A DNA stretch of 64,000 nt from the NCBI GenBank assembly GCA_902790375.1, contig CADARY010000002.1, positions 25,488 through 89,487 on the forward strand. Reading direction: 5' to 3'. Shown here in pieces: positions 1 through 64,000 of this stretch. The stretch is from Oscillospiraceae bacterium. Its GTDB lineage: Bacteria > Bacillota > Clostridia > Oscillospirales > Oscillospiraceae. Numbering within the stretch: position 1 is the first letter of the stretch; the number at the start of each line of letters is the position of its first letter. Under the pieces are notes generated by a model, which was given only the letters and a program-made list of their open reading frames with translations, had not been told where the DNA came from and made no database searches. The translations under genes were made by a program, and so were the position numbers.

Positions 1-648
1 GAGGATACACCCGGCCGGAAGCTTAAGGATCCCCTTGTAAATGGAGGACGGCGCGGGGACATATTTATACATCAGGAAAGCAGCCAGCGCATCCCGGTCG
101 ATCTCGGGAGAAAAGCCGGGGACACACAGAAACAGCGCCAGATCAGACGCGAAGGCAAAGAAAGGCTTGCCGGATTCATCCTGCGCCATGCCGTAATAAA
201 GGGGCTTTTCTCCGGCGCGGTCACGGGCAAGCCGTAACACCTTCTCCTGCCGGTCATATACGGCAAGCGCAAACATGCCCTTTGAGAGCTGAAGCGTCTC
301 TTCGAGGCCATAGGCTTCAATCGCCTCCAGCAGGATCTCCGTGTCGGAATGACCGCGGAAGCCGGACACACAGCCATCATTCAGGAGCATGTCCCGCAGC
401 TCAGGGGCGTTGTAAATCTCACCGTTATAGCTGAGCACATAGCGCCCCGAGGCTGAGAGCATCGGCTGTGAGCCGGCTGCGGAAAGGTCCAGGATCGAAA
501 GACGCCGGTGCCCCAGCGTCCAGCCGGACTGATCGTCAAACCAGAAGCCTTCGGCGTCCGGCCCGCGATGGCGCATCCGGTCCGTCATGGCACGGATGAG
601 CGCGGGTCGGTCTATTCTGTTGTTGCAAAAGCCGGCAATGCCACACAT
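1..648 (-). CDS. asnB: asparagine synthetase (glutamine-hydrolysing), N-terminal part
   Basis: Partial gene: 216 codons are visible and the C-terminal synthetase domain lies beyond the left edge. The protein opens MCGIAGF, so Cys2 would be the nucleophile of a class-II (Ntn) glutaminase domain. Further typical motifs are RHRGPDAEG near residue 27, the GHRRLSI stretch near residue 48, SYNGEIYN near residue 75 and GHSDTE near residue 100. Known family chemistry is transfer of glutamine amide nitrogen to aspartate with ATP. AsnB-like proteins are also common in surface-polysaccharide loci, where they may amidate sugars. It sits 36 bp downstream of the GDP-mannose dehydrogenase on the same strand, so the two are probably co-transcribed. 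Whether it serves asparagine supply or polymer amidation cannot be told from this fragment. Confidence 0.9.
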   Translation of the reverse strand, partial: MCGIAGFCNNRIDRPALIRAMTDRMRHRGPDAEGFWFDDQSGWTLGHRRLSILDLSAAGSQPMLSASGRYVLSYNGEIYNAPELRDMLLNDGCVSGFRGHSDTEILLEAIEAYGLEETLQLSKGMFALAVYDRQEKVLRLARDRAGEKPLYYGMAQDESGKPFFAFASDLALFLCVPGFSPEIDRDALAAFLMYKYVPAPSSIYKGILKLPAGCIL

Positions 649-684
649 AAATCGATACCTCTCTGCGTTTATCGGAACAGATAA

Positions 685-2058
685 TCAGTATTCCGTCGTA
701 ACCATGTCGCGCTCGATGGGCTTGTCCTGGGCGATATTGCGGTTGATGCCGGCCCAGCTGATCCCCTCATAATTGCCCTCGTAATCCAGCTCGTCAAACT
801 GTCTCACAAGGTCCACGATGCACTTGTCGGGATAACGCGCGGGCAGCTCGGCAAACTCCTTATCCTTTTGGGTGATAACCAGCACGTCGCTTGCCGTGCA
901 GACCGCATGCAGATCATCGGAGATGATCTGATGCAGATGGGGCAGCTTTGCCTGGATGAAATCCGCATTGGTGCCGGTGAGCTGGGAAAGGCGCACATTG
1001 CGGTCATAAATGCGCATGTTATAGCCTTTGCCGTAGAGCACCTCAACCACATCCACAATGGGGCTGTTGCGCAGATCGTCCGTCCCTGCCTTGAAGCTCA
1101 GACCGAGAACACCCACATTGCGGCGTCCTTTGCTCTCAATGATCTCCACAGCGGTCCTCTTCTGGATCTCGTTGGACTGCTCAATGCTGTTGATCACAGG
1201 CACATCGACATAGAGATCGTGGGCCAGCGTGCGCAGAGCCTTGGAATCCTTGGGCAGGCAGGAGCCGCCGTAGGCAAAGCCGGGTTTAAAATAATAGGGG
1301 GAGATATTGAGCTGCTTATCCTTGCAGAAAATATCCATGACCTTATGGCTGTCAATATCCAGCTGCTTGCAGATATTTCCGATCTCATTGCCGAAGACGA
1401 TCTTGAGGGCGTGAAAAGTGTTGTTCACGTACTTCATGATCTCGGCCACGCGAATATCCGTGCATACGAATTCAGCGGGAATGTCCTTATAGATTTCCCG
1501 GAAGACGGCCTCGGCCTTTTCGCTGTCAGTGCCGATGAGCGTGATGGGGGGATGCATATAATCCTGGACAGAGGTGCCCTCACGCAGAAATTCAGGGTTG
1601 GATACGACCGTAAAGCCTGCGCCGCGCTCCTTGCCGGAGGCCTCGGCGATGATCTCGCCGACCTTCTGGTTCGTGCCGGGGAGAACGGTACTGCGGATGG
1701 CGATGATATGAAAGCCGTCCTTTTCACGGAGGCCCTCGCCGATCTGCCGGGCAACCCTGTAAATGTAATCGAGATTCAGGTGCCCGTCTTTGCGGCTGGG
1801 TGTACCGACGCAAATGAAAGAGACGTCTGTATGTTTCACGGCATATTTGTAATCCGTGGTCGCTTCCAGCATTCCGCGATCATGCGCCTCTTTGACAAGC
1901 TCCTCAATGTCCGCCTCGATAATGGTGGGCTTGCCCGCGTTGATGAGGTCGACCTTTCCCTGGGTGTGGTTTACACCGATCACATGATGCCCAAGCTTAG
2001 CGAGACATGCCGCGCCGACACAGCCTACATATCCCAAACCGAAAATGCTGATATTCAT
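685..2058 (-). CDS. algD: AlgD-type GDP-mannose 6-dehydrogenase
   Basis: 457 residues. The N-terminal Rossmann motif is FGLGYVG at residues 6-12. The catalytic segment FAYGGSCLPKD (261-271) places the nucleophile at Cys267, and NPEFLREG (154-161) and GLSFKAGTDDLR are also present. GGSCLPKD rather than GGSCFPKD, and overall similarity to AlgD, favour GDP-mannose over UDP-glucose as substrate: a double NAD-dependent oxidation to GDP-mannuronate. The divergent neighbours make GDP-mannose (manC, manA, phosphohexomutase), which supports this substrate. The start has a sensible upstream ribosome site (AAGGAGAATT), and asnB follows on the same strand. A UDP-sugar dehydrogenase is the main alternative, since substrate assignment within the family from sequence is imperfect. 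Confidence 0.85.
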   Translation of the reverse strand: MNISIFGLGYVGCVGAACLAKLGHHVIGVNHTQGKVDLINAGKPTIIEADIEELVKEAHDRGMLEATTDYKYAVKHTDVSFICVGTPSRKDGHLNLDYIYRVARQIGEGLREKDGFHIIAIRSTVLPGTNQKVGEIIAEASGKERGAGFTVVSNPEFLREGTSVQDYMHPPITLIGTDSEKAEAVFREIYKDIPAEFVCTDIRVAEIMKYVNNTFHALKIVFGNEIGNICKQLDIDSHKVMDIFCKDKQLNISPYYFKPGFAYGGSCLPKDSKALRTLAHDLYVDVPVINSIEQSNEIQKRTAVEIIESKGRRNVGVLGLSFKAGTDDLRNSPIVDVVEVLYGKGYNMRIYDRNVRLSQLTGTNADFIQAKLPHLHQIISDDLHAVCTASDVLVITQKDKEFAELPARYPDKCIVDLVRQFDELDYEGNYEGISWAGINRNIAQDKPIERDMVTTEY

Positions 2059-2146
2059 TCCAGAATTCTCCTTATTTTTACAAACTGTACTGCGTGAAAC
2101 GCATAATTGTACCCGTATATGTCAGGGCAGATTGAAAAGCATATCT

Positions 2147-2175
2147 ATTATATCATGCTTTGCCTGACCAGACAA
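2147..2175 (-). promoter_or_regulatory. sigma-A promoter for the algD-asnB unit
   Basis: On the minus strand, TTGTCT (2170-2175), 17 bp, then TATAAT (2147-2152), preceded by a TG extended -10. It lies about 90 bp upstream of the dehydrogenase start in the divergent intergenic region. Confidence 0.65.
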
Positions 2176-2239
2176 TAACTGCATGGCAAAAAATGCATGA
2201 CCGAATCGTCATTCGTCCGACAAGCGCGGGCGAGAACGC

Positions 2240-2268
2240 TTTACTTTTGTGGAAATAAGAGGTAGAAT
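2240..2268 (+). promoter_or_regulatory. sigma-A promoter for the GH26-manC-manA-pgm unit
   Basis: TTTACT (2240-2245), 17 bp, TAGAAT (2263-2268), about 40 bp upstream of the GH26 start. Only moderate matches to consensus. Confidence 0.5.
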
Positions 2269-2307
2269 AAAAGAAAGCTTTCTGTAGGAGGATGCGCTCT
2301 GAAAACG

Positions 2308-3810
2308 ATGGTTTTATCGAACAAGCGGCTGCGTGTAAAGAGGCTGAAAGAGCTGATCGCCGTCACACTGAGCGCCTTCGTGATCCTGCTGCTGTGCGGG
2401 GCCGGCAAAGAGAGCGGCGCGCAGACCGGGAGAGTCTTTGAGGCGGAACAGGCGCTTCCCCTGGGACACAGCCAGATCGTGGAGGATGAAAGCGCTTCCG
2501 GCGGAAAAGCGGTAATCGTCTACGCAAAGCCTGACGAGGGGGTCGCCTTTCAGGTGGAGATCACGCAGGACGGCGTCTACGACCTGGTTTTCACCGGGAA
2601 AGGGTTCGAGCATGACAAGCTGGATTACGTTTTCGTAGACGGTTGTCAAATCAGTGAATTGCGCCTGCCGGAGGATGGAGAATACGGCGCGCGGGTGATA
2701 CCGAAAACACCCTTGAGCGCAGGCAGCCATGAGATCAGCGTGCGCGTGAGGCGCGGCAATTTTTATCTGGACAGTCTCACCGTCATTCCGACGGAGCCGA
2801 TCCCTGAAAGCTTCTACGATGTGAGTCCCACGCTCAGCAATCCCAAGGCGACCGAGGAGACGAAGGAGCTTTTCCGCTTCTTATGCGATTGCTACGGACG
2901 CTATACCCTCTCCGGCCAGCACTGTCCCGGCGGCCTCAACGGAGAGGAGATACAGGCAATCTATTCCGTCACAGGGGAATACCCGGCCATCCTGAGCATG
3001 GATATCCGGGACTATTCCGAAAGCAGAAAATATTTCGGCGCGGAGGGCGACACTGTCGAACATGCCTTGGAATATCACCGGGCGGGAGGAATCGTGAGCT
3101 TTTGCTGGCACTGGAACGCGCCGGCACAGACTATTCTGCCGAGCGGTGAAAAGGGAAGCGAACCGGCCTGGCATCAGGGCTATCGGGAGAACAACAGCAC
3201 CTTTAATATCCTGCGTGTCATGCATGGGGATGAACCGGACTTGAAAAGGGCGCTGGATATGGACATTCAGGCTGTCGCCGCCCAGCTCAAGCGTCTGGAG
3301 GAGGAGGGGGTGCCCGTCCTGTGGCGTCCGCTGCATGAGGCCTCCGGCGGATGGTTCTGGTGGGGGGCTGACGGACCGGATGCCTTCAAGCAGCTCTGGA
3401 TCTACCTTTATAAAACCTTAACCGAGGTATACCGCTGCAATAACCTGATCTGGGTCTGCACCTGCCTGGATGCAGACTGGTATCCCGGAGATGCCTATGT
3501 TGATATTCTGGGGGATGACATCTATACTTTGCCGCGACAGTACGGACCGCAGATCCAAAACTTTCTGGCGCTCGGGGACTGCTCTCCGGCCGGACGCATC
3601 CTGGCACTGACGGAAACAGGCGCCCTGCCGGATGTGGACCAGGGCTTTGCGGCAAATGTGCGCTGGTCCTGGTTCTGCGGCTGGGAATACGGCTATGTGG
3701 TGAAGGACGGCGCATACTCTCCGGAGTATACCGAAGAGGACATGCTTCGGAAAATCTATGGCAGTGAACATGTCCTGAACCTTGACAGACTCAAGCAAAT
3801 GCGAAAATGA
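2308..3810 (+). CDS. secreted GH26 glycosidase (beta-mannanase family) with N-terminal carbohydrate-binding module
   Basis: 500 residues. A basic start and a hydrophobic stretch (about 13-32) form a signal peptide or anchor. A CBM35-like beta-sandwich follows at about 42-160 (opening VFEAEQA), then a GH26 catalytic domain at about 175-490. The acid/base is Glu344 in WRPLHEASGGWFWWG and the nucleophile Glu436 in LALTETGALP; both family glutamates are present, so it should be active. GH26 enzymes cleave beta-1,4-mannans and related glycans. Its place at the head of a GDP-mannose operon suggests trimming of a mannose-containing polymer made by the neighbours, or digestion of dietary mannan. The AGGAGG at 2286-2291 is 16 bp from ATG 2308 but 7 bp from an in-frame CTG at 2299, so CTG may be the real start. 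Confidence 0.85.
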   Translation: MVLSNKRLRVKRLKELIAVTLSAFVILLLCGAGKESGAQTGRVFEAEQALPLGHSQIVEDESASGGKAVIVYAKPDEGVAFQVEITQDGVYDLVFTGKGFEHDKLDYVFVDGCQISELRLPEDGEYGARVIPKTPLSAGSHEISVRVRRGNFYLDSLTVIPTEPIPESFYDVSPTLSNPKATEETKELFRFLCDCYGRYTLSGQHCPGGLNGEEIQAIYSVTGEYPAILSMDIRDYSESRKYFGAEGDTVEHALEYHRAGGIVSFCWHWNAPAQTILPSGEKGSEPAWHQGYRENNSTFNILRVMHGDEPDLKRALDMDIQAVAAQLKRLEEEGVPVLWRPLHEASGGWFWWGADGPDAFKQLWIYLYKTLTEVYRCNNLIWVCTCLDADWYPGDAYVDILGDDIYTLPRQYGPQIQNFLALGDCSPAGRILALTETGALPDVDQGFAANVRWSWFCGWEYGYVVKDGAYSPEYTEEDMLRKIYGSEHVLNLDRLKQMRK

Positions 3811-3829
3811 ATATGCAGGGAGAAAACCC

Positions 3830-5146
3830 ATGAATATAGTCCTTTTATCCGGCGGTTCAGGCAAGCGCCTTTGGCCGCTGTCCAATGAAGTACGTTCCAA
3901 GCAGTTTATCAAGATTTTCCGGAAGCCCATGGCCCGGGAGGGAGATCCGGACGCCTATGAATCCATGCTGCAGCGGGTGTATCGCCAAATCAGAAGCGTA
4001 GACCCCGGCGCTTTTGTGACAGTCGCTACTTCAAAGTCTCAGGTTTCCGCTATTCATAACCAGCTCGGGGATGTGAGCATCTCTGTTGAGCCCTGCCGTC
4101 GAGATACCTTTCCGGCAATCGCCCTGGCAGCGGCATACCTTCATGACGTGATCGGCCTGCCTGCGGACGAGGCGCTTGTTGTGTGCCCGGTGGACCCCTA
4201 TGTGGACGCCGATTATTTCCGCTGTGTTGAGCGCCTGTATAAAGCGGCCCAGCAGGGGAAGAACAGGCTCACGCTCATGGGCATTGAACCGACTTATCCC
4301 TCGGAAAAGTACGGCTATATCAAGCCCGACGGCAAGGGCGGCTACACCTTTACGGAAAAGCCGGACAGGAAAAAGGCGGAGGAATACATCGCCGCGGGCG
4401 CTCTTTGGAACGGGGGCGTGTTTGCATTCAGGCTCTCCTATGTGCTGGACAAGGCACAGGAGCTCCTTGGCACGGCGGCGTATTCGGAACTTTTCCACAA
4501 CTACGCCGGGCTTCGAAAAATCTCCTTCGATTACGCGGTGGTGGAGCAGGAGACCGATATCGAGGTCATGCGCTATGCCGGGACCTGGAAGGATATCGGT
4601 ACCTGGAATACCTTTACAGAGGCGATGGAGGATGAAATAATCGGCCGCGGCATGATCGGCGACGGCTGCGAGGGCGTACATATCGTCAACAACCTCAACC
4701 TGCCCATCCTTGCCATGGGACTCAAGGATACGGTAATCGCAGCAGGGCCCGACGGTATTCTGATCTCATCCCACGACGCGGCAGACAGGATCAAGCCCTA
4801 TGTGGACAAGCTCAGCCAGCAGATCATGTTTGCGGAAAAAAGCTGGGGCAGGTATCATGTACTGGATGTTCAGGATCATTCCATGACCATCCTTGCCGCC
4901 CTGAATCCCGGCCAGCACATGAGCTATCACAGCCACGATCACCGGGATGAGGTTTGGACGGTGATCCGCGGCTCCGGCAGAACCATCGTGGACGGGATGG
5001 AGCAGCAGATTCGCACCGGCGATGTGATCACCATGGAGGCAGGCACCCGGCATACGGTGATTGCCGGAGACGAAGGCCTGCAGCTCATTGAGGTGCAGAT
5101 CGGCAGTGAGATCAGCGCTGCGGACAAGCGCAAGTATGAACTATGA
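3830..5146 (+). CDS. manC: mannose-1-phosphate guanylyltransferase with C-terminal cupin
   Basis: 438 residues from ATG 3830, preceded by CAGGGAGAAA. An in-frame ATG at 3782 lies inside the GH26 gene and lacks a ribosome site. The N-terminal nucleotidyltransferase shows LSGGSGKRLWPLS at the start (GTP-binding loop, variant RSKQF instead of PKQF) and the FTEKPDRKKAEEY and ALWNGGVFAF motifs. A type-II mannose-6-phosphate isomerase cupin follows in the last ~110 residues (SYHSHDHRDEVW, GDVITMEAGTRH). It makes GDP-mannose from mannose-1-phosphate and GTP. The cupin may add isomerase activity, although a separate manA overlaps its stop codon by 4 bp, implying translational coupling. Confidence 0.92.
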   Translation: MNIVLLSGGSGKRLWPLSNEVRSKQFIKIFRKPMAREGDPDAYESMLQRVYRQIRSVDPGAFVTVATSKSQVSAIHNQLGDVSISVEPCRRDTFPAIALAAAYLHDVIGLPADEALVVCPVDPYVDADYFRCVERLYKAAQQGKNRLTLMGIEPTYPSEKYGYIKPDGKGGYTFTEKPDRKKAEEYIAAGALWNGGVFAFRLSYVLDKAQELLGTAAYSELFHNYAGLRKISFDYAVVEQETDIEVMRYAGTWKDIGTWNTFTEAMEDEIIGRGMIGDGCEGVHIVNNLNLPILAMGLKDTVIAAGPDGILISSHDAADRIKPYVDKLSQQIMFAEKSWGRYHVLDVQDHSMTILAALNPGQHMSYHSHDHRDEVWTVIRGSGRTIVDGMEQQIRTGDVITMEAGTRHTVIAGDEGLQLIEVQIGSEISAADKRKYEL

Positions 5147-6117
5147 ACACACCCTTTCTGCTTGAGCCCGCGGCCAAGGACTATCTCTGGGGCGGCTCAA
5201 GGCTGAACGACGATTTCGGAAAGAATATCGCGCTCTCCCCGCTCGCCGAGACCTGGGAATGCAGCACCCATCCGGACGGGGAATCCCGTGTGAACGGGGA
5301 AAGGCTCAGCCTGGTTCTGGCCAGACACCCGGAATGGCTCGGCAGCCACCCATTGAAAACCACCGGAGGAAAGGCAGAGCTGCCCATCCTCATCAAGCTC
5401 ATTGATGCGCGGCAGGATCTTTCCGTGCAGGTACACCCGGACGATGCCTATGCGCTGGAGCAGGAAGGCTGCCTCGGCAAAACGGAGATGTGGTATGTAC
5501 TGGCGGCAAAGCCCGGGGCAAAGCTGGTTTACGGATTTGATCAGACTGTAACAGAGGCTCAGGTGCGGCGGGCGATCCGGGACGGAAAGCTCGACATGCT
5601 GTTGAACCATGTCTCGGTGAAGAAGGATGATCTTTTCTATATTGAGGCAGGGACAGTGCACGCCCTGGGGGCCGGCTGCGTCATTGCGGAAATCCAGGAA
5701 AGCTCCAACCTTACCTATCGTCTGTGCGACTATGACCGTGTGGGGCGGGACGGAAGGAAGAGAGCGCTGCACATCGACAAGGCTTTGCAGGTTGCACGGC
5801 TTCAATCATCAGCGGTCCCGCGCCAGCCGATGCGTGTGCTCCGCTATCGGGGCGGCTGGGCATCGGAGCTTTTGACGCGCTGCCGCTATTTCCAGGTAGA
5901 GCGGGTACTGCTGAACACGGAAATCCACCGGGAGCTTGTCCGTTTCCAAACCGATACAAATTCCTTTCACGCCTTGCTGTGCGTGGAGGGCTGCGGCAGC
6001 TTCAGCGGCGAGGGGTTTATGCTCAATTTCTTCAAGGGCGACTGCATCTTTGTTCCGGCGGACAGCATCCCGTTGAAACTGCACGGTAAGGCACAGCTCC
6101 TGGATGTGAGCTGCTGA
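5143..6117 (+). CDS. manA: mannose-6-phosphate isomerase, class I
   Basis: 324 residues, starting in an ATGA overlap with manC. The zinc cupin motifs of the family are visible: DLSVQVHPDDAYA near residue 94, then GTVHALGAGCVIAEIQ and SSNLTYRLCDYDR. It interconverts fructose-6-phosphate and mannose-6-phosphate, feeding the phosphomannomutase and ManC next to it. The length suits the short Firmicute ManA type. Together with manC and the mutase it completes fructose-6-P to GDP-mannose in three consecutive genes. Confidence 0.92.
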   Translation: MNTPFLLEPAAKDYLWGGSRLNDDFGKNIALSPLAETWECSTHPDGESRVNGERLSLVLARHPEWLGSHPLKTTGGKAELPILIKLIDARQDLSVQVHPDDAYALEQEGCLGKTEMWYVLAAKPGAKLVYGFDQTVTEAQVRRAIRDGKLDMLLNHVSVKKDDLFYIEAGTVHALGAGCVIAEIQESSNLTYRLCDYDRVGRDGRKRALHIDKALQVARLQSSAVPRQPMRVLRYRGGWASELLTRCRYFQVERVLLNTEIHRELVRFQTDTNSFHALLCVEGCGSFSGEGFMLNFFKGDCIFVPADSIPLKLHGKAQLLDVSC

Positions 6118-6135
6118 GACGAAAGAGGATACAAA

Positions 6136-7782
6136 ATGGATCACAGAAAAGAGTATGAACGCTGGCGGAGAGAGGCTCAGGACGATGAACTGCTCAAAGA
6201 ACTCCGCGACATGACTGAGGCAGACATTGAGGATGCGTTCTATCGCCATCTCAGCTTCGGAACCGGGGGCTTGCGCGGCACGCTCGGGGCGGGCACGAAC
6301 CGTATGAATATCTATGTGGTGGCCAGGGCAAGCCTGGGCCTGGCGCACTATATCGGAGAGGGCGGCAGCGTGGTGATCGGCTATGACAGTCGTCTGAAAA
6401 GCGATGCGTTTGCCAGGACCGCCGCCTGCGTTTTTGCTGCGGCAGGGGTAAAAGCGCATATCTGGCCGGAGCTCCTCCCGGTGCCTGCCGTTTCTTACGC
6501 TGTGCGCCGGTTGAAGGCGTCTGCGGGTGTGATGATTACCGCAAGCCACAATCCGGCCCAATACAACGGCTATAAGGTGTACGGCCCCGACGGATGCCAG
6601 ATCACCTCAGAAGCTGCCGCTGAAATCTTAAAGGAAATCAGCAGCCTTGACCTCTTTGAAAATACCTGTTTGATTGCCTTTGAGCAAGGACTGAGGGACG
6701 GCAGTATCACATATATCGACGAAAGTGTGCTCACGGCTTACCTGCAGGAGATTCAAGGGCAGAGTGTTCTGTACGGAGATGAGATCGACCGAAACGTCGC
6801 CATCGTCTATACGCCGCTCAACGGCGCCGGCCTTAAGCCTGTGACGCGCGCACTCAGGGACGCCGGCTTTCAGAATATCACAGTTGTCGAAGAGCAGCGA
6901 AACCCGGACGGGCATTTCCCCACCTGTCCCTACCCGAATCCCGAGATCCGGGAGGCGATGGAGCTGGGACTGAAAACCTGCGCGCGCGTCCACGCAGACC
7001 TTCTTCTTGCCACCGATCCTGACTGTGACCGCTGCGGCATCGCTGTGCGTGGGACGGATGGGGCGTATCAGCTCCTTTCCGGAAACGAGGCGGGGCTTCT
7101 GCTGCTCGACTATATCTGCGCCCAGCGTTCAAAACATGGAAAAATGCCCGCTCACCCTGTCTTCGTCAAGACCATTGTGACAATGGATCTCGCGGAAAAG
7201 ATCGCAGCGCATTACGGCGTTGAGACCGTGAATGTCCTCACCGGATTCAAGTTTATCGGTGAGGTCATCGGAAAACTGGAAAACGAAGAGGACTATATCT
7301 GCGGCTTTGAGGAGAGCTACGGCTATCTCACCGGCAGCTATGTTCGGGACAAGGACGGCGTGAACGCAGCTTTCATGATTGCGGAAATGTTCGCCTTCTA
7401 CAAGACCCGGGGAATCAGTCTGGCGGAAAAGCTTGCCGATCTTTACCGCAGCTATGGATACTGTCTGAACACTCTGCGCACGTATTCCTTCCCCGGGAGC
7501 GCAGGCATGGAGAAAATGGCGGAGATTATGGCCGCGTTTCGCCGGGGATTGGAGACGATCGGCGGGGAAAGGGTCCTCAGTACCGAGGATTTCAGTCTCG
7601 GACTCAATGGGCTGCCGAGGTCCGACGTACTCAAGTTCCGCCTGGAAAACGGCTCGGTGGTGGTGCGTCCCTCCGGCACGGAGCCGAAGCTTAAGACCTA
7701 TTTCTCCGTCACAGCGGATAACCGGCAGCAGGCTGAGCGGATCGAAAAACGCCTTGCTGCCGATCTGGAGAAGAGATTCTGA
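6136..7782 (+). CDS. phosphomannomutase/phosphoglucomutase (alpha-D-phosphohexomutase)
   Basis: 548 residues. The catalytic phosphoserine is Ser137 in VMITASHNPAQYNG. The metal loop is DPDCDRCG near residue 295, sugar specificity loop GFEESYGY near residue 393, and phosphate-binding RPSGTEPKLK near the C-terminus. The FGTGGLRG motif at 41-48 is typical of this Clostridial/Bacillus PgcA-like branch. It moves phosphate between C6 and C1 of mannose or glucose. Position after manA argues for mannose-6-P to mannose-1-P in vivo, but dual use on glucose is common in the family. A ribosome site (AAAGAGGATAC) precedes ATG 6136. Confidence 0.92.
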   Translation: MDHRKEYERWRREAQDDELLKELRDMTEADIEDAFYRHLSFGTGGLRGTLGAGTNRMNIYVVARASLGLAHYIGEGGSVVIGYDSRLKSDAFARTAACVFAAAGVKAHIWPELLPVPAVSYAVRRLKASAGVMITASHNPAQYNGYKVYGPDGCQITSEAAAEILKEISSLDLFENTCLIAFEQGLRDGSITYIDESVLTAYLQEIQGQSVLYGDEIDRNVAIVYTPLNGAGLKPVTRALRDAGFQNITVVEEQRNPDGHFPTCPYPNPEIREAMELGLKTCARVHADLLLATDPDCDRCGIAVRGTDGAYQLLSGNEAGLLLLDYICAQRSKHGKMPAHPVFVKTIVTMDLAEKIAAHYGVETVNVLTGFKFIGEVIGKLENEEDYICGFEESYGYLTGSYVRDKDGVNAAFMIAEMFAFYKTRGISLAEKLADLYRSYGYCLNTLRTYSFPGSAGMEKMAEIMAAFRRGLETIGGERVLSTEDFSLGLNGLPRSDVLKFRLENGSVVVRPSGTEPKLKTYFSVTADNRQQAERIEKRLAADLEKRF

Positions 7783-7836
7783 CACCGTTCCCTGACAGAA
7801 AGCCGGCTTGACAATTCCTGCCGGAAGGATATTCGC

Positions 7837-9273
7837 ATGTCGGGGAAGAGCATGACTACATGGACAAAGGACATAACCGATATGAAAGATTTCAAATTTC
7901 AGAAAGTCCTCTCTCCGCTGCAGGCCTGGTCCTACGCTTACGGCTGCATCATGTGCTGGGGCGCCTTCGTTATGACGGCAACGATGTTCCTGCCCCAGGG
8001 CGGCGTTGTCGGCTCCCTGCTGGCCTATCCGGTGGGCGGCTTCTTTATTATTCTCATCGCTATGAATTATCACTATCTTTCCTCTCTGTGCCCGGCAAAC
8101 GGCGGGATTTTCTATCTGCTTCAGAACACCATGGGACGAGGCCATGCCTTTGCCGCCTCCTGGGCCATCTGCTTTGCCCATCTGCTCATCATCCCCCTGA
8201 ACGCCCGTGCCCTTGCGCAGCTGATCCGCGCAGTGATGCTGGAGTATTTCCAGGTGGAATATCACGTCCTGATCCCCGGGACGAAGGTCCTGGTCGTAGA
8301 TTTCTTTTTGATTTTTCTGACCCTGATCTGTTTTGCCTATGTGAATTTCAAGGGGATTCGCGTGAGTGCAAGCGTTCAGACGACAGGGGCTGTGATTCTG
8401 GCCGCAGGGATCGTCCTGATGTTTTTCATGGCATTGTTCTCCGGCGTTGATATCCGGGAGAAAATGACCCCTGCTTTTTATCCCGGCAGCGATCCTGTCG
8501 TCTCCTTTATGCTGATTTTTATTATGATCCCGTGGGCTTTTGTGGGCTTTGATTCTGCCCCCGCCCTCTCCCGGGAGGCGGCCTTCTCCAAGAAATTGCT
8601 GGGAAAAATCATGATCATGGCGATTCTGTTCGGTACCTTCAGTTATATGTCCCACATCGTGATTACGCTGCTCGGCGCGCCACAGCCCTGGCCGGAATAT
8701 GTGCACAATATCGGCAAAGGACTGGAGAGCATCGCGGTGGTGGCCGCCATCCGCAGGCTGTACGGTACAGGTGGGTTGATCCTTGCGCTTATCACGCTCC
8801 TCGGCGGCATTGTGACCGGCGTGAACGGCAGCATTGCCAATGTGAGCCGCTTGTTTTATACCATGTCCCGCAGCAATTCTCTTTTTCCTGTTCTTGGCAA
8901 AACCAATGATAAAGGCGTGCCGGACAGGGCCATCAATTCCGCGGTCATCGCATCCCTCGTGCTGGTGCTCATCTCAACAACCTTCAATACGGTCGAGATG
9001 GTAGCTTCTATCTGCACTGCTTTCGGATATGGCTACTGCTCTCTCTCCGCCCTTCTCAACGCAAGAAAACAGGGGAACAGGCGATATATGTTTACCGGGG
9101 CAACAGGGCTGCTCGTCTGCATCGTATGGCTGGTGTTCCTGTCCATACCGATTTTGCCCATCAAGTCCTTTTTGAGCGCAAAGCTCTATGTCAGCCTTGG
9201 CGTCTGGGTATTTATCGGCATATGGGGATACGCGATTACCTGCCGTAAGCCCGACACCATTCTGGATACATAA
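7837..9273 (+). CDS. APC-superfamily amino acid/polyamine permease
   Basis: 478 residues with about 12 hydrophobic segments spread over the whole length and an N-terminal helix beginning LSPLQAWSYAYGCIMCWG, as in APC transporters. The conserved cytoplasmic loop SRLFYTMSRSNSLFPVLGKTN near residue 345 is typical of this superfamily. Substrate is unknown; amino acids are the family norm. GGAAGG at 7823-7828 lies 8 bp before ATG 7837. It sits between the phosphohexomutase and the sugar transferase, but nothing in the protein links it to polysaccharide export. Confidence 0.85.
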   Translation: MSGKSMTTWTKDITDMKDFKFQKVLSPLQAWSYAYGCIMCWGAFVMTATMFLPQGGVVGSLLAYPVGGFFIILIAMNYHYLSSLCPANGGIFYLLQNTMGRGHAFAASWAICFAHLLIIPLNARALAQLIRAVMLEYFQVEYHVLIPGTKVLVVDFFLIFLTLICFAYVNFKGIRVSASVQTTGAVILAAGIVLMFFMALFSGVDIREKMTPAFYPGSDPVVSFMLIFIMIPWAFVGFDSAPALSREAAFSKKLLGKIMIMAILFGTFSYMSHIVITLLGAPQPWPEYVHNIGKGLESIAVVAAIRRLYGTGGLILALITLLGGIVTGVNGSIANVSRLFYTMSRSNSLFPVLGKTNDKGVPDRAINSAVIASLVLVLISTTFNTVEMVASICTAFGYGYCSLSALLNARKQGNRRYMFTGATGLLVCIVWLVFLSIPILPIKSFLSAKLYVSLGVWVFIGIWGYAITCRKPDTILDT

Positions 9274-9353
9274 CAGACGTATGGAAGAATCCACGAAGCG
9301 ATACGCCTGAAAGAGTTTCAGTCTTAGTCTATACAGAGAGGAAGTGAAGCATT

Positions 9354-10802
9354 TTGCATCGTCGAGGGGAGGATAACGCCTTACGGCATTTGGATTTTAC
9401 CGTTATTGATATTTTTTTGATGCAGCTTAGCTTCATGCTCATGTATTGGGCGACCGGGCACAGGGGGATCATCTACCTGGACCCGACATACCGTATCCAG
9501 CCGATCATCTTTTTCAGCGGCCAGATGGCGCTGGGGCTGTTCTCGGATTGCTATGACGGCATCCTCGTCAGGGACAAGCACGAGGAGTTCATCGTCATGC
9601 TGCGCTACACCTTTGAGGTTTGGCTTTTGTGCGGCGTGTTTGTGATTCTTGCGAATATCAAGGCGAAGCTGCCGCAGCTTTTGATGGCCACGCTTTTCTA
9701 CTTTGACCTGGCATTTTTCGGGCGTGAGTTCAATAAATTCCTGCACCGAAGAAGTAGGCCTGACCGCCGACATGTGCTTGTAGTTACATCCAGCGACCAG
9801 GTGAGAAGGGCCATACTCAAAATCAATCACAGCGGCGCCGCCGATGATCATGAGATCATGGGGATCTGTCTTACTGACGATGCCGAGCTCGGTCAGTTTT
9901 CTGATCTGAATATCCCGGTTCTTTACATAACAGATCCAAACCTGCTGCCGACGCTGACAACCTGGTGGATCGACGATGTATTCGTCCTCAGTACCGAAAA
10001 GGGCGGCTATCCCAAGGAGCTGATGGAGGACTTTCTCACCATGGGCATGACCATCCATTACAGTCTCTCGGTTCTGGATGATTTCAACTTTGCCAAGACA
10101 GATGTGGACAGCCTCGGCGATTATAAGGTTATCACCAACTCCACCCACTTCATTACCGACCGCGCGGCCTTCATGAAGCGCAGCATGGACATCGCGGGCG
10201 GCCTTGCGGGCAGCTTTGTCACGATCCTTCTGGCGTTCGTGATCGGCCCCGTCATTTATATAAAATCTCCCGGGCCCATCTTCTTCAAACAGAAGCGCGT
10301 CGGTCTCAACGGCAAGTTTTTTTATATGTACAAATTCCGCAGTATGTATCTGGACGCCGAGGAGCGTAAGGCGGAGCTTATGGCTAAGAACAAGATCAAG
10401 GACGGCCTGATGTTTAAGATGGATGACGATCCGCGCATCATCGGAAGCGAAAAGAAGGGGAAGGACGGCAAGCCCAGGGGAATCGGCAACTTTATACGCA
10501 ATACCAGCATTGACGAGTTCCCGCAGTTTTTCAACGTCCTCAAGGGGGACATGAGTCTCGTCGGCACACGTCCGCCGACTATTGACGAGTGGAACAACTA
10601 TGCCCCGCGCCATCGTGTCCGCATGGCGGTCAAGCCTGGTATAACCGGCATGTGGCAGGTCAGCGGGCGCAGCAAGATCACGGATTTTGAGCAGGTCGTG
10701 GCCCTGGACAAAAAATATGTGGAAAACTGGTCACCGCTGCTTGATATCCGTATCCTGTTAAAAACGGTCAAGGTTGTTCTGAACCATGACGGCGCATCGT
10801 GA
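9354..10802 (+). CDS. polyprenyl-phosphate sugar phosphotransferase (exopolysaccharide initiation)
   Basis: 482 residues from a TTG start with AGAGGAAGTG upstream. The N-terminal part has about four to five membrane helices; a CoA-binding-like middle follows at about 130-250; the C-terminal bacterial sugar transferase domain starts at KRSMDIAGG near residue 278. Signature motifs are SPGPIFFKQKRVGLNGK, YKFRSM, the N-I-R-x-T-S-I-D-E-F-P-Q-F motif, and LKGDMSLVGTRPP. Members transfer a sugar-1-phosphate from a nucleotide sugar to undecaprenyl phosphate, the first step of capsule or exopolysaccharide repeat-unit synthesis. This anchors the 1-11 kb region as a polysaccharide locus. The sugar donated cannot be read from the sequence. 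Confidence 0.9.
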   Translation: MHRRGEDNALRHLDFTVIDIFLMQLSFMLMYWATGHRGIIYLDPTYRIQPIIFFSGQMALGLFSDCYDGILVRDKHEEFIVMLRYTFEVWLLCGVFVILANIKAKLPQLLMATLFYFDLAFFGREFNKFLHRRSRPDRRHVLVVTSSDQVRRAILKINHSGAADDHEIMGICLTDDAELGQFSDLNIPVLYITDPNLLPTLTTWWIDDVFVLSTEKGGYPKELMEDFLTMGMTIHYSLSVLDDFNFAKTDVDSLGDYKVITNSTHFITDRAAFMKRSMDIAGGLAGSFVTILLAFVIGPVIYIKSPGPIFFKQKRVGLNGKFFYMYKFRSMYLDAEERKAELMAKNKIKDGLMFKMDDDPRIIGSEKKGKDGKPRGIGNFIRNTSIDEFPQFFNVLKGDMSLVGTRPPTIDEWNNYAPRHRVRMAVKPGITGMWQVSGRSKITDFEQVVALDKKYVENWSPLLDIRILLKTVKVVLNHDGAS

Positions 10803-10866
10803 ACCGGGCGTATACGCCAATCACCCGCACCGTCAAACGGGGCACAGAGAGCCGATGGATGCCCGC

Positions 10867-10895
10867 TTGCAAAACAGCCGGGCTGATGGTATAAT
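10867..10895 (+). promoter_or_regulatory. sigma-A promoter of the rbfA operon
   Basis: TTGCAA (10867-10872), 17 bp, TATAAT (10890-10895) with a TGG extended -10. About 90 bp upstream of rbfA, so the mRNA has a leader of roughly 80 nt. Confidence 0.8.
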
Positions 10896-10984
10896 AAAAC
10901 CCGTATGTTGTTTTGAAATAATCAGGTTGCTTCAATAAAAGCGCGGACCGAAGGATCCGTTGCCTGTTCTTTTAGGAGAGTAGC

Positions 10985-11356
10985 ATGTCATCCAATAAAA
11001 TTGCAAGAATCAATGACGATATTCAGCGCGTTATTTCCGCCAAGCTGCGGGATATCAAAGATCCGCGTGTGCAGCAGGGCATGATCAGCGTCACCCGCGT
11101 AGAGACAACGGGCGACCTGCGTTACAGTAAAATCTGGCTCTCTGTGATGGGCCTGAAAGACGAAAAAGAATTTCGCCGCGGTATCAAATCCGCCGGCGGC
11201 TGGCTGCGCCATGAGCTTGGGGCTGTGCTGAATCTGCGTTATACGCCCGAGCTGGTATTTGAGCTGGACCACAGCATCGAATACGGGGCGCATATCAATG
11301 AGGTTATCAATTCCCTGGATATCAGACAGGATGAGGATTCGGACGATGGACTATGA
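10985..11356 (+). CDS. rbfA: ribosome-binding factor A
   Basis: 123 residues, the usual length. It begins with a helix (KIARINDDIQRVISAKL) and has the KH-like core with the family signature KDPRVQQGMISVTRVE. RbfA binds the 30S subunit and assists 16S rRNA 5'-end maturation. TAGGAGAG precedes ATG 10985. It leads rbfA-nrnA-truB-ribF, an arrangement conserved in many Firmicutes; the next gene overlaps its end by 11 bp. Confidence 0.93.
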   Translation: MSSNKIARINDDIQRVISAKLRDIKDPRVQQGMISVTRVETTGDLRYSKIWLSVMGLKDEKEFRRGIKSAGGWLRHELGAVLNLRYTPELVFELDHSIEYGAHINEVINSLDIRQDEDSDDGL

Positions 11357-12281
11357 AAGCTGCGCAAAGCTCCTGCTGACGCATGAGGATATCCTGATCC
11401 TTACACACATGAATCCGGACGGGGACACGGCCTCCTGCGCTGCGGCTCTGTGCAGCGCACTGCGGCGCGGCGGACGAAGGGCGTATGTTTTCCCGAATCC
11501 CCAGATGGGCAGGAAGCTGCGTCCTTATTGTGAGAAATACTATGCGCCTGCCGACTTCAAGGCAAAGTATGTCGTTTCAGTCGATGTTGCAGACGAAAAG
11601 CTTTTCTGCCTGGGTTATGATGGAAAGGTTGACCTGTGTATTGACCATCACCCCTCCAATACGCATTTCGCGGAGAAGAGCTTTATTCAGGATGAAAAAG
11701 CTGCCTGCGCGCAGATCGTTATGGGAATAATCCTCAGCATGAATGCCGATCTCACGCAGGAGGAGGCTACCGTTCTTTATATTGGCCTTTCAACCGATAC
11801 CGGGTGCTTCCAGTATAACAACACGGATGCGGAAGCCTTTGAGGCGGCTGCCGAGCTGATGCGCTGCGGCGCTGATAATCTGAGCGTGAATACCGTGTTT
11901 TTCCGGAAGGTGTCGTCGGCCCGGCTTAAACTGGAGAGCATGATATACGATACCATGCGCTTTTATCTGGGAGGCCGGATCGCTGTGGCAACCGTGACGC
12001 AGGATATGATTCGCAAAACGGGCGCAGTGGAGGATGATCTGGATGATCTGGCAGGTCTTGCCGGACGCTCTGAAAAGAGCCTTGTCAACATTACCATCCG
12101 GGAAAAGGAAAACGGGGCCTGCCGCGTATCCGTGCGCTCCTTCCCCGGCATAAACAGCAGCGATATCTGCAAGGTCTTCGGCGGCGGCGGACACGCTGCG
12201 GCAGCAGGCTGCACGATAGAAGGCACGCCGGAGCATGTGCGTAATCTTCTTGTCGGCGTGGTGGAAGAGGTCTGGAAATGA
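11346..12281 (+). CDS. nrnA: DHH/DHHA1 phosphoesterase NrnA (nanoRNase / pAp phosphatase)
   Basis: 311 residues from ATG 11346, inside the end of rbfA. DHH motifs: HMNPDGDTAS near residue 20, the DHHPSN motif near residue 100 and, in the DHHA1 domain, the glycine-rich GGGGHAAAAGC near the C-terminus. NrnA proteins degrade 2-5-nt RNA and dephosphorylate 3'-phosphoadenosine 5'-phosphate. The rbfA-nrnA-truB order is a typical conserved neighbourhood, supporting this identity over other DHH enzymes. Confidence 0.88.
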   Translation: MDYESCAKLLLTHEDILILTHMNPDGDTASCAAALCSALRRGGRRAYVFPNPQMGRKLRPYCEKYYAPADFKAKYVVSVDVADEKLFCLGYDGKVDLCIDHHPSNTHFAEKSFIQDEKAACAQIVMGIILSMNADLTQEEATVLYIGLSTDTGCFQYNNTDAEAFEAAAELMRCGADNLSVNTVFFRKVSSARLKLESMIYDTMRFYLGGRIAVATVTQDMIRKTGAVEDDLDDLAGLAGRSEKSLVNITIREKENGACRVSVRSFPGINSSDICKVFGGGGHAAAAGCTIEGTPEHVRNLLVGVVEEVWK

Positions 12282-13147
12282 ACGGTATCCTCCTTGTGGA
12301 TAAGGAACAGGACTGGACCAGCAATGACGTGGTTATCAAGCTCAAGGGTATCCTGCATGAGCGGCGTATCGGGCATTCCGGAACGCTCGATCCTATGGCG
12401 ACCGGCCTTCTCGTGGTATTCGTCGGAAGGGCGACCCGGGCTGTGGAATTTGCGGAGCATGACAGAAAGCGTTATCTTGCCTGCCTGCGGCTGGGTATTA
12501 CTACCGATACACAGGATATTACCGGAAGCATACTGGAACGGAAGCAGGTTTGTGTCACTGAGGCGGAGCTGGTCTCGGCGCTTGCGCGCTTTCGCGGCGA
12601 GCAGCAGCAGATCCCGCCCATGTATTCAGCGATCCGCGTCGGGGGAAAACGCCTGTATGAAATTGCCAGAAAGGGCGGAGAGATTCAGCGCGCGCCGCGT
12701 CCCATCACGATCCATGAGCTGCGGCTCCTTGGGAAGGAGGGAGAGGACTGGCTGCTGGACGTTAGCTGTTCTAAAGGCACCTATATCCGCACGCTCTGCC
12801 ACGATATCGGTCAAAGCCTCGGCTGCGGCGCATGCATGAGCGCGCTGCGGCGGACAGAGGCAGGGAGCTTCTCCGTTGACGATGCCCTCCGGATTGCGGA
12901 TGTACAGCGCCTGCGGGACGAAGGGAAGATCGAGAGCAGTCTCCTCCCCGTGGACAGTCTTTTTTCCCGGGAAATGTCCTGCACGGCAACGGAAAGCGAA
13001 ACACGCCGCATTTATTGCGGATCGGATTATCCGACAGCGCACGAAGACGGCGTATACCGCGTATATGATCCTGACGGCAGATTTCTCATGCTCGGCAGAG
13101 CGGAAGCCGGGATCATGAAGACCATAAAAAGCTTTTATGAGGTATGA
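12278..13147 (+). CDS. truB: tRNA pseudouridine-55 synthase
   Basis: 289 residues, ATGA overlap with nrnA. The catalytic aspartate is Asp38 in RIGHSGTLDPMATG, followed by KRYLACLRLG and the GTYIRTL motif. It isomerises U55 in the T-loop of tRNAs. The C-terminal ~60 residues form the short PUA-like tail usual in Firmicute TruB. Confidence 0.94.
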   Translation: MNGILLVDKEQDWTSNDVVIKLKGILHERRIGHSGTLDPMATGLLVVFVGRATRAVEFAEHDRKRYLACLRLGITTDTQDITGSILERKQVCVTEAELVSALARFRGEQQQIPPMYSAIRVGGKRLYEIARKGGEIQRAPRPITIHELRLLGKEGEDWLLDVSCSKGTYIRTLCHDIGQSLGCGACMSALRRTEAGSFSVDDALRIADVQRLRDEGKIESSLLPVDSLFSREMSCTATESETRRIYCGSDYPTAHEDGVYRVYDPDGRFLMLGRAEAGIMKTIKSFYEV

Positions 13148-14076
13148 AGGCTATGGCACAATTGAAGCGCAGTATTGCGCTCGGCTTTTTTGACGGAGTC
13201 CATATCGGGCATGGCGCGCTGCTCAACAAGACGAAGTCGCGTGCCCGGGAGCTGGGCGCGGTCCCTTCTGTCCTATCCTTTGACGTACACCCGGACAAGC
13301 TTGTCTTCGGAAAAGATGTGCCGCTGATCAACAGCGCTATCAGCCGTGAGGAAATCATTCGCCGCTGCTATGGGATCAACGATGTGGTGTTCATTCATTT
13401 TAACCGGCACACCATGTGCATGCCGTGGAAGGAGTTTGCCGACAACATTATTGAAGAGCTGGGCCTTGTATGGATCGTGGTTGGACATGATTTCTGCTTC
13501 GGTTACCAAGGCAAGGGGACAGCGGTGAAGCTGAAGGAATACTGTGCCGAAAAAAACATCGGCTGCGATATCATAGAACCGGTGTGTCTGGACGGCAGAA
13601 TTGTGAGCTCCACTTATATTCGCAGGCTGATAGCAGACGGCGATATGGAACAGGCGGCCCGTTTCCTGGGCCATCCGCATACCCTCCAGGATACCGTACA
13701 TTCCGGCTACCACCTCGGGACCAAGCTCGGCGCGCCGACAATCAATATGTGTTTCCCGGACGGCGTTATCGTACCCCGGCACGGCGTATACGCGGCAAAG
13801 GTTTATCTGGAGGACGGATCGGAGCATATCGCGGTGGCGAATGTGGGCATCAGACCGACCGTGAGTACGGACCGGTGCGTCAACGTGGAGACGCATCTGA
13901 TCGAGTTTTCCGGCAATCTCTATGGGCGCCAGGCCCGTGTGGAGTTTTATAAGTTTCTTCGACCGGAACGGAAATTTCCCGACTATGAGGAACTGTCCCG
14001 GCAGATCAAACAGGATGCCGATGAAGCCAGGGTCTATTTCCGGCAGACGTCAGCATATGAATATGTTCAGACTTGA
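13144..14076 (+). CDS. ribF: bifunctional riboflavin kinase / FAD synthetase
   Basis: 310 residues. ATG 13144 overlaps the truB stop; an in-frame ATG at 13153 is a weaker alternative. The N-terminal nucleotidyltransferase has GFFDGVHIGH (14-23) and the SSTYIRRLI motif near residue 157. The C-terminal flavokinase domain starts near GYHLGTKLGAPTIN and contains the GVYAAKVYL strand and a VETHLIEF motif. It converts riboflavin to FMN and then FAD. Fourth gene of the rbfA operon. Confidence 0.94.
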   Translation: MKAMAQLKRSIALGFFDGVHIGHGALLNKTKSRARELGAVPSVLSFDVHPDKLVFGKDVPLINSAISREEIIRRCYGINDVVFIHFNRHTMCMPWKEFADNIIEELGLVWIVVGHDFCFGYQGKGTAVKLKEYCAEKNIGCDIIEPVCLDGRIVSSTYIRRLIADGDMEQAARFLGHPHTLQDTVHSGYHLGTKLGAPTINMCFPDGVIVPRHGVYAAKVYLEDGSEHIAVANVGIRPTVSTDRCVNVETHLIEFSGNLYGRQARVEFYKFLRPERKFPDYEELSRQIKQDADEARVYFRQTSAYEYVQT

Positions 14077-14094
14077 TGCAGAGAGGAGAAAACC

Positions 14095-15126
14095 ATGAGC
14101 AACAATCAAACTGCAGAATACAATGCAAAGCCCGTCAAAAAGCGCCGTTCCCTGTGGTGGCTCTGGCTTATATTGATTCTGGTGGCTTTTGCCGGGGGAA
14201 TCATTGCAGGCCTGAAGCTGAATACCATGCCGCTGCCGATGCAGGTGAAAGACAAACTGTATCCCGTGATCGAATCCTATATCCCCGGCGGAACAAAACC
14301 GCATATGCCGATTGCAGCGCCTGAGGCGACGGCCGCCCCTGCGCTGACTGCGGCTCCCGAATCCACTGCGGCTCCTGTGCTGACGGCCGCCCCTGAAGCG
14401 GCTCCCGAATTCTCTCCTGTACCGGAAGCCAATATTGCTCCGGAGGTGACGCCGTTTCCCACGGCCGAACCCGCAGCGGCATTTGAACCGCTGCTTGCCG
14501 CAGAGCCAATTACGGTGACGGCTCCTGCAGGTGAATCCGTCCCTGCCGCCGAAGCAACACCTGCGCCCAAGAATACGGTGGAGATGACGACTGCGGTGTC
14601 TGAAACAAACGCATTTGAAAGCAGCGCTCCTTCAAAATACATCGGTGTCGACAACGCTCTCCGAATTGCCCTTGAACATGCGGAGCACGCGAAAGAAGAG
14701 GTCGAGGTTGACGGCGTATATCGCACAAAAGACGATGAGGGCGCAGCTGTATATCATGTCAGCTTTCATATCGGAGAGATCTGTTACGACTACGTGCTCG
14801 ATGCCTTCAGCGGAGAGATCCTGAGCTGGAAGATGACCGGGCTGAGCGCTTCTGAAACCCTGGCTTTCGCGGCAGATTTTCAGGGCAATGACCAGACGGA
14901 GGCAGAAGCTGCAGCCGCGCCGGAAATGATCAGCGACGAGCAGGCCAGAGAGTACGCCTATGCGCATGCCGGCGTAAAGGCGGCAGATGTGCTGCGCAGC
15001 AGCGTCGAGCTTGACCAGACCGGCGAAAAGGCTTGCTACCATGTGGTGTTCAGGATCACAGACCGCAGATTTGATTACAGCGTTGACGCCTGCACCGGCG
15101 AGATTCTGAGCTTTGAGCTTCGATAA
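14095..15126 (+). CDS. membrane-anchored protein with Ala/Pro-rich spacer and two PepSY-like domains
   Basis: 343 residues. A single transmembrane helix near residues 20-40 follows a basic cytoplasmic tail. Residues ~80-165 form a low-complexity Ala/Pro/Glu spacer with repeated AAPE-type units. Two PepSY-like repeats follow at about 180-255 and 280-343; both carry the DNALRIALEHA / DEQAREYAYAHA helix and end with the YDYVLDAFSGEILSW / FDYSVDACTGEILSF pattern. PepSY domains are often inhibitory or binding modules of secreted proteins; exact role unknown. GAGAGGAGA upstream of ATG 14095. A strong terminator follows, so this is the last gene of the transcript that begins at rbfA. Confidence 0.75.
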   Translation: MSNNQTAEYNAKPVKKRRSLWWLWLILILVAFAGGIIAGLKLNTMPLPMQVKDKLYPVIESYIPGGTKPHMPIAAPEATAAPALTAAPESTAAPVLTAAPEAAPEFSPVPEANIAPEVTPFPTAEPAAAFEPLLAAEPITVTAPAGESVPAAEATPAPKNTVEMTTAVSETNAFESSAPSKYIGVDNALRIALEHAEHAKEEVEVDGVYRTKDDEGAAVYHVSFHIGEICYDYVLDAFSGEILSWKMTGLSASETLAFAADFQGNDQTEAEAAAAPEMISDEQAREYAYAHAGVKAADVLRSSVELDQTGEKACYHVVFRITDRRFDYSVDACTGEILSFELR

Positions 15127-15133
15127 CGGAAAG

Positions 15134-15170
15134 AGAGACCGCTTTTCTTCAAATCAAAGCGGTCTCTTTT
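15134..15170 (+). terminator. rho-independent terminator after the rbfA operon
   Basis: 12-bp stem (15134-15145 with 15156-15167), loop of 10, then TTTT. It lies between convergent genes and may also slow minus-strand transcription. Confidence 0.88.
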
Positions 15171-15203
15171 CTTAACTTTGGGTATATCCTGGACTTACGA
15201 TAC

Positions 15204-16367
15204 TCAGCCGCGCATGGAAATCAGCTTGTTCTTCAGCTCGCCTTCGATCTGGGCAAGCTCCTGCTCGGCCTGCTGGCGCTTGGCACGGCCTTCGTCCTGA
15301 ATCTGCCGGACCTCGTCCAGCGTCTGGATCAGTTCAAGATTGGTCTTCTTGAGCGTCTCGATATCGACAATGCCGCGTTCAGCCTCTTTGGCGATATTGA
15401 CGCTGCCCTGGTGCAGGGCTTCGGCATTTTTCATCAGCAGGGAGTTGGTCACATCGGTCACCTCACGCTGGGCTTTCATGGCCTGGTCAGAGTGGTACTG
15501 AGAAAGAGCCAGGACCATCTGGCTTTTCCAGAGGGGAATCGTGTTCATGATGGAGGAGCGGATCTTCTCTGCCATCAGGCTGTCGTTATTCTGGATCATG
15601 CGGATCTGCGGAGCCATCTGCACGGAGATGGTGCGTGTCAGCTCAAGATCGTGGATTTTCTTCTCGAAGCGGCCGATCATATTGGAGAAATCATTGGCTG
15701 CCTGCGCGTCCTCGGGAAGGCCCGTCTCGAGCGCCTTCGCCTTGTACTTGGGCAGCTCTTCATTGCGAAGCTGCTCAATGCGAAGCTTGCCGGCCAGGAT
15801 GTACATGGTCAGCTCTTTGAGGTACTCCTGGTTCTTGTCATACATCTTGTCCATCAGGCTGATATCCTTCATCAGCGTGATTTCATGCTTCTCAAGGGAT
15901 TCGACGATGTTGTCCACATTGGTCTCAGCCTTGTCGTAGGAGGCCTTCAGCTCTGCAATGCTCTGGGTGGATTTCTTAAACAGCCCCCTCAGGCCCTTCT
16001 TCTGCTCACCGTCAAAATTCAAGCCCTTGAGCTCCACGACCAGGTCGCCGAGCATGTTGCCGACCTCGCCGAGATCCTTGGTGCGCACGGTGCCGAGCGC
16101 AGCGCCCGAGAAATCAGAGATGTTTTTCTGGGCGTTGCTGCCGTAGTGCATGACCTGCTCGGTGTTCATGACGTCGATTTTCTCTGCAAAGCTGCGAACC
16201 GCGGCCTGCTCGGCAGGAGAGAGGCTGTTCAGATCGTATTCCTTTGCGGAGCTTTCTTCCGTCTTTTCTTCCTTGGCTTCCTCCTTGGGGGCAACCTCAA
16301 CGGCGGCGGCAGCCGCGGCGGGGGTCGGGTCCAGCGTCAGGGAGGGGATATGGCTCTCTTCGTTCAT
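15204..16367 (-). CDS. telA: TelA-family protein (toxic anion resistance family; YaaN-like)
   Basis: 387 residues from ATG 16367, with AAAGGACG upstream; a longer frame reaching 16430 overlaps the preceding gene and has no ribosome site. Mostly alpha-helical and charged, with the family core from about residue 60 to the end. It pairs with an XpaC homologue 19 bp upstream, the same pair as xpaC-yaaN of Bacillus. TelA proteins were named for tellurite resistance, but their biochemical role is unsettled. A short acidic/alanine-rich N-terminal segment (about 15-40) precedes the conserved part. Confidence 0.88.
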   Translation of the reverse strand: MNEESHIPSLTLDPTPAAAAAAVEVAPKEEAKEEKTEESSAKEYDLNSLSPAEQAAVRSFAEKIDVMNTEQVMHYGSNAQKNISDFSGAALGTVRTKDLGEVGNMLGDLVVELKGLNFDGEQKKGLRGLFKKSTQSIAELKASYDKAETNVDNIVESLEKHEITLMKDISLMDKMYDKNQEYLKELTMYILAGKLRIEQLRNEELPKYKAKALETGLPEDAQAANDFSNMIGRFEKKIHDLELTRTISVQMAPQIRMIQNNDSLMAEKIRSSIMNTIPLWKSQMVLALSQYHSDQAMKAQREVTDVTNSLLMKNAEALHQGSVNIAKEAERGIVDIETLKKTNLELIQTLDEVRQIQDEGRAKRQQAEQELAQIEGELKNKLISMRG

Positions 16368-16386
16368 GCTGTCTGCGTCCTTTCTG

Positions 16387-17094
16387 TCAAATATCAAAAT
16401 CCTTATTGCCGGAGAGGCCCTCTCTGGCAAGCATGGTGTTCATGACCTCAATGTCCGTCTCAATATCCAGCGCCTGGTCTTCAAACAGGGAATCCAGCCG
16501 CTTTTTATAAGCCTCGATCGCGGCATCGAGCATTTCGTTGATGTTCTTCATGCTCTTGTCCAGATTCTCTCCCTCGATCCCCTGAGAGCTCATCCGGTCA
16601 TAAGCGTTGAGAAGCTTGATGGTTGTGGGGAGATAATAGTTCATGAACTTCCGGATCTGAGGGATATCAGAGGGATCGGCAATGGCGTCCTGTGTGATCT
16701 TGTCTGTGATGCGCATGAGCTCGTTGATTTTCTGGCGCACAACAGGATCCTTGATCGACATGTACAGCCGGCCCATCTCGCTCAGCGCACGGTTTCCTTC
16801 CTGAATGATAGGGTCAATTTCGGGGCCGTAGCTCTTCTTTGCGGAAGCGGCAGTCCTGGTCGCGGGCTCCTTGCCGGCCTGTAAGCGTTGTTCGCGCTCA
16901 AGCTTCCTTGCCTGCCTTTTTGCCCGGCCTCTCATGAACAGGGCGGCAATCCCGCCGGCTGCGACGGCGGCAGTAAGCACGATCAAGAAGTATATTACGC
17001 TTGTCCACCCCATCAGGGCGGCCAGCACCCAGAGTCCGACATATCCGCCGACGCCCAGCGCTACCCACAGCCCGGTGTTGCTTTTCTTTTTCAA
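16387..17094 (-). CDS. xpaC: XpaC-family membrane protein (5-bromo-4-chloroindolyl phosphate hydrolysis protein family)
   Basis: About 235 residues. Two transmembrane helices lie near the N-terminus (GLWVALGVGGYVGLWVLAA and the following ~20 residues), then a charged helical cytoplasmic domain. The start chosen is TTG 17094, which has GGAGG 10 bp upstream. The in-frame ATG at 17121 (nine codons longer) has no ribosome site. The family name derives from a Bacillus screen and does not establish an enzymatic activity; there is no recognisable phosphatase motif. Likely co-transcribed with telA from the promoter at 17129-17157. Confidence 0.85.
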   Translation of the reverse strand: MKKKSNTGLWVALGVGGYVGLWVLAALMGWTSVIYFLIVLTAAVAAGGIAALFMRGRAKRQARKLEREQRLQAGKEPATRTAASAKKSYGPEIDPIIQEGNRALSEMGRLYMSIKDPVVRQKINELMRITDKITQDAIADPSDIPQIRKFMNYYLPTTIKLLNAYDRMSSQGIEGENLDKSMKNINEMLDAAIEAYKKRLDSLFEDQALDIETDIEVMNTMLAREGLSGNKDFDI

Positions 17095-17128
17095 TGCATC
17101 GTACCCTCCGTTCAAATTCATTCATTAT

Positions 17129-17157
17129 ATTTTATCGCTAATTCCCGGGCACGTCAA
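17129..17157 (-). promoter_or_regulatory. sigma-A promoter for xpaC-telA
   Basis: On the minus strand, TTGACG (17152-17157), 17 bp, TAAAAT (17129-17134). The predicted transcription start is only a few bases upstream of ATG 17121, which also favours the downstream TTG as the start codon of xpaC. Confidence 0.8.
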
Positions 17158-17247
17158 GTAGAGAAAACAACAGAGCGCATAAGTTGTTACTGGATAGAGC
17201 CAAGTTGTTAAATCAATGAAAACAATATATTTTCCCGCAAAAATCTC

Positions 17248-17276
17248 TTGCAAAGAACAGATAAAAGAAGTATAAT
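17248..17276 (+). promoter_or_regulatory. sigma-A promoter for rpe-recR
   Basis: TTGCAA (17248-17253), 17 bp, perfect TATAAT (17271-17276), about 38 bp upstream of rpe. Confidence 0.82.
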
Positions 17277-17313
17277 AACTTAGTTTATACTGAAATGAGG
17301 ATGGAATGACGTC

Positions 17314-17970
17314 ATGATCAAAATTGCGCCGTCCATTTTAGCGTCAGATTTCTGCAAATTGGGGGCAGAAGTATCGGAAATTGCGGCTGCCGGAGCGGAC
17401 TGGCTGCATGTTGATGTGATGGACGGGCTGTTTGTGCCGAATATCTCCGTCGGCTTTCCTGTAATCAAATCCCTGCGCAAAAGCACCGGGATGTTTCTTG
17501 ACGTGCACCTGATGATCGAAAAACCGCTGCGTTATGCAGAGAGCTTCTGTCAGACGGGCGCGGATCTTGTGAACGTCCACGTGGAGGCCGATACGGAGGA
17601 AAACATCCGCGCGGCCCTTGCAGCGATCCGGGGACAGGGAAAAAAGACCGGCGTGACCATCAAGCCGCACACTCCGGCCGAGGCGATCCTGCCTTTTGTC
17701 GACTGCGTGGATCTTGTGCTGGTCATGACGGTTGAGCCGGGGTTTGGCGGGCAGAGCTTTATGGAAGACCAGCTCCCGAAGATCAAGCGCGTCCGGGAGC
17801 TCCTTTCGCAATATGCTCCGGGCTGTGATCTGGAGGTTGACGGCGGTGTCGATGAACACACGGCCCCGCTCTGCGTACAGGCCGGCGCGAACGTGCTTGT
17901 GGCCGGCAGCGCCGTATTCGGGAAGGCCGACCGCGCAGCCGCCATTCGTTCCATCCGTCATAATCCGTAA
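17314..17970 (+). CDS. rpe: ribulose-phosphate 3-epimerase
   Basis: 218 residues, full TIM barrel. Motifs: PSILASDFCKLG (5-16), HVDVMDGLFVPNIS (metal ligands and the acidic catalytic residue, about 34-47), HLMIEKP, VMTVEPGFGGQSF and EVDGGVDEHTAP. It interconverts ribulose-5-P and xylulose-5-P in the pentose phosphate pathway. GAGGATGGA precedes ATG 17314. recR follows 18 bp downstream. Confidence 0.95.
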   Translation: MIKIAPSILASDFCKLGAEVSEIAAAGADWLHVDVMDGLFVPNISVGFPVIKSLRKSTGMFLDVHLMIEKPLRYAESFCQTGADLVNVHVEADTEENIRAALAAIRGQGKKTGVTIKPHTPAEAILPFVDCVDLVLVMTVEPGFGGQSFMEDQLPKIKRVRELLSQYAPGCDLEVDGGVDEHTAPLCVQAGANVLVAGSAVFGKADRAAAIRSIRHNP

Positions 17971-17988
17971 AGACTTGAGGAAATCGGT

Positions 17989-18588
17989 ATGTCATTTTTC
18001 CCTGCATCTCTGGACAATCTTGTCGATCGCTTTGCTTCCCTGCCCGGCATTGGCAGGAAGAGTGCCCAGCGCCTGGCCTTTTACGTCCTGTCTCTGCCTG
18101 ACGGTGAGGCGGAGGCTTTTGCCGACGCGATCCTTGACGCAAAGCGCAATGTGCACTGCTGCCGCATCTGTCAGAACCTGACCGAGGGGGAGATCTGCTC
18201 TGTCTGTGCGAGTGCTGCGCGCGATAAGAGCACCATTTGCGTTGTGTCGGAGCCACGGGATGTGCTCAGCATCGAACGAGGCCGGGAGTATAACGGCACC
18301 TATCATGTGCTGCACGGTGTGCTCAGCCCGATGGGGCACGTGGGACCGGACGATATCCGGATCAAGGAGCTGCTGGTGCGTGTGGCGGAAAACGATGTGG
18401 AAGAGGTCATCATGGCCACGAACCCCGACACGGAGGGGGAGGCCACGGCAATGTATATCTCCCGTCTTCTCAAGCCCTTCGGCGTGAAGACCACGCGCCT
18501 GGCCTACGGGATCCCGGTGGGCTCCAACCTGGAGTTCACGGATGACGCCACGCTGAACCGCGCCATCGAAGGGCGCACCGAGATTTGA
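17989..18588 (+). CDS. recR: recombination mediator RecR
   Basis: 199 residues, normal length. Helix-hairpin-helix LPGIGRKSAQRLAF near residue 18, Cys4 zinc finger CRICQNLTEGEICSVC at about 58-73, Toprim segment VVSEPRDVLSIE and NPDTEGEATAMY, and the C-terminal LAYGIPVGSNLEF Walker-B-like motif. Works with RecF/RecO in loading RecA at gaps. GAGGAAAT precedes ATG. Confidence 0.95.
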   Translation: MSFFPASLDNLVDRFASLPGIGRKSAQRLAFYVLSLPDGEAEAFADAILDAKRNVHCCRICQNLTEGEICSVCASAARDKSTICVVSEPRDVLSIERGREYNGTYHVLHGVLSPMGHVGPDDIRIKELLVRVAENDVEEVIMATNPDTEGEATAMYISRLLKPFGVKTTRLAYGIPVGSNLEFTDDATLNRAIEGRTEI

Positions 18589-18675
18589 TTAGTTTTTGCT
18601 CTGAGCGGTTATATTCTTTTCATATTTGTTTTGTTAATACATATTCAGCCTGAATACATTTGATTGGAGAAATAA

Positions 18676-20334
18676 ATGGTATCTAAGTTAAAAGTAATCC
18701 CACTTGGAGGTCTCGGCGAGATCGGTAAAAATATGTATGCCTATGAGTTCGGCAACGATATCATCGTCGTCGACTGCGGCATGGGCTTCCCGGATGAGGA
18801 TATGTACGGCATTGACAGCGTCTTTCCGGACATTTCCTATCTGCGGGCAAACCAGGAAAAACTGCGCGGCATCATCCTCACCCACGGGCACGAGGATCAT
18901 ATCGGCGCGATTCCCTATGTTTTGCGGGAGCTGGACGTGCCGATCTATACGCTGCCTCTGACCGCGGCGCTCATTGAGCTGAAGCTTGAAGAGCATGATC
19001 TGCTGTACAACACGCAGATCTTTACCAAGAAGACAGGGTCGAGCTTCCGGCTTGGGTGCTTCACGGTGGAATTTATTCACGTCAACCACTCGATCCCGGA
19101 CTCTGCCGCTGTTGCGATTACGACGCCCATCGGCACGGTGATCCACACCGGAGACTATAAGATCGACGTGACGCCGATTTCGGGCAAAATGATCGATCTC
19201 GTCCGCTTTGGCCAGCTCGGAAACGAGGGTGTGCTGGCGCTGATGGGCGAGTCCACCAATGTGGAGGTGCGCGGGCATTCCGACTCTGAGAGCAAGGTGG
19301 GAGAGAGCTTTGACAAGCTCTTTATGGGCTGTGACAAGCGTATCATTATCACGACCTTTGCCTCCAACGTGCATCGCCTGCAGCAGATCATCAATGTCGC
19401 TGCCAAGTACAAGCGCAAGGTGGGCATCACCGGGCGCAGCATGGAGAATGTCCTGCATGTGGCGAATGTTCTGGGCTACATGGATATTCCCGAAAACGTC
19501 ATGGTGGACATTGAAAAGCTCAACAAGCTGCCGCGCAACCAGGCGGTCATCATCTCCACCGGCAGCCAGGGCGAGACCATGTCCGCCCTCTACCGCATGG
19601 CTTTCTCGGAGCACAAGCAGATCAATGTGGACGCCGGAGACCGCGTCATTATCTCCGCCTCCGCCATCCCCGGCAACGAGACCATGATCAGCCGCGTGAT
19701 CGACGAGCTTTTCCACAAGGGCGCCGAGGTCATCTATGACCGCCATACGGATCTGCATGTAACAGGCCACGCCTGCCAGGAAGAGCTGAAGATGATGCTG
19801 GCGCTGACAAAGCCCAAGTTTTTCGTCCCCATCCACGGGGAGCACCGGATGCTGGTCAAGCACGCGGAGCTTGCCAAGCGCATGGGCGTCTTGCCGAAGA
19901 ATATCGTCATCACGGAAAACGGCGGCGTCATCGAGATCACGAAGAAGAGCATCAAGTGTGAAGCGAGCGTTCCTTCCGGCGCGGTTCTGATCGACGGCAG
20001 CGGCGTCGGCGAAGTCGGCAGCGTTGTCCTGCGCGACCGTCATAAGCTCGCAGAGGACGGCATGGTCGTCGTGATCCTGCCCTATTCCACGCACGATCAT
20101 CGGCTTATCTCCGAACCGCAGATCATCACCCGCGGCTTTATCTATGTCAAGGAAGCGGAGAAGCTGATGGAGGAGCTCAAGCGTGTCGCCATGGAATCTG
20201 CCGACACCTGTGCCGCCCAGAATATCAACGACTGGACCGCCATCAAAAACAAAGTGAAAAACAATATCTCCGGCTATCTCTACAAAACAACCCGCAGAAG
20301 CCCCATGATCCTGCCGGTCATTACCGAGATATAA
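18676..20334 (+). CDS. rnjA: ribonuclease J
   Basis: 552 residues. Metallo-beta-lactamase/beta-CASP fold with the zinc motif HGHEDH at residues 70-75, further ligands in HTGDYKID, and beta-CASP motifs including GSQGE and VPIHGEHRML. Degrades and matures RNA by 5'-exo and endonucleolytic cleavage in Firmicutes. The ribosome site TTGGAGAAATAA precedes ATG 18676. Highly G/C-biased third positions create a nearly full-length open frame on the opposite strand, which is not a gene. Confidence 0.95.
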   Translation: MVSKLKVIPLGGLGEIGKNMYAYEFGNDIIVVDCGMGFPDEDMYGIDSVFPDISYLRANQEKLRGIILTHGHEDHIGAIPYVLRELDVPIYTLPLTAALIELKLEEHDLLYNTQIFTKKTGSSFRLGCFTVEFIHVNHSIPDSAAVAITTPIGTVIHTGDYKIDVTPISGKMIDLVRFGQLGNEGVLALMGESTNVEVRGHSDSESKVGESFDKLFMGCDKRIIITTFASNVHRLQQIINVAAKYKRKVGITGRSMENVLHVANVLGYMDIPENVMVDIEKLNKLPRNQAVIISTGSQGETMSALYRMAFSEHKQINVDAGDRVIISASAIPGNETMISRVIDELFHKGAEVIYDRHTDLHVTGHACQEELKMMLALTKPKFFVPIHGEHRMLVKHAELAKRMGVLPKNIVITENGGVIEITKKSIKCEASVPSGAVLIDGSGVGEVGSVVLRDRHKLAEDGMVVVILPYSTHDHRLISEPQIITRGFIYVKEAEKLMEELKRVAMESADTCAAQNINDWTAIKNKVKNNISGYLYKTTRRSPMILPVITEI

Positions 20335-20350
20335 TATCAAATAGATTATA

Positions 20351-20383
20351 AAAAGGCACAGGCGAAAAACCTGTGCCTTTTAT
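20351..20383. terminator. bidirectional terminator between rnjA and the Cpl-7 peptide gene
   Basis: 12-bp perfect stem AAAAGGCACAGG / CCTGTGCCTTTT (20351-20362, 20370-20381) with a 7-nt loop. The A/T ends provide a U-tract on both strands. Confidence 0.88.
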
Positions 20384-20394
20384 ATCCGCTTCAA

Positions 20395-20631
20395 TCAGCC
20401 GAGATAGGGATCCTTGCTGAAGGGGGGATTGTACTGCGTATTTCTGGGCTGGCTGAGAATGTAGTTGACGATCTGCTGAATAGCGTAGGGGTCATAGCCT
20501 GCGGCGCGCAGTCTGTTGATGCGATCCTGGCCGTTGCCGTATTTACCGTCGATCACGTCATATGCAACAGCAATATCGGTCTTCTGTCCGCCTGCAACTG
20601 CAAGCAGCTGATCATCGATCAATCTATTCAT
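20395..20631 (-). CDS. small protein: double-glycine leader motif plus Cpl-7-like wall-binding repeat
   Basis: 78 residues with AAGGAGGA upstream of ATG. The first 15 residues end LAVAGG, resembling the leader of GG-processed bacteriocin-type peptides (L..V.GG). Residues about 20-60 match a Cpl-7 (CW_7) cell-wall-binding repeat: DVIDGKYGNGQDRINRLRAAGYDPYAIQQIVNYIL in outline, with the GNG and RLRAAGYD core. If the leader is real, the mature product would be a ~63-residue secreted wall-binding peptide. No peptidase-ABC exporter is in this window. Function inferred, not demonstrated. Confidence 0.72.
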   Translation of the reverse strand: MNRLIDDQLLAVAGGQKTDIAVAYDVIDGKYGNGQDRINRLRAAGYDPYAIQQIVNYILSQPRNTQYNPPFSKDPYLG

Positions 20632-20738
20632 CTTTATATCCTCCTTATACTGTCTGTTTCATCTGAGAGTGTCTGAAGTATATCATATCAACACACGCCC
20701 TGTCCAGACATGCAGGCCAGTATTAAGAAATCTTCAGG

Positions 20739-21377
20739 TCAGAAGCTGGAGATGCCGTAGCTGTTGACCAGAGCGTCCAGCTTGACCCCGGATTTGCACA
20801 GCGGGCACTGGCTGGCCGGCAGGCACATATAACCCTCAAGCTGCTCGGAGCGGAAAATCGTTGTGATAGGGATACCGGCGCATTCCTCCAGGCAGGAGAA
20901 AATGCTGCACGCGCCAAGGCAGGCGCCGCCGTAATAATGAATCGTCTGGATCGCGCTCTGCACGGTGCCGCCGGTGGTGACGGAGGCCGCCAGCACCAGA
21001 ACGCGGCGGTTGCGGATCAGGTGCGCGGTGTTCTCGCGGAAGATCATCTGTCCGGCCGAGGTGTATTCCGGCGTTACGACATACATGGTGTTATGCTCAT
21101 TGGTGGTGCGTATGCCCGCAGCGGTCATCTCTTCCGCAAGACAGGCGCCCAGCACCTCGGTTCCGTCCAGGCAGAGCACGGTGTCAATGATCATAGAGTG
21201 ATTCAGTTTCATGACCAGCTCCTGCGCCGCCTGACGAGCTTCCGCAAGGCGGTGCTTGGTGTAGGTCATGTCGATATAGTAGTTGATATGGCTGTGGTTG
21301 GTGGCGAAGTGCCCCTTTGCGATACGCAGGGGGATTCGGCTGTACTCGCTGTGGAAATGAATTGTCGGAATAACCAT
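20739..21377 (-). CDS. phosphoribosyltransferase-like protein with altered PRPP motif
   Basis: 212 residues, GGGAGCG upstream of ATG 21377. The fold resembles orotate-type phosphoribosyltransferases. The segment VLVLAASVTTGGTVQ (126-140) occupies the PRPP-binding site, but the two acidic residues normally present (as in VVDDVLTTGGT) are Ala130-Ala131. The C-terminus has a CPLCKSG motif that may bind metal. Loss of the acidic pair suggests weak or no transferase activity and perhaps a regulatory, nucleotide-sensing role. It is separate from its neighbours by about 85-100 bp. Confidence 0.68.
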   Translation of the reverse strand: MVIPTIHFHSEYSRIPLRIAKGHFATNHSHINYYIDMTYTKHRLAEARQAAQELVMKLNHSMIIDTVLCLDGTEVLGACLAEEMTAAGIRTTNEHNTMYVVTPEYTSAGQMIFRENTAHLIRNRRVLVLAASVTTGGTVQSAIQTIHYYGGACLGACSIFSCLEECAGIPITTIFRSEQLEGYMCLPASQCPLCKSGVKLDALVNSYGISSF

Positions 21378-21461
21378 GGTGTCACGCTCCCTTTCTTGAT
21401 AATAAGCGATATTCGAAAAAGCTTTTGCTTTTTTCCTGAAACGGGGAGGCGGCCTGATGAA

Positions 21462-22394
21462 TCAGGCGTTGAGGGCACGAATGATCTCGGGCAGCTTCTC
21501 ATCTACAACGTCGTTGTCAAGCTGGCAGGTGCCGGCGTTATGATGTCCGCCGCCGCCGTACTTGAGGCAGAGCTCGCCGATATCCACTTTTGAGCCCTTG
21601 TTGACGATGGATTTGCCAATCATGACGGCGGTGTTCTGCTTACGGAAGCCCCAGGCCACATGGACGGAGATCTGCGTCTCGGGGAAGAGCGCATAGATCA
21701 TAAAGCGGTTGCCGGCATGGATGACCTCTTCATTTCTCAAATCCAGCACGACCACCTTGTCATAGACCTTTGCAATGCGCAGCAGCTGTTTCTTAAACTC
21801 CTCCGCCTCCTGGAAATAGAGATCGACGCGCTCTTTTACGTCGGGCAGCTGCAGGATCTCATCAATGCTGTGGTTGAGGCAGTAGTCGATCAGCTCCATC
21901 ATCAGGTCATAGTTGGAGATGCGGAAATTGTGGAAGCGGCCGAGGCCTGTGCGTGCATCCATCAGGTAGTGCAGCAGGACCCAGCCCTTCGGGTTCAGGA
22001 TCTCATCCATCGTGAAATCCGCGCTGTCGCCCTTGTCCACGGCATTCATCAGATCGTCGGAGATGCCAGGGAAGGCCTCTCTGCCGCCGTAGTAGTCATA
22101 AACAACGCGGGCAGCGCTGCGGGCGTTGGGATCAATGATCAGCTTGCCGTTGGTCTCAATGGCTTTGAGCCGGTCCACCTCAGACTCATGGTGGTCAAAG
22201 GCGATGGATACTCTGGGATCGTAGGGCAGATTCGTTGTGATATCGTTTTTGGACAGTTCGATCTTCCCGTCCTGCACATCCTTGGGGTGTACGAACTTGA
22301 TCTCGTCGATCAGCTTCAGTTCCTTGAGCATCATGGCGCAGGCCAGACCGTCAAAATCGCTTCTTGTGACAAGTCTTCTTACTTGCTGTTGCAT
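21462..22394 (-). CDS. DHH-family phosphoesterase (exopolyphosphatase-like)
   Basis: 310 residues from ATG 22394, with AGGAGG 7 bp upstream; longer in-frame starts have no ribosome site and overlap the promoter. DHH motifs: TRSDFDGLACA near residue 10, FDHHESEVDR near residue 67, and a C-terminal DHHA1-like GGGGHHNAGTC. Substrate unknown; relatives act on short RNA, cyclic dinucleotides or inorganic polyphosphate. No membrane or PAS domain is present, so it is not a GdpP-type enzyme. Confidence 0.8.
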   Translation of the reverse strand: MQQQVRRLVTRSDFDGLACAMMLKELKLIDEIKFVHPKDVQDGKIELSKNDITTNLPYDPRVSIAFDHHESEVDRLKAIETNGKLIIDPNARSAARVVYDYYGGREAFPGISDDLMNAVDKGDSADFTMDEILNPKGWVLLHYLMDARTGLGRFHNFRISNYDLMMELIDYCLNHSIDEILQLPDVKERVDLYFQEAEEFKKQLLRIAKVYDKVVVLDLRNEEVIHAGNRFMIYALFPETQISVHVAWGFRKQNTAVMIGKSIVNKGSKVDIGELCLKYGGGGHHNAGTCQLDNDVVDEKLPEIIRALNA

Positions 22395-22434
22395 ATCGGG
22401 ACCTCCTGATTTGCTTTCTATTTTGGTTTTATCC

Positions 22435-22464
22435 ATTATATCACAGGCCCCATGCCCTCTGCAA
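22435..22464 (-). promoter_or_regulatory. sigma-A promoter for the DHH phosphoesterase
   Basis: Minus strand TTGCAG (22459-22464), 18 bp, TATAAT (22435-22440) with TG extended -10; 40 bp from the start codon. Confidence 0.75.
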
Positions 22465-22522
22465 TCGCTTTTGCAAAGAAAAATATCTGTCCTTCGAGGA
22501 GAAAAATGAACCACAAATAAGC

Positions 22523-22551
22523 TTGACAAACCGAGCAAAATGCGGTTAATA
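22523..22551 (+). promoter_or_regulatory. sigma-A promoter for the metal exporter gene
   Basis: Perfect TTGACA (22523-22528) followed after 17 bp by TTAATA (22546-22551), or TAATAT with 18 bp. Confidence 0.65.
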
Positions 22552-22594
22552 TAAAAAAGATTGTATTTTCCTTTTATGATGGGAGACGGGGTCT

Positions 22595-23464
22595 TTGCTT
22601 GATATGATAATCGACTGCGCGCTGGATGCGCTGAAGGATGGTGCCTTAAGCATACCGATCCTTTTTGCCGCCTATTACCTGATGGAGCTTCTGGAGCGCA
22701 GCAAGCGCCTGGATGAATCCGTCCTGCATGCCTATTCGGCCAAAGCGGGGCCTGCGATCGGAGGCCTGCTGGGCGTGGTGCCGCAATGCGGCATCTCCGG
22801 CGCGGCGGCTACGCTGTTCTCGACCGGCGCCATCACGGTCGGCACCATGCTGGCCGTCTTCTTTGCCACCTCGGATGAGATGCTTCCGATCATGCTCTCC
22901 TCCATCAGGGAGACGGGCGGTCTCGGCCTCGGGCGAATCCTTGGCATCGTCGCTGCAAAGGCCGGCTGCGGCATTGTGCTGGGCTATCTGGCGGATTTTC
23001 TGTTTGGCCGCTTTTTTGCCCGCAAGGATATTCATTCCTTCTGTGAGCGCGAGCACTGTGAGTGTGAGGAGGAAGAGGGGAGTGCCCTGCATTCTGCCCT
23101 GATTCATACCCTGAAAATTGCCGGAATGCTGATCGTTGTAACCTTCCTGCTGAACCTGATCCTTGCAAACGTGGAACCGGAAAAGCTTTCCGGGACGATC
23201 CTCGCGCAGCCTGTTCTCGGCGCTATGCTGCTGGCGCTGCTTGGCCTGATCCCGAACTGCTCTGTCTCTGTGATCCTGACGCGGGCCTTTCTATCCGGCA
23301 TCATCGGCCTCGGCGGCCTCTTTGCGGGCCTGCTTTCCAATGCGGGCATCGGCATGCTGGTGCTCTTTCGCAGTAACCGGAACATGCGTGAAAATTTCGC
23401 CGTGGTTGGCATCAGCTATGTGTTCTCCGCTCTGAGCGGGATTTTGATCGGGCTGCTCCTGTAA
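22595..23464 (+). CDS. putative heavy-metal/arsenic exporter (ArsP_2-like, 10 TM)
   Basis: 289 residues from TTG 22595 (GGGAG 9 bp upstream; the ATG at 22604 is too far). About eight to ten hydrophobic helices in two pseudo-repeats, each with a GVVPQCGISGAA / GLIPNCSVSVIL core containing a conserved Pro-x-Cys. A central Cys/His/acid-rich loop (HSFCEREHCECEEEE, about 148-163) could bind metal. The family is annotated as putative manganese or arsenic efflux; substrate unproven. Confidence 0.75.
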   Translation: MLDMIIDCALDALKDGALSIPILFAAYYLMELLERSKRLDESVLHAYSAKAGPAIGGLLGVVPQCGISGAAATLFSTGAITVGTMLAVFFATSDEMLPIMLSSIRETGGLGLGRILGIVAAKAGCGIVLGYLADFLFGRFFARKDIHSFCEREHCECEEEEGSALHSALIHTLKIAGMLIVVTFLLNLILANVEPEKLSGTILAQPVLGAMLLALLGLIPNCSVSVILTRAFLSGIIGLGGLFAGLLSNAGIGMLVLFRSNRNMRENFAVVGISYVFSALSGILIGLLL

Positions 23465-23513
23465 TGCAGTGCGGGCCCTGCTCTGGCGCAAACGTGAAAG
23501 GGGAGATACGGGA

Positions 23514-24158
23514 ATGAAAAAGGACAGTCAGGATTCCTCCGGATTTGTGCTGCTGGCGGATTATGTGCCGCACATTGTACAGGAGATCCGCTATTATTCT
23601 ACCTATAATTTCATCGGGGATCGTATCGACGGCTATGAGCAGCCGATTGCCCTGCTGACAAAGGAGGCTGCGAGGGCGCTGAAATCGGTCAGCAACGAGA
23701 TGATGGTCAAGGGTTATCGTCTGAAAATCTATGACGCCTACCGGCCTGATACGGCGGTCAAGCACTTTCTTCTCTGGGGGATCGAGGATACCGATATCCG
23801 TATGAAGCCCTATTTTTATCCCGAAGTTGAAAAGCAGGCGCTGTTTTCTGAGGGCTATATCGCCCGGCGCTCCAGCCACAGCCGCGGCAGCACGGTGGAT
23901 CTCACCCTGCTGGATATGAACACGGGCAGGGAGCTTGATATGGGCAGTCCCTTTGATTTCTTCGGGAAAATCTCACATCCGGACTATCTCGGCATCACGG
24001 AGGAGCAGTATGATAACCGCATGTTCCTGCGCAATGCTATGCTTCGCAACGGCTTTGAACCGATTGCGTGCGAGTGGTGGCACTTCACCCTGCGGGACGA
24101 GCCGTATCCCGACAGTTATTTCAGCTTCCCGGTTTGCAGGGATTCTTTAAGAAAATAA
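23514..24158 (+). CDS. D-alanyl-D-alanine dipeptidase, VanX/DdpX family
   Basis: 214 residues from ATG 23514 with GGGGAGATACGGGA upstream. Zinc-peptidase motifs: SSHSRGSTVDLTLLD (His and Asp zinc ligands, about residues 124-138) and CEWWHF (catalytic Glu and His ligand) near residue 185, plus YDAYRPDTA. No signal peptide, so cytoplasmic. VanX enzymes hydrolyse D-Ala-D-Ala. Without vanH or vanA ligase nearby, a peptidoglycan-recycling or catabolic role is more likely than glycopeptide resistance. Confidence 0.85.
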   Translation: MKKDSQDSSGFVLLADYVPHIVQEIRYYSTYNFIGDRIDGYEQPIALLTKEAARALKSVSNEMMVKGYRLKIYDAYRPDTAVKHFLLWGIEDTDIRMKPYFYPEVEKQALFSEGYIARRSSHSRGSTVDLTLLDMNTGRELDMGSPFDFFGKISHPDYLGITEEQYDNRMFLRNAMLRNGFEPIACEWWHFTLRDEPYPDSYFSFPVCRDSLRK

Positions 24159-24168
24159 AAAAAAACAC

Positions 24169-24197
24169 TTGACACTTTAAATCGTTGGTGTTACCAT
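24169..24197 (+). promoter_or_regulatory. sigma-A promoter of the T-box/trpB2 transcript
   Basis: TTGACA (24169-24174), 17 bp, TACCAT (24192-24197). The transcript would start near 24204, just before stem I of the T-box. Confidence 0.7.
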
Positions 24198-24203
24198 GTG
24201 TTC

Positions 24204-24479
24204 ATAAACCAAGGAGCGGGAAGAGTAGTCCGCAGGCTGTTCCTTATCAGAGAGCTGCCGCATGGTGCGAGGCAGCAGGGAATGCGCGGATGAATGGACC
24301 CGTGAGGGCAAACAGAACGGGGGATATCCCCTCAGTATGGGCGACGGAGCTGGCGATCCGTTATAACAGGGCCGACGTGTGACTGCACGTAAGAGGGGGC
24401 GCATCTGCGCCAAGCCGGGTGGTACCGCAGGAGCTTTGCTCTTGTCCCTGCATTTTGCAGAGGCAAGGGCTTTTGTTTT
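24204..24479 (+). promoter_or_regulatory. T-box riboswitch, tryptophan specifier (UGG)
   Basis: The leader contains the T-box core GGGTGGTACCGC at 24417-24428, an AGAGAG bulge motif in stem I (near 24249-24255) and, in the specifier region GAATGGACC, the codon TGG at 24295-24297. That predicts tRNA-Trp as the effector. It ends in a terminator hairpin at 24438-24479 that would compete with the antiterminator. Uncharged tRNA-Trp should promote read-through into trpB2. This is the only T-box recognised in the window. Confidence 0.92.
24438..24479 (+). terminator. T-box leader terminator
   Basis: 15-bp stem with two G-U pairs and one mismatch (24438-24452 with 24456-24470), followed by TTTTGTTTT. 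Confidence 0.82.
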
Positions 24480-24511
24480 GCCTCTGACACTATCGAAAAG
24501 GAGCGATCCCC

Positions 24512-25888
24512 ATGTCTGAAAACAAAATCCCCTACAAAACCTATCTGGATGAAAATGAAATTCCGAAGGCCTGGTACAATCTCCGGGCTGATATGAAGAC
24601 GAAGCCGGCGCCGCTTCTCAATCCCGGCACCGGAAAGCCCCTCACGGCAGAAGAGCTCACGCCCATTTTCTGCGAGGAGCTGGTCAGACAGGAGCTGGAC
24701 AACGACACCGCATATTTCCCCATCCCGCAGGATATCGTGGACTTTTACAGGATGTACCGCCCGTCGCCCTTGGTGCGCGCCTACTGCCTGGAGAAGGTGC
24801 TGGACACCCCGGCGAAGATCTATTATAAATTTGAGGGCAATAACACCTCCGGCAGCCACAAGCTCAACTCCGCCATTGCCCAGGCCTATTATGCCAAGCA
24901 GCAGGGACTCAAGGGCGTTACCACCGAGACCGGCGCCGGACAGTGGGGTACGGCTCTTTCCATGGCCTGTGCCTACCTGGGACTGGACTGCAAGGTCTTC
25001 ATGGTCAAGGTGAGCTATGAGCAGAAGCCCTTCCGCCGGGAGGTCATGCGCACCTACGGCGCCAGCGTGACCCCGTCCCCCTCCACGGAGACGGCGGTGG
25101 GAAGAAAGATCCTTGCCGAGCATCCCGGTACCACCGGCTCTCTCGGCTGCGCGATCTCGGAGGCGGTAGAAGTTGCCACCCAAACCCCGGGCTACCGCTA
25201 CGTATTGGGGAGCGTTCTCAACCAGGTTCTGCTGCATCAGAGCATCATCGGTCTTGAGGCGAAGGCGGCCTTTGACAAGATCGGTGTCAAGCCTGATATC
25301 ATCATCGGCTGTGCCGGCGGCGGCTCCAATCTGGGCGGCTTGATTTCTCCCTTCATGGGTGAGAAGCTCCGGGGCGAGGCTGACTACCGCTTTATCGCTG
25401 TGGAGCCCGCTTCCTGCCCGAGCTTTACGCGCGGCAGGTTCGCCTATGACTTCTGCGATACCGGCATGATCTGCCCGCTTGCAAAAATGTATACGCTGGG
25501 CAGCGGGTTCATTCCCTCGCCGAACCACGCGGGCGGCCTGCGCTTCCACGGTATGTCCACGATCCTCAGCCAGCTCTATCACGACGGGCTCATGGAGGCC
25601 CGCGCGGTGGAACAGACCTCGGTCTTTGAGGCGGCGGAGCTCTTCGCCCGGTCGGAAGGCATCCTGCCCGCGCCGGAGAGCAGCCACGCCATCCGAGTGG
25701 CTATCGACGAGGCCATGCGCTGCAAAGAGACAGGGGGGGAGAAGAACATCCTCTTCGGTCTCACCGGCACCGGCTATTTCGATCTGTTGGCCTATCAGAA
25801 GTATAACGACGGTGAGATGAGCGACTACATTCCCACTGACGCAGACCTGGAGCGCGGTTTTGCCGGGCTTCCCAAGGTCGAGGAATAA
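24512..25888 (+). CDS. trpB2: TrpB2-type tryptophan synthase beta chain
   Basis: 458 residues, longer than ordinary TrpB (~400), as usual for the TrpB2 branch. Lys117 in EGNNTSGSHKLNSA should bind PLP; TETGAGQWG provides the catalytic glutamate region and GCAGGGSNLGG the phosphate-binding loop. TrpB2 condenses indole and serine to tryptophan and typically works without TrpA, so indole salvage is plausible. Regulation by the upstream Trp T-box fits. No other trp gene is nearby. Confidence 0.92.
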   Translation: MSENKIPYKTYLDENEIPKAWYNLRADMKTKPAPLLNPGTGKPLTAEELTPIFCEELVRQELDNDTAYFPIPQDIVDFYRMYRPSPLVRAYCLEKVLDTPAKIYYKFEGNNTSGSHKLNSAIAQAYYAKQQGLKGVTTETGAGQWGTALSMACAYLGLDCKVFMVKVSYEQKPFRREVMRTYGASVTPSPSTETAVGRKILAEHPGTTGSLGCAISEAVEVATQTPGYRYVLGSVLNQVLLHQSIIGLEAKAAFDKIGVKPDIIIGCAGGGSNLGGLISPFMGEKLRGEADYRFIAVEPASCPSFTRGRFAYDFCDTGMICPLAKMYTLGSGFIPSPNHAGGLRFHGMSTILSQLYHDGLMEARAVEQTSVFEAAELFARSEGILPAPESSHAIRVAIDEAMRCKETGGEKNILFGLTGTGYFDLLAYQKYNDGEMSDYIPTDADLERGFAGLPKVEE

Positions 25889-25908
25889 CACGATCGGAAA
25901 GAACGAAC

Positions 25909-26088
25909 ATGAATGAAAAGAACAAACTGAGCGACAATCGTCTTGACAATGTGAACGGCGGCGCACGCCCCAAATATGTCAGCAGCTTTTTCTGCGAGAA
26001 ATGCGGCAAGACCATCCATCTCAACGGGGTCTACACACTGGAAAAAGCGATCAAGGATCACGACCAAAAGGTACACAGCGGAAAATAA
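25909..26088 (+). CDS. 59-aa zinc-finger-like peptide with double-glycine leader motif
   Basis: Starts 20 bp after trpB2, GGAAAGAACG upstream of ATG 25909. The N-terminus LSDNRLDNVNGG (7-18) matches the pattern of GG-type leaders (LS..eLd.V.GG). The rest carries CEKCGK and HDQKVH, spaced like a small C2H2 zinc finger (residues about 29-56). It may be read through from trpB2 before the terminator at 26101. Either a secreted GG peptide or a small DNA/RNA-binding protein; cannot decide. Confidence 0.65.
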   Translation: MNEKNKLSDNRLDNVNGGARPKYVSSFFCEKCGKTIHLNGVYTLEKAIKDHDQKVHSGK

Positions 26089-26100
26089 TACGAAGTGAGA

Positions 26101-26128
26101 CAGCGCCCCGCAGCCGCGGGGCGCTGTT
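26101..26128 (+). terminator. terminator after the trpB2 unit
   Basis: Perfect 11-bp GC-rich stem (26101-26111 with 26116-26126), tetraloop AGCC, followed by a short T stretch (TTGTG). The poor U-tract makes it a moderate candidate. Confidence 0.6.
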
Positions 26129-26138
26129 GTGATCAATA

Positions 26139-26318
26139 TCAGAAAGAGCCGGTGTGGTGCCTGCCCTTCAGCTTCGGGTCATTGGAGCCTGCCTGGCCGC
26201 GCAGTTCGGTGAAAGCATTCGTCGACTTGCTTGGCGGTACGGACTTCTCCGTTTCAACCCGGGGCGCGGCAGATTTTTCGGGGGCCGTGAATTTCTTAAA
26301 CCATTTGAAAAAACACAT
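26139..26318 (-). CDS. small hypothetical protein, amphipathic N-terminus
   Basis: 59 residues from ATG 26318, with a clear AGGAGG 8 bp upstream. It begins MCFFKWFKKF, a basic aromatic amphipathic stretch suited to membrane association. A Ser/Pro/Lys linker follows, and the end is hydrophilic (GSNDPKLKGRHHTGSF). It lies 41 bp downstream of the MBL hydrolase on the same strand and is the last gene before the convergent trpB2 unit. No family recognised. Confidence 0.6.
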   Translation of the reverse strand: MCFFKWFKKFTAPEKSAAPRVETEKSVPPSKSTNAFTELRGQAGSNDPKLKGRHHTGSF

Positions 26319-26359
26319 TCTGATTTCCTCCTGTGTACATAAAAGGCCTGGTATGTCAG

Positions 26360-26971
26360 TCAGCTGCGCATGGCGGCGCGGCAATAGTAATTGAAGCTGC
26401 GCTCGCGCTCGAGCGTGCTGGAATCCATATGACCGGGATAGACCTCATAGTCGCCCGGCAGCTCGCAGATTTTTCGCAGGGATGCCAGCTCCTGCTGCAT
26501 ATCGCCCCCGGGCAGATCGGTCCTGCCGCAGCTGCCCTTGAAGAGGGTATCCCCGGTAAAGAGGGCGTCCTCACAGCGGAGGGTCACGCCTCCCGGGGTG
26601 TGACCGGGTGTGCCGATCACGTCAAAGCGCAGCCCTGCAGCCTCGATCGTGTCACCGTCGTCATAGCTTCTTCCGTTTTCCTTGAGCGTATAGGGCAGAT
26701 GCGTGTCCACAGCATGGCGATAATCGTCCCGCTCGTTCATATACACGACGGCGCCGGTCTCTTCGGCGATGGTATCCACTGCGCCGACATGGTCATAATG
26801 ACCGTGCGTCAGCAGAATGGCACGGCAGCGAAGATGGTTTGACTCCATATAGTCCAGAATCGTATTGGATTCGTCGCCCGGATCAATGACGACGCATTCA
26901 AGTGAGGCTTCGTTGATGACCACGTAGCAGTTGGTCTCAAGCTGCCCGACGGGGATGGTTTTGATCAGCAT
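26360..26971 (-). CDS. MBL-fold metallo-hydrolase (glyoxalase II-like, YcbL type)
   Basis: 203 residues. Zinc motif THGHYDHVG near residue 56, GTPGHTPGG near residue 120, FTGDTLF near residue 138 and a C-terminal PGHM histidine. Relatives hydrolyse S-lactoylglutathione or similar thioesters; natural substrate unclear here. It follows dtd by only 3 bp in the rel operon, a common Firmicute arrangement. Confidence 0.88.
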   Translation of the reverse strand: MLIKTIPVGQLETNCYVVINEASLECVVIDPGDESNTILDYMESNHLRCRAILLTHGHYDHVGAVDTIAEETGAVVYMNERDDYRHAVDTHLPYTLKENGRSYDDGDTIEAAGLRFDVIGTPGHTPGGVTLRCEDALFTGDTLFKGSCGRTDLPGGDMQQELASLRKICELPGDYEVYPGHMDSSTLERERSFNYYCRAAMRS

Positions 26972-26974
26972 GGC

Positions 26975-27418
26975 TTAAAGCTCCTTTGTGTCCAGAAGAA
27001 TCGTTACGGGCCCATCGTTGATGGAGGCAACCTGCATGTCTGCGGCAAAGACGCCGGTCTCGACATGAAAGCCTCTGGCCCTGCATTCGCTGATCACCTT
27101 CTCGTAGAGGGGGATCGCGGTCTCCGGCCGCGCCGCCTTTGAAAAACCCGGGCGGCGGGATTTGCAGTCGGCAAACAGGGTGAACTGGCTGATGATCAAA
27201 AGCTCTGCGCCGGCGTCTGCCGGTTTTACGTTCATCTTTCCGTTTTCGTCCTCAAAGATGCGAAGGCCGCAGATTTTATCTGCGATTTTGAGCGCCTCCG
27301 CCTCTGTGTCCTCCTGATGTACACCCAGCAGAACGAGAAAGCCGACGCCGATCTGCCCGGCAGTTTTCCCTTCGATCTCCACCGAGGCGGAGCGCACGCG
27401 TGTTAAAACAGCTCTCAT
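26975..27418 (-). CDS. dtd: D-aminoacyl-tRNA deacylase
   Basis: 147 residues from ATG 27418 (AAAGGAACCGGT upstream, just beyond the rel stop). Family motifs: MRAVLTRVRSASVEIEG at the start, SQFTLFADCKSRRPGFS near residue 80, and the C-terminal NDGPVTILLDT carrying the GP cis-proline motif. Removes D-amino acids mischarged on tRNA. Between rel and the MBL hydrolase on the same transcript. Confidence 0.94.
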   Translation of the reverse strand: MRAVLTRVRSASVEIEGKTAGQIGVGFLVLLGVHQEDTEAEALKIADKICGLRIFEDENGKMNVKPADAGAELLIISQFTLFADCKSRRPGFSKAARPETAIPLYEKVISECRARGFHVETGVFAADMQVASINDGPVTILLDTKEL

Positions 27419-27429
27419 ACCGGTTCCTT

Positions 27430-29670
27430 TCACATACCGTTTCTGGTGATATTGATAACGCCTGGGACAGAGGTCAGGCGGCTGATGATATACTTGAGCT
27501 CCGCGGCATCCTTGACCTCCAGCGTGACGGTGACTACGCCGAAGTTAAGCCCGGTGGTGCGGGCGTTGAGAGAGTGGACCTTGGCATTGACAGAGTTGAG
27601 CACTGTGGCCACATCCATGACCATGCCGTTGCGATCCTTGGCAGAGATCATGATCGTGGTCAGATAGCTCTCAGAGATCTTGCCGGCCCAGGAAACCTGC
27701 ACCCAGCGACCCGCATTTTCCGCCTGACTGAGAAGCTGCTGGCAATTGGTGCAGTCCCGCCGATGGATGGAAACGCCCTGACCGCGGGTGATAAAGCCCA
27801 TGATATCGTCGCCGGGCACGGGGGTGCAGCAGCGGGAGAATTTAACAAGGCAGTTGGAAAGGCCCTCAACCAAAATTCCATGAACCGCCTTGCCTTCCTT
27901 TTTGGGGGCGTGGATCTCGCGCCGCTCGGCCGCCTCGGAAACCTTGTCGAGAACAGTCTTGCGCTTTGGCTCCTGGTTTCTCATCTCATCGCGCAGACGG
28001 TTGGCCGCACGTGTCGCGGTGAGACCGCCGTAGCCAATGGCAGCATACATGTCGTCCATGCAAGTGAAGGAAAAGCGCTTGAGGATCGGCGTGCAGACAG
28101 CCTCGTCGGTCACATCGTCAAGGGTAAGACCGTTGTGCTTGAGCTCGTCCTCCAGCATGGCGCGGCCGCGGATGATATTTTCCTCCCGCCGTTCCTTCTT
28201 GAACCACTGCTTGATCTTGGTGCGGGCGGAGTTGCTCTTGGCGGTGTTCAGCCAGTCACGGCTGGGGCCGGGAGCGCTCTTGGAGGTGCGGATCTCCACA
28301 ATGTCACCATTTTGCAGCACATAGTCATAGGTGACAATGCGTCCGTTCACCTTGGCGCCCACCATGTGGTTACCGATATCGGAGTGAATATTGTAGGCAA
28401 AGTCAATGGGGGTGGCGCCCGCCGGGAGGTTGATAACGTCGCCCTTCGGCGAGAAGACGAAGACCTCGTCGGCAAACATGTCCACCTTCATGTTGTAGAA
28501 GAAATCAGAGGCGTCCGACTCCTGCTGGCTCTCCAGCAGACGCCTGATCCAGGCGAAGGTGTTTTCGTCCCCCTCGCGCAGCACCGTGTTGGCGCTTGAG
28601 CCCATTTTGTATTTCCAGTGAGCCGCGACGCCGTACTCGGCGGTGTAGTGCATCTCCCAGGTGCGGATCTGTACTTCAAAGGGAATGCCTTCAGAACCGA
28701 TGACGGTGGTGTGTACGCTTTGGTACATGTTGGGCTTCGGAGTGGAGATATAATCTTTGAAACGGCCGGGCACCGGCTTAAACATATCATGGATGATGCC
28801 CAGCACATTGTAACAGTCGGGGATCGAATCGACGATCACGCGAAAAGCGCAAAGATCAAAGATGCCGTTGATGTCCAGCTTCTGCGCATACATCTTGCGG
28901 TAGATGGAATAGACGTGCTTGATGCGGCAGTAAATGGTGCACTGTACCCCCTCCGCCTCCAGGCGCGTCTGGATTTTTTCCTTCATGCTGTCCATGAAGC
29001 GCTCCAGCTCCGGCATGCGGCGGTTCAGATTGTCGGTAATCTCCTTATAGCCCTCGGGGTCCAGATACTGCAGCGACAGGTCCTCCAGCTCCCACTTGGC
29101 CCGCTGCATACCGAGGCGGTGCGCGATAGGCGCATAGATCTCCATTGTCTCCAGGGATTTGGTTTTCTGCTTCTCCGGGGTCTGATAGGCCATGGTGCGC
29201 ATGTTGTGGAGACGATCAGCGATTTTGATCAGGATGACGCGGATATCCTTTGCCATGGCCAGCAGCATTTTCCGCAGGTTCTCGGCCTGCTCATCTTCCT
29301 TGCTGGTGTACTGTACGCGCGTGAGCTTGGTGACGCCCTCCACGATATCGGCAACCGCATTGCCGAACTGCCGGGCAATATCCTCATGGGTGAGGGAGGT
29401 ATCCTCAATCACGTCATGCAGCAGCGCGGCGATGATGGAATCCTCATCCAGACCGATATCCACGCTGATGTCCGCGGCGGCGATGCAGTGCGTCACATAG
29501 GGTGAGCCGTCCCGGCGCTTCTGCCCGGCATGAGCTGTGCGCGCCATATCATAGGCGGCGCGAATACGGCTGAGATCCATATTCGGCGCGTTTTCCTTGA
29601 TTTTCCTGACCAGGTCCTCAAACATTGCGTCAGGATCAAGTACCATATTATTTCGTTCCTGCGTATCCAT
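27430..29670 (-). CDS. rel: bifunctional (p)ppGpp synthetase/hydrolase Rel
   Basis: 746 residues. HD hydrolase domain with AALLHDVIEDT near residue 84; synthetase domain with GRFKDYISTPKPNMYQSVHT near residue 300; TGS domain about 395-455; a Cys-rich segment (RCCTPVPGDDI, RRDCTNC) near 600-640; and a C-terminal ACT domain. Intact motifs in both catalytic domains indicate a Rel able to make and degrade (p)ppGpp in the stringent response. GGGAGAAGAG lies before ATG 29670; an in-frame ATG at codon 9 is an alternative. Placed between recJ and dtd. Confidence 0.95.
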   Translation of the reverse strand: MDTQERNNMVLDPDAMFEDLVRKIKENAPNMDLSRIRAAYDMARTAHAGQKRRDGSPYVTHCIAAADISVDIGLDEDSIIAALLHDVIEDTSLTHEDIARQFGNAVADIVEGVTKLTRVQYTSKEDEQAENLRKMLLAMAKDIRVILIKIADRLHNMRTMAYQTPEKQKTKSLETMEIYAPIAHRLGMQRAKWELEDLSLQYLDPEGYKEITDNLNRRMPELERFMDSMKEKIQTRLEAEGVQCTIYCRIKHVYSIYRKMYAQKLDINGIFDLCAFRVIVDSIPDCYNVLGIIHDMFKPVPGRFKDYISTPKPNMYQSVHTTVIGSEGIPFEVQIRTWEMHYTAEYGVAAHWKYKMGSSANTVLREGDENTFAWIRRLLESQQESDASDFFYNMKVDMFADEVFVFSPKGDVINLPAGATPIDFAYNIHSDIGNHMVGAKVNGRIVTYDYVLQNGDIVEIRTSKSAPGPSRDWLNTAKSNSARTKIKQWFKKERREENIIRGRAMLEDELKHNGLTLDDVTDEAVCTPILKRFSFTCMDDMYAAIGYGGLTATRAANRLRDEMRNQEPKRKTVLDKVSEAAERREIHAPKKEGKAVHGILVEGLSNCLVKFSRCCTPVPGDDIMGFITRGQGVSIHRRDCTNCQQLLSQAENAGRWVQVSWAGKISESYLTTIMISAKDRNGMVMDVATVLNSVNAKVHSLNARTTGLNFGVVTVTLEVKDAAELKYIISRLTSVPGVINITRNGM

Positions 29671-29684
29671 TCTCTTCTCCCATT

Positions 29685-31694
29685 TTACAGAAAGCTGCGC
29701 AGACTGCGGATGAGCTGCGTTGCTTCAAGATCTGCCTTCCCGGAAATTTTCGCCTGCCGCGCGCTGAAAATCCCGCCGTCCGCGCCCGACAGGAGTCCAA
29801 CCTCCCGCAGCACCATCAGGCAGAGGCAGAATTTTTCAGGTTCCATGTCGGCGGGGCACTGAGAGATGACCGTGGTCGTGTCGCCGCCGACTGTGAAGCT
29901 CGGATCCATGCTGCGCCAGATGCGCACGAAGTCGGCACGCTCCGGGCAGTAGGGGGCCGCGGCCCAACAGGAACCGGATTCTCCGCAGAGAATATCCTGA
30001 CACAGCGCTCCCGGATCATGCGGACGCAGCCCGGAAGCCACAAGCTGAACGGTGACGTTGCCGCGGTATTCATTGATCTGGGGTGAAAAGGCCATATCGA
30101 TCAGTTCTCCCTCGTGTACGCCGATGGAGGCGGCATTGTGGGAGAAAAAGATACACTCAAAATGCGCTCTGCCGAGACGAATGCGAAAACGCGTGTGTTT
30201 TCCGCCGCCGACCTCACTGACCGATTCAAGCCGTACCCCGCTGACACACATGACGGGCTTGGGATTGGCGTTCCCATAAGGCTCCAAAAGGTCGAGAGAC
30301 TTCACATTATCCAGCGACAGAAGCGCCGGGTCCGTGATCAGCAGGTCACACTGTACCTCAGGCTTCGGCTCCGGTTTATTTTTTAAATAGTAATCTCTGA
30401 GCGCATTCCGAAAGTCGTCCAGCTTGTCGCGCCGCACATTCAGTCCTGCCGCAAGGGCATGGCCGCCGAAGCCGATGAGCTGATCCGAGCAGGCGGAGAG
30501 CGCCTCAAAGAGATTGAAGCCGCCATAGCTGCGGCAGGAGCCCTTTCCCACATCGCCGTTGAGACAGACGATGATCGCAGGCAGGGAATACTGTTCGGCA
30601 AGACGCGAGGCGGCAATTCCGATCACTCCCTGGTGCCAGCTCTCACTGGCAAGGACGATCGGACCGTCCGGCGGCTGCCCTGCAAGCTGGGCATTGGCCT
30701 CCTTCCAGATCTCGTTTTCAATGCTCTGGCGTTTCCGATTGAGCTCGCACAGCTCTCGTGCCAGAGAGGAGGCGCTGTCCTCATCCCGGGTCAGGAGGAG
30801 CTTGGCCGCTATGGACGCCCTGCCGAGACGCCCGGCGGCATTGAGGCGCGGAGCAAGACTGAAGCCGATGGAGGAAGCGTTGAGATGCGCCGGATCCATG
30901 GAGGACTCCCGCAGCATGGCGGCGATGCCGGGCCTTGGATGCCGGGCGATCTGTTCAAGCCCCAGACGCACAAGATAGCGGTTCTCATCCGTCAGCGGCA
31001 TCACATCCGCCACCGTCCCGATGGCGACAAGATCCGCATAGCGGCTCAGCACGTGCCCGCTCTCTCCCTCGCAGGCGCAGATCAACTTGAGCGCCATGCC
31101 GACGCCGGCAAGGTTTTTGTTCGGATAGGTATCCCCCTCACGCTTGCAGTCAATGAGGGCGGCCGAATCCGGCAGGGCATCCGGCCTGCATTCATGGTGA
31201 TCGGTGATAACCATATCCACACCGATCTGCCGGGCATAGGCAGCCTCCTCGACGGCAGTGATGCCGCAGTCGACCGTGATGATCAGGCTTACCCCGCGGC
31301 TTTTGAGCGCGTCAAGAGCGCCGCAGTTGAGACCGTAGCCCTCCTCGTTTCGATCGGGGATATAGTAATAGCAGGTGAGTCCCTTGCTGCGCAGCCAATC
31401 GGTCAGCATACAGGTGGAGGTGATCCCGTCCACATCATAGTCGCCATAGACCGCAACGATTTCCCGTCCTTCAATTGCCTGCAATACGCGCTCCCGCGCC
31501 CTGTCCATCCCCAGAATGAGCAGGGGATCATGGAGTGTTTCCTCACCGCCGAAAAGCAGCTGCTGAGCCTCACGCTTGTTTTTGATCCCACGAAGCGCCA
31601 GAACCTGGCATAAAAGCGGCGAAAAACCAGCCTCTACAAGGTCCTGGGGTACAGCGGGCCTTGTATAGGGAATTTTCCAATCTGTTTTTTTCAT
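29685..31694 (-). CDS. recJ: single-stranded-DNA exonuclease RecJ
   Basis: 669 residues from ATG 31694; an in-frame GTG two codons earlier is possible. DHH motifs: VYGDYDVDGITS near residue 83, the VDCGIT motif, and DHHECRP near residue 165; DHHA1 motif GFGGHALAAGLNV near residue 410. An OB-fold and a further C-terminal extension complete the protein. Degrades ssDNA 5'-3' in repair and recombination. First gene of recJ-rel-dtd-MBL. Confidence 0.93.
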   Translation of the reverse strand: MKKTDWKIPYTRPAVPQDLVEAGFSPLLCQVLALRGIKNKREAQQLLFGGEETLHDPLLILGMDRARERVLQAIEGREIVAVYGDYDVDGITSTCMLTDWLRSKGLTCYYYIPDRNEEGYGLNCGALDALKSRGVSLIITVDCGITAVEEAAYARQIGVDMVITDHHECRPDALPDSAALIDCKREGDTYPNKNLAGVGMALKLICACEGESGHVLSRYADLVAIGTVADVMPLTDENRYLVRLGLEQIARHPRPGIAAMLRESSMDPAHLNASSIGFSLAPRLNAAGRLGRASIAAKLLLTRDEDSASSLARELCELNRKRQSIENEIWKEANAQLAGQPPDGPIVLASESWHQGVIGIAASRLAEQYSLPAIIVCLNGDVGKGSCRSYGGFNLFEALSACSDQLIGFGGHALAAGLNVRRDKLDDFRNALRDYYLKNKPEPKPEVQCDLLITDPALLSLDNVKSLDLLEPYGNANPKPVMCVSGVRLESVSEVGGGKHTRFRIRLGRAHFECIFFSHNAASIGVHEGELIDMAFSPQINEYRGNVTVQLVASGLRPHDPGALCQDILCGESGSCWAAAPYCPERADFVRIWRSMDPSFTVGGDTTTVISQCPADMEPEKFCLCLMVLREVGLLSGADGGIFSARQAKISGKADLEATQLIRSLRSFL

Positions 31695-31731
31695 ACACAC
31701 TTCAACTTTTCAATTTTTTTATTAATAACTT

Positions 31732-31760
31732 ATATTAACAAAAAAGCAGGACTAATTCAA
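31732..31760 (-). promoter_or_regulatory. sigma-A promoter of the recJ-rel operon
   Basis: Minus strand TTGAAT (31755-31760), 17 bp, TAATAT (31732-31737), about 40 bp before recJ. Confidence 0.65.
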
Positions 31761-31802
31761 TAGTGAAGAATAGAAAATCCCCCAGTTTGTTAAAAAATGA
31801 GT

Positions 31803-32387
31803 TTATTTGCTGTAGTTGGACAGAGAGCGCCGGTTTTGCGGGGCTGACTCGCTGTGAAGAATATGGTCCATCACGGCCTCAGGATCTTTACACATGGCAT
31901 AGAGGGAGAGCACGTCGTCGTGCATAAAGCCCTGCTCTGCAGTCTGTTGGAGAAGCTTATTGAACATATTAAAATAGCCGAGGGTGTTGAGCATCGCCAT
32001 AGGCTTGTCGTGCCGGCCGAGCTGCTTGAGCGTCAGCACCTCGAAAAACTCCTCATAGGTGCCGATCCCACCGGGCAGGGCAACAAAGGCGTCGGCCTTC
32101 TCTTCCATAAGGCGCTTGCGCTCCGACATGGTGTCGGTAAAAAGGATTTCGCAGCCCGCCTCCTTCATAAGGACGCCCGGCTCATCAAAAAAGAGCGGTG
32201 CGATACCGAGAGCCTTTCCGCCCTCGCGAAGCACGCCGCGGGCACAGGCGCCCATCAGGCCTTGCTTGCCGCCGCCAAAAACAAGGCGGTGCCCGCCGCA
32301 GGCAATCAGTGTGCCGAGCTTTTCAGCCGCTTCAAGATAGTTTGAATCAATCCGATCAGAGGATGCGCCGAAAACGCAGATATTCAT
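31803..32387 (-). CDS. LOG-family protein (TIGR00730; nucleotide 5'-monophosphate phosphoribohydrolase-like)
   Basis: 194 residues from ATG 32387, GGGAGG 7 bp upstream. Rossmann-like fold with VFGGGKQGLMGA near residue 38 and the signature LPGGIGTYEEF near residue 103 (PGGxGTxxE). LOG proteins release the base from AMP-like nucleotides, including cytokinin ribotides. The bacterial role is often unknown. Stands alone upstream of recJ. Confidence 0.87.
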   Translation of the reverse strand: MNICVFGASSDRIDSNYLEAAEKLGTLIACGGHRLVFGGGKQGLMGACARGVLREGGKALGIAPLFFDEPGVLMKEAGCEILFTDTMSERKRLMEEKADAFVALPGGIGTYEEFFEVLTLKQLGRHDKPMAMLNTLGYFNMFNKLLQQTAEQGFMHDDVLSLYAMCKDPEAVMDHILHSESAPQNRRSLSNYSK

Positions 32388-32585
32388 GGAAGAACCTCCC
32401 AAAAAAGCTGGCTACAGTATAGCACGAACGAAAGAGATTTTACAATAGATCCCGGAAGCCCAGCCGCTTGAGAAACGCATAAAACCTTGAGCAAAGTGAA
32501 ATATCAATCAAAAAACTTAGAATATTGCACAAAAACGAATCTCTCAACTTGGACAGTTCGCACAAAACTTTGGTCAAAACGCATC

Positions 32586-32614
32586 TTGATTATTCAAAGA
32601 GATCGGACTATAAT
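32586..32614 (+). promoter_or_regulatory. strong sigma-A promoter of the orphan 40-aa gene
   Basis: TTGATT (32586-32591), 17 bp, perfect TATAAT (32609-32614). About 28 nt of leader before the coding start. The upstream stretch 32388-32585 holds no gene I can recognise. Confidence 0.82.
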
Positions 32615-32648
32615 CCACACGAACTCAAGGAAAGGAGGCATGATAACC

Positions 32649-32771
32649 ATGATGGAAGATCGTAAAGTCTTCTCGGTTTTCGAGCCTGAGCGTTCCAATG
32701 AATTCCCCAATCTGCTTGCGGATAAGGATTTTGCTTATTACTATTGGACGCTCCCCGTCTGCATGCTTTGA
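32649..32771 (+). CDS. orphan 40-aa peptide with its own promoter and terminator
   Basis: Sequence starts MMEDRKVFSVFEPERSNEF and ends with an aromatic run (FAYYYWTLPVCML). AAAGGAGG (32631-32638) is 10 bp before ATG 32649; ATGs at 32640 and 32652 are less well placed. A consensus promoter lies just upstream and a perfect 21-bp terminator hairpin just downstream, so this is a complete monocistronic unit. The charged N-terminal half and hydrophobic/aromatic C-terminal half with one Cys recall precursor peptides. No modification or export gene is adjacent, and no family is recognised. Confidence 0.65.
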   Translation: MMEDRKVFSVFEPERSNEFPNLLADKDFAYYYWTLPVCML

Positions 32772-32842
32772 TCGCACAGCGCTTGCGCTGCGCCGGATCG
32801 GCAGCAATTCAATCTTGAACAAAAGACAGGAAAGACGATATA

Positions 32843-32895
32843 AAAAGAAGAAGGATCTGCGGCTGTCCCATTGTGCCGCAGATCCTTCTTCTTTT
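32843..32895. terminator. perfect 21-bp terminator hairpin
   Basis: Arms 32843-32863 and 32875-32895 are perfectly complementary with an 11-nt loop. The A-rich foot and T-rich end make it work as an intrinsic terminator on the plus strand. Confidence 0.88.
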
Positions 32896-33106
32896 ATATT
32901 ATTACGGCGCAGGCCTCGCTTGACAGCCTCCGGCAGCTATGATAGTTTATTACCGCGCAATCCGCCTGCGGCATCGCCTGATGAAGGTGAGAAAGGGGCT
33001 GTCTCAAAAGAAGGCACTCCCCGCATCAAAAGCAGTATGGCGCAATTCCGGTTGCAACGCTTGTCTTGTTTTTATTGAAAGTCAGTATGACAGAGAGGAA
33101 CTGCTT
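32896..33106 (+). other. intergenic leader upstream of the MFS gene
   Basis: No gene seen. It contains TTGACA (32920-32925) with only a weak TAGTTT 17 bp on, a possible promoter for the MFS gene. It also has the word GGGGCTGTCTCAAAAG (32995-33010), which resembles the terminal repeat of some insertion sequences but has no partner here. Confidence 0.35.
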
Positions 33107-34285
33107 ATGGTCTCACTGCTGCTTGCAATCATCTATCTGGCCTTTATCAGTCTGGGTCTGCCGGATTCGCTGCTCGGTTCGGCGTGGCCGGTAATCCATC
33201 AGGAGATCGGAGCACCGCTTTCCTGGTCCGGCGCCGTGTTTATGATTATCTCTGTCGGCACCATCGTGTCGAGTCTGCTCAGTGAACGCCTGACGCATCG
33301 CCTCGGAGCCGGTAAGGTGACGGCGATCAGCGTGGGCATGACCTGCTGCGCGCTTTTCGGCTTTTCCTTCAGTCACTCCTTTATTGCGCTGTGTCTTTGG
33401 GCTGTGCCTTACGGCCTCGGCGCAGGCGGAGTAGACGCAGCGCTCAATAATTATGTGGCGCTTCATTATGCCAGCCGCCATATGAGCTGGCTGCACTGTA
33501 TGTGGGGAGTCGGCGCGACGGCGGGCCCATACATCATGGGCGCCGTGCTCGCCGGCGGCTTTCACTGGAGTATGGGCTATCGCGTCATCGGCTTTCTCCA
33601 GCTCGGTTTGACTGCTGTCCTGCTGCTGAGTCTCCCGCTCTGGAAATCGGCGAGCGGGGAAAAAGGGACAACGAGTGACGGGCATGTCCTGTCCCTTGGG
33701 GAGGTGGCGACCATCCGTGGCGCGAAATCGGTCATGCTCTGCTTTTTCTGCTACTGCGCGCTCGAGCAGACGGTCGGCCTCTGGGCCAGCAGCTATCTCG
33801 TGACCGTGCGCGGAGTGGATGCTGTGACTGCTGCCCGCTATGGAAGTCTCTTTTTCCTCGGCGTTACGATCGGGCGAGCCATCAGCGGCTTCATCACCAT
33901 GCTCCTGGACGATACCCGGATGGTAAGGCTGGGGCAGGGGATCATTGTCGCGGGGCTGATGCTCCTGTTCCTGCCTCTCGGAAACAACGCGGCTCTTGCC
34001 GGCCTCATTATTGTCGGCCTTGGGTGCGCGCCCGTCTATCCCAGTCTGATCCATGCCACTCCCGCACATTTTGGCGCGGAACGCTCTCAGGCGATCATCG
34101 GCGTTCAGATGGCCAGCGCCTACGTGGGCACCTCTTTGATGCCGCCGTTTTTCGGCTGGCTGTCAGAGCGCACGTCTCTGCGCCTGTTCCCGGTTTTTCT
34201 TCTCGTTCTGCTGATCCTCATGCTTGTCTCTCACGAAAAGCTCTGCAGAACGGTGGACGACAGGAAAGGGGCGCTCCGGGCATGA
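33107..34285 (+). CDS. MFS transporter (sugar/fucose-permease-like)
   Basis: 392 residues from ATG 33107, GAGAGGAA 6 bp upstream. Twelve hydrophobic helices. First helix includes LPDSLLGSAWPVIH, and the segment GAGGVDAALNNYVALHY in helix 4-5 is typical of the FucP/YfkF-like branch; the central loop is about 30 residues. Substrate unknown. A longer in-frame extension upstream to 32939 lacks a ribosome site. Confidence 0.8.
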   Translation: MVSLLLAIIYLAFISLGLPDSLLGSAWPVIHQEIGAPLSWSGAVFMIISVGTIVSSLLSERLTHRLGAGKVTAISVGMTCCALFGFSFSHSFIALCLWAVPYGLGAGGVDAALNNYVALHYASRHMSWLHCMWGVGATAGPYIMGAVLAGGFHWSMGYRVIGFLQLGLTAVLLLSLPLWKSASGEKGTTSDGHVLSLGEVATIRGAKSVMLCFFCYCALEQTVGLWASSYLVTVRGVDAVTAARYGSLFFLGVTIGRAISGFITMLLDDTRMVRLGQGIIVAGLMLLFLPLGNNAALAGLIIVGLGCAPVYPSLIHATPAHFGAERSQAIIGVQMASAYVGTSLMPPFFGWLSERTSLRLFPVFLLVLLILMLVSHEKLCRTVDDRKGALRA

Positions 34286-34309
34286 TCGAAACAAAAGGCG
34301 GGGTATGCC

Positions 34310-34338
34310 TTGATTTATATTCATCTTTGTGTTAGCAT
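34310..34338 (+). promoter_or_regulatory. sigma-A promoter for the hemolysin III gene
   Basis: TTGATT (34310-34315), 17 bp, TAGCAT (34333-34338), about 80 bp before the start codon. Confidence 0.5.
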
Positions 34339-34418
34339 GATCTCATAAGGCAATACCGAGACAAGACCCTGTGATGATATATACCCTGTTATCGGCGTGA
34401 GGCCGGAATAATCGCTGT

Positions 34419-35093
34419 ATGATGAATTTTATCACAATCAAGGACATCGAGCTGCCGAAGTATACCGAAGATGAGGAGCGGCTGAATACCGTCACGCATG
34501 TGATCGGAGTGGTGATCGCCGTTGTGATCCTGATCCTGGGACTCATTACGGCAAGCAGGCATCAGAAGGAATACGCTCTTCTGAGCTGCTGGATCTATGG
34601 CCTGTCCATGATCATCCTTTACGTGGTTTCCAGCGTCTATCATGGGCTGCCGCCCGGGGATGCCAAGCGTATCATGCGGGTTATTGACCACTGCACGATC
34701 TATCTGTTGATTGCAGGATCCTACACGCCGATCCTGCTGACCGCAGTACGGCCGGCACACCCGGCGCTGGCCTGGATCTTGTTTGCGGCGGAATGGGGGA
34801 TCGGCCTGTTTGCGGCCTTCCTTACGGCCATGGATCTGAAAAAAAGCAGCCGCCTGTCCATGATTTGCTACATTGCCATGGGCTGGCTTGTGGTTGCGGC
34901 GCTCAAGCCGACGATCGAGGCGGTCTCAATGTCTGGTTTTTTGTGGCTGCTGGCGGGCGGGATCTGCTATACGCTCGGCGCGGTGTTATATAAGCTGGGC
35001 AAGAAAAGGCGGTATTTTCACGCCGTCTTCCACGTTTTTACGGTTTTTGGCAGCGTGCTGCAGGCAGTGTGTATTCTGAAATATGTCCTGTGA
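34419..35093 (+). CDS. hemolysin III family membrane protein (PAQR/YqfA-like)
   Basis: 224 residues, seven hydrophobic helices. Conserved metal-site histidines are seen in SSVYHGLP near residue 73, VIDHCTIY near residue 90 and FHAVFHVFT near residue 205. The family belongs to the CREST/PAQR hydrolase-like group; cytolysis is not a given. The start (ATG 34419 or 34422) has only a distant GAGG, so it is uncertain by one codon. Confidence 0.85.
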   Translation: MMNFITIKDIELPKYTEDEERLNTVTHVIGVVIAVVILILGLITASRHQKEYALLSCWIYGLSMIILYVVSSVYHGLPPGDAKRIMRVIDHCTIYLLIAGSYTPILLTAVRPAHPALAWILFAAEWGIGLFAAFLTAMDLKKSSRLSMICYIAMGWLVVAALKPTIEAVSMSGFLWLLAGGICYTLGAVLYKLGKKRRYFHAVFHVFTVFGSVLQAVCILKYVL

Positions 35094-35145
35094 CAAAGCC
35101 TGACGCGTTCATCATCCACAAGGATCAGGAAGGAGGCGATCATCC

Positions 35146-36267
35146 ATGCCGCCCAACAGACACAGCGCAAGCTCCCGTTCTTCACGCTCGAGCGCTTCGA
35201 GATCGTCCTCAAGGCCGTCAGGCGGCGCGTTTCGCTCATCCGGCTCGCATTCTTCGTCTGCGCGCTCTTCGCGCGGCCCGGGCTCCCATTCTTCTTCCAG
35301 CCACAGCAGCAAGGCGTTTTCCGGCAGCAGCAGGGAAAGCGGCGGCAGGGCGCGGTCGAGCCAGGGGATCGCATCAGCGGGGCGGCCTCGCGTCAATCAG
35401 CCGGTCGGCTATCTTATCTCCGGAATCCTGCAGCCGACCATTTACTATGGACGACGGCACGACTATGTGTATTATCCGGAAGCCTGGACGGATACGGCCA
35501 CCGGTACCCATTACGAGAAGGGCTACTACGACGAGAACGGACAACGCTATGAAAGCGTGGCTTTCCAGGAAAACGGGAAGTATGAGAATGTTGCCTGTCA
35601 CTGCTCCTACTGCGGCAGCGACCATCTCCTGACTCTGAGCGAGGCAGATGTCGGCATCCGGAAGCTTCAGTGCCCCAACTGCGGCGCGCCGGTGGAAATC
35701 CGATCTGAGCTGGACGAAATAATCCGGGATGATAACAATACCCATGCTTATGCGTCCGAAGAATCTCTGCGGCCTTTTTATGAGAGACGGCAGGACAGAA
35801 AACGCCGCAGTTTTAGAAATATCCTGATCGTATTTCTGATTCTTCTCGGGCTGGGTACCGTGTATCAGAGGGTCAGAGCGAGCCAATTCAATGACCGCGC
35901 CTCTCAATCCTCTGTCCAGCAGATACAGACTGTAAACGCTGCGCACAAGGAGCCTGTATATCTGGAAAAGACCGGCCCCGCTTCTTACCGTGAAACCAGC
36001 AAGCCCTTAAACAACGGAAAAATCCTTGTCTGGGACGAGGACGCAGCGTGTTATTTTGATGAAGAGAGCGACTGCTGGCTCTGGTACAACACCGATGTGA
36101 GACCGGCGCTGTGGCAATACTGGTATGAGGATATCTCCTCCGAATTCGGCGAGTTCGGCTGGATGGAGCATGACACGGACGGCTGGTATATTGAGTCCTC
36201 GGCCGGGAACTGGATCCCGCTGCCGGAGGAATACGATGCTGACGAGCTGTGGTATATCGACGAGTGA
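35146..36267 (+). CDS. Arg/Ser-rich low-complexity protein with zinc ribbon, one TM helix and a Trp-rich tail
   Basis: 373 residues; AAGGAGG 10 bp before ATG 35146. Residues 5-75 are almost only Ser, Arg, Gly and His. A zinc ribbon follows (CHCSYCG and CPNCGAP, about 150-185), a transmembrane helix (NILIVFLILLGLGTVY, about 225-243), and a C-terminal external segment rich in Trp, Asp and Glu with repeated W-x-x-D/E patterns (CWLWYNTD, LWQYWYED, GWYIESSAGNWIPLP). No known family recognised. Opposite electrostatics at the two ends suggest nucleic-acid or anionic-polymer contact inside and polysaccharide or cation contact outside, but that is inference. Confidence 0.65.
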   Translation: MPPNRHSASSRSSRSSASRSSSRPSGGAFRSSGSHSSSARSSRGPGSHSSSSHSSKAFSGSSRESGGRARSSQGIASAGRPRVNQPVGYLISGILQPTIYYGRRHDYVYYPEAWTDTATGTHYEKGYYDENGQRYESVAFQENGKYENVACHCSYCGSDHLLTLSEADVGIRKLQCPNCGAPVEIRSELDEIIRDDNNTHAYASEESLRPFYERRQDRKRRSFRNILIVFLILLGLGTVYQRVRASQFNDRASQSSVQQIQTVNAAHKEPVYLEKTGPASYRETSKPLNNGKILVWDEDAACYFDEESDCWLWYNTDVRPALWQYWYEDISSEFGEFGWMEHDTDGWYIESSAGNWIPLPEEYDADELWYIDE

Positions 36268-36293
36268 CAGGAAAAGACAGGCTGGTGTATCGA

Positions 36294-37604
36294 ATGAACT
36301 ATCTCATAACGGATTTTGGCGCAGAAGGGGATGGAAAGGCCCTCAACACTGCCGCTATTCAAAAGGCCATTGACTGCTGCGCGGCTGACGGCGGCGGAAT
36401 GGTGATCATCCCTGCGGGGAAGTTTCTCTCCGGTACCATCTGCCTTAAATCGAATGTCGAGCTTCACCTCGAAAGCGGGGCCGAGCTTATTTCCAGTCTT
36501 GACCCGGCCGACATGCCGGATCTGATGGGCGGCTTTGAGGACGACAACCGTGACACCGGCTGGGAAGGAGGGTGCTTCCTCCTGGCGCGCCACGCCGAGA
36601 ACGTGACGATCTCCGGCGCCGGACGCATTGACGGGCGGGGCAGGGAAGTCTTCTACGAGGATGACGCTGACGGCGGCAGTCACGAAAGCCCCCTGAAGGT
36701 GCGCGGCTATCGCCCGCGCATGAGTTTCCTGGAGGATGTCCGGAATCTGACCGTCCGCGGCGTGACCTTTTACGATGCCGCGTTCTGGACGCTGCATATG
36801 GCGGGCTGCCGGAACGTGCTGATTGACGGCATTCGGATTGAAAACAATGAGCGCGGCCCGAACAATGACGGCATCGACCCGGATTCCTGCCAGAATGTGA
36901 TTATCCGCGGCTGTATCATCACCTGCGCCGATGACGCCATTGTTGTCAAGACAACGGCGCCGATGACAAAGAAATACGGCCCGTGCGAAAATATCCTGAT
37001 CTCAAACTGTATCTTGCGCTCCCATTCCTCTGCCTTGAAAATCGGGACAGAGACCTGGGGAGATATCCATCATGTTACCATGAGCGACTGTGTCCTGGAC
37101 CGCTGCACGCGCGGCATCGGCATCTGGTCCCGCGACGGGGGAAGAATCCATGACATTATGATTCACCATATCACCGGCAGCACACGCCGCTACCGGGACC
37201 GGGTCAAGCAGGATTCAGAGGTCGTTGTCTGGTGGGGCAAGGGGGAGGCGGTTTTCCTCTCGGCGACACAGAGAGCCGGTGTTGAGAGGATCCCCGGCGT
37301 GATCGAGTCGATTTACATGGATGACCTGCACATCACCTGCGAGGGCGCCATTATGCTTGCCGGGGAGACGGACTCCCCGATCCGCGACGTCAGCATACGG
37401 GATTCGTCCTTCACATGGAAAAGACAGGGCTCGCTGCCCCCGGACTGTCTGGACGAGCAGCCGTCAAAGAGGGGAGTCTATCCGTATGCGGTGCCGACAG
37501 TCTATATCCGCTGCGGTGAAAGAATATCGGTGCGCGATAAGGTCCGCTATGAAATAGACGATTCGATGAAAGAGTTCATACGCCATACGCTCGTCTTCGA
37601 GTGA
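36294..37604 (+). CDS. glycoside hydrolase family 28 (polygalacturonase-like)
   Basis: 436 residues from ATG 36294; GTG 36285 is an alternative and the ribosome site (GACAGG) is weak. Right-handed beta-helix with the GH28 carboxylates: ERGPNNDGIDPDS near residue 190 and CADDAIVVK near residue 213; the His motif is replaced by SHSSALKIGTE. N-terminus begins ITDFGAEGDG, typical of bacterial cytoplasmic exo-acting members. No signal peptide, so it probably acts on imported pectin or rhamnogalacturonan oligomers. Confidence 0.85.
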   Translation: MNYLITDFGAEGDGKALNTAAIQKAIDCCAADGGGMVIIPAGKFLSGTICLKSNVELHLESGAELISSLDPADMPDLMGGFEDDNRDTGWEGGCFLLARHAENVTISGAGRIDGRGREVFYEDDADGGSHESPLKVRGYRPRMSFLEDVRNLTVRGVTFYDAAFWTLHMAGCRNVLIDGIRIENNERGPNNDGIDPDSCQNVIIRGCIITCADDAIVVKTTAPMTKKYGPCENILISNCILRSHSSALKIGTETWGDIHHVTMSDCVLDRCTRGIGIWSRDGGRIHDIMIHHITGSTRRYRDRVKQDSEVVVWWGKGEAVFLSATQRAGVERIPGVIESIYMDDLHITCEGAIMLAGETDSPIRDVSIRDSSFTWKRQGSLPPDCLDEQPSKRGVYPYAVPTVYIRCGERISVRDKVRYEIDDSMKEFIRHTLVFE

Positions 37605-37648
37605 ATCCGCCGGGTCATGATTTTTTGCGTCATGCAGGGAGAATGCCT

Positions 37649-39871
37649 ATGAAAACGGGTAAAAAACAACAGCATATCCGTCTTGCGACGATGCTCTTGT
37701 GCGCAGTTCTTCTGTTCTCCGCCGCCATCATGCCAATCGCATGCGCCCAGGGCGAGACTCCCGGAGAGCTGCTCACGGTCGGCGTTCCTGTGGACCGCTG
37801 CCCGATCTTTTATCAGGACGCTGCGACCGGGGCTATCATGGGCATCGGTGTGGAGCTGATGCGCTTTGCCGCCGCGGAGGCGGGTTATGCCGCAAGCTTT
37901 CGCCCAATCACCGATGGCACGCTCAAATCAGCCCTCGACAATCCTGCTTATGATGTGATCCTTCCCTTTGGAAGCGCCATTCCCAGCGCAGCCGGCAAGC
38001 CGACCCTCGTCTCTGACAATCTCATGCAGACCCCCTTTACCTTCGTCACCGAGGGCAGCAGGGAACTGCCGGACATAAATGCCCTGCATGTGGGAATGCT
38101 TCGCTCCCTGGGCGGCGCGGTTGAGACGCTCCACCAGCTTTATCCCGACATGCAGATCATGAGCTATGAGACGATGGCCGACAGCGTGAAGGCCTTGCGC
38201 GCCGGCGAGGTCAATGCGCTGCTGCATAATTCCTTCGTCTGGAGCTATGTGCTGCAAAAGCCAGCCTACGAGGATCTTGTGGTTCAGCCCTCAACGGTGT
38301 TTTCCATGGACTTTCGGGCGGGCACACCGGATACGGAGCGCGGCCGGGAGATAATCGAACGCCTGAACGGAGGCATTGCCGCCATCAACGATACACGCCG
38401 TCAGGCAATCATTCTGGATTATACCTCCAAAAAGCTGTATAAGTATGACTTTTCCGATTATCTGCATGAATTTGGGCTGGTCTATGTGCTGGCGGCACTG
38501 CTGCTGGCGGCGGTGATCGTCATCGCCCTGCAGCAGATCAAGGCCGTCCGCAGGGAAGAGGAGCAGAAGCGCCAGCTGATGCTGGACTATGATCCGCTGA
38601 CCGGGGCCTTGAGCATGACGGGCTTCAGAAAACGGGTGGAGGAGCTGCTGCATGCTCATCCTGACTCGGCATATTGCCTTTCTTATAACAATATCCGGGG
38701 CTTTAAGTTCATCAATGACAGCCTTGGACGCTCAGCGGGTGACGATCTGCTCAGGATGTGGGCCAAGAAAACCATGGAGACCCTGACGGAGGAGGAAGCG
38801 CTCGGACGCATTACGGCAGACCATTTTGTCGTCCTTCGGCATATTTCGGGAGAGGAACAGGTACGCGAGGATGAAAAGCGCGTATTTGAGCCTGTGCAAA
38901 ACTTCTTCATCAATCAGGGGAAAGAGAACAGGGTTCAGATTTGCAGCGGCATCTATGTGCTGACGCCGAAGGATTACAGGATAATTGATGTCGATCATAT
39001 GCTGGATCTGGCCCGTGTTGCCGAAAAAAGAGTGCGCGAGAGCCGCAGCGGCGACTATGCCTTTTATAATCCCGATCAGTGGGAGAAGGGGAAGCGTATC
39101 TCCAATATCATCAACTATCTTCCCAAGGCGCTCCAGACAGGCGATATCCAGGTCTTTTATCAGCCCCAGGTGAACTATGAAACAGGGGTGATCACCGGCG
39201 CTGAGGCGCTTTGCCGCTGGGATCATACCAAGCTTGGCTGGCTGCGGCCGGATGAGTTTATCTCCACGCTGGAGGATGCCGGACTTATCTACGATCTGGA
39301 CTGTTATGTCTGGGAGACTGTCTGCCGGGATCTGCAGCGCTGGAATGAGCAGGGGAGCCGCCGCTTCGTGTCGGTCAATGTTTCCCGCGGGGATATCCGG
39401 GAGGACAGGGATATGCCCGGGCACTTTTATAACCTGGTGCAAAAACACGGTCTGACGCCGGATCAGCTTCGCATTGAGATCACGGAGACGGCTTATGTGG
39501 AGAGTCCGGAGCTTCTGATCGGCACTACGGAAAAGCTGCGCGCTTATGGCTTTCATGTGGAAATGGATGACTTCGGGAGCGGTTATTCCTCCCTGCACAT
39601 GCTCAAGGAGGTACCTGTAGACCGAATCAAGCTGGATCTCCACTTCCTGACAGAATCCGGCGATCCGAAAAAAAGCCGCACGATCGTCAGCTGCATGATT
39701 CAGATGATGCAGCTGCTGGGATTAAGGCTGATTGCCGAAGGCGTTGAAACGGCCGAGCAGGCGGACTTTCTGAAAAGCAAGGGCTGCGTTGAGATGCAGG
39801 GCTATTACTTTTATAAGCCCCTGCCTGTGCGGGAATTTGAACGCATCATGGAAGAGCAAAAGGGCAAGTAA
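37649..39871 (+). CDS. c-di-GMP phosphodiesterase: solute-binding sensor, TM, degenerate GGDEF, EAL
   Basis: 740 residues from ATG 37649 (AGGGA 8 bp upstream). Signal peptide, then a periplasmic-binding-protein type 3 domain (about 38-260), a transmembrane helix (about 276-296), a GGDEF domain whose signature reads RITADHF (387-393) and so should not make c-di-GMP, and an EAL domain with GAEALCRW (517-524), NVSRGD, EITETAY, DDFGSGYSS and EGVET all intact. It should degrade c-di-GMP in response to an external amino-acid-like or sugar-like ligand. A terminator follows. Confidence 0.9.
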   Translation: MKTGKKQQHIRLATMLLCAVLLFSAAIMPIACAQGETPGELLTVGVPVDRCPIFYQDAATGAIMGIGVELMRFAAAEAGYAASFRPITDGTLKSALDNPAYDVILPFGSAIPSAAGKPTLVSDNLMQTPFTFVTEGSRELPDINALHVGMLRSLGGAVETLHQLYPDMQIMSYETMADSVKALRAGEVNALLHNSFVWSYVLQKPAYEDLVVQPSTVFSMDFRAGTPDTERGREIIERLNGGIAAINDTRRQAIILDYTSKKLYKYDFSDYLHEFGLVYVLAALLLAAVIVIALQQIKAVRREEEQKRQLMLDYDPLTGALSMTGFRKRVEELLHAHPDSAYCLSYNNIRGFKFINDSLGRSAGDDLLRMWAKKTMETLTEEEALGRITADHFVVLRHISGEEQVREDEKRVFEPVQNFFINQGKENRVQICSGIYVLTPKDYRIIDVDHMLDLARVAEKRVRESRSGDYAFYNPDQWEKGKRISNIINYLPKALQTGDIQVFYQPQVNYETGVITGAEALCRWDHTKLGWLRPDEFISTLEDAGLIYDLDCYVWETVCRDLQRWNEQGSRRFVSVNVSRGDIREDRDMPGHFYNLVQKHGLTPDQLRIEITETAYVESPELLIGTTEKLRAYGFHVEMDDFGSGYSSLHMLKEVPVDRIKLDLHFLTESGDPKKSRTIVSCMIQMMQLLGLRLIAEGVETAEQADFLKSKGCVEMQGYYFYKPLPVREFERIMEEQKGK

Positions 39872-39883
39872 AAGAAAGAGAAA

Positions 39884-39947
39884 GCCCGGCTGCGATGCTT
39901 TTACTGCTTAAACAGAGCGGCAAAAGCGTTTGCAGCCGGGCAATTTT
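39884..39947. terminator. bidirectional terminator between the EAL gene and PPi-PFK
   Basis: Long hairpin: GCCCGGCTGC (39884-39893) pairs with 39932-39941; the inner part extends with GCTTTT/AAAAGC. Followed by AATTTTT on the plus strand. Confidence 0.85.
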
Positions 39948-41188
39948 TACTTTGCGAGAACCTTCTTGAGCTTGGCGTAGCGGGGCAGAGAATCAACGCG
40001 CGGAAGCTCCGGCTCACCCTGGATCAGGGGCAGGACGTAGTCAATGAACTCGTGCTTGAGGCCGTTGCCTTCTTCGTTGATCCACTCCAGGGGGACCTTC
40101 TTCTCATAGTTGGCAACAGAGGAGAGGGGAAGGAGCACATATTTGCAGTGATACTTGCCGTCGATCATCTCGCGCTCGAAGGCGACCATCTTGCCGGTTA
40201 CTCCGTTGACGGCGTTCTTCACAGCTTCCATGCCGGCAGTGCAGGCTTCGGTGACGTCAGTCGCAGAGGCGAGGTGAGCACCGCAGCGCTGCAGCAGGCT
40301 CAGCTCAATACCGCGGACCTTGGCGCCGGTGTGAGCCTTGATGATCTCGGCGAGCATGGTGGCAAGGCCGCCGAGCTGAGCATGACCGAAGCCGTCGGTC
40401 GCAGAGGTCTTTGCCTCCGAAACGAAGCTGCCGTCGGCATAGTGGATGCCTTCGGACACGGCGATAAAGCATTTGCCGTTCTGCTTATAGATGCGCACAA
40501 CATCAGACAGGAACTTGTCCATATCGAAGTCGAGCTCGGGCAGATAGATGAGATCGGGGCCGGAGCCGTAAGCCGTGGCCAGGGCAGCGCTTGCGGCAAG
40601 CCAGCCGGCATGGCGGCCCATGATCTCCACGACGGTGATCATGCCGCTGTCGTAAACGCGGGCGTCCTTGTTGATCTCCATGCAGGAGGTGGCGATATAC
40701 TTGGCTGCGCTTGCAAAGCCGGGGCAATGGTCAGTACCGAAGAGGTCGTTGTCGATGGTCTTGGGAACGCCCATCACGTGGCAGGCATAGCCGACAGATT
40801 CCATATAGCGGCTGATCTTGTTGCAGGTATCCATCGAGTCGTTGCCGCCGTTGTAGAAGAAATAACGGACATTGTATTTCTTGAAAATCTCAAGAATGCG
40901 CTTGTAATCGGTATCGTCGTCATCAGGGTCTGCAATTTTGTAGCGGCAGGAGCCCAGCTCGGAAGAAGGCGTGTGCAGCAGGAGCTTCAGCTCTTCGGGA
41001 TCTTCCTCGTCCATGACAAACAGCCTGTCATCCAGAACGCCCTTGATACCGTGATTTGCGCCGTAGACCTTTGTGATCTCTTCGGCGTCAAGCGCAGCGC
41101 GAATCACGCCGTAGGCGCTGGCGTTGATAACAGCCGTGGGACCGCCGGACTGGCCGAAGATGCAGGAGCCGATGAGTTTCTCAGACAT
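39947..41188 (-). CDS. pfp: pyrophosphate-dependent 6-phosphofructokinase
   Basis: 413 residues; CTGGAGGAATT precedes ATG 41188. Substrate loop GQSGGPTAVINAS (12-24); phosphate-donor loop reads GGND (114-117) where ATP enzymes have GGDG; PKTIDND (142-148) with Lys in place of Gly is the hallmark of PPi-dependent enzymes; MGRHAGW follows. Performs the reversible phosphorylation of fructose-6-P with PPi. Divergent from fba, giving an adjacent pair of glycolytic genes with overlapping promoters. Confidence 0.9.
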   Translation of the reverse strand: MSEKLIGSCIFGQSGGPTAVINASAYGVIRAALDAEEITKVYGANHGIKGVLDDRLFVMDEEDPEELKLLLHTPSSELGSCRYKIADPDDDDTDYKRILEIFKKYNVRYFFYNGGNDSMDTCNKISRYMESVGYACHVMGVPKTIDNDLFGTDHCPGFASAAKYIATSCMEINKDARVYDSGMITVVEIMGRHAGWLAASAALATAYGSGPDLIYLPELDFDMDKFLSDVVRIYKQNGKCFIAVSEGIHYADGSFVSEAKTSATDGFGHAQLGGLATMLAEIIKAHTGAKVRGIELSLLQRCGAHLASATDVTEACTAGMEAVKNAVNGVTGKMVAFEREMIDGKYHCKYVLLPLSSVANYEKKVPLEWINEEGNGLKHEFIDYVLPLIQGEPELPRVDSLPRYAKLKKVLAK

Positions 41189-41239
41189 TTTAATTCCTCC
41201 AGTTATTTAAAATTTATTTGTTTTTGTAGAAAGTCCATA

Positions 41240-41268
41240 TTGATTATAGACTGGAATGAGGATATAAT
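41240..41268 (+). promoter_or_regulatory. sigma-A promoter for fba
   Basis: TTGATT (41240-41245), 17 bp, TATAAT (41263-41268). On the opposite strand a TATAAT at 41243-41248 could serve pfp, so the divergent promoters overlap. Confidence 0.78.
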
Positions 41269-41275
41269 ATTAACG

Positions 41276-41308
41276 AAAATTTGTAAATGTGCTTTTTGTA
41301 CAAATTTT
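41276..41308 (+). promoter_or_regulatory. hairpin at the 5' end of the fba mRNA
   Basis: Inverted repeat AAAATTTGTA / TACAAATTTT (41276-41285 and 41299-41308) begins where transcription should start. Could be a stabilising 5' stem-loop or an operator for a repressor. Confidence 0.5.
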
Positions 41309-41333
41309 TAAAAAAATAAAGGAGATTTGTGTT

Positions 41334-42302
41334 ATGCCTCTTGTATCCACGAAAGAAATGTTTGCGAAAGCCTATAACGGCGGCTATGCTGTCGGCGCTT
41401 TCAACGTCAACAATATGGAGATCGTCCAGGGCATTACCGAGGCCGCCGGCGAACTGAAGAGCCCTGTGATTCTTCAGGTTTCCAAGGGTGCCCGCGCTTA
41501 TGCCAACCACACCTATCTGGTAAAGCTGGTCGAGGCTGCCGTTATCGAGAATCCCGAGATCCCCATCGCGCTGCATCTTGACCACGGCGATACCTTTGAG
41601 CTGTGCAAGTCCTGCATCGACGGCGGCTTCACCTCCGTTATGATCGACGCTTCCTCCAAGCCCTTCGACGAGAATATCGCCCTGACCCGCAAGGTTGTTG
41701 AATATGCCCATGACCATGGCGTTGTGGTCGAGGCTGAGCTCGGCACCCTCGCCGGTGTTGAGGATGAGGTCTCTGTTGAGCATGGACACGAGAGCTACAC
41801 CCGCCCCGAAGAGGTGGAGGAGTTTGTCAGCCGCACCGGCTGCGACTCTCTGGCAATTGCCATCGGCACCTCTCACGGCGCATACAAGTTTAAGGCTTCC
41901 CAGTGCACCCGTAATGCTGACGGCATCCTGGTTCCGCCTCCGCTCCGTTTTGATGTCCTGAAGGAGTGCATCAAGCGCCTGCCCGGTTTCCCGATCGTGC
42001 TGCACGGTTCTTCCTCCGTTCCGCAGGAGTTCGTGAAGATGGTCAACCAGTACGGCGGCAATATGCCCGACGCCATCGGCATCCCCGAGGATCAGCTCCG
42101 CGAGGCCGCAAAGCTTGCAGTCTGCAAGATCAATATCGACTCCGATATCCGCCTGGCCATGACCGGCAATATCCGCAAGTACTTTGCCGAGCATCCCGAT
42201 CACTTCGATCCGCGCCAGTACCTCAAGCCCGCACGCCAGGCCGTCAAGGACATGGTTGCTCATAAGATCGTACACGTTCTTGGCTCTGACGGTAAAGCCT
42301 GA
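41334..42302 (+). CDS. fba: class II fructose-bisphosphate aldolase
   Basis: 322 residues from ATG 41334 with AAAGGAGAT upstream. Zinc/catalytic motifs: HLDHGDTFE near residue 81, GHESYTRPEE near residue 150, IGTSHGAYKF near residue 178, LHGSSSVPQ near residue 222 and the phosphate-binding KINIDSDIR. Cleaves fructose-1,6-bisphosphate. Strong ribosome site and a consensus promoter fit a highly expressed gene. Confidence 0.95.
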   Translation: MPLVSTKEMFAKAYNGGYAVGAFNVNNMEIVQGITEAAGELKSPVILQVSKGARAYANHTYLVKLVEAAVIENPEIPIALHLDHGDTFELCKSCIDGGFTSVMIDASSKPFDENIALTRKVVEYAHDHGVVVEAELGTLAGVEDEVSVEHGHESYTRPEEVEEFVSRTGCDSLAIAIGTSHGAYKFKASQCTRNADGILVPPPLRFDVLKECIKRLPGFPIVLHGSSSVPQEFVKMVNQYGGNMPDAIGIPEDQLREAAKLAVCKINIDSDIRLAMTGNIRKYFAEHPDHFDPRQYLKPARQAVKDMVAHKIVHVLGSDGKA

Positions 42303-42337
42303 TTGCATTCCGCCGAAATCATCAGGGAGGTGGCAGA

Positions 42338-43987
42338 ATGCCCCAAAAACATGTAAAACCCACGCCGCCCAAGATAGACAAGGCAAAGCTTTCCGCCACA
42401 TTAAATAATTCTCTGGTTATTAGACTTGTGATCGCGTCGGTCATATTTGCGATATCACTGATTGTATCCATGCCGGACTTTGTCAGCATTATCCTGCTGG
42501 TTCTGGCAGCAGCGCTCGCCGGTTATGATATCATCCTGAAAGCTGTGGAGTCTGTAGAGAGCGGCAGCTACTTTGACATGCCGGTACTCGTTGTACTGAC
42601 TGCGGTTCTTGCATTCTTCATTGGCTTCGGGATCGAGGGGACAGCCGTTGTGCTGCTCTATCAGATCGGGATGCTTCTTCTGAATTACGCGAAGGATCAC
42701 ACTCGGAAAGCAGCGCTTGATCTGCTGCGGGATCAGGATGACGGTATTGCCGCACATATGCAGGAGATCGTCATGGACGACGAGAAGACCTCCATGTCGA
42801 TTCAGAAGGTGATGGGCGGCAGCGCCGGAATGGTGCTGAAGCTCGCCATGCTGCTGGCAGTGATTTACGCAGTCGTGATGCCGATCATTACAAGCATGAG
42901 CTTCAGCGTCTCGATTCACAGGGCGCTGATTATCCTGCTTGTCGCAACACCTTTTTCCGTTGTTACCGCAATTCCTATGGCCGGGACTGTCGGTCTCTGC
43001 CATAGTGCCCGGCAGGGGATCGTCTTCACTGATGCTGAAAGTCTGGAGTCAATGGCTGATGTTTCAGTTGCAGTCTTTGACAAGAACGGCATCTTTACCG
43101 AGGAATGCCCCAGAATCATCGCCATGCACTCCGATGTGCTGGACTATGATACGTTTTTGAACTTTGTCGCGCATGCTGTCTATTACTCCGAGCAGCCTGT
43201 TGCCAATGCTATCTCCGCTGTTTATGATCGTGACTATAAGCTTGATGTAATCAAAGACTTTCGCGAGATTCCCGGCTATGGCGTTGAACTGTCCATTGAC
43301 GGAATCGGCGTCACGTTTGCGACGAAGGAGTATCTGGAAGAACAGGGGATCCATGTAGAAGAGAGCAAGAACAGTGTCGGAACGGCATACTACATGGTCG
43401 TAGCCGGCAGACCTATGGGAAAAGTCGTCATCTCATCTGATGTGAACCAGGATCTGGAAAGCCTGGTCCCGGAAATGAAGAAGCTCGGGGTTTCCAGATG
43501 TGTTCTGCTCAGCGAGGACAGCAAAGAGGCAGCTCAGCAGTTTGCGGAGATGCTGAATTTCTCAGAAATGTATGCGCAGTGTGATGCCGAGAAAAAGCTG
43601 CGCATCATCAGTGAAATTGCGCACAAGACCAAAGGCGCCGTGCTGTTTGTGTATTCCAACGGCATTGAGGCGCACAGCGACGCAGCGGTGGATATCCGGG
43701 TTAATAATCGCGCGAAGTACGCCGACGCAATTGTTCTGCCGGATGCAGTAAGTAATCTGCCTATGGCAAAGCGCGTATCGGCCCGTGTTCGTGAGATTTG
43801 CATTGAGAATGCGCTGTTTGCTTTCGTCGTGAAAGCCGTGCTGATTTTCCTCAGCATCATCGGCTACTGTAATCTGTGGTTTGCAATTTTCATTGATTTT
43901 GCAGCCGCGGTTGCTACAGTCCTTAACACAATCCGTGTTACGAGCGCATCTCTGCGCAGCAGGCTCCGCTACAAGATGGGTAAATGA
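42338..43987 (+). CDS. degenerate P-type ATPase homologue (probably catalytically inactive)
   Basis: 549 residues; GGGAGGTGG upstream of ATG. Layout follows a P1B-type metal ATPase: N-terminal helices, a helix pair near 165-220, a HAD-like P domain and N domain, and C-terminal helices at 490-535. Every key motif is altered: DKTGT reads DKNGI (248-252), the membrane CPC reads TPF (204-206), the A domain is cut to about 40 residues with no TGE, SEHP reads SEQP (284-287), and the GDGxND loop reads SNGIEAHSD (440-448). The frame is intact and codon use matches neighbours, so it is a maintained protein, not a decaying gene. A non-pumping scaffold or metal-sensing role is possible. Lies 35 bp after fba. 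Confidence 0.78.
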   Translation: MPQKHVKPTPPKIDKAKLSATLNNSLVIRLVIASVIFAISLIVSMPDFVSIILLVLAAALAGYDIILKAVESVESGSYFDMPVLVVLTAVLAFFIGFGIEGTAVVLLYQIGMLLLNYAKDHTRKAALDLLRDQDDGIAAHMQEIVMDDEKTSMSIQKVMGGSAGMVLKLAMLLAVIYAVVMPIITSMSFSVSIHRALIILLVATPFSVVTAIPMAGTVGLCHSARQGIVFTDAESLESMADVSVAVFDKNGIFTEECPRIIAMHSDVLDYDTFLNFVAHAVYYSEQPVANAISAVYDRDYKLDVIKDFREIPGYGVELSIDGIGVTFATKEYLEEQGIHVEESKNSVGTAYYMVVAGRPMGKVVISSDVNQDLESLVPEMKKLGVSRCVLLSEDSKEAAQQFAEMLNFSEMYAQCDAEKKLRIISEIAHKTKGAVLFVYSNGIEAHSDAAVDIRVNNRAKYADAIVLPDAVSNLPMAKRVSARVREICIENALFAFVVKAVLIFLSIIGYCNLWFAIFIDFAAAVATVLNTIRVTSASLRSRLRYKMGK

Positions 43988-43993
43988 AAAGGG

Positions 43994-44022
43994 GACGGCT
44001 GTCAATTTCGACAGCCGTCTTT
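43994..44022 (+). terminator. terminator after the fba/P-type homologue unit
   Basis: Perfect 10-bp stem GACGGCTGTC / GACAGCCGTC (43994-44003, 44010-44019) with a 6-nt loop, then TTTTAT. Confidence 0.85.
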
Positions 44023-44133
44023 TATAAAAAAGCCTTGCTTCGCATGCGCGCGTTGTATTGCGGCAAAATGCAGCGGCATTTTCGATCACAGATTCACATC
44101 GCGGTTTTTCAAATGAAAAGCCATACCGGGGGC

Positions 44134-44161
44134 TTGACATTTTGACCGGCATGCGTATAAT
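44134..44161 (+). promoter_or_regulatory. sigma-A promoter of the tyrosine recombinase gene
   Basis: TTGACA (44134-44139), 16 bp, TATAAT (44156-44161): near-perfect. Gives a leader of about 100 nt. The stretch 44024-44133 upstream shows nothing recognisable. Confidence 0.82.
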
Positions 44162-44169
44162 ACAAATCG

Positions 44170-44240
44170 AAAGGGAACCGAGACAGGTTCCTTTAAGAAA
44201 CGACATCGAATCTCACATAATATAAATTTAGCGAGATTCG
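44170..44240 (+). promoter_or_regulatory. two stem-loops in the recombinase leader
   Basis: Stem 1: 44170-44179 with 44186-44194 (one bulge). Stem 2: CGAATCTC (44207-44214) with GAGATTCG (44233-44240), whose loop contains ACATAAT. Neither is followed by a U-run, so attenuation is not obvious; RNA control or a protein-binding site is possible. Confidence 0.45.
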
Positions 44241-44267
44241 GACAAGGGAATTTGAGGGTGAAGGAAC

Positions 44268-45266
44268 ATGAACTTAGATGCAATCCATGACATCCCGGAT
44301 ATCGTGATGGAGTTTCTCGAATATCACTCTACAGTGCGCGGTCACTCCGACAGAACTGTTGCCGGGTATTATCTCGATTTAAAAATTCTTTTCCGCTACC
44401 TGAAGCGAAGACGTCATCTCGTCCCGAGAGATGTGCCTTTTCAGGAAATCGATATCACGGATATCGACCTGGACTTTATCAAGTCGATCCGTATAGAAGA
44501 GCTTTATCGATACCAGTCGTTTTCGCCCGAATTTGAAAACGGCAGCCATTCATTATCCGCTGCAAGCCGCTGCCGCAGGACATCGTCCGTAAAGTCCTTT
44601 TTTAATTATCTTACATTAAAGCGTCATCTGCTGGATCAAAACATTTGTCAAGAACTTGACATGCCGAAGCGTCAGGCGTCCTTACCGCGTTATCTTGAAG
44701 AATCTGAGTGCGAACGTCTGCTGGCCGCCTGCGATGGAGCTTTTGCAGAGAGAGATTACGCGATTCTTATGCTGTTTCTCTCCTGCGGCCTGCGTGTCTC
44801 AGAGCTGGTATCGCTCAACCTGACAGATGTCTATGAAGACCATGTGCGTGTTCTCGGCAAAGGCAATAAAGAAAGAGTCGTCTTTTTCGCTGAAGGCTGC
44901 CGCGAAGCCATTGATGATTATTTAATGGTTAGAAATGACGAAAATGTCAAAGAAGCAGATAAAAAAGCCCTGTTTATCAGCAGAAAAAACTGCCGGATCG
45001 GGACACGCGGCGTACAAAACATGCTGGAAAAGAAGCTCCTGGCAGCCGGGCTTGATGCAAGCAGATATTCTCCGCATAAGCTGCGCCATACGGCAGCGAC
45101 CCTGATGCTGAAAAACGGTGTGGATACCCGTGCCCTGCAGGAAGTCCTGGGTCACAGCAACCTGAACACCACGCAGATCTATACTCACCTGGACAATGCC
45201 GCCCTGCATGAAGCTGCAATGGCCAACCCCATCGGCCGTAAGACAAAGGACGAAATCGAAGGTTGA
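44268..45266 (+). CDS. tyrosine recombinase, Xer-like
   Basis: 332 residues; GAAGGAAC precedes ATG 44268. N-terminal core-binding SAM-like domain (about 10-125) and C-terminal catalytic domain with all active residues: Arg in CGLRVSEL, Lys in GKGNKER, HKLRH, GHSN and the Tyr in TQIYTHL. Slightly longer than XerC/XerD (about 300), with an insertion around residues 85-100. Single gene between two terminators. Its stop codon lies inside the first unit of a tandem TTKACATAA repeat, which may be its binding site. It could be a chromosome-dimer resolvase paralogue or the integrase of a small element; a second Xer protein is at 55.1 kb. Confidence 0.88.
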   Translation: MNLDAIHDIPDIVMEFLEYHSTVRGHSDRTVAGYYLDLKILFRYLKRRRHLVPRDVPFQEIDITDIDLDFIKSIRIEELYRYQSFSPEFENGSHSLSAASRCRRTSSVKSFFNYLTLKRHLLDQNICQELDMPKRQASLPRYLEESECERLLAACDGAFAERDYAILMLFLSCGLRVSELVSLNLTDVYEDHVRVLGKGNKERVVFFAEGCREAIDDYLMVRNDENVKEADKKALFISRKNCRIGTRGVQNMLEKKLLAAGLDASRYSPHKLRHTAATLMLKNGVDTRALQEVLGHSNLNTTQIYTHLDNAALHEAAMANPIGRKTKDEIEG

Positions 45267-45340
45267 CATAATTCTAAATTGAGGTTTACATAATTATAGA
45301 AGTTGACATAATGCAAAATCAAGGTTTACATAATGCTAAA
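45261..45340 (+). repeat. two imperfect 40-bp tandem repeats, four TTKACATAA words
   Basis: TTGACATAA at 45263-45271 and 45303-45311, and TTTACATAA at 45285-45293 and 45325-45333; spacing 22, 18, 22, so the unit is 40 bp. The words resemble the XerD arm of dif (reverse complement TTATGTMAA). Sits between the recombinase stop codon and its terminator. Confidence 0.75.
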
Positions 45341-45348
45341 CCTGTATA

Positions 45349-45386
45349 AAAGAATGACGTCGGAAAAGACCGGCGTCATTCTTTTT
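45349..45386. terminator. bidirectional terminator after the recombinase and the GME-like gene
   Basis: 15-bp stem with one G-U pair (45349-45363 with 45370-45384), then TT(T). Overlaps the last codons of the minus-strand gene. Confidence 0.85.
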
Positions 45387-46137
45387 CCAATATGGGGACC
45401 GCAGAGCCGATATCAAAGATCGGCTCATCCGTCAAAAACACAGCATCTATCTCTCGCTGTTCTAAAAATTGCAGGATTCTGCTGCAATCCGGATGCGCGT
45501 CGAGCTTTCCGGTGAAGGCTATTTTCTTCTCGCTTATTTTGAATGCCGCCCCGCCAATGAAGCCATAAGCGAAACCGTCAAGCGTAATGTGCCCCGGAGA
45601 AATCAGCATTACCGATAATCCGGCTGCCGACGCTCGGGCAGCAACTCCCCTGTCTGCCGTAATCACGGAGCGCCTGTCTACAACGCACGAAGAGCAGCGG
45701 GTATAGCCCTGATGGCAGCTTATAAAGCGAAGAGCCCCGTTCCTTGTTAAATATTCAACAATACTGTCAGGGACTGTTTTCCTGTTATAAAGGATCGTTT
45801 CTCCGACCTGGCAGAGATTCAGCTGCGCATCCTCCGGATACGCGGCCTGTTGCTCTATATTCGGAAGCAGGATCTCCGCGCCGATGCTGCTGAGCCAGCT
45901 CTCCACAGCGCTCCCCTTCAGATAGGGAGCGAGCAGCACCCTCTCCCCTCCCGCGTGCAGAACGGATAGATCTGCGTGCCCGGCAAGCCGTGGTTCTATT
46001 TTTGGATTATCGGGCACGAAAACGCTATGAATACGCAGGCTATCAAGCGGTTTTCTGAGTTTATCAGCATATTTTGCGCCATATAGGACCGTATCGCACC
46101 GCTGCGGCAAATGCGGCAAATCGACAAACCGGCTCAT
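45376..46137 (-). CDS. hypothetical protein, possible GME (guanidine-modifying-enzyme) fold
   Basis: 253 residues, ATGA overlap with the radA stop. Repeated strand-helix pattern with short segments such as LRFISCHQGYTRCSSCVV and ISPGHITLDGFAYGFIGGAAF, suggestive of a pentein/GME-like propeller. I recall an uncharacterised Clostridial DUF family of this kind, but cannot verify membership. Cysteine pair CSSC near residue 150. Translational coupling to radA is clear; function unknown. Confidence 0.6.
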   Translation of the reverse strand: MSRFVDLPHLPQRCDTVLYGAKYADKLRKPLDSLRIHSVFVPDNPKIEPRLAGHADLSVLHAGGERVLLAPYLKGSAVESWLSSIGAEILLPNIEQQAAYPEDAQLNLCQVGETILYNRKTVPDSIVEYLTRNGALRFISCHQGYTRCSSCVVDRRSVITADRGVAARASAAGLSVMLISPGHITLDGFAYGFIGGAAFKISEKKIAFTGKLDAHPDCSRILQFLEQREIDAVFLTDEPIFDIGSAVPILEKE

Positions 46138-47495
46138 TCTCTTGCAAGCACGGCGGCGATAGCCTCGCTGATATTTTGCGCCGGGAGCAATTGCAGGCCG
46201 GCAATCGGACGGATTTCATCCCGCCAGTGGGCCGGAATGACGCATCGTTTGAAGCCCAGCCGCGATATTTCCGACAGACGCTGATTCAACGCGCTGACAC
46301 TGCGGATTTCGCCCGACAGTCCGATTTCACCGATCGCCGCCAAATCGGCGCCCAGGGGGCGATCCAGATAACTGGATGCAATGGCGAGGCTTGTGGCGAG
46401 ATCAGCCGCCGGCTCTTCCAGCGTCAAGCCGCCGATTACATTGATATAAGAATCACAGCCCGCGACAGAGAGCCCGCCGCGTTTTTCCAGGACAGCGAGC
46501 AGCATGGCGGCGCGGTTATAATCAACGCCGTTGCTGCGTCTCGCGGCATTATAGGCGGCAGGCGTAACCAGAGCCTGTACCTCCGCAAGAATAGGTCTGG
46601 TCCCCTCAATGACGCAGGCCACACAGGTGCCGGGGCTGTTTACAGGTCTGCCGCTCAGCAGCATCTCCGACGGGTTTTCCACGCAGCGAAGGCCATTGTC
46701 TGCCATCTCGAATACGCCGATCTCATTGGTCGAACCGAAACGGTTTTTGGCAGCCCTGAGAATGCGAAAGCTCGTGCTGCGCTCTCCTTCAAAATAGAGT
46801 ACGCAGTCCACCATGTGCTCCAGCACTTTTGGGCCCGCAATGCTCCCTTCCTTATTAATATGTCCGACGACGAAGGTCGTCAGACTGTTCTCCTTGCACA
46901 GGCGCATGATGCGCATGGTACATTCGCGTACCTGCGTTATGCTGCCGGGCGCGGAGCTCAGATCTCCGTTGCTGACAGTCTGGATGGAGTCAATGATGAC
47001 TATGTCCGGCTTCAGGCTTTCGGCCGCCGCCAGAATACTGTCCAGGTCCGTCTCCGCCAGAACATAGAGCTCGCCTCCGTAAACGCCCAGGCGGTCAGCC
47101 CGCAGCTTGAGCTGCCGCTCGCTTTCCTCGCCGCTGACATAGAGGATTCTCCGCTCTCTGCCGGAGGCGGCGCACATCTGCAGCAGGAGCGTTGACTTGC
47201 CGATACCGGGCGCGCCGCCGACCAGGACGAGGGAGCCGCACACCGCGCCGCCGCCAAGAACGCGGTCGAACTCGGAAATTCCGGTTGAAAAACGGATCTC
47301 CTCCGCGCTGTCCAGATCCGCGAGTTTTTTTGCCTTCGGCGTTCTGCCGGGGTCCCGCGCCCTGCCTCCGGCTTTGTCAAGCCGCAGCTCGGCCAGTGTG
47401 TTCCAGGCACCGCAGGACGGGCATTTGCCCGCCCAATTTGGTGTTTCGCTGCCGCATTCTGAACAGATATATACGGTTTTCTGCTTGTTTGCCAT
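46134..47495 (-). CDS. radA: DNA repair protein RadA (Sms)
   Basis: 453 residues. N-terminal Cys4 zinc finger (CSECGSETPNWAGKCPSC, about 11-28), Walker A GGAPGIGKSTL near residue 94, the RadA signature KNRFGSTNEIG near residue 255, and a C-terminal Lon-like domain. A RecA-related helicase that processes recombination intermediates. Follows cwlD by 32 bp. Confidence 0.95.
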   Translation of the reverse strand: MANKQKTVYICSECGSETPNWAGKCPSCGAWNTLAELRLDKAGGRARDPGRTPKAKKLADLDSAEEIRFSTGISEFDRVLGGGAVCGSLVLVGGAPGIGKSTLLLQMCAASGRERRILYVSGEESERQLKLRADRLGVYGGELYVLAETDLDSILAAAESLKPDIVIIDSIQTVSNGDLSSAPGSITQVRECTMRIMRLCKENSLTTFVVGHINKEGSIAGPKVLEHMVDCVLYFEGERSTSFRILRAAKNRFGSTNEIGVFEMADNGLRCVENPSEMLLSGRPVNSPGTCVACVIEGTRPILAEVQALVTPAAYNAARRSNGVDYNRAAMLLAVLEKRGGLSVAGCDSYINVIGGLTLEEPAADLATSLAIASSYLDRPLGADLAAIGEIGLSGEIRSVSALNQRLSEISRLGFKRCVIPAHWRDEIRPIAGLQLLPAQNISEAIAAVLARE

Positions 47496-47527
47496 TTCTT
47501 TCTCCCGATTATTACGTTTTGTATAGA

Positions 47528-48235
47528 CTATATACGCACTGTATTTTGCTCGAACTGCAAATACGAGCCCATCATGATTGCCGCCAATGAGGTTTGATAC
47601 GTCGGCCTCTTTAAATTCTCAAGGTCTATCGAGTTTGAGACGAAGCCGCATTCCACCAGAATCGCAGGGCACGTGAGATGAGACAGGATATAGAGCTTTC
47701 TGGTAGCGGGTTCTGCAACGCGTCTGCTCTTCGGGTAGAGCGCACCGATGAGATTCCGGTGCATGATGGTGCCGAGCTCCTCGCTTCCCTCTCCGGCGGC
47801 ATAGATCACCTGCGCTCCGCTTGCCTGCCCCGTGGGAAAATCATTCTGATGAATGCTGATGTAAACCGGATTCAATTCCGCAGACGCAAGCTCCGTTCTG
47901 CATTCAAGATCCCTGTGTTCGCTGTATTCTTCCGCATCGCAGAGGGTGCGGTCATCCTGCCGCAGCAAAAGATTATCCAGCCCGTAGAGTTCGGCCATCG
48001 CCCGGAGCTTTAAGGCGACGGCGAGGTTGATATCGCTTTCGCGGGTACCGTCCGCGCCGATCGCGCCGCCGTCGATCCCGCCATGGCCGGGGTCAATCAC
48101 AATGGTCGACCGCTCGTGAGAGGAGCCCGCCGTGTCCTGCTTCTTTCCGATTGTAAAGAAGGCCGTCAGGACAAGACCTGCCAAAACCGCCAGCGGCAGA
48201 ATCTTTTGTCCGATACCGCGCAGCTTAGTGTCCAT
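47528..48235 (-). CDS. cwlD: N-acetylmuramoyl-L-alanine amidase, CwlD-like
   Basis: 235 residues from ATG 48235 (GGAGGATCT upstream). One N-terminal membrane helix (about 12-30), then an Amidase_3 domain: DPGHGGIDGGA with the first zinc His, TRESDIN with the zinc Glu, YISIHQND with the second His and VECGFVSN with the catalytic Glu. Length and single TM match CwlD, which prepares muramic-lactam of the spore cortex. Neighbouring spoIVA supports a sporulation role, but the promoter here is sigma-A type. Confidence 0.85.
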   Translation of the reverse strand: MDTKLRGIGQKILPLAVLAGLVLTAFFTIGKKQDTAGSSHERSTIVIDPGHGGIDGGAIGADGTRESDINLAVALKLRAMAELYGLDNLLLRQDDRTLCDAEEYSEHRDLECRTELASAELNPVYISIHQNDFPTGQASGAQVIYAAGEGSEELGTIMHRNLIGALYPKSRRVAEPATRKLYILSHLTCPAILVECGFVSNSIDLENLKRPTYQTSLAAIMMGSYLQFEQNTVRI

Positions 48236-48272
48236 AGATCCTCCGATTTCCGTGCAGCCGGGGCCGTCTTTG

Positions 48273-48301
48273 ATTATAGCGTCCTCTCCCGCACAAGTCA
48301 A
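48273..48301 (-). promoter_or_regulatory. sigma-A promoter for cwlD-radA
   Basis: Minus strand TTGACT (48296-48301), 17 bp, TATAAT (48273-48278), in the gap between spoIVA and cwlD. Confidence 0.78.
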
Positions 48302-48322
48302 TTCCATGCAAAACCCTTCCTG

Positions 48323-49801
48323 TCAGAGCAAAATGCAAATCAGCCCGCCGCTCCCTTCGTTCAGAATGCGCTCCAGGGTTTCCCGGAGCTTGTGCTTTAC
48401 GTTTTCGGGCAGCGCTTCAATCTTTGCGGCAAGGCCTTCTTCTGCGATGTCATTGAGGGACTTGCCAAAAATATTGGACTGCCAGATTCGATTAACGTCA
48501 CCGTCAAAGCCCTGGAGAAGGAAGTTGATAATCTCCTCGGAAGCGCCCTCTCCCCCTATGGCCGGCGTAACCTCCGTTTCAATATTGGTCATGATCATAT
48601 GGATCGCCGGGGCATTTGCCTTCAGCTTTACGCTGTACTTTCCGCCCTGCCGCACGATCTGCGGCTCCTCCAGCGTCATTTGGGCGGAATCGGGCATAAC
48701 AACGCCGTAGCCCGTCTGCCTTACATTCTCCAGCGCCGTGCGCAGGCTGTCGTAGTCGGCCTTCACCGCGCTCATTTCCCGGAGCGTCGTGATCAGATCC
48801 CGGTCGTTTTCTATGGCGAGGCCGGTCTGCTCGCTTATGCTTTGATAATACAGCGCTCTGGGGATTTGAACAGTCAGCTCGACCGTGCCGCTGCCGAGAT
48901 CCGTTTTGCTGATCTCCGCCGTCTCAATTTGATCCTTCTCCCGAAGCTGCCGGGCCATGGTCCTGCAATCCTTGATCAGCCGCAAATCCTCGGCGGTTCC
49001 TGCAATAAGCTGCAGAATGCCGCTTCGAAGCTCGTTCTGCTCCGGCAGGGCGTCCAGCCAATCCGGGAGAAATACGCCGACAGCCTTCAGAGGGAACTCT
49101 TCCAGCACGCAGCTCAGAATAAGGCCGATGTCTTCTTCGCTCATCTTCATGCAGTCAACAGGAATGCAGCGCACATCATATTGCGTTGAAAGCTCTCTGG
49201 CAAGCGCCGCGCATTTCTCGCTGCCTGGCGCTTTGCTGTTAAGCAGCACGACAAAGGGCTTTCCGATCGCCTTGAGCTCCGAGATCGTGCGCGCTTCCGC
49301 CGCCGTGTAGTTTTCCCGGGGAATGTCGCCGATGCTCCCGTCTGTCGTGACCACGATTCCGATGCTCGAGTGCTCGCTGATTACCTTAAAGGTCCCCTTC
49401 TCGGCGGCCTCCGTGATCGTCACCTCATGGTCAAACCATGGCGTTGTGACCATTCTCTCATGTCCGTCCTCAAACTGCCCGGTGGCGCCGTCGACCATAT
49501 AGCCCACGCAGTCGACCAGCCGGACAGAAAGCTCCGTGTTTTCTCCGAGACGGATACTGACCGCGTTCTCCGGGACAAATTTCGGTTCTGCCGTCATGAT
49601 GGTTTTGCCGGACGCGCTCTGGGGAAGCTCATCCCGCGCGCGCTCCCGAAGATAGTCGTTCTCGATTCGCGGGATGACCAGCGTTTCCATGAATCGCTTG
49701 ATAAAGCTCGATTTACCCGTTCTTACCGGGCCGACCACCCCCAGCATGATCGCGCCGCCGGTCCTGGCGGCAAGTTCGCTGTAAAGATTGGAATCAGACA
49801 T
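48323..49801 (-). CDS. spoIVA: stage IV sporulation protein A
   Basis: 492 residues from ATG 49801 (GGAGG 8 bp upstream), the same length as the Bacillus protein. Walker A GPVRTGKSS with Lys30, followed by the SpoIVA-specific LPQSASGKTIMTAEPKFVP stretch near residue 60 and the DCVGYMVDG Walker B region. The C-terminus ends with short hydrophobic residues (GLICILL). This ATPase polymerises on the forespore as the base of the spore coat, so the organism very probably forms endospores. Confidence 0.96.
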   Translation of the reverse strand: MSDSNLYSELAARTGGAIMLGVVGPVRTGKSSFIKRFMETLVIPRIENDYLRERARDELPQSASGKTIMTAEPKFVPENAVSIRLGENTELSVRLVDCVGYMVDGATGQFEDGHERMVTTPWFDHEVTITEAAEKGTFKVISEHSSIGIVVTTDGSIGDIPRENYTAAEARTISELKAIGKPFVVLLNSKAPGSEKCAALARELSTQYDVRCIPVDCMKMSEEDIGLILSCVLEEFPLKAVGVFLPDWLDALPEQNELRSGILQLIAGTAEDLRLIKDCRTMARQLREKDQIETAEISKTDLGSGTVELTVQIPRALYYQSISEQTGLAIENDRDLITTLREMSAVKADYDSLRTALENVRQTGYGVVMPDSAQMTLEEPQIVRQGGKYSVKLKANAPAIHMIMTNIETEVTPAIGGEGASEEIINFLLQGFDGDVNRIWQSNIFGKSLNDIAEEGLAAKIEALPENVKHKLRETLERILNEGSGGLICILL

Positions 49802-49837
49802 AAAATAAGCCTCCGCTCTCATGTTCTCACTTGCTTG

Positions 49838-49866
49838 AGTGTATGAGAAGCGAAGGCATGATATGA
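49838..49866 (-). promoter_or_regulatory. sigma-E-type sporulation promoter for spoIVA
   Basis: Minus strand TCATATC (49860-49866), 14 bp, CATACACT (49838-49845), matching the mother-cell sigma-E consensus (ATA..., CATACA-T). 36 bp before spoIVA. Confidence 0.8.
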
Positions 49867-49873
49867 CGGCCTG

Positions 49874-50641
49874 TCAGGCAAAGCGAATGCAGTCGTCATG
49901 GCTTTTGCTGATGATAATGTCCGTGTCAGGAAAGCGCTCGGAAAGCCTGGATGCAAGAGATCGTATGACCGGGTTTTCGGTATAAAAGTGGTCTGCGTCG
50001 ATCAGGTTCAGCCCAAGCTCCGAGGCCCGCTGGAACTGATGATACTTGATATCCGCTGTGACATAGGTATCGCAGCCCAGTCTGACCGCGTCCTCCAGGC
50101 TTCCGGCCCCGGAGCCGCCCATCGCGGCAAGCTTGTAAACCGGCTTATTCCCAAGGCAATACCGGACAGCCGGAACACCCAGGCGCTCCTTGCAGACTGC
50201 AAGAAAGGCCTCCAGCGGCATCGACTGCGATAAATGTCCGATCCTGCCGCAGCTGTCCGCGTCCAGGCTCCCCTCGGGTTCCGCGCCCAGAAGGCGGATC
50301 AGGACGTCGTTGACGCCGCCTTCGGCAATGTCAAGATTCGTGTGCATGCAAATCAGCGCAATTCCGTTTTCAGCCAGAAAGAGCACTCTCCTGCTGACCG
50401 GCTCCAGATCATGGACTGTCTTCAGCGGAGAAAAGATGAGCGGATGATGGGTAACCAGAAGCTCTGCGCCGCACGCCTGTGCTTCCTCCGCGACCTCGTC
50501 CGTTGCGTCCAGCGCAAGCAGGATGCGGTGAACCTCTCTTTCCGCATGACCGATCTGGAAACCGGCGTTATCGAAATCCATCTGCAGTTCAAGCGGCGCT
50601 ATACGGCACAGCTCCTCAAACACGTCCCGAACGCTTGTCAT
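49874..50641 (-). CDS. Nif3-like dinuclear metal centre protein (YqfO type)
   Basis: 255 residues; GGAGGCGGAGAG before ATG 50641. Metal-binding motifs: LVTHHPLIFSP near residue 60, MHTNLDIAEGGVND near residue 98 and DADHFYTENPVI near residue 222. Family formerly called GTP cyclohydrolase I type 2; function remains uncertain. ATGA overlap with trmK, the usual trmK-nif3 pairing in Firmicutes. Confidence 0.92.
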   Translation of the reverse strand: MTSVRDVFEELCRIAPLELQMDFDNAGFQIGHAEREVHRILLALDATDEVAEEAQACGAELLVTHHPLIFSPLKTVHDLEPVSRRVLFLAENGIALICMHTNLDIAEGGVNDVLIRLLGAEPEGSLDADSCGRIGHLSQSMPLEAFLAVCKERLGVPAVRYCLGNKPVYKLAAMGGSGAGSLEDAVRLGCDTYVTADIKYHQFQRASELGLNLIDADHFYTENPVIRSLASRLSERFPDTDIIISKSHDDCIRFA

Positions 50642-51312
50642 CTCTCCGCCTCCAGCTCCTTTAGTTGTACCAATATTTCCCTGTAGAGGGCAAGACGGGA
50701 GTCCCCTTCTCCGCTCTCCATCCCGCCGAGCGCGTTTTCAAAGCGCCCGATGATTCTCTCAAGCTGCCTGTCGTAAAGCTCAAGCGAGGCACAGCGCTCG
50801 CGTTTTCCGAGAAACAGCTCCGCATCCGACAGGCTTGTCCTTGCGCCGAAGCGGGCACAGATGATCTGATAGAGAATGCCGCCGTCTTCCACGATCGTTT
50901 CCTTTTCGATCGCAAATTCATTGTTGACGAGCCAGTAACGCAGAACCTCGGCCTTGGTCATCGGCTGCAGTATCAGCCGATAGCTGTCTTGCATGCACCA
51001 ATCTGCCTCATCAAGGATTTTCACGATCATATCGCCGCCCATACCGGCAATGACAATGGTGTCGATCTCATCCGGCGGGCAAAGCGCCAGACCGTCGCAA
51101 AGGAGAAAGCGGATCCGGTCCGATAAGCCGGCGGCGTCTGCCGTCCTGCGGGCGGCCGTCAGCGGCCCTTCGTTGATGTCAGAGGCATAGAGAGCGCCGG
51201 GATAGCCGGCTTCGGCCAGGTAAGCCGGAAGCTGTCCATGATCCGTCCCGACATCCACGAGGCCTTTTCCGTTTTGTACAAGCGCCGCGACAGCGCTCAG
51301 GCGTCTGTTCAT
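50638..51312 (-). CDS. trmK: tRNA (adenine-22-N1)-methyltransferase
   Basis: 224 residues from ATG 51312 (GGGGGTGAGCAGG upstream). SAM-binding LVDVGTDHGQLPAYLA near residue 16, ASDINEGPL near residue 41, and the IVIAGMGGDMI motif near residue 80 that replaces the usual catalytic NPPY. Methylates A22 of tRNA. A longer frame to 51411 has no ribosome site. Confidence 0.92.
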   Translation of the reverse strand: MNRRLSAVAALVQNGKGLVDVGTDHGQLPAYLAEAGYPGALYASDINEGPLTAARRTADAAGLSDRIRFLLCDGLALCPPDEIDTIVIAGMGGDMIVKILDEADWCMQDSYRLILQPMTKAEVLRYWLVNNEFAIEKETIVEDGGILYQIICARFGARTSLSDAELFLGKRERCASLELYDRQLERIIGRFENALGGMESGEGDSRLALYREILVQLKELEAER

Positions 51313-51397
51313 CCTGCTCACCCCCCGTATTTCCTTCTTTGCTTTTTCCGCCGCTGCTTTACAGCAAAAAGCCGGACCGCAGTCCGGCTTTTGCTGT

Positions 51398-51598
51398 TCA
51401 TGCGGTCTCAAGGAAAGCCTTGAGATACTTCAGAAACTCGTCAGGATCAACGCCGTGCGCACAGCAGGCCTGTTCAATGTTTTCTCCGCTTGCCATGGCG
51501 CAGCCCATGCAGTGCATGCCGATCGCCTGAAAAGCGGGCATGGCCTGGGGCGCATTTTCAACGACTTCAGAAATCAGGGTTTCTCTGGTGATTTCCAT
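51398..51598 (-). CDS. DUF1858 small redox-like protein
   Basis: 66 residues; CGGAGGTAATCAA before ATG. Typical DUF1858 layout: N-terminal TRETLISEVVENAPQAMPAF, then GMHCMGCAMASGENIEQAC, with a CxxC pair near residues 30-33 and further Cys. Related domains bind metal or take part in disulfide chemistry. The 5' region contains a 93-bp repeat (51647-51739). Confidence 0.85.
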   Translation of the reverse strand: MEITRETLISEVVENAPQAMPAFQAIGMHCMGCAMASGENIEQACCAHGVDPDEFLKYLKAFLETA

Positions 51599-51646
51599 TT
51601 GATTACCTCCGTTTTATACAGATTTCAGGGAAGCATAGATTCCTTG

Positions 51647-51739
51647 GGCAATACCGCATAATTCGGCAAGAGCAGATCCTGAGAAAATTTGGGTTCTGAT
51701 AAAGGCACTTTTTCGCAGATGTACTTTGTGTACCTCAAG
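51647..51739 (+). repeat. 93-bp dispersed repeat, copy 1
   Basis: Identical base for base with 58551-58643, same orientation, starting GGCAATACCGCATAATTCGG and ending TGTGTACCTCAAG. Contains the inverted word GTACTTTGTGTAC near its end. Flanks differ completely. No coding role recognised. Confidence 0.92.
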
Positions 51740-51797
51740 AGGCGGATTGTGCGGTGTTGCCCTTGCATTTGGCAAGGCATGTTCATGCCTCCCGAAG

Positions 51798-51827
51798 AAA
51801 AGGGGGACACCGAAGTGTCCCCCTTTT
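51798..51827. terminator. bidirectional terminator
   Basis: Perfect 13-bp stem (51798-51810 with 51815-51827), tetraloop CGAA, A-run and T-run on either side. Just beyond the stop of the zinc-ribbon gene. Confidence 0.9.
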
Positions 51828-51844
51828 GCTGTCAGGACAGGCGA

Positions 51845-52123
51845 TCAGGCCTGCTCTCTCATCTTAGCAAAGCACTCGCTGCAATAAACAGGACGGTCAG
51901 ACTTGGGCTCGAAGGGAACCCGGGCCTCGCCGCCGCAGGCAGCGCAGGTAGCGGTGAAGAACTCACGGGGACCACGGGCCGCATTCTTGCGGGCATCGCG
52001 GCATGCCTTGCAGCGCTGGGGCTCATTCTGGAAGCCGCGCTCTGCGTAGAACTCCTGCTCACCGGCGGTAAAAACAAATTCCTTGCCGCATTCTTTGCAT
52101 ACTAAAGTCTTGTCTTCGTACAT
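51845..52123 (-). CDS. small zinc-ribbon protein (zf-trcl type)
   Basis: 92 residues with AGAGAGGATTC before ATG. Two metal-binding units: CKECGKEFVFTAGEQEFY...CKACRDAR (probable zinc-related loading domain) and CAACGGEARVPF...CSECF. Such proteins are common in Clostridia; function unknown. Confidence 0.85.
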   Translation of the reverse strand: MYEDKTLVCKECGKEFVFTAGEQEFYAERGFQNEPQRCKACRDARKNAARGPREFFTATCAACGGEARVPFEPKSDRPVYCSECFAKMREQA

Positions 52124-52168
52124 CTTGAATCCTCTCTTTTGATTGTGCCTGTCGGCTTATATTTGCGT

Positions 52169-52786
52169 TCAGCTTTCGCTGATATCGCCAAAAATATTTT
52201 CCCGTGCAAGCTTGTGGCGTATTCTCTGCACGGCATTGTCAATTGACTTTGCATCCCTGCAAAGTCTGTCCGCTATTTCTCTATACGACAGGCCTTCCAG
52301 ATAAAGGTCAAGTACCTTGATCTCAAACCTGGACAGGCACCGGGAAAAAGCCGCATTCAACTCTTCCCTGCTCTCTTTTGCCAGAATCAATTCTTCCGGG
52401 TTATGGCGGAACAACTCAGGGAGTGTCGAGATGTCAGCACCGGGATCTTCGGAGAGTTCTTCAAGGGATATTCCGTCGTTAAGGGGAAAGTGTTTTAATC
52501 GGGAAGCGGATTTCACTGCTGACAGAAGACGCATTCGGATACAATGCTCCGCGAAGGTACTGAAGGAAGCGCCACACGCCGGATTGTACTTTCGGATTGC
52601 GGAAAGCAGTCCAAAAGTCCCCTCCTGTATCAGATCCTCGCTGTCGCCTCCTGCAAGAAACAGAGGCCTCGCGCAGACCCTGACCAGCCTGAGATATCGC
52701 TCAGCCAAAGCGTCTTCCGCGTCTCTGTCCCCCGAGGATGCAAGTATTTGGAGTTTGGTATCATCCAGTCCTGCGTAATCTATCAT
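52169..52786 (-). CDS. sigH: sigma-70-family factor, SigH (Spo0H)-like
   Basis: 205 residues. Region 2: DSEDLIQEGTFGLLSAIRKYNP (about 48-69) and TFAEHCIRMRLLSAVKSASRLKH; linker; region 4: LYLEGLSYREIADRLCRDAKSIDNAVQRIRHKL (about 160-192). The KSIDNAxQR signature and the RLKHFPLN stretch align with Bacillus SigH, the sigma factor that starts sporulation. Other SigH-like paralogues cannot be excluded. Confidence 0.78.
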   Translation of the reverse strand: MIDYAGLDDTKLQILASSGDRDAEDALAERYLRLVRVCARPLFLAGGDSEDLIQEGTFGLLSAIRKYNPACGASFSTFAEHCIRMRLLSAVKSASRLKHFPLNDGISLEELSEDPGADISTLPELFRHNPEELILAKESREELNAAFSRCLSRFEIKVLDLYLEGLSYREIADRLCRDAKSIDNAVQRIRHKLARENIFGDISES

Positions 52787-52820
52787 TTTATTTCAAGTAT
52801 TCTAACTATATACATCATGT

Positions 52821-52848
52821 ATTATACAACACAAACCGCTAAAGTCAA
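52821..52848 (-). promoter_or_regulatory. sigma-A promoter of the sigH-like gene
   Basis: Minus strand TTGACT (52843-52848), 16 bp, TATAAT (52821-52826). The palindrome ATACATGATGTAT overlaps and follows the -10 and may be an operator. Confidence 0.8.
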
Positions 52849-52879
52849 TACCCATTTTGTATAAAGTGATGCGAAATGT

Positions 52880-53920
52880 TCAAATATCCATCTGCTGCTG
52901 CCCCATATACTCGAGTCCGAGGTGCTGATAGGCCTTCTGGGTGACGCAGCGGCCGCGCGGCGTCCTGATCAGAAAACCACGCTGGAGCAGATAGGGCTCG
53001 TATACATCCTCCAGCGTGACGGCCTCTTCATTGATCGTCGCGGCAAGCGTCTCCAAACCGACAGGTCCCCCGCCATAAAACTCAATGATACTGCGCAGCA
53101 TCCGCCTGTCCAGCGCGTCAAGCCCAAGCTTGTCAACCTCAAGACTGGACAGCGCCATATCCGCAACCTCACTGGTAATCACGCCGTCCGCCCTGACCTG
53201 GGCAAAATCGCGGACACGCCTGAGAAGCCGGTTCGCTATACGCGGCGTTCCCCTGGAACGGGAGGCAATTTCAAAGGCCCCCTCCGGGACGATCCGCACA
53301 TTCAAAATCCCGGCGGAGCGCACAACGATACGCTGCAGCTCCTCGGGCGTGTAGAGCTCAAGGCGAAGGGATACGCCAAAGCGGTCCCGCAGCGGCGCCG
53401 TGAGCTGACCGGAGCGCGTCGTCGCGCCAATCAGCGTGAAATGCGGCAGATCGAGATGGATAGAGTTGGCAGAGGGGCCCTTCCCGAGAATGATGTCAAT
53501 GGCATAATCCTCCATTGCGGGATAGAGGATCTCCTCATAGGCGCGGTTCAGCCTGTGGATCTCATCGACAAAGAGAATGTCCCCCTCGTTGAGATTGGTG
53601 AGCATGGCGACCAGATCCCCCGGCTTTTCGATTGCGGGGCCGGAGGTAATGCGCATGTTGACGCCCATCTCATTGGCAATCACGGCCGCAAGCGTCGTCT
53701 TGCCGAGTCCCGGGGGCCCGTGCAGCAGCACATGATCCAACGGTTCTCCGCGCATCTTGGCCGCGTTGATAAAGATGCTCAGATTGTCTTTTGCCTTCTT
53801 CTGGCCGATATATTCCTCAATCGTCTTCGGTCTCAGAGAGCCTTCGTTATTGTCCTCCGGGAGCGTTGCCGTTGTGGTCAGGATCTCCTCATTGACTTCA
53901 TCAGAAAAACTAATACTCAT
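52880..53920 (-). CDS. ruvB: Holliday junction DNA helicase subunit RuvB
   Basis: 346 residues. [15 protein letters not shown] near residue 30, Walker [13 protein letters not shown] near residue 65, Walker [11 protein letters not shown], sensor [18 protein letters not shown] and a C-terminal winged helix. Drives branch migration with RuvA. Follows ruvA by 14 bp. Confidence 0.97.
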
Positions 53921-53934
53921 ATTGCCCTATCCAA

Positions 53935-54540
53935 TCATTTTACCATCTGCTTCAAAACCGCCTTGATGATCTGCTCGGCAGACATATCCCTGGTTTCCAG
54001 CTTTTTCAGCACCGGCGCAATTTCAGCGCTGGAATAACCCAGTACGGCAAGCCCGGCCAGCGCGTCATTGACGGCAGAATCGCCGCCCTGCGCCGCAACG
54101 GCAGTGAAGCTCGGCATGACGGCCGCGTCGCTTTTCATTTCCTTGCTGACCTTGTCCTTGAGCTCAAGGATCACGCGCTGGGCAATCTTCTTCCCGATCC
54201 CGGGAGCAACTGTAAGCGCTTTCTCATTGCCGCTGATAATCGCAAGCGCAAGCCCCTCCGGCGTGTTGCAGGAGAGGATCGACATGGCCGCTTTCGGGCC
54301 GATGCCGGAGACGGAGATCAGCATCTCGAAGAAACGGCGTTCGCTTTTATCCAGAAAGCCGAAAAGATCATAATTCGTCTCGCCTATGGATTCCGAGACA
54401 TAGAGCTTCGCCCTTTCTCCAAGGTGCAGCCCGGCCACCGTGTTGCTTGTCACATTCAGCGCAAAGCCGATGCCGCCGCAGTCCAGCACCGCAAGCGCCG
54501 GTTCCAGTTCGGATACCTTTCCGTCTAAATGGTAGAGCAT
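53935..54540 (-). CDS. ruvA: Holliday junction DNA-binding subunit RuvA
   Basis: 201 residues from ATG 54540 (GAGGAGAACAGGAAG upstream), overlapping the ruvC end by 16 bp. OB fold, two helix-hairpin-helix motifs (SVSGIGPKAAM near residue 77, VAPGIGKKIAQRV near residue 112) and a C-terminal domain III. Confidence 0.95.
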   Translation of the reverse strand: MLYHLDGKVSELEPALAVLDCGGIGFALNVTSNTVAGLHLGERAKLYVSESIGETNYDLFGFLDKSERRFFEMLISVSGIGPKAAMSILSCNTPEGLALAIISGNEKALTVAPGIGKKIAQRVILELKDKVSKEMKSDAAVMPSFTAVAAQGGDSAVNDALAGLAVLGYSSAEIAPVLKKLETRDMSAEQIIKAVLKQMVK

Positions 54541-55037
54541 TCTTCCTGTTCTCCTCTGTACAAAAGTGAAGTTGCGCTTCTGGCATGGCACAGTGCCAGC
54601 GCCACGGCGTCTGCCGCGTCATCCGGCTTCGGCGGTGACGGCAGCCGGCACAGCCGCTTTACCATGTCCATGACCTGCCGTTTCTCAGCGCGCCCATATC
54701 CGACCACGGCCTGCTTGACCTGCAGGGGGGTATACTCGTAGACTCTGACCCCGGCTTTTCGGCAGGCCAGCAGAATCACGCCCCTGCCGTGGGCTACCGA
54801 GATGCCGGTCGTAATATTGGTGTTGAAAAAGAGCTCCTCAATCGAGACCGCGTCCGGCTTAAACAGGTCCAGAAGCTGCAGCATATCGTCGTAGATCTGC
54901 TCAAGGCGGCTTGAAAGGCTTGTGTGGGCAGGGGTTGTAATAACACCGCAATTGATGAGCTTATGGCTGTTTTTCTCAGACTCCAGAGCGCCAAAGCCGA
55001 TGGTGGCGATGCCCGGGTCAATGCCCAAAATACGCAT
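54525..55037 (-). CDS. ruvC: Holliday junction endonuclease RuvC
   Basis: 170 residues. RNase-H-like nuclease with Asp7 in GIDPGIATIG, Glu in SIEELFFNTN near residue 67, and the C-terminal DDAADAVALAL acid pair. Promoter not obvious; a hairpin-rich stretch of 93 bp separates it from xerD. Confidence 0.95.
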   Translation of the reverse strand: MRILGIDPGIATIGFGALESEKNSHKLINCGVITTPAHTSLSSRLEQIYDDMLQLLDLFKPDAVSIEELFFNTNITTGISVAHGRGVILLACRKAGVRVYEYTPLQVKQAVVGYGRAEKRQVMDMVKRLCRLPSPPKPDDAADAVALALCHARSATSLLYRGEQEECSTI

Positions 55038-55130
55038 GTAATCACACTCCTATAGGATTTTACCACACTTGCGCATACTCTGCAACACAAATGATGACAG
55101 CCTGTCGCTTGAGACAGGCTGTCCGTAAGC

Positions 55131-56021
55131 TTATGCTCTGGGATGCGCTTTGTTATACACATCCTTCAATTGCTTTTTTACAAGCTGTGAGTACATATGC
55201 GTGGAAGAAATATCCCGATGGCCCAGCATCTCCTGAATTGCATGGATGTCCGCGCCGTTTTCAAGCAGATGCGCCGCAAAGGAATGGCGGAGGGTATGCG
55301 GCGTAATGTCTTTTTCAATCCCGGCCTTTTTCTGATAGTGTTTGACGATCTTCCAGAAGCCCTGGCGGGACATCCTTTCGCCGCTGACATTGACGAACAG
55401 AGACTGCTCATCCGGCATGAGGATCATCTGCGGGCGAACCAGCGTGATATAATCGCTCAGCGCTTTGACTGCGGCCGGATACATGGGGATAAAGCGCTCA
55501 CGATTGCGGCTGGCGCAGCGGATCACGCCGGCAGCAAGATTCACATCGGAGATGTTGAGCTCAATCAGCTCCGTAACACGAATGCCTGTGGCGTAAAGCA
55601 GCTCCAGCATGGCCTTATCCCGATACCCCTTCGGGTCGATGCATTTGGGCTGCTCCAGCAGAAGCTCGACCTCCTTGCTGGTCAGGATCTCCGGCAGCTT
55701 CTGCGTGCTCTTGTCCGGAACCAGGCCCTGCGCGGGATTCACCGTGATCAGCTGCTTGATGAACAAATGTGCGTACAGGCACTTGATCGAGGCGATTGAA
55801 CGTGATACAGTAGCAACAGACTTGCCGTTGGCGCGCAGCATCTCAATATATTCCGACAGCTCCTCGGCTGTCGCATCAACAATGCTGTGCTCTGTGCTGC
55901 TGTCAAGGTAATCGGCAAGCTGCCGAATATCTCTCAAGTATGAGCTGAGGGTGTTTGCAGATGCTTTTTTATCCTCGACGAGATATTTTTCGAACATCTC
56001 AATACACTCGGAATTCTGCAT
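55131..56021 (-). CDS. xerD: tyrosine recombinase XerD
   Basis: 296 residues, the standard XerC/D length; AAGGAGGGCGTTTTGA precedes ATG 56021. N-terminal core-binding domain, then catalytic ATGIRVTEL (Arg), HTLRH, GHRD and the Tyr in STHMYSQL. The beta-hairpin normally reading GKGxKER reads ASRNRER, so the conserved catalytic Lys appears missing or displaced. It resolves chromosome dimers at dif in relatives. Its promoter at 56162-56190 lies between inverted TTGACATAA words. Confidence 0.88.
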   Translation of the reverse strand: MQNSECIEMFEKYLVEDKKASANTLSSYLRDIRQLADYLDSSTEHSIVDATAEELSEYIEMLRANGKSVATVSRSIASIKCLYAHLFIKQLITVNPAQGLVPDKSTQKLPEILTSKEVELLLEQPKCIDPKGYRDKAMLELLYATGIRVTELIELNISDVNLAAGVIRCASRNRERFIPMYPAAVKALSDYITLVRPQMILMPDEQSLFVNVSGERMSRQGFWKIVKHYQKKAGIEKDITPHTLRHSFAAHLLENGADIHAIQEMLGHRDISSTHMYSQLVKKQLKDVYNKAHPRA

Positions 56022-56137
56022 TCAAAACGCCCTCCTTTCTGTGAAGTATATGGGCTGTCACCTTCTGCAGACACCGCATCCATCCATGTGCGAAGGTCTC
56101 ATCCGGGCAGGCGACTGCAATTGTGAAATAATTTTGT

Positions 56138-56320
56138 AATTGACATAACTGCTTTGGTAACAATATATTACAAGTCTTCAAAATAATCAAGTGTTTTTTT
56201 CGTTTTTTTGAAAATTATTTTTCGCTTATGTCAACTCTTGTTACTTTTTTATTGCAGATCTCGCCCTGAACAAGCGGCAATAATGTGCCAGAAAAGGCTT
56301 TATTGTTTTCATTATGTCAA
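56138..56320 (+). repeat. three TTGACATAA words around the xerD promoter
   Basis: TTGACATAA at 56140-56148 on the plus strand, and on the minus strand at 56226-56234 and 56312-56320. The first two are inverted and enclose 77 bp containing the xerD promoter. GTAACAA words also recur in inverted orientation (56157-56163, 56238-56244). No gene is present in 56022-56311. Confidence 0.6.
56162..56190 (-). promoter_or_regulatory. sigma-A promoter of xerD
   Basis: Minus strand TTGATT (56185-56190), 17 bp, TATATT (56162-56167). Confidence 0.65.
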
Positions 56321-56737
56321 TTTCTTTGAATGAAATGGACGTCGTCCGCGCTGTTTCCCCAGTTTCAATCTGAAAACGCAGCCCGTCAGAGCTCCGGCAT
56401 AGGAAAAGCTCACCATGCTTAGGATGGACGACGGATCCATCTCTTCTCCGCGGATCAGAAATCCGGCTGTGAGCAGCAGGATAACCAGCGCCGTTCCCGT
56501 CAACAGCGCCGTGAAAAAGCGCGGCAGCCTGCTCCTGCTGATTGCCGCGGCGCCGGCAGCAGCGGCGCAGATGAAGCTGTTGGCAGAGCTGAGATACCCA
56601 AGCACCTGCTCTCCCATGCCTGTAGTGGCTGCGAGCAATGCCGTCAAGCTGAGCGTCACGAGCGCGCACATGCACCAGGCAGCCAACGCGCTGACCAGAA
56701 AGCCGGCATCCGGCAGGATCTGTTTTTCATCCGACAA
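56312..56737 (-). CDS. TIGR04086-family membrane protein
   Basis: About 141 residues from TTG 56737 with GGGGGTG about 7 bp upstream. Four hydrophobic helices (GFLVSALAAWCMCALVTLSL, the SSANSFICAAAAGAAA region, FFTALLTGTALVILLLTAGF and SFSYAGALTGCVF), as in this small family, which usually follows yajC in Firmicutes. A longer frame upstream runs through a hairpin and yajC and is not credible. Function unknown. Confidence 0.72.
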   Translation of the reverse strand: MSDEKQILPDAGFLVSALAAWCMCALVTLSLTALLAATTGMGEQVLGYLSSANSFICAAAAGAAAISRSRLPRFFTALLTGTALVILLLTAGFLIRGEEMDPSSILSMVSFSYAGALTGCVFRLKLGKQRGRRPFHSKKLT

Positions 56738-56745
56738 CGAGAACA

Positions 56746-56787
56746 CCCCCGAACAAATAAGATACTCACATCTTATTTGTTCGGGGG
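56746..56787. promoter_or_regulatory. perfect 18-bp hairpin between yajC and the TIGR04086 gene
   Basis: Arms 56746-56763 and 56770-56787, loop of 6. On the minus strand the last arm contains the GGGGG that would serve as ribosome site for the next gene, so folding could hide it. It may instead be a terminator of yajC, though no U-run follows. Confidence 0.7.
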
Positions 56788-56816
56788 TGAAAAGATTCTC
56801 CTGGAAAAGCGGCCTG

Positions 56817-57164
56817 TTATTTTTTGCCGCGGCTCTTGGCATTACGGGCCTCAGCCTCTGCGGCCTCCATCTTGGCAGTGGTGGAAACGCCCCATTTCTT
56901 GATCTGGATACGGACGCGATCTTCACCGGTCTCAAAGGTGACGGTATCTTCCGTAACCTGAACAATCTTGCCGGTCATGGCGCCGATGGTCGTGATTTCA
57001 TCGCCAACGCTCAGGGAGCTGCGCATTGCCTCGACGGTCTTCTTTTTCTTGTTTTCCGGACGGATAAAGAAAAAGTAGAAGACGGCAAACATCAGCACGA
57101 GCATAACGAGCATGGAAGCGGAGCCGGTGCCGGCCGCTGCATCAGCAGTAAGAAAAACATTCAT
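56817..57164 (-). CDS. yajC: preprotein translocase subunit YajC
   Basis: 115 residues. One membrane helix near the N-terminus (ASMLVMLVLMFAVFYFFFIRPENKKKK), followed by the YajC core GDEITTIGAMTGKIVQVTEDTVTFE. Accessory to SecDF. Lies directly after tgt, the usual order. Confidence 0.94.
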   Translation of the reverse strand: MNVFLTADAAAGTGSASMLVMLVLMFAVFYFFFIRPENKKKKTVEAMRSSLSVGDEITTIGAMTGKIVQVTEDTVTFETGEDRVRIQIKKWGVSTTAKMEAAEAEARNAKSRGKK

Positions 57165-57229
57165 TCTGAGAAACCTCCGAAATCAAAGTAAGCCTATTAT
57201 ATATGTGTAGCGCCGAAATTTCAAGATGC

Positions 57230-58360
57230 TTATATACGTTTGTCGAGAATTTCAGAAAATTTGCCGCGAAACGATCGGAAGGTCCCGGCGTCCAGACTGT
57301 CGCGGATCGCCTGGGCAAGAGCGTTATAGAAAGCCAGATTGTGCATGACCGCAAAGCGCATGGCCAGCATCTCCTCCGCTTTGAACAGATGCCGGATATA
57401 GGCGCGGGAGTAACGGCGACACACCGGGCAATTGCATTTGGGGTCGATCGCTTGTTCATCCCGCATGTATTTTTCGTTTTTGATGTTAATAATCCCGTCC
57501 CAGGTAAAGAGGTGCCCGTGCCTGCCGTTTCGTGCAGGCATGACGCAGTCAAAGAAATCAACGCCTCTGGCAACCGCCTCGATGATATTGCCCGGCGTTC
57601 CGACACCCATCAGATAGCGCGGCTTGTTCCCGGGCATATGCTCTTCCACAAGCTCAATGGTGTCGTACATCTCCTGATGCGTCTCCCCCACCGCGAGCCC
57701 GCCGATCGCATACCCGGGCAGATCAAGCTCCGCGATTTTAATCATATGCTCCACCCGAAGATCGGCAAATACCGCGCCCTGATTGATGCCAAAGAGCATC
57801 TGCCCGGGATTGACGGCATCCTCCTCCCGGTTATACGCTGTCAGCGCCGTCTGGCAGCGCTGCAGCCAGCGATAGGTCCTGTCACAGGAGCGCTTCACAT
57901 ACTCCCTCGGCGAGGGGATCTCGATACACTCGTCAAAGGCCATGGCGATATCCGAGCCGAGATTCGCCTGGATCCGCATACTCTCCTCCGGCCCCATAAA
58001 GATATGGCGTCCATCCACATGGGAGTTGAAGCTTACGCCCTCCTCCTTGATCCTGCGGAGCTTTGCCAGGGAGAAAATCTGAAATCCACCGCTGTCAGTG
58101 AGGATCGGCCCCTCCCATGTCATGAACTTATGCAGGCCGCCGAGGGATTTGATCAGCTCGTCACCCGGCCGCACATGAAGATGATAGGTGTTGGACAGCT
58201 CGATCTGACAGCCGATCGTCTTGAGGTCGGACGCAGACAGCGCCCCCTTGATGGCTCCCTGTGTCCCGACGTTCATAAAAACCGGAGTCTGTACGACACC
58301 ATGCGGCGTTGCAAATTCTCCGCGGCGTGCATGTCCCTCCTGCTTGAGCAGTTTATACAC
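57230..58360 (-). CDS. tgt: tRNA-guanine transglycosylase
   Basis: 376 residues from GTG 58360 with AAGGAGGGATGAC upstream. A longer frame to 58480 covers the old queA tail and is rejected. LTDSGGFQIFSL near residue 90 with the nucleophile Asp region, GGLAVGE near residue 230, and a zinc site CNCPVC near residue 308. Exchanges guanine-34 for preQ1 in queuosine synthesis; queA acts next in the same pathway. Confidence 0.95.
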   Translation of the reverse strand: MYKLLKQEGHARRGEFATPHGVVQTPVFMNVGTQGAIKGALSASDLKTIGCQIELSNTYHLHVRPGDELIKSLGGLHKFMTWEGPILTDSGGFQIFSLAKLRRIKEEGVSFNSHVDGRHIFMGPEESMRIQANLGSDIAMAFDECIEIPSPREYVKRSCDRTYRWLQRCQTALTAYNREEDAVNPGQMLFGINQGAVFADLRVEHMIKIAELDLPGYAIGGLAVGETHQEMYDTIELVEEHMPGNKPRYLMGVGTPGNIIEAVARGVDFFDCVMPARNGRHGHLFTWDGIINIKNEKYMRDEQAIDPKCNCPVCRRYSRAYIRHLFKAEEMLAMRFAVMHNLAFYNALAQAIRDSLDAGTFRSFRGKFSEILDKRI

Positions 58361-58478
58361 GTCATCCCTCCTTCTCGGCGTCTGCCGGGTTTTTCTTTCG
58401 CATTCTTTTCTGTGTTTGCCGAAATCAGCCTCAATGCCGCGCCCGTGCGAATCAGGAGACGGGCCGTTTTCGTTCCTC

Positions 58479-58522
58479 AATCATCATCGCATCGCCGTAA
58501 CTCACGGGAGTAAGGAGATGCA
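58479..58522. repeat. attachment-site copy A (tgt-side junction)
   Basis: Plus-strand core AATCATCATCGCATCGCCG (58479-58497) is the reverse complement of the queA 3' coding end (GDAMMI). 58479-58522 matches 59282-59325 over 44 bp with two mismatches. On the minus strand the frame continues into EERKRPVS and a stop, probably the original queA C-terminus. Confidence 0.75.
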
Positions 58523-58550
58523 TGGATATTCATTCTTCAAATCCTTCTAA

Positions 58551-58643
58551 GGCAATACCGCATAATTCGGCAAGAGCAGATCCTGAGAAAATTTGGGTTC
58601 TGATAAAGGCACTTTTTCGCAGATGTACTTTGTGTACCTCAAG
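58551..58643 (+). repeat. 93-bp dispersed repeat, copy 2
   Basis: Identical to 51647-51739. It lies inside cassette 1, between junction A and the DUF2442 gene, and is followed immediately by a terminator-like hairpin. Confidence 0.92.
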
Positions 58644-58663
58644 CCGGGAAGATTTCCCGGCTT
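58641..58663 (+). terminator. terminator-like hairpin after repeat copy 2
   Basis: Perfect 10-bp stem AAGCCGGGAA / TTCCCGGCTT (58641-58650, 58654-58663), triloop GAT, then TTGGTTTATT on the plus strand. Its U-rich side is on the plus strand, as if ending a transcript through the 93-bp repeat. Confidence 0.65.
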
Positions 58664-58668
58664 TTGGT

Positions 58669-58917
58669 TTATTGCGTACAAATACTGTTCTCGTACAGCT
58701 CATGCGGAGCAATATCCTGTCCGTTTACCCATTCAATTCCGATACCGCCCGGAAGCAGATGAACAGACTTGAAGTACGCTTCGTCTCTCAGCTCTCCAAA
58801 CCACGATCCGTTGGCATATGGCGTAACGTCAAACACCTTTATTTCCCCGGTTTCATAATGGAGGCAAAGCCTCATATCCGGCAAGGGTTCAACAGAAGTA
58901 AGTCTTGGCTGCAGCAC
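58669..58917 (-). CDS. DUF2442-family protein (cassette 1)
   Basis: 82 residues from GTG 58917 with AGGAGG 6 bp upstream. Family pattern: an N-terminal strand pair (RLTSVEPLPDMRLCLHYETGEIKVFDV), a middle LRDEAYFKSVHLLPGGIGIEW, and the terminal DIAPHELYENS. DUF2442 genes are often found next to DUF4160 genes, as here (12 bp gap). Suspected, not shown, to form toxin-antitoxin-like pairs. Confidence 0.82.
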   Translation of the reverse strand: MLQPRLTSVEPLPDMRLCLHYETGEIKVFDVTPYANGSWFGELRDEAYFKSVHLLPGGIGIEWVNGQDIAPHELYENSICTQ

Positions 58918-58929
58918 AGTTTTCCTCCT

Positions 58930-59196
58930 TTATCTCAGCGGATCAATACGGAAAAACTGTTCTCCATTGGAAAGCAGCTTCCAGTTTGCTTCGAGCTCTT
59001 CTTTGTGAATCTCCATCCAAGCTTCAAGCAGCTTGAGTTTTCCTTTTGGAAACGATCCTTCAATAATGGAACCGTCAAGCGCAACAACAATTTCTTCGCC
59101 AGAATACTCGGCGTGGATGTGAGGCAGCTTGTGTCTTTCGCCAGTTTCTCTGTACATACGTACTATGATTCCGTAAAAAGCGCTTAATACCGGCAT
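58930..59196 (-). CDS. DUF4160-family protein (cassette 1)
   Basis: 88 residues from ATG 59196 (GGAGGAG upstream; GTG 59202 possible). Family motifs: MPVLSAFYGIIVRMY at the start, HKLPHIHAEYSGEE near residue 23, the helix LEAWMEIHKEELEANW and end FFRIDPL. First gene of the cassette, with its own promoter. Function unknown; DUF2442 partner follows. Confidence 0.85.
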   Translation of the reverse strand: MPVLSAFYGIIVRMYRETGERHKLPHIHAEYSGEEIVVALDGSIIEGSFPKGKLKLLEAWMEIHKEELEANWKLLSNGEQFFRIDPLR

Positions 59197-59218
59197 AGTC
59201 ACTTCTCCTCCGGTTCAT

Positions 59219-59247
59219 ATTTTATCAGAACGATATTTAACAGTCAA
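59219..59247 (-). promoter_or_regulatory. sigma-A promoter of cassette 1
   Basis: Minus strand TTGACT (59242-59247), 17 bp, TAAAAT (59219-59224), between junction B and the DUF4160 gene. Confidence 0.78.
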
Positions 59248-59272
59248 CAGCAAACAAAAGCCGTGTCAAAAC

Positions 59273-59325
59273 AGTTTACATAATCATCATCGCATCGCCG
59301 TAACTAACAGGAGTAAGGAGATGCA
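59273..59325. repeat. attachment-site copy B (between the two cassettes)
   Basis: Core 59282-59300 identical to copies A and C. Adjacent AGTTTACATAA (59273-59283), reverse complement TTATGTAAACT, matches the XerD arm of dif as I recall it from Bacillus. Minus-strand order is an 11-bp GC arm, 6 bp (TGATGA), then the 11-bp AT arm, the geometry of a Xer site. Confidence 0.75.
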
Positions 59326-59343
59326 AAACGATTCATATACATA

Positions 59344-59394
59344 AAACGCCAACCGCCAAGCACACTCACACCGAGCAACTCTTTGGCAGTTGGC
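59344..59394 (-). terminator. terminator of cassette 2
   Basis: Minus strand stem GCCAACTGCCAA / TTGGCGGTTGGC (59383-59394 with 59348-59359, one G-T pair), then GTTTTAT. Lies 3 bp beyond the DUF2442 stop codon. Confidence 0.75.
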
Positions 59395-59397
59395 ATC

Positions 59398-59703
59398 TCA
59401 GCCGCTCTTAAGCGCTTGCCCCCCCTGGGGAACTGAATTTTCGTACAGATATTCCGGTGAAATGTCAATGTCTCCATCCTTCCATACCGGAATCCCGTAG
59501 TCTATATAGACGTCGCGGAACACGGCTTTATCAGCCAGCGGGGCAAAGGCAGGAGAATCAAGGAGCGGTTTGAAGTCAAAAATCCTCGCCTCTCCGGTAT
59601 TGAAGCGAATCCAGAGAAGATATTTGTCCATCGCCCTTATACCGCTGATCTTGATCGGAATGGAAGGCTCTCCGGCATAGGCAATACCGTCTATGATATA
59701 CAT
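59398..59703 (-). CDS. DUF2442-family protein (cassette 2)
   Basis: 101 residues; GGGAGGAAAAAAG before ATG 59703. Same pattern as the cassette 1 protein: ISGIRAMDKYLLWIRFNTGEARIFDFKPLL, then DKAVFRDVYIDYGIPVW and DISPEYLYENS. Clearly homologous but well diverged, so the two cassettes are not a recent tandem duplication. Confidence 0.82.
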   Translation of the reverse strand: MYIIDGIAYAGEPSIPIKISGIRAMDKYLLWIRFNTGEARIFDFKPLLDSPAFAPLADKAVFRDVYIDYGIPVWKDGDIDISPEYLYENSVPQGGQALKSG

Positions 59704-59717
59704 TCTTTTTTCCTCCC

Positions 59718-59829
59718 TTAATGCAGAGGATCAATCTTTCCAAACGGAATATTTCTTACCGCCTTATTCCAGGCCTCATACAGTTCATCCTCGTGGATCG
59801 ATGTTATAAAACCTGCAGAGCTCAGGCAT
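59718..59829 (-). pseudogene. DUF4160 remnant (cassette 2), internal deletion and frameshift
   Basis: The first codons (MPELCRFYNI) match the DUF4160 N-terminus. A second frame then gives IHEDELYEAWNKAV...FGKIDPLH, matching the C-terminus. About 50 codons in between are missing and the two parts are out of frame; the first frame stops after 14 codons. The DUF2442 partner remains intact. Confidence 0.75.
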
Positions 59830-59857
59830 ACTTCATCCCCCGTTTGTTGTCAGTATC

Positions 59858-59886
59858 ATTATACCAGCGATTAAAACTCCGGTCAA
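59858..59886 (-). promoter_or_regulatory. sigma-A promoter of cassette 2
   Basis: Minus strand TTGACC (59881-59886), 17 bp, TATAAT (59858-59863) with extended TGG. Placed between junction C and the DUF4160 remnant, the same position as in cassette 1. Confidence 0.82.
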
Positions 59887-59915
59887 CTGAATGTTTAAAT
59901 GATGATTATACCAAA

Positions 59916-59943
59916 CAATTACATAATCATCATCGCATCGCCG
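59916..59943. repeat. attachment-site copy C (queA-side junction)
   Basis: Core 59925-59943 lies within the queA end; adjoining CAATTACATAA (59916-59926) resembles the arm at copy B and supplies the present queA stop codon. Confidence 0.72.
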
Positions 59944-60941
59944 AAGGAGAAGAAGCGGTAGCGCATTTTTACCGCCGTGTCATACGCATGCAGGATATTC
60001 TCACGCCCGGCCAATGCGGAAACCAGCATGACCAGCGTGCTTTCCGGCAAGTGAAAATTGGTGATGAGGCCGTCAATGCATTTGAAGCGATAGCCCGGAT
60101 AGATAAAGATATCTGTCCATCGTGAGCCGGCCCGCAGAGTCCCATCCTCCTCTGTGAAGCTTTCAAGCGTACGGCATGAGGTTGTCCCGACCGCGATCAC
60201 ACGACCGCCGTTTTTCTTGACATTGTTCACAATATCGGCGGTTTCTTGGGAGACCACACAAAACTCCTGGTGCATTTCATGATTCTCGATCTCTTCCTCT
60301 TTAACCGGGCGGAAGGTCCCAAGCCCCACATGCAGCGTAACAAAACATACCTTCACGCCCATCTCTTCGATCTGCTTCAACAGTTCCGGGGTAAAATGCA
60401 GTCCCGCTGTCGGCGCCGCCGCGCTCCCGAGTTCCCGGGAATAGACAGTCTGATAACGCTCGGCGTCCTTCAGCTCTTCCTTGATGTAAGGCGGCAAGGG
60501 CATTTTTCCAAGGCGCTCCAGAACCTCCAGAAAGATCCCCTCATAATGGAACTGGATGATCCGATTGCCGCCCTCCGCTACATCTGCCACTGTGGCGGTC
60601 AGCTCTCCGTTGCCAAAGGACAGCTCTGTGCCGGGCTTCGTCTTTCGGCCCGGGCGGCTCAGGCACTCCCAGCGGCCATTGCCCAAATCCCGCAGCAGCA
60701 CCAGTTCCACGCTGCCGCCGGTTTTGCGGCACCCCAGAAGCCTTGCCGGCAGAACACGGGTATCATTTAAGACCAGGCAATCCCCGGCGCGGAGATATTG
60801 AGGCAGCTCGTAGAAATGACGATGCTCCATGGCGCCGGTTTCCTTATCCAGATGCAGCAATCTTGAGGCATCGCGCTTTTCCAAGGGAGTCTGTGCAATC
60901 AGTTCCTCCGGCAGTTCATAGTAAAAATCCGATTTTTTCAA
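59919..60941 (-). CDS. queA: S-adenosylmethionine:tRNA ribosyltransferase-isomerase
   Basis: 340 residues from TTG 60941 with AGAGGAAGACT upstream; a longer frame lacks a ribosome site and crosses the promoter. [15 protein letters not shown] at the start, APTAGLHFT near residue 172, [20 protein letters not shown] and the end [12 protein letters not shown]. Makes epoxyqueuosine from preQ1-tRNA. The last codons are supplied by junction C; the ancestral tail probably continued as at copy A. Confidence 0.94.
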
Positions 60942-60975
60942 AGTCTTCCTCTGTCCTTTTTTATGGTGTTTTGGT

Positions 60976-61004
60976 ATTATAACAGAACTCTTTTCGGTTT
61001 TCAA
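60976..61004 (-). promoter_or_regulatory. sigma-A promoter of queA
   Basis: Minus strand TTGAAA (60999-61004), 17 bp, TATAAT (60976-60981), 35 bp before the TTG start. Confidence 0.8.
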
Positions 61005-61076
61005 TCAATCCGGGAATATTCTTTGTACCGGCGTCATAAATTGTCTCATGTAATCTTGTATGGGGAGGCTGTTCTA

Positions 61077-61964
61077 TTGAAAACACCGGTATTCAAAGGC
61101 TCCTGCACCGCCATTGTTACCCCCTTTGATGAGCATGGGGTCGATTACAGCAGGCTGAGAAAAAACCTGGATTTCCAATATGAGAGCGGTACAGCGGCGA
61201 TTGTTGTCTGCGGTACGACGGGTGAAAACGCGACGCTGAGCAATGATGAGCACCAGGAACTTGTACGCGCAGCAATTCGCAGCGCCGCCGGCCGCATGAA
61301 GGTCATTGTGGGCATCGGCGGAAACAATACCCTCACAGCACTGAAAAAAGCGGAAAGCGCCAGGGCGGCCGGGGCTGACGCGGTTTTGATGGTGACTCCT
61401 TATTATAACAAAAGTACGCAAAAAGGATTGATCGAGCATTTTCAATATGTAGCTGACCGCGTTGAGATTCCGATGATCCTTTACAATGTTCCCAGCAGGA
61501 CCGGAATCGGTCTGAGAGCCGAGACCTGCCAGGCTCTCTCCGAGCACCCGAACATTGTGGGCATCAAAGAGGCTTCCGGCGATATTGCCCTTGGCGCCAG
61601 AATCCGCAGTCTCTGCGGGGATGACCTTTTCATTTGGAGCGGGAATGACGACTGTACTGTTCCGCTCATGTCCCTTGGCGCTCTCGGCGTAATCTCCGTT
61701 GCAAGCAACATCGTCCCCGCTGCGATAGCGAAGCTCTGTTCCCTCTGCCTGGAGGGCGATTATGATGGGGCGACAGAGCTCTACGCCAAATATGCCGCAC
61801 TGATTTCGGCGCTCTTTATCGAGACCAATCCTATCCCCGTCAAGGCCGCCATGCAGCTGTTGGGTATGGACAGCGGGCTTTTGCGGCTGCCGCTTGTGGA
61901 GATCTCGAAAGAGAACAAGAGTACGCTTCTGGCAGCTATGCGGGATGTGGGTCTCCATGTGTAA
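61077..61964 (+). CDS. dapA: 4-hydroxy-tetrahydrodipicolinate synthase
   Basis: 295 residues from TTG 61077 (GGGGAGG 8 bp upstream). TIM barrel with GSCTAIVTPF near residue 7, CGTTGENATLS near residue 43, Tyr in ILYNVPSRTG near residue 137 and the Schiff-base Lys in VGIKEASGD near residue 165. First step of the lysine/dipicolinate branch; dipicolinate is also the spore-core solute. Confidence 0.94.
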   Translation: MKTPVFKGSCTAIVTPFDEHGVDYSRLRKNLDFQYESGTAAIVVCGTTGENATLSNDEHQELVRAAIRSAAGRMKVIVGIGGNNTLTALKKAESARAAGADAVLMVTPYYNKSTQKGLIEHFQYVADRVEIPMILYNVPSRTGIGLRAETCQALSEHPNIVGIKEASGDIALGARIRSLCGDDLFIWSGNDDCTVPLMSLGALGVISVASNIVPAAIAKLCSLCLEGDYDGATELYAKYAALISALFIETNPIPVKAAMQLLGMDSGLLRLPLVEISKENKSTLLAAMRDVGLHV

Positions 61965-62109
61965 TCCAGAAGAGAGCTCCTTTTCTCCCGCCATGTCATT
62001 GCGCTGACAAGGTCACAAAACACGATGCAGCCACCTTCCGAAAGGGAGGCGGCTGCCGGCTTGGCGTATGCCCGCAGGGCTCTCCATTTTCATGCGCTGC
62101 GGCCAATGG

Positions 62110-62158
62110 AAAGGCATTGCCTCATCATAGCTTTATCCTATTATGAGACAATGCCTTT
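62110..62158. terminator. hairpin between dapA and the lipoprotein gene
   Basis: 21-bp arms with two mismatches (62110-62130 with 62138-62158), 7-nt loop. A further GC-rich hairpin lies at about 62027-62057. Between convergent genes, probably bidirectional. Confidence 0.7.
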
Positions 62159-62162
62159 TACC

Positions 62163-62456
62163 TTATCTGTCTGTATCCGTCGGTTTGGGGGAACCGGGTA
62201 CAGGCTCAGTTCCGGCGCTTGAAGAATCACGGTTCACACCGGTATCGAAAGAGCTGCCTGCTCCGCTGTCCGGATCGGTGTCCATATCCGGCATTGCCGA
62301 GGGAGTGACCGGTATGCTGGGGATCGGCATGGCAGGCTCCGTCACATCGGGCCATGGAGAAGAGGCAACATTTCCGCGGTCAGACATATCGCCACAGGCG
62401 CATAAAAGCAAGCTCAGCGCCAGGCCAAGGACAAGATATACGAAAAGTCTTTTCAT
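62163..62456 (-). CDS. small Pro/Ser/Asp-rich lipoprotein
   Basis: 97 residues from ATG 62456 (AGGAGG 6 bp upstream). Signal peptide MKRLFVYLVLGLALSLLLCAC with lipobox-like LLCAC around residues 18-21, then a disordered tail of Pro, Ser, Thr and Asp. No domain recognised; likely a membrane-tethered spacer-type protein of unknown role. Confidence 0.7.
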   Translation of the reverse strand: MKRLFVYLVLGLALSLLLCACGDMSDRGNVASSPWPDVTEPAMPIPSIPVTPSAMPDMDTDPDSGAGSSFDTGVNRDSSSAGTEPVPGSPKPTDTDR

Positions 62457-62537
62457 TTTCATCCTCCTATTGCTTTTTACGGAGCTATTATTTACAGGGG
62501 AGGAACGAATTATTCATCGTGAAAATGCAGGAATGAA

Positions 62538-62566
62538 TTGCTATCTTCTCCGTGATGTGGTATTCT
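62538..62566 (+). promoter_or_regulatory. sigma-A promoter of rlmD, start point at the ATG
   Basis: TTGCTA (62538-62543), 17 bp, TATTCT (62561-62566) with extended TGG. A start 7 bp after the -10 would be 62573, the A of the rlmD ATG. Confidence 0.55.
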
Positions 62567-62572
62567 TTGCTT

Positions 62573-64000
62573 ATGGAAACAATAAGAAAAAATCAAATAT
62601 TGCGCGTCAGAATTGACGCTTATAACGCCGAAGCTGCCGGCGTATGCCATGTGGACGGCTTTGCTGTTTTTGTCCCCGGGACCGTTGTGGGTGAGGAATG
62701 GGATGTTCGTGTTCTGAAGGTACAGAAAAACTGCGCCTATGCGCGGGGAGAAACGCTGATCCTGCCCTCCCCTGCCCGCGTTGATCCCGTCTGTCCCTGT
62801 TACGGAAAATGCGGCGGCTGCGATTGCCGGCACATGTCCTATGAAGAGGAGCTGCGCTTCAAGCTTGTCAAAGTCAACGATGCCCTTACCCGCATCGGGA
62901 AACAGACGGTACAAGCAGAGCGCATTGTCGGCAGCGAGCAGACGGATCACTACCGAAACAAGGGCATTCTTGCGGTTGGTGATTTGGATGGGAAAGCGGT
63001 TTTCGGCTTCTATCGGGAGCGCAGCCATCAGCTCATACCCGTTGAGCAATGCTTGATTCAGGATGAATTGACGCACCGTGCCGCAGCCGCCCTTGTATCC
63101 TTCATGGCGAAAAACAGAATCCCTGCCTATGACGAAGCAAGCGGCGAGGGCGTTGTGCGGCATCTCTTCTGCCGCAGAGCGTATTATGGCACAGACCGCC
63201 TGCTGTGTATCGTTGCCCGTAAAGGATTCGGCAGGAATACGCAGTCGCTTGTGGCTGCATTGCTGTCCGCCTGTCCGGAGCTCACCGGTATCGTATTAAA
63301 CGTGAATAAAACAGAGGGAAACACTGTCCTTGCCGGGGATTTTTATACCCTCTGGGGCAAAGCAAGCATAAGGGATACCCTGTGCGGTATCGCTTTTGAC
63401 ATTGCACCGCAGGCTTTTTTCCAGATCAATCCCCCCCAGGCGGAGCGCCTCTACCGCAAGGCGATGGAATATGCCGCGCTCGGTAAGGAGGATCTTGCGC
63501 TCGATCTCTACTGCGGGGCCGGCACCATCAGCCTGTGTCTTGCGCAGCAGGCCGGCAGAGTCATCGGCGCCGAGATCGTCCCGGAGGCCATTGAAAACGC
63601 CAAATCCAATGCGGCCCTGAACGGGATAAAAAACGCAGAGTTTATCTGCGCCGATGCCGGCGAAGCGGCCGGCATGCTGTCAGCGCGCGGCCTGCATCCA
63701 AGGATAATCGTGGTGGATCCCCCGCGAAAGGGCATGCAGGAGGCAGCAATTCAGATTACAGCCTCCATGTCGCCGGAGCGCGTTATCTATGTTTCCTGCG
63801 AACCGTCCACATTGGCACGGGATATTCTGCGTTTTCAGGCGTATGGTTATACCCTGCAGGCCGCGGAAGCCTATGACCTCTTCCCGCGGACCAAGCACGT
63901 TGAGACGGTTGTCTTGCTTTCCAAGGGCGAGGTCGACTCGAAAAAGATTCGGGTTGAGTTCTCTTTGGAAGATATGGATATGTCCGAATTTCAGGATGGG
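62573..64000 (+). CDS. rlmD: 23S rRNA (uracil-5-)-methyltransferase RlmD-like, C-terminus cut off by the window
   Basis: 476 codons visible, no stop before the right edge. N-terminal TRAM domain (about 8-65), 4Fe-4S site CPCYGKCGGC near residue 78, SAM motif LDLYCGAGTISL near residue 312, VVDPPRKGM near residue 380 and the catalytic Cys in YVSCEPSTLARD near residue 408. The visible part covers all catalytic motifs. No ribosome site precedes ATG 62573. RlmD and RlmCD paralogues are hard to separate by sequence alone. Confidence 0.88.
   Translation, partial: METIRKNQILRVRIDAYNAEAAGVCHVDGFAVFVPGTVVGEEWDVRVLKVQKNCAYARGETLILPSPARVDPVCPCYGKCGGCDCRHMSYEEELRFKLVKVNDALTRIGKQTVQAERIVGSEQTDHYRNKGILAVGDLDGKAVFGFYRERSHQLIPVEQCLIQDELTHRAAAALVSFMAKNRIPAYDEASGEGVVRHLFCRRAYYGTDRLLCIVARKGFGRNTQSLVAALLSACPELTGIVLNVNKTEGNTVLAGDFYTLWGKASIRDTLCGIAFDIAPQAFFQINPPQAERLYRKAMEYAALGKEDLALDLYCGAGTISLCLAQQAGRVIGAEIVPEAIENAKSNAALNGIKNAEFICADAGEAAGMLSARGLHPRIIVVDPPRKGMQEAAIQITASMSPERVIYVSCEPSTLARDILRFQAYGYTLQAAEAYDLFPRTKHVETVVLLSKGEVDSKKIRVEFSLEDMDMSEFQDG

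Follow-up and report, generated by a model that had tools for sequence, protein, structure and literature searches.

Integrase-free cassettes with predicted toxin–antitoxin genes at the 3′ end of queA in a rumen Oscillospiraceae bacterium

How can DNA that encodes no recombination enzyme be inserted repeatedly at the end of one housekeeping gene and leave the end of that gene restored? The question is raised by the 3′ end of queA in a 64,000-nt stretch (the window, to which all coordinates refer) of contig CADARY010000002.1 (GCA_902790375.1) from a rumen Oscillospiraceae bacterium. Repeated insertion at a single housekeeping gene end in a group of rumen bacteria, without an enzyme of its own, suggests a minimal mobile element dependent on a recombinase encoded elsewhere. 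Our preferred reading, to which we give a probability of roughly 0.65, is that the locus holds minimal integrative cassettes of ~0.6–0.8 kb that insert site-specifically, restore their target, use an enzyme supplied in trans and stack in tandem.

Layout and cargo of the queA 3′-end locus

The 19-bp core AATCATCATCGCATCGCCG, which is the 3′ end of queA, occurs in three exact copies (A, B and C), all of them direct repeats, spaced 803 bp (A–B) and 643 bp (B–C) apart. Searching the bacterium's own genome with an 18-mer of the core and up to three mismatches returned these three exact places and two three-mismatch matches elsewhere, with none for the reversed-pattern control. Beyond the core, copies A and B share a 25-bp arm (92% identity), and copies B and C share six further exact bases (TTACAT) followed by a similar AT-rich stretch. 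A preliminary description of this DNA had reported the three cores as bounds of two segments, with a shared side for A and B and an AT-rich arm for B and C, and it was right on each count. The parts of the locus are as follows.

58479–58497, minus strand: core copy A, regenerated queA 3′ end and right end of cassette 1, adjoining the tgt leader (exact repeat)
58495–58521, minus strand: conserved right arm of cassette 1, GCATCTCCTTACTCCCGTGAGTTACGG (genus-wide arm search)
58498–59281, minus strand: cassette 1, between cores A and B (repeat bounds and comparison with relatives)
59270–59281, minus strand: left arm of cassette 1, ATGTAAACTGTT, including the XerD-like match (repeat and arm comparison)
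59282–59300, minus strand: core copy B, junction of cassettes 2 and 1 (exact repeat)
59298–59324, minus strand: conserved right arm of cassette 2, GCATCTCCTTACTCCTGTTAGTTACGG (genus-wide arm search)
59301–59924, minus strand: cassette 2, between cores B and C (repeat bounds)
59912–59924, minus strand: left arm of cassette 2, ATGTAATTGTTTG, source of the present queA stop codon (sequence comparison)
59925–59943, minus strand: core copy C, 3′-terminal part of the working queA (exact repeat)
59919–61004, minus strand: queA, the target gene (Pfam Queuosine_synth, 2e-143)

The present terminus of queA reads GDAMMIM-stop and is encoded in cassette-derived sequence, in line with the earlier proposals that queA now ends in element-derived sequence and that the end of the target gene is restored. 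At copy A the reading frame, read from the sequence letters, is GDAMMIEERKRPVS-stop. The GDAMMI-EERKRPVS noted there before is present, but its interpretation as the original queA tail is improbable, because a single-cassette relative (G477, below) reads GDAMMIE-stop at the equivalent place and the stop lies one residue past GDAMxI in most relatives; EERKRPVS is probably read-through after decay of the displaced native stop. Within the cassettes, the following features were found.

58548–58643, minus strand: MITE-like dispersed repeat within cassette 1, a secondary insertion (repeat search; absent from the G477 cassette)
58641–58663, no strand assigned: hairpin with a 10-pair stem downstream of the cassette 1 genes, T-rich tail placed on the plus strand by the scan (no clear excess over shuffles)
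58669–58917, minus strand: DhiA-like antitoxin gene (DUF2442), cassette 1 (Pfam 2.1e-11)
58930–59202, minus strand: DhiT-like toxin gene (DUF4160), cassette 1 (Pfam 2.2e-21; NCBIfam DhiT 1.8e-16, below cut-off)
59219–59247, minus strand: promoter-like site of cassette 1, TTGACT-17-TAAAAT (likeness to the consensus alone, not above shuffles)
59348–59394, minus strand: hairpin after the cassette 2 gene, GCCAACTGCC...GGCGGTTGGC (read from sequence; unflagged by the terminator scan)
59398–59703, minus strand: DhiA-like (DUF2442) gene, cassette 2 (Pfam 2.5e-11)
59718–59843, minus strand: DUF4160 (DhiT-like) gene of cassette 2, C-terminal remnant (likeness to the cassette 1 toxin tail, by eye)
59858–59886, minus strand: promoter-like site of cassette 2, TTGACC-17-TATAAT (consensus match only)

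The earlier assignment of DUF4160 and DUF2442 genes to both segments agrees with the Pfam matches, and the DUF4160 gene of cassette 2 is indeed a remnant, which reads ...IHEDELYEAWNKAVRNIPFGKIDPLH-stop and keeps the toxin tail alone. The DUF4160–DUF2442 pair is probably a toxin–antitoxin pair of the DhiT/DhiA-like kind, as predicted from its domains. Cassette 1 has the same Pfam pair as DhiTA of Dickeya dadantii (PMC8198452), with the toxin gene first, and cassette 2 has no intact toxin gene; the cassette 1 toxin reaches 60.5 bits against the curated NCBIfam DhiT cut-off of 100 and so stays below it. PADLOC returned no match for three cassette proteins. Comparison of cassette 1 with that of G477 (dN 0.025 and dS 0.135 for DhiT; dN 0.027 and dS 0.188 for DhiA) indicates that its coding sequence is under constraint. 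The DhiA-like antitoxins of cassettes 1 and 2 are identical at 25 of 80 aligned residues, and a weak 28-bp likeness (82%) at the toxin-gene end leaves room for a distant common origin of the two whole cassettes.

Neither integrase nor transfer genes were found in the cassettes (reading frames of both inspected, Pfam run on four), as the preliminary description had stated for integrases. It had also given each segment its own promoter and hairpin: promoter-like sites do lead both cassettes and both have a hairpin, but the sigma-70-like promoter scan gave 2 against a shuffle mean of 2.1, no excess, and the terminator-like hairpin scan gave 2 sites against 1.5, no clear excess.

Under the preferred reading, the 18–19-bp core of a cassette would be copied from the queA 3′ end, and its other parts would be the left arm, promoter, DhiT/DhiA-type operon, hairpin and conserved right arm. 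The cassette in circular form would undergo site-specific recombination with the queA end inside the core; the last queA codons and a new stop would come from the cassette, and the old queA end would be left at the far side, usable for a further cassette or for excision, with cassettes accumulating in tandem. The enzyme would act in trans and would most likely be a tyrosine recombinase encoded by the host or by a helper element, and the toxin–antitoxin pair would favour persistence of the cassette.

Empty, single, tandem and deleted states among relatives

Among draft assemblies of relatives, 47 of the 76 genus genomes censused have an empty site, with tgt close behind queA. G477 carries exactly one cassette, with 714 bp between its two cores; the difference from the 803 bp of cassette 1 in the window is mostly due to the MITE-like repeat. 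The tgt-side flank is common to G477 and the window, and their cassettes may represent one shared ancestral insertion. A further genome, G481, has an internally deleted cassette with the same two ends and other genes downstream of queA. Its cassette pieces match those of the window at 97.7% (133 bp), 88.6% (175 bp) and 90.6% (53 bp), whereas queA and tgt match at 76.7% and 80.6%; the cassette is far more alike than queA, and so it moved between lineages. Two genomes (G444 and G452) have an rfbA-like gene (named by eye) after queA and no cassette, and in two others (G430 and G431) a second copy of the queA end accompanies a short, relic-like insert (72 and 95 bp).

The family occurs in only three of 102 genus genomes: a search with the right arm gave four sites in these three, every one at a queA end, and a GTDB scan with the same arm gave two records, both from genomes already known. 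The preliminary description had proposed mobile cassettes, had expected empty sites and single cassettes in related genomes, and had named a fixed arrangement without an empty site, or plain tandem duplication, as evidence to the contrary. Both expected states were found and neither contrary pattern was, so the idea survives, and evolutionary mobility is supported by the empty sites, the single-cassette relative and the other gene context of G481. Present-day mobility we infer for the family; given the damage to cassette 2 and to the G481 cassette, part of it may be fossil.

Such damage also suits the strongest rival, in which one or several larger integrative elements would have lost their integrase and the cassettes, as what is left of them, would no longer move and would be inherited passively as a decayed CIME array. 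We regard this as unlikely, if well worth weighing. The lack of an enzyme, the truncated toxin of cassette 2, the internal deletion in G481 and the relic-like inserts of G430 and G431 all fit it, but copies in separate lineages agree in both ends and in their minimal content, the cassette 1 coding sequence is constrained, and the excess of cassette over chromosomal similarity across lineages implies that the small unit itself moved.

Candidate recombinases

If cassettes that lack an enzyme are mobilized in trans, a recombinase must come from elsewhere, and two candidates lie in the window.

55131–56021, minus strand: XerD-like recombinase of the host, candidate trans-acting enzyme (NCBIfam XerD 7.7e-98; 327.4 bits, cut-off 329.6)
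44268–45266, plus strand: XerC-like recombinase, candidate trans-acting enzyme (NCBIfam XerC 3.5e-70; 236.7 bits, cut-off 335.15)

Copy A is ~2.5 kb from the XerD-like gene, which is also kept in the empty-site relative G174, and ~13 kb from the XerC-like gene. With these two Xer-type genes included, the bacterium's own genome has 16 PF00589 tyrosine-recombinase matches, some partial, so candidate enzymes exist. No integrase was noticed by eye on the 3′ side of queA at 19 loci, and hence there is no obvious helper that shares the queA site.

The preliminary description had favoured Xer, and a second rival has host XerC and XerD acting on elements of the IMEX or dif-module kind at a dif-like queA end, where TTATGTAAACT would be the XerD arm and TGATGA the 6-bp centre. 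We find this doubtful. At the left ends of copy B and G481 the 11-bp TTATGTAAACT arm matches exactly, the cassettes contain no integrase, and TTATGTnAA motifs, recurrent in intergenic DNA of the genus, occur beside both nearby Xer-type genes; toxin–antitoxin pairs can, moreover, ride known dif modules, as PMC6449649 describes. Against this, the arm matches at 8 of 11 positions at the other two left ends (copy C and G477), at 5, 7 and 3 of 11 at the right-hand junctions of copy A, G477 and G481, and at 6–7 of 11 in five empty queA ends, there partly because the stretch holds the stop region. A constrained search for TTATGTnAAC gave 78 matches in 53 of 102 genus genomes against 21 for the reversed control, a dispersal that makes the 11-bp match say little. 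On the other side, the arm CGGCGATGCGA belongs to the queA coding sequence and we take it to be without Xer character, and the direct repeats lie at a coding gene rather than at dif. Pattern searches yielded no single conserved candidate for a canonical host dif with which to compare; a candidate on contig 7 of the own genome was discarded, lying inside an open reading frame in surroundings unlike those of the G477 match. The claim for Xer is therefore unsupported, and the enzyme is no less likely to be the tyrosine recombinase of a helper. More doubtful still is the version in which a live, enzyme-free toxin–antitoxin cassette family of rumen clostridia uses host Xer at a dif-like queA end; it would parallel plasmid dif modules, but on the chromosome and with direct repeats, and the recombinase-site motif would also cluster beside the host xer genes.

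Ordinary tandem duplication of queA, or homologous recombination around it, is highly improbable: the tgt-side flank common to G477 and the window (so that part of the pattern may be vertical inheritance) and the weak 28-bp stretch are compatible with it, but the two cassettes have matching right arms and strongly different cargo, the insertion in G481 has another gene context and a different right flank, the flanks lack the match that duplication needs, and 18–19 bp is too short for ordinary RecA recombination.

Relation to known elements and wider distribution

To our knowledge, the queA cassettes, if mobilized in trans, would be among the smallest integrative units, consisting of one toxin–antitoxin operon and an attachment site. 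They would then show how toxin–antitoxin pairs spread with no carrier of their own, and queA would serve as an attachment site in a protein gene, a role for which the literature searched gave no precedent. Because empty, single, tandem and deleted states all occur naturally, the question can be tested.

Integron gene cassettes, too, are small and carry one operon each; they stand in tandem and combine common ends with differing cargo. Their boundary consensus is GTTRRRY, which the queA cassettes lack, having promoter-like sites of their own. An integron origin was rejected: the three right ends, folded as DNA, give weak folds (z −1.15 to −1.23, with 23–27 of 200 shuffles folding as well) and no attC-type hairpin, and for the two nearby recombinases XerD and XerC are the best models, integron integrase models falling far below cut-off. 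The target of IMEX is dif, whereas the cassette site is the queA end. IMEX integrate with host Xer (PMC5357621, PMC9765430). Like the queA cassettes, they lack an integrase of their own, and both would borrow host recombinases.

As in CIMEs and tandem accretion at gene 3′ ends (PMC5704250 and PMC3146451), direct repeats of the target end, of the attL/attR type, bound stacked units that contain no integration or transfer genes and leave the target restored. The authors of PMC3146451 say that 15 ssrA islands of Dehalococcoides, all lacking integration modules, might be CIMEs. The queA units differ in their size of ~0.7 kb, constant minimal layout and protein-gene target, with no integrase-bearing sister element noticed at the site. 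The insertion can be described as integrase-free, site-specific and target-restoring, resembling a tiny cis-mobilizable element. Acinetobacter plasmid dif (pdif) modules are likewise small and integrase-free, some with toxin–antitoxin genes, the add dif module being 768 bp (PMC6449649). They are bounded by recognizable, inversely oriented Xer sites (the title of Blackwell and Hall 2017, cited there), whereas the queA cassette sites are direct and gene-derived, with only one arm XerD-like; the alternating inverse orientation is absent from the three cores.

A dispersed attachment site was rejected, since the right arm occurs solely at queA ends (102 genus genomes and two GTDB records) and has no match in viral contigs. 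The left-end pattern likewise has none in viral contigs, and its stricter form matched one of 400 family genomes, the own genome; this sample holds 10 genus genomes, G477 and G481 not among them. Queries with the queA end matched 294 of 400 family genomes, and no paired ends within 40 kb on one contig were seen among the ~150 matches listed, which include no genus member. The DNA of the region has no match in plasmids. DhiT-like genes occur in 25 of 102 genus genomes, and flanking repeats at 5 of the 32 non-queA places listed were weak pairs, none core-like. Two viral-contig DhiT loci, with identical results, hold many internal repeats, none of the queA type by eye. Relatives of DhiT were found in 26 plasmid records (<60% identity), in 4 phage records and at 4 loci in viral contigs, where identity reaches 82%.

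Repeated queA ends and their cargo

queA ends in a 19-bp core with two further exact copies, at 59282 and 58479, which gives spacings of 643 and 803 bp, and the core 18-mer has exact matches at these three places only in the whole genome (3.1-Mb draft, 95 contigs). The preliminary description of repeats bounding two cassettes at the queA 3' end is confirmed.

Features of the queA locus
59919-61004, minus strand: queA (Pfam Queuosine_synth, 2e-143), its 3' end being the 19-bp core
59925-59943, minus strand: core C
59282-59300, minus strand: core B
58479-58497, minus strand: core A

queA is followed, in its own direction, by core C, cassette 2, core B, cassette 1, core A, the tgt leader and tgt. 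Cassette 1 comprises a promoter-like site, genes for a DUF4160 and a DUF2442 protein, and a hairpin; cassette 2 holds the same series with only a C-terminal remnant of the DUF4160 gene. The promoter-like sites and hairpins are assigned by position, because scans for both yielded about as much as shuffled DNA. No integrase lies inside either cassette.

The DUF4160-DUF2442 combination is that of DhiTA, a type II toxin-antitoxin system that has been shown to function in Dickeya dadantii and E. coli and whose toxin gene comes first (PMC8198452). On the NCBIfam DhiT model the cassette 1 toxin scores 60.5 bits (1.8e-16), below the curated cut-off of 100, and is thus a relative rather than an established member. 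Against the single cassette of a congener, G477, the DUF4160 and DUF2442 genes give dN of 0.025 and 0.027 and dS of 0.135 and 0.188, which means that both, short as they are, are under coding constraint. Silent divergence in these short genes is somewhat lower than in the neighbouring queA (0.264) and tgt (0.304). Within the genus, 25 of 102 genomes have DhiT-like genes; others stand in 26 plasmid records (each <60% identical), in four phage records and at four viral-contig loci.

Cassette 1 also carries a MITE-like dispersed repeat (58548-58643) with ends GGCAATACCGCA and TGCGGTGTTGCC. The family has 40 scored matches among 129 candidates in this genome, the window copy counted; several copies lie at contig ends, and a number lack the right end just past CCTCAAG.

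Occupancy of the queA end across the genus

A degenerate queA-end pattern matched in 73 of the 102 genus genomes, and the queA 3' side was classified in 76, those with loci from the pattern and locus searches. The site was empty (tgt ≤140 bp from the core) in 47; a second core copy (at most 3 mismatches) was present in three, namely the window, G477 and G430; other sequence adjoined queA in 19, including G481 and G431; and the motif of the classification script recovered no queA end in seven. Inspection by eye of reading frames downstream of queA at 19 loci, 16 of them without a close tgt, revealed no integrase.

G477 carries a core, a 714-bp unit in which the DUF4160 gene and the DUF2442 gene are both intact, a second core and the tgt leader, lacking both cassette 2 and the MITE-like repeat. 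After its own queA, G481 has the same left end as the window cassette, a DUF4160-DUF2442 region with an internal deletion, the matching hairpin and right arm, then a slightly altered core. Next come three further genes, then an rfbA-like gene (identified by eye), with tgt only farther on; in G444 and G452 the rfbA-like gene comes after queA with no cassette between them, which is the unoccupied state of this arrangement. The three genes in G481 are small and fill a stretch of ~1.1 kb, with a queA-tail-like remnant, ATGATTAGTAGAG, directly before the rfbA-like gene; this stretch may be another insert, with different cargo. In G430 and G431, inserts of 72 and 95 bp separate queA from a second queA-end copy. 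Both inserts start ATACTATA, an end type unlike that of the cassettes, and may be remnants of a further element that occupied this site.

Identity between the window and G481 is 76.7% for queA (over 1013 bp) and 80.6% for tgt (over 1126 bp), whereas the cassette pieces reach 97.7% over 133 bp, 88.6% over 175 bp and 90.6% over 53 bp, so vertical descent does not readily fit. The right-hand core of the G481 cassette starts GGAGATGCGATGATA, which resembles the ATGATG/ATGATA of the window and G477 more than the ATGCTT of G481 itself, as if the donor's queA end came along with the cassette. The window and G477 may share one old insertion, since cassette (95.0%) and queA (93.3%) are similarly close. 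We infer a minimum of two insertions of a DhiTA-type cassette, plus cassette 2. The empty sites, the single-cassette relative and the G481 insertion in a different gene context support the earlier proposal that these cassettes have been mobile in evolution.

Cassette ends and proposed mode of insertion

The right arm, GCATCTCCTTACTCCYGNNAGTTACGG, has four sites in the 102 genus genomes, every one at a queA end, and in the GTDB collection a looser form recovered only the same two outside genomes. The right ends of cassettes 1 and 2 are 92% identical over 25 bp; the sole other notable alignment between the cassettes covers 28 bp (82%), where the toxin gene ends, and of 80 aligned residues in their DUF2442 proteins 25 are identical. 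By our reading, the right arm and first core bases together make up an imperfect inverted repeat, GCATCTCCTTACT-CCYGNN-AGTTACGGCGATGC, whose four copies vary only in the middle six bases, bar one core base in G481. Conserved arms around a variable centre are the look of a tyrosine-recombinase binding site, but the four copies are related to one another, and we regard this repeat as no more than a lead to a candidate site of that kind. The DNA folds of three right ends are unremarkable, 23 to 27 of 200 shuffles folding equally well. In the left end of cassette 2 (59865-59943, minus strand), 11 bp of the core's right half recur as a perfect inverted repeat, ATGATGATTAT / ATAATCATCAT, with a fold z of -2.48; cassette 1 has no such repeat (z +1.48).

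The simplest account of all observations is that small enzyme-free cassettes would insert site-specifically at the queA end, with a recombinase supplied in trans. This genome has 16 tyrosine-recombinase matches, two Xer-type genes counted, so enzymes are available, none of them linked to the queA site. The chief rival, a decayed array, draws on the broken state of cassette 2 and the G481 copy and on the inserts with queA-end copies of another kind in G430 and G431; pure decay is opposed by the recurrence, in separate lineages, of one minimal unit with identical ends, which indicates that it moved as such a unit.

The closest known arrangements are cis-mobilizable elements (PMC5704250) and the ssrA islands of Dehalococcoides, where 15 islands have no integration module (PMC3146451). 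The dif modules (PMC6449649) resemble the cassettes in size and cargo, but their inverse site orientation is not seen here. Our search, mostly outside subscription journals, found no published description of a queA-end cassette element; the paper found on queA with an integration site and integrase concerns a tRNA-Leu adjoining tgt and queA (PMC2647930).

Xer-type motifs and genes

The earlier suggestion that Xer recombinases move the cassettes was not supported, given uneven arm scores, a genus-wide motif and no conserved dif in the pattern searches. The arm TTATGTAAACT, which we take to be the Bacillus XerD arm, is exact at core B and the G481 left end and matches 8 of 11 positions at core C and the G477 left end; right-hand junctions score 5 (core A), 7 (G477) and 3 (G481). 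At five empty queA ends the score is 6 or 7 of 11, partly because the stretch must hold a stop codon. With at most one mismatch, the motif occurs five times in the window against 0.29 expected: once in a cassette, three times just 3' of an XerC-like gene and once upstream of an XerD-like gene.

Xer-type genes
44268-45266: XerC-like gene
55131-56021: XerD-like gene

A constrained form gave 78 matches in 53 of 102 genus genomes against 21 for a reversed control, and at five loci in other genus genomes TTATGTnAA motifs are paired or arrayed at 14-bp intervals. The TTATGTnAAC-type motif is thus genuine, over-represented across the genus and not peculiar to the cassettes. Pattern searches for a canonical dif in this genome and the genus genomes found no single conserved site; one candidate in this genome sits within an open reading frame. 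The XerD-like protein is the host's own: its best model is XerD (327.4 bits, cut-off 329.6), and the gene is also present in the empty-site relative G174. Host Xer is thus a possible, unproved recombinase.

Three TTATGTCAA motifs lie upstream of the XerD-like gene at 56140, 56226 and 56312, a spacing of 86 bp; in a looser form, three copies 86-87 bp apart precede xerD in the window, G477, G481 (farther from the gene) and G174. Immediately past the stop of the XerC-like gene, four direct-order TTATGTnAAC motifs occupy 45263-45333, near a sign change in the GC skew of the window; the cluster at this place is similar in G477 and has fewer motifs in G481.
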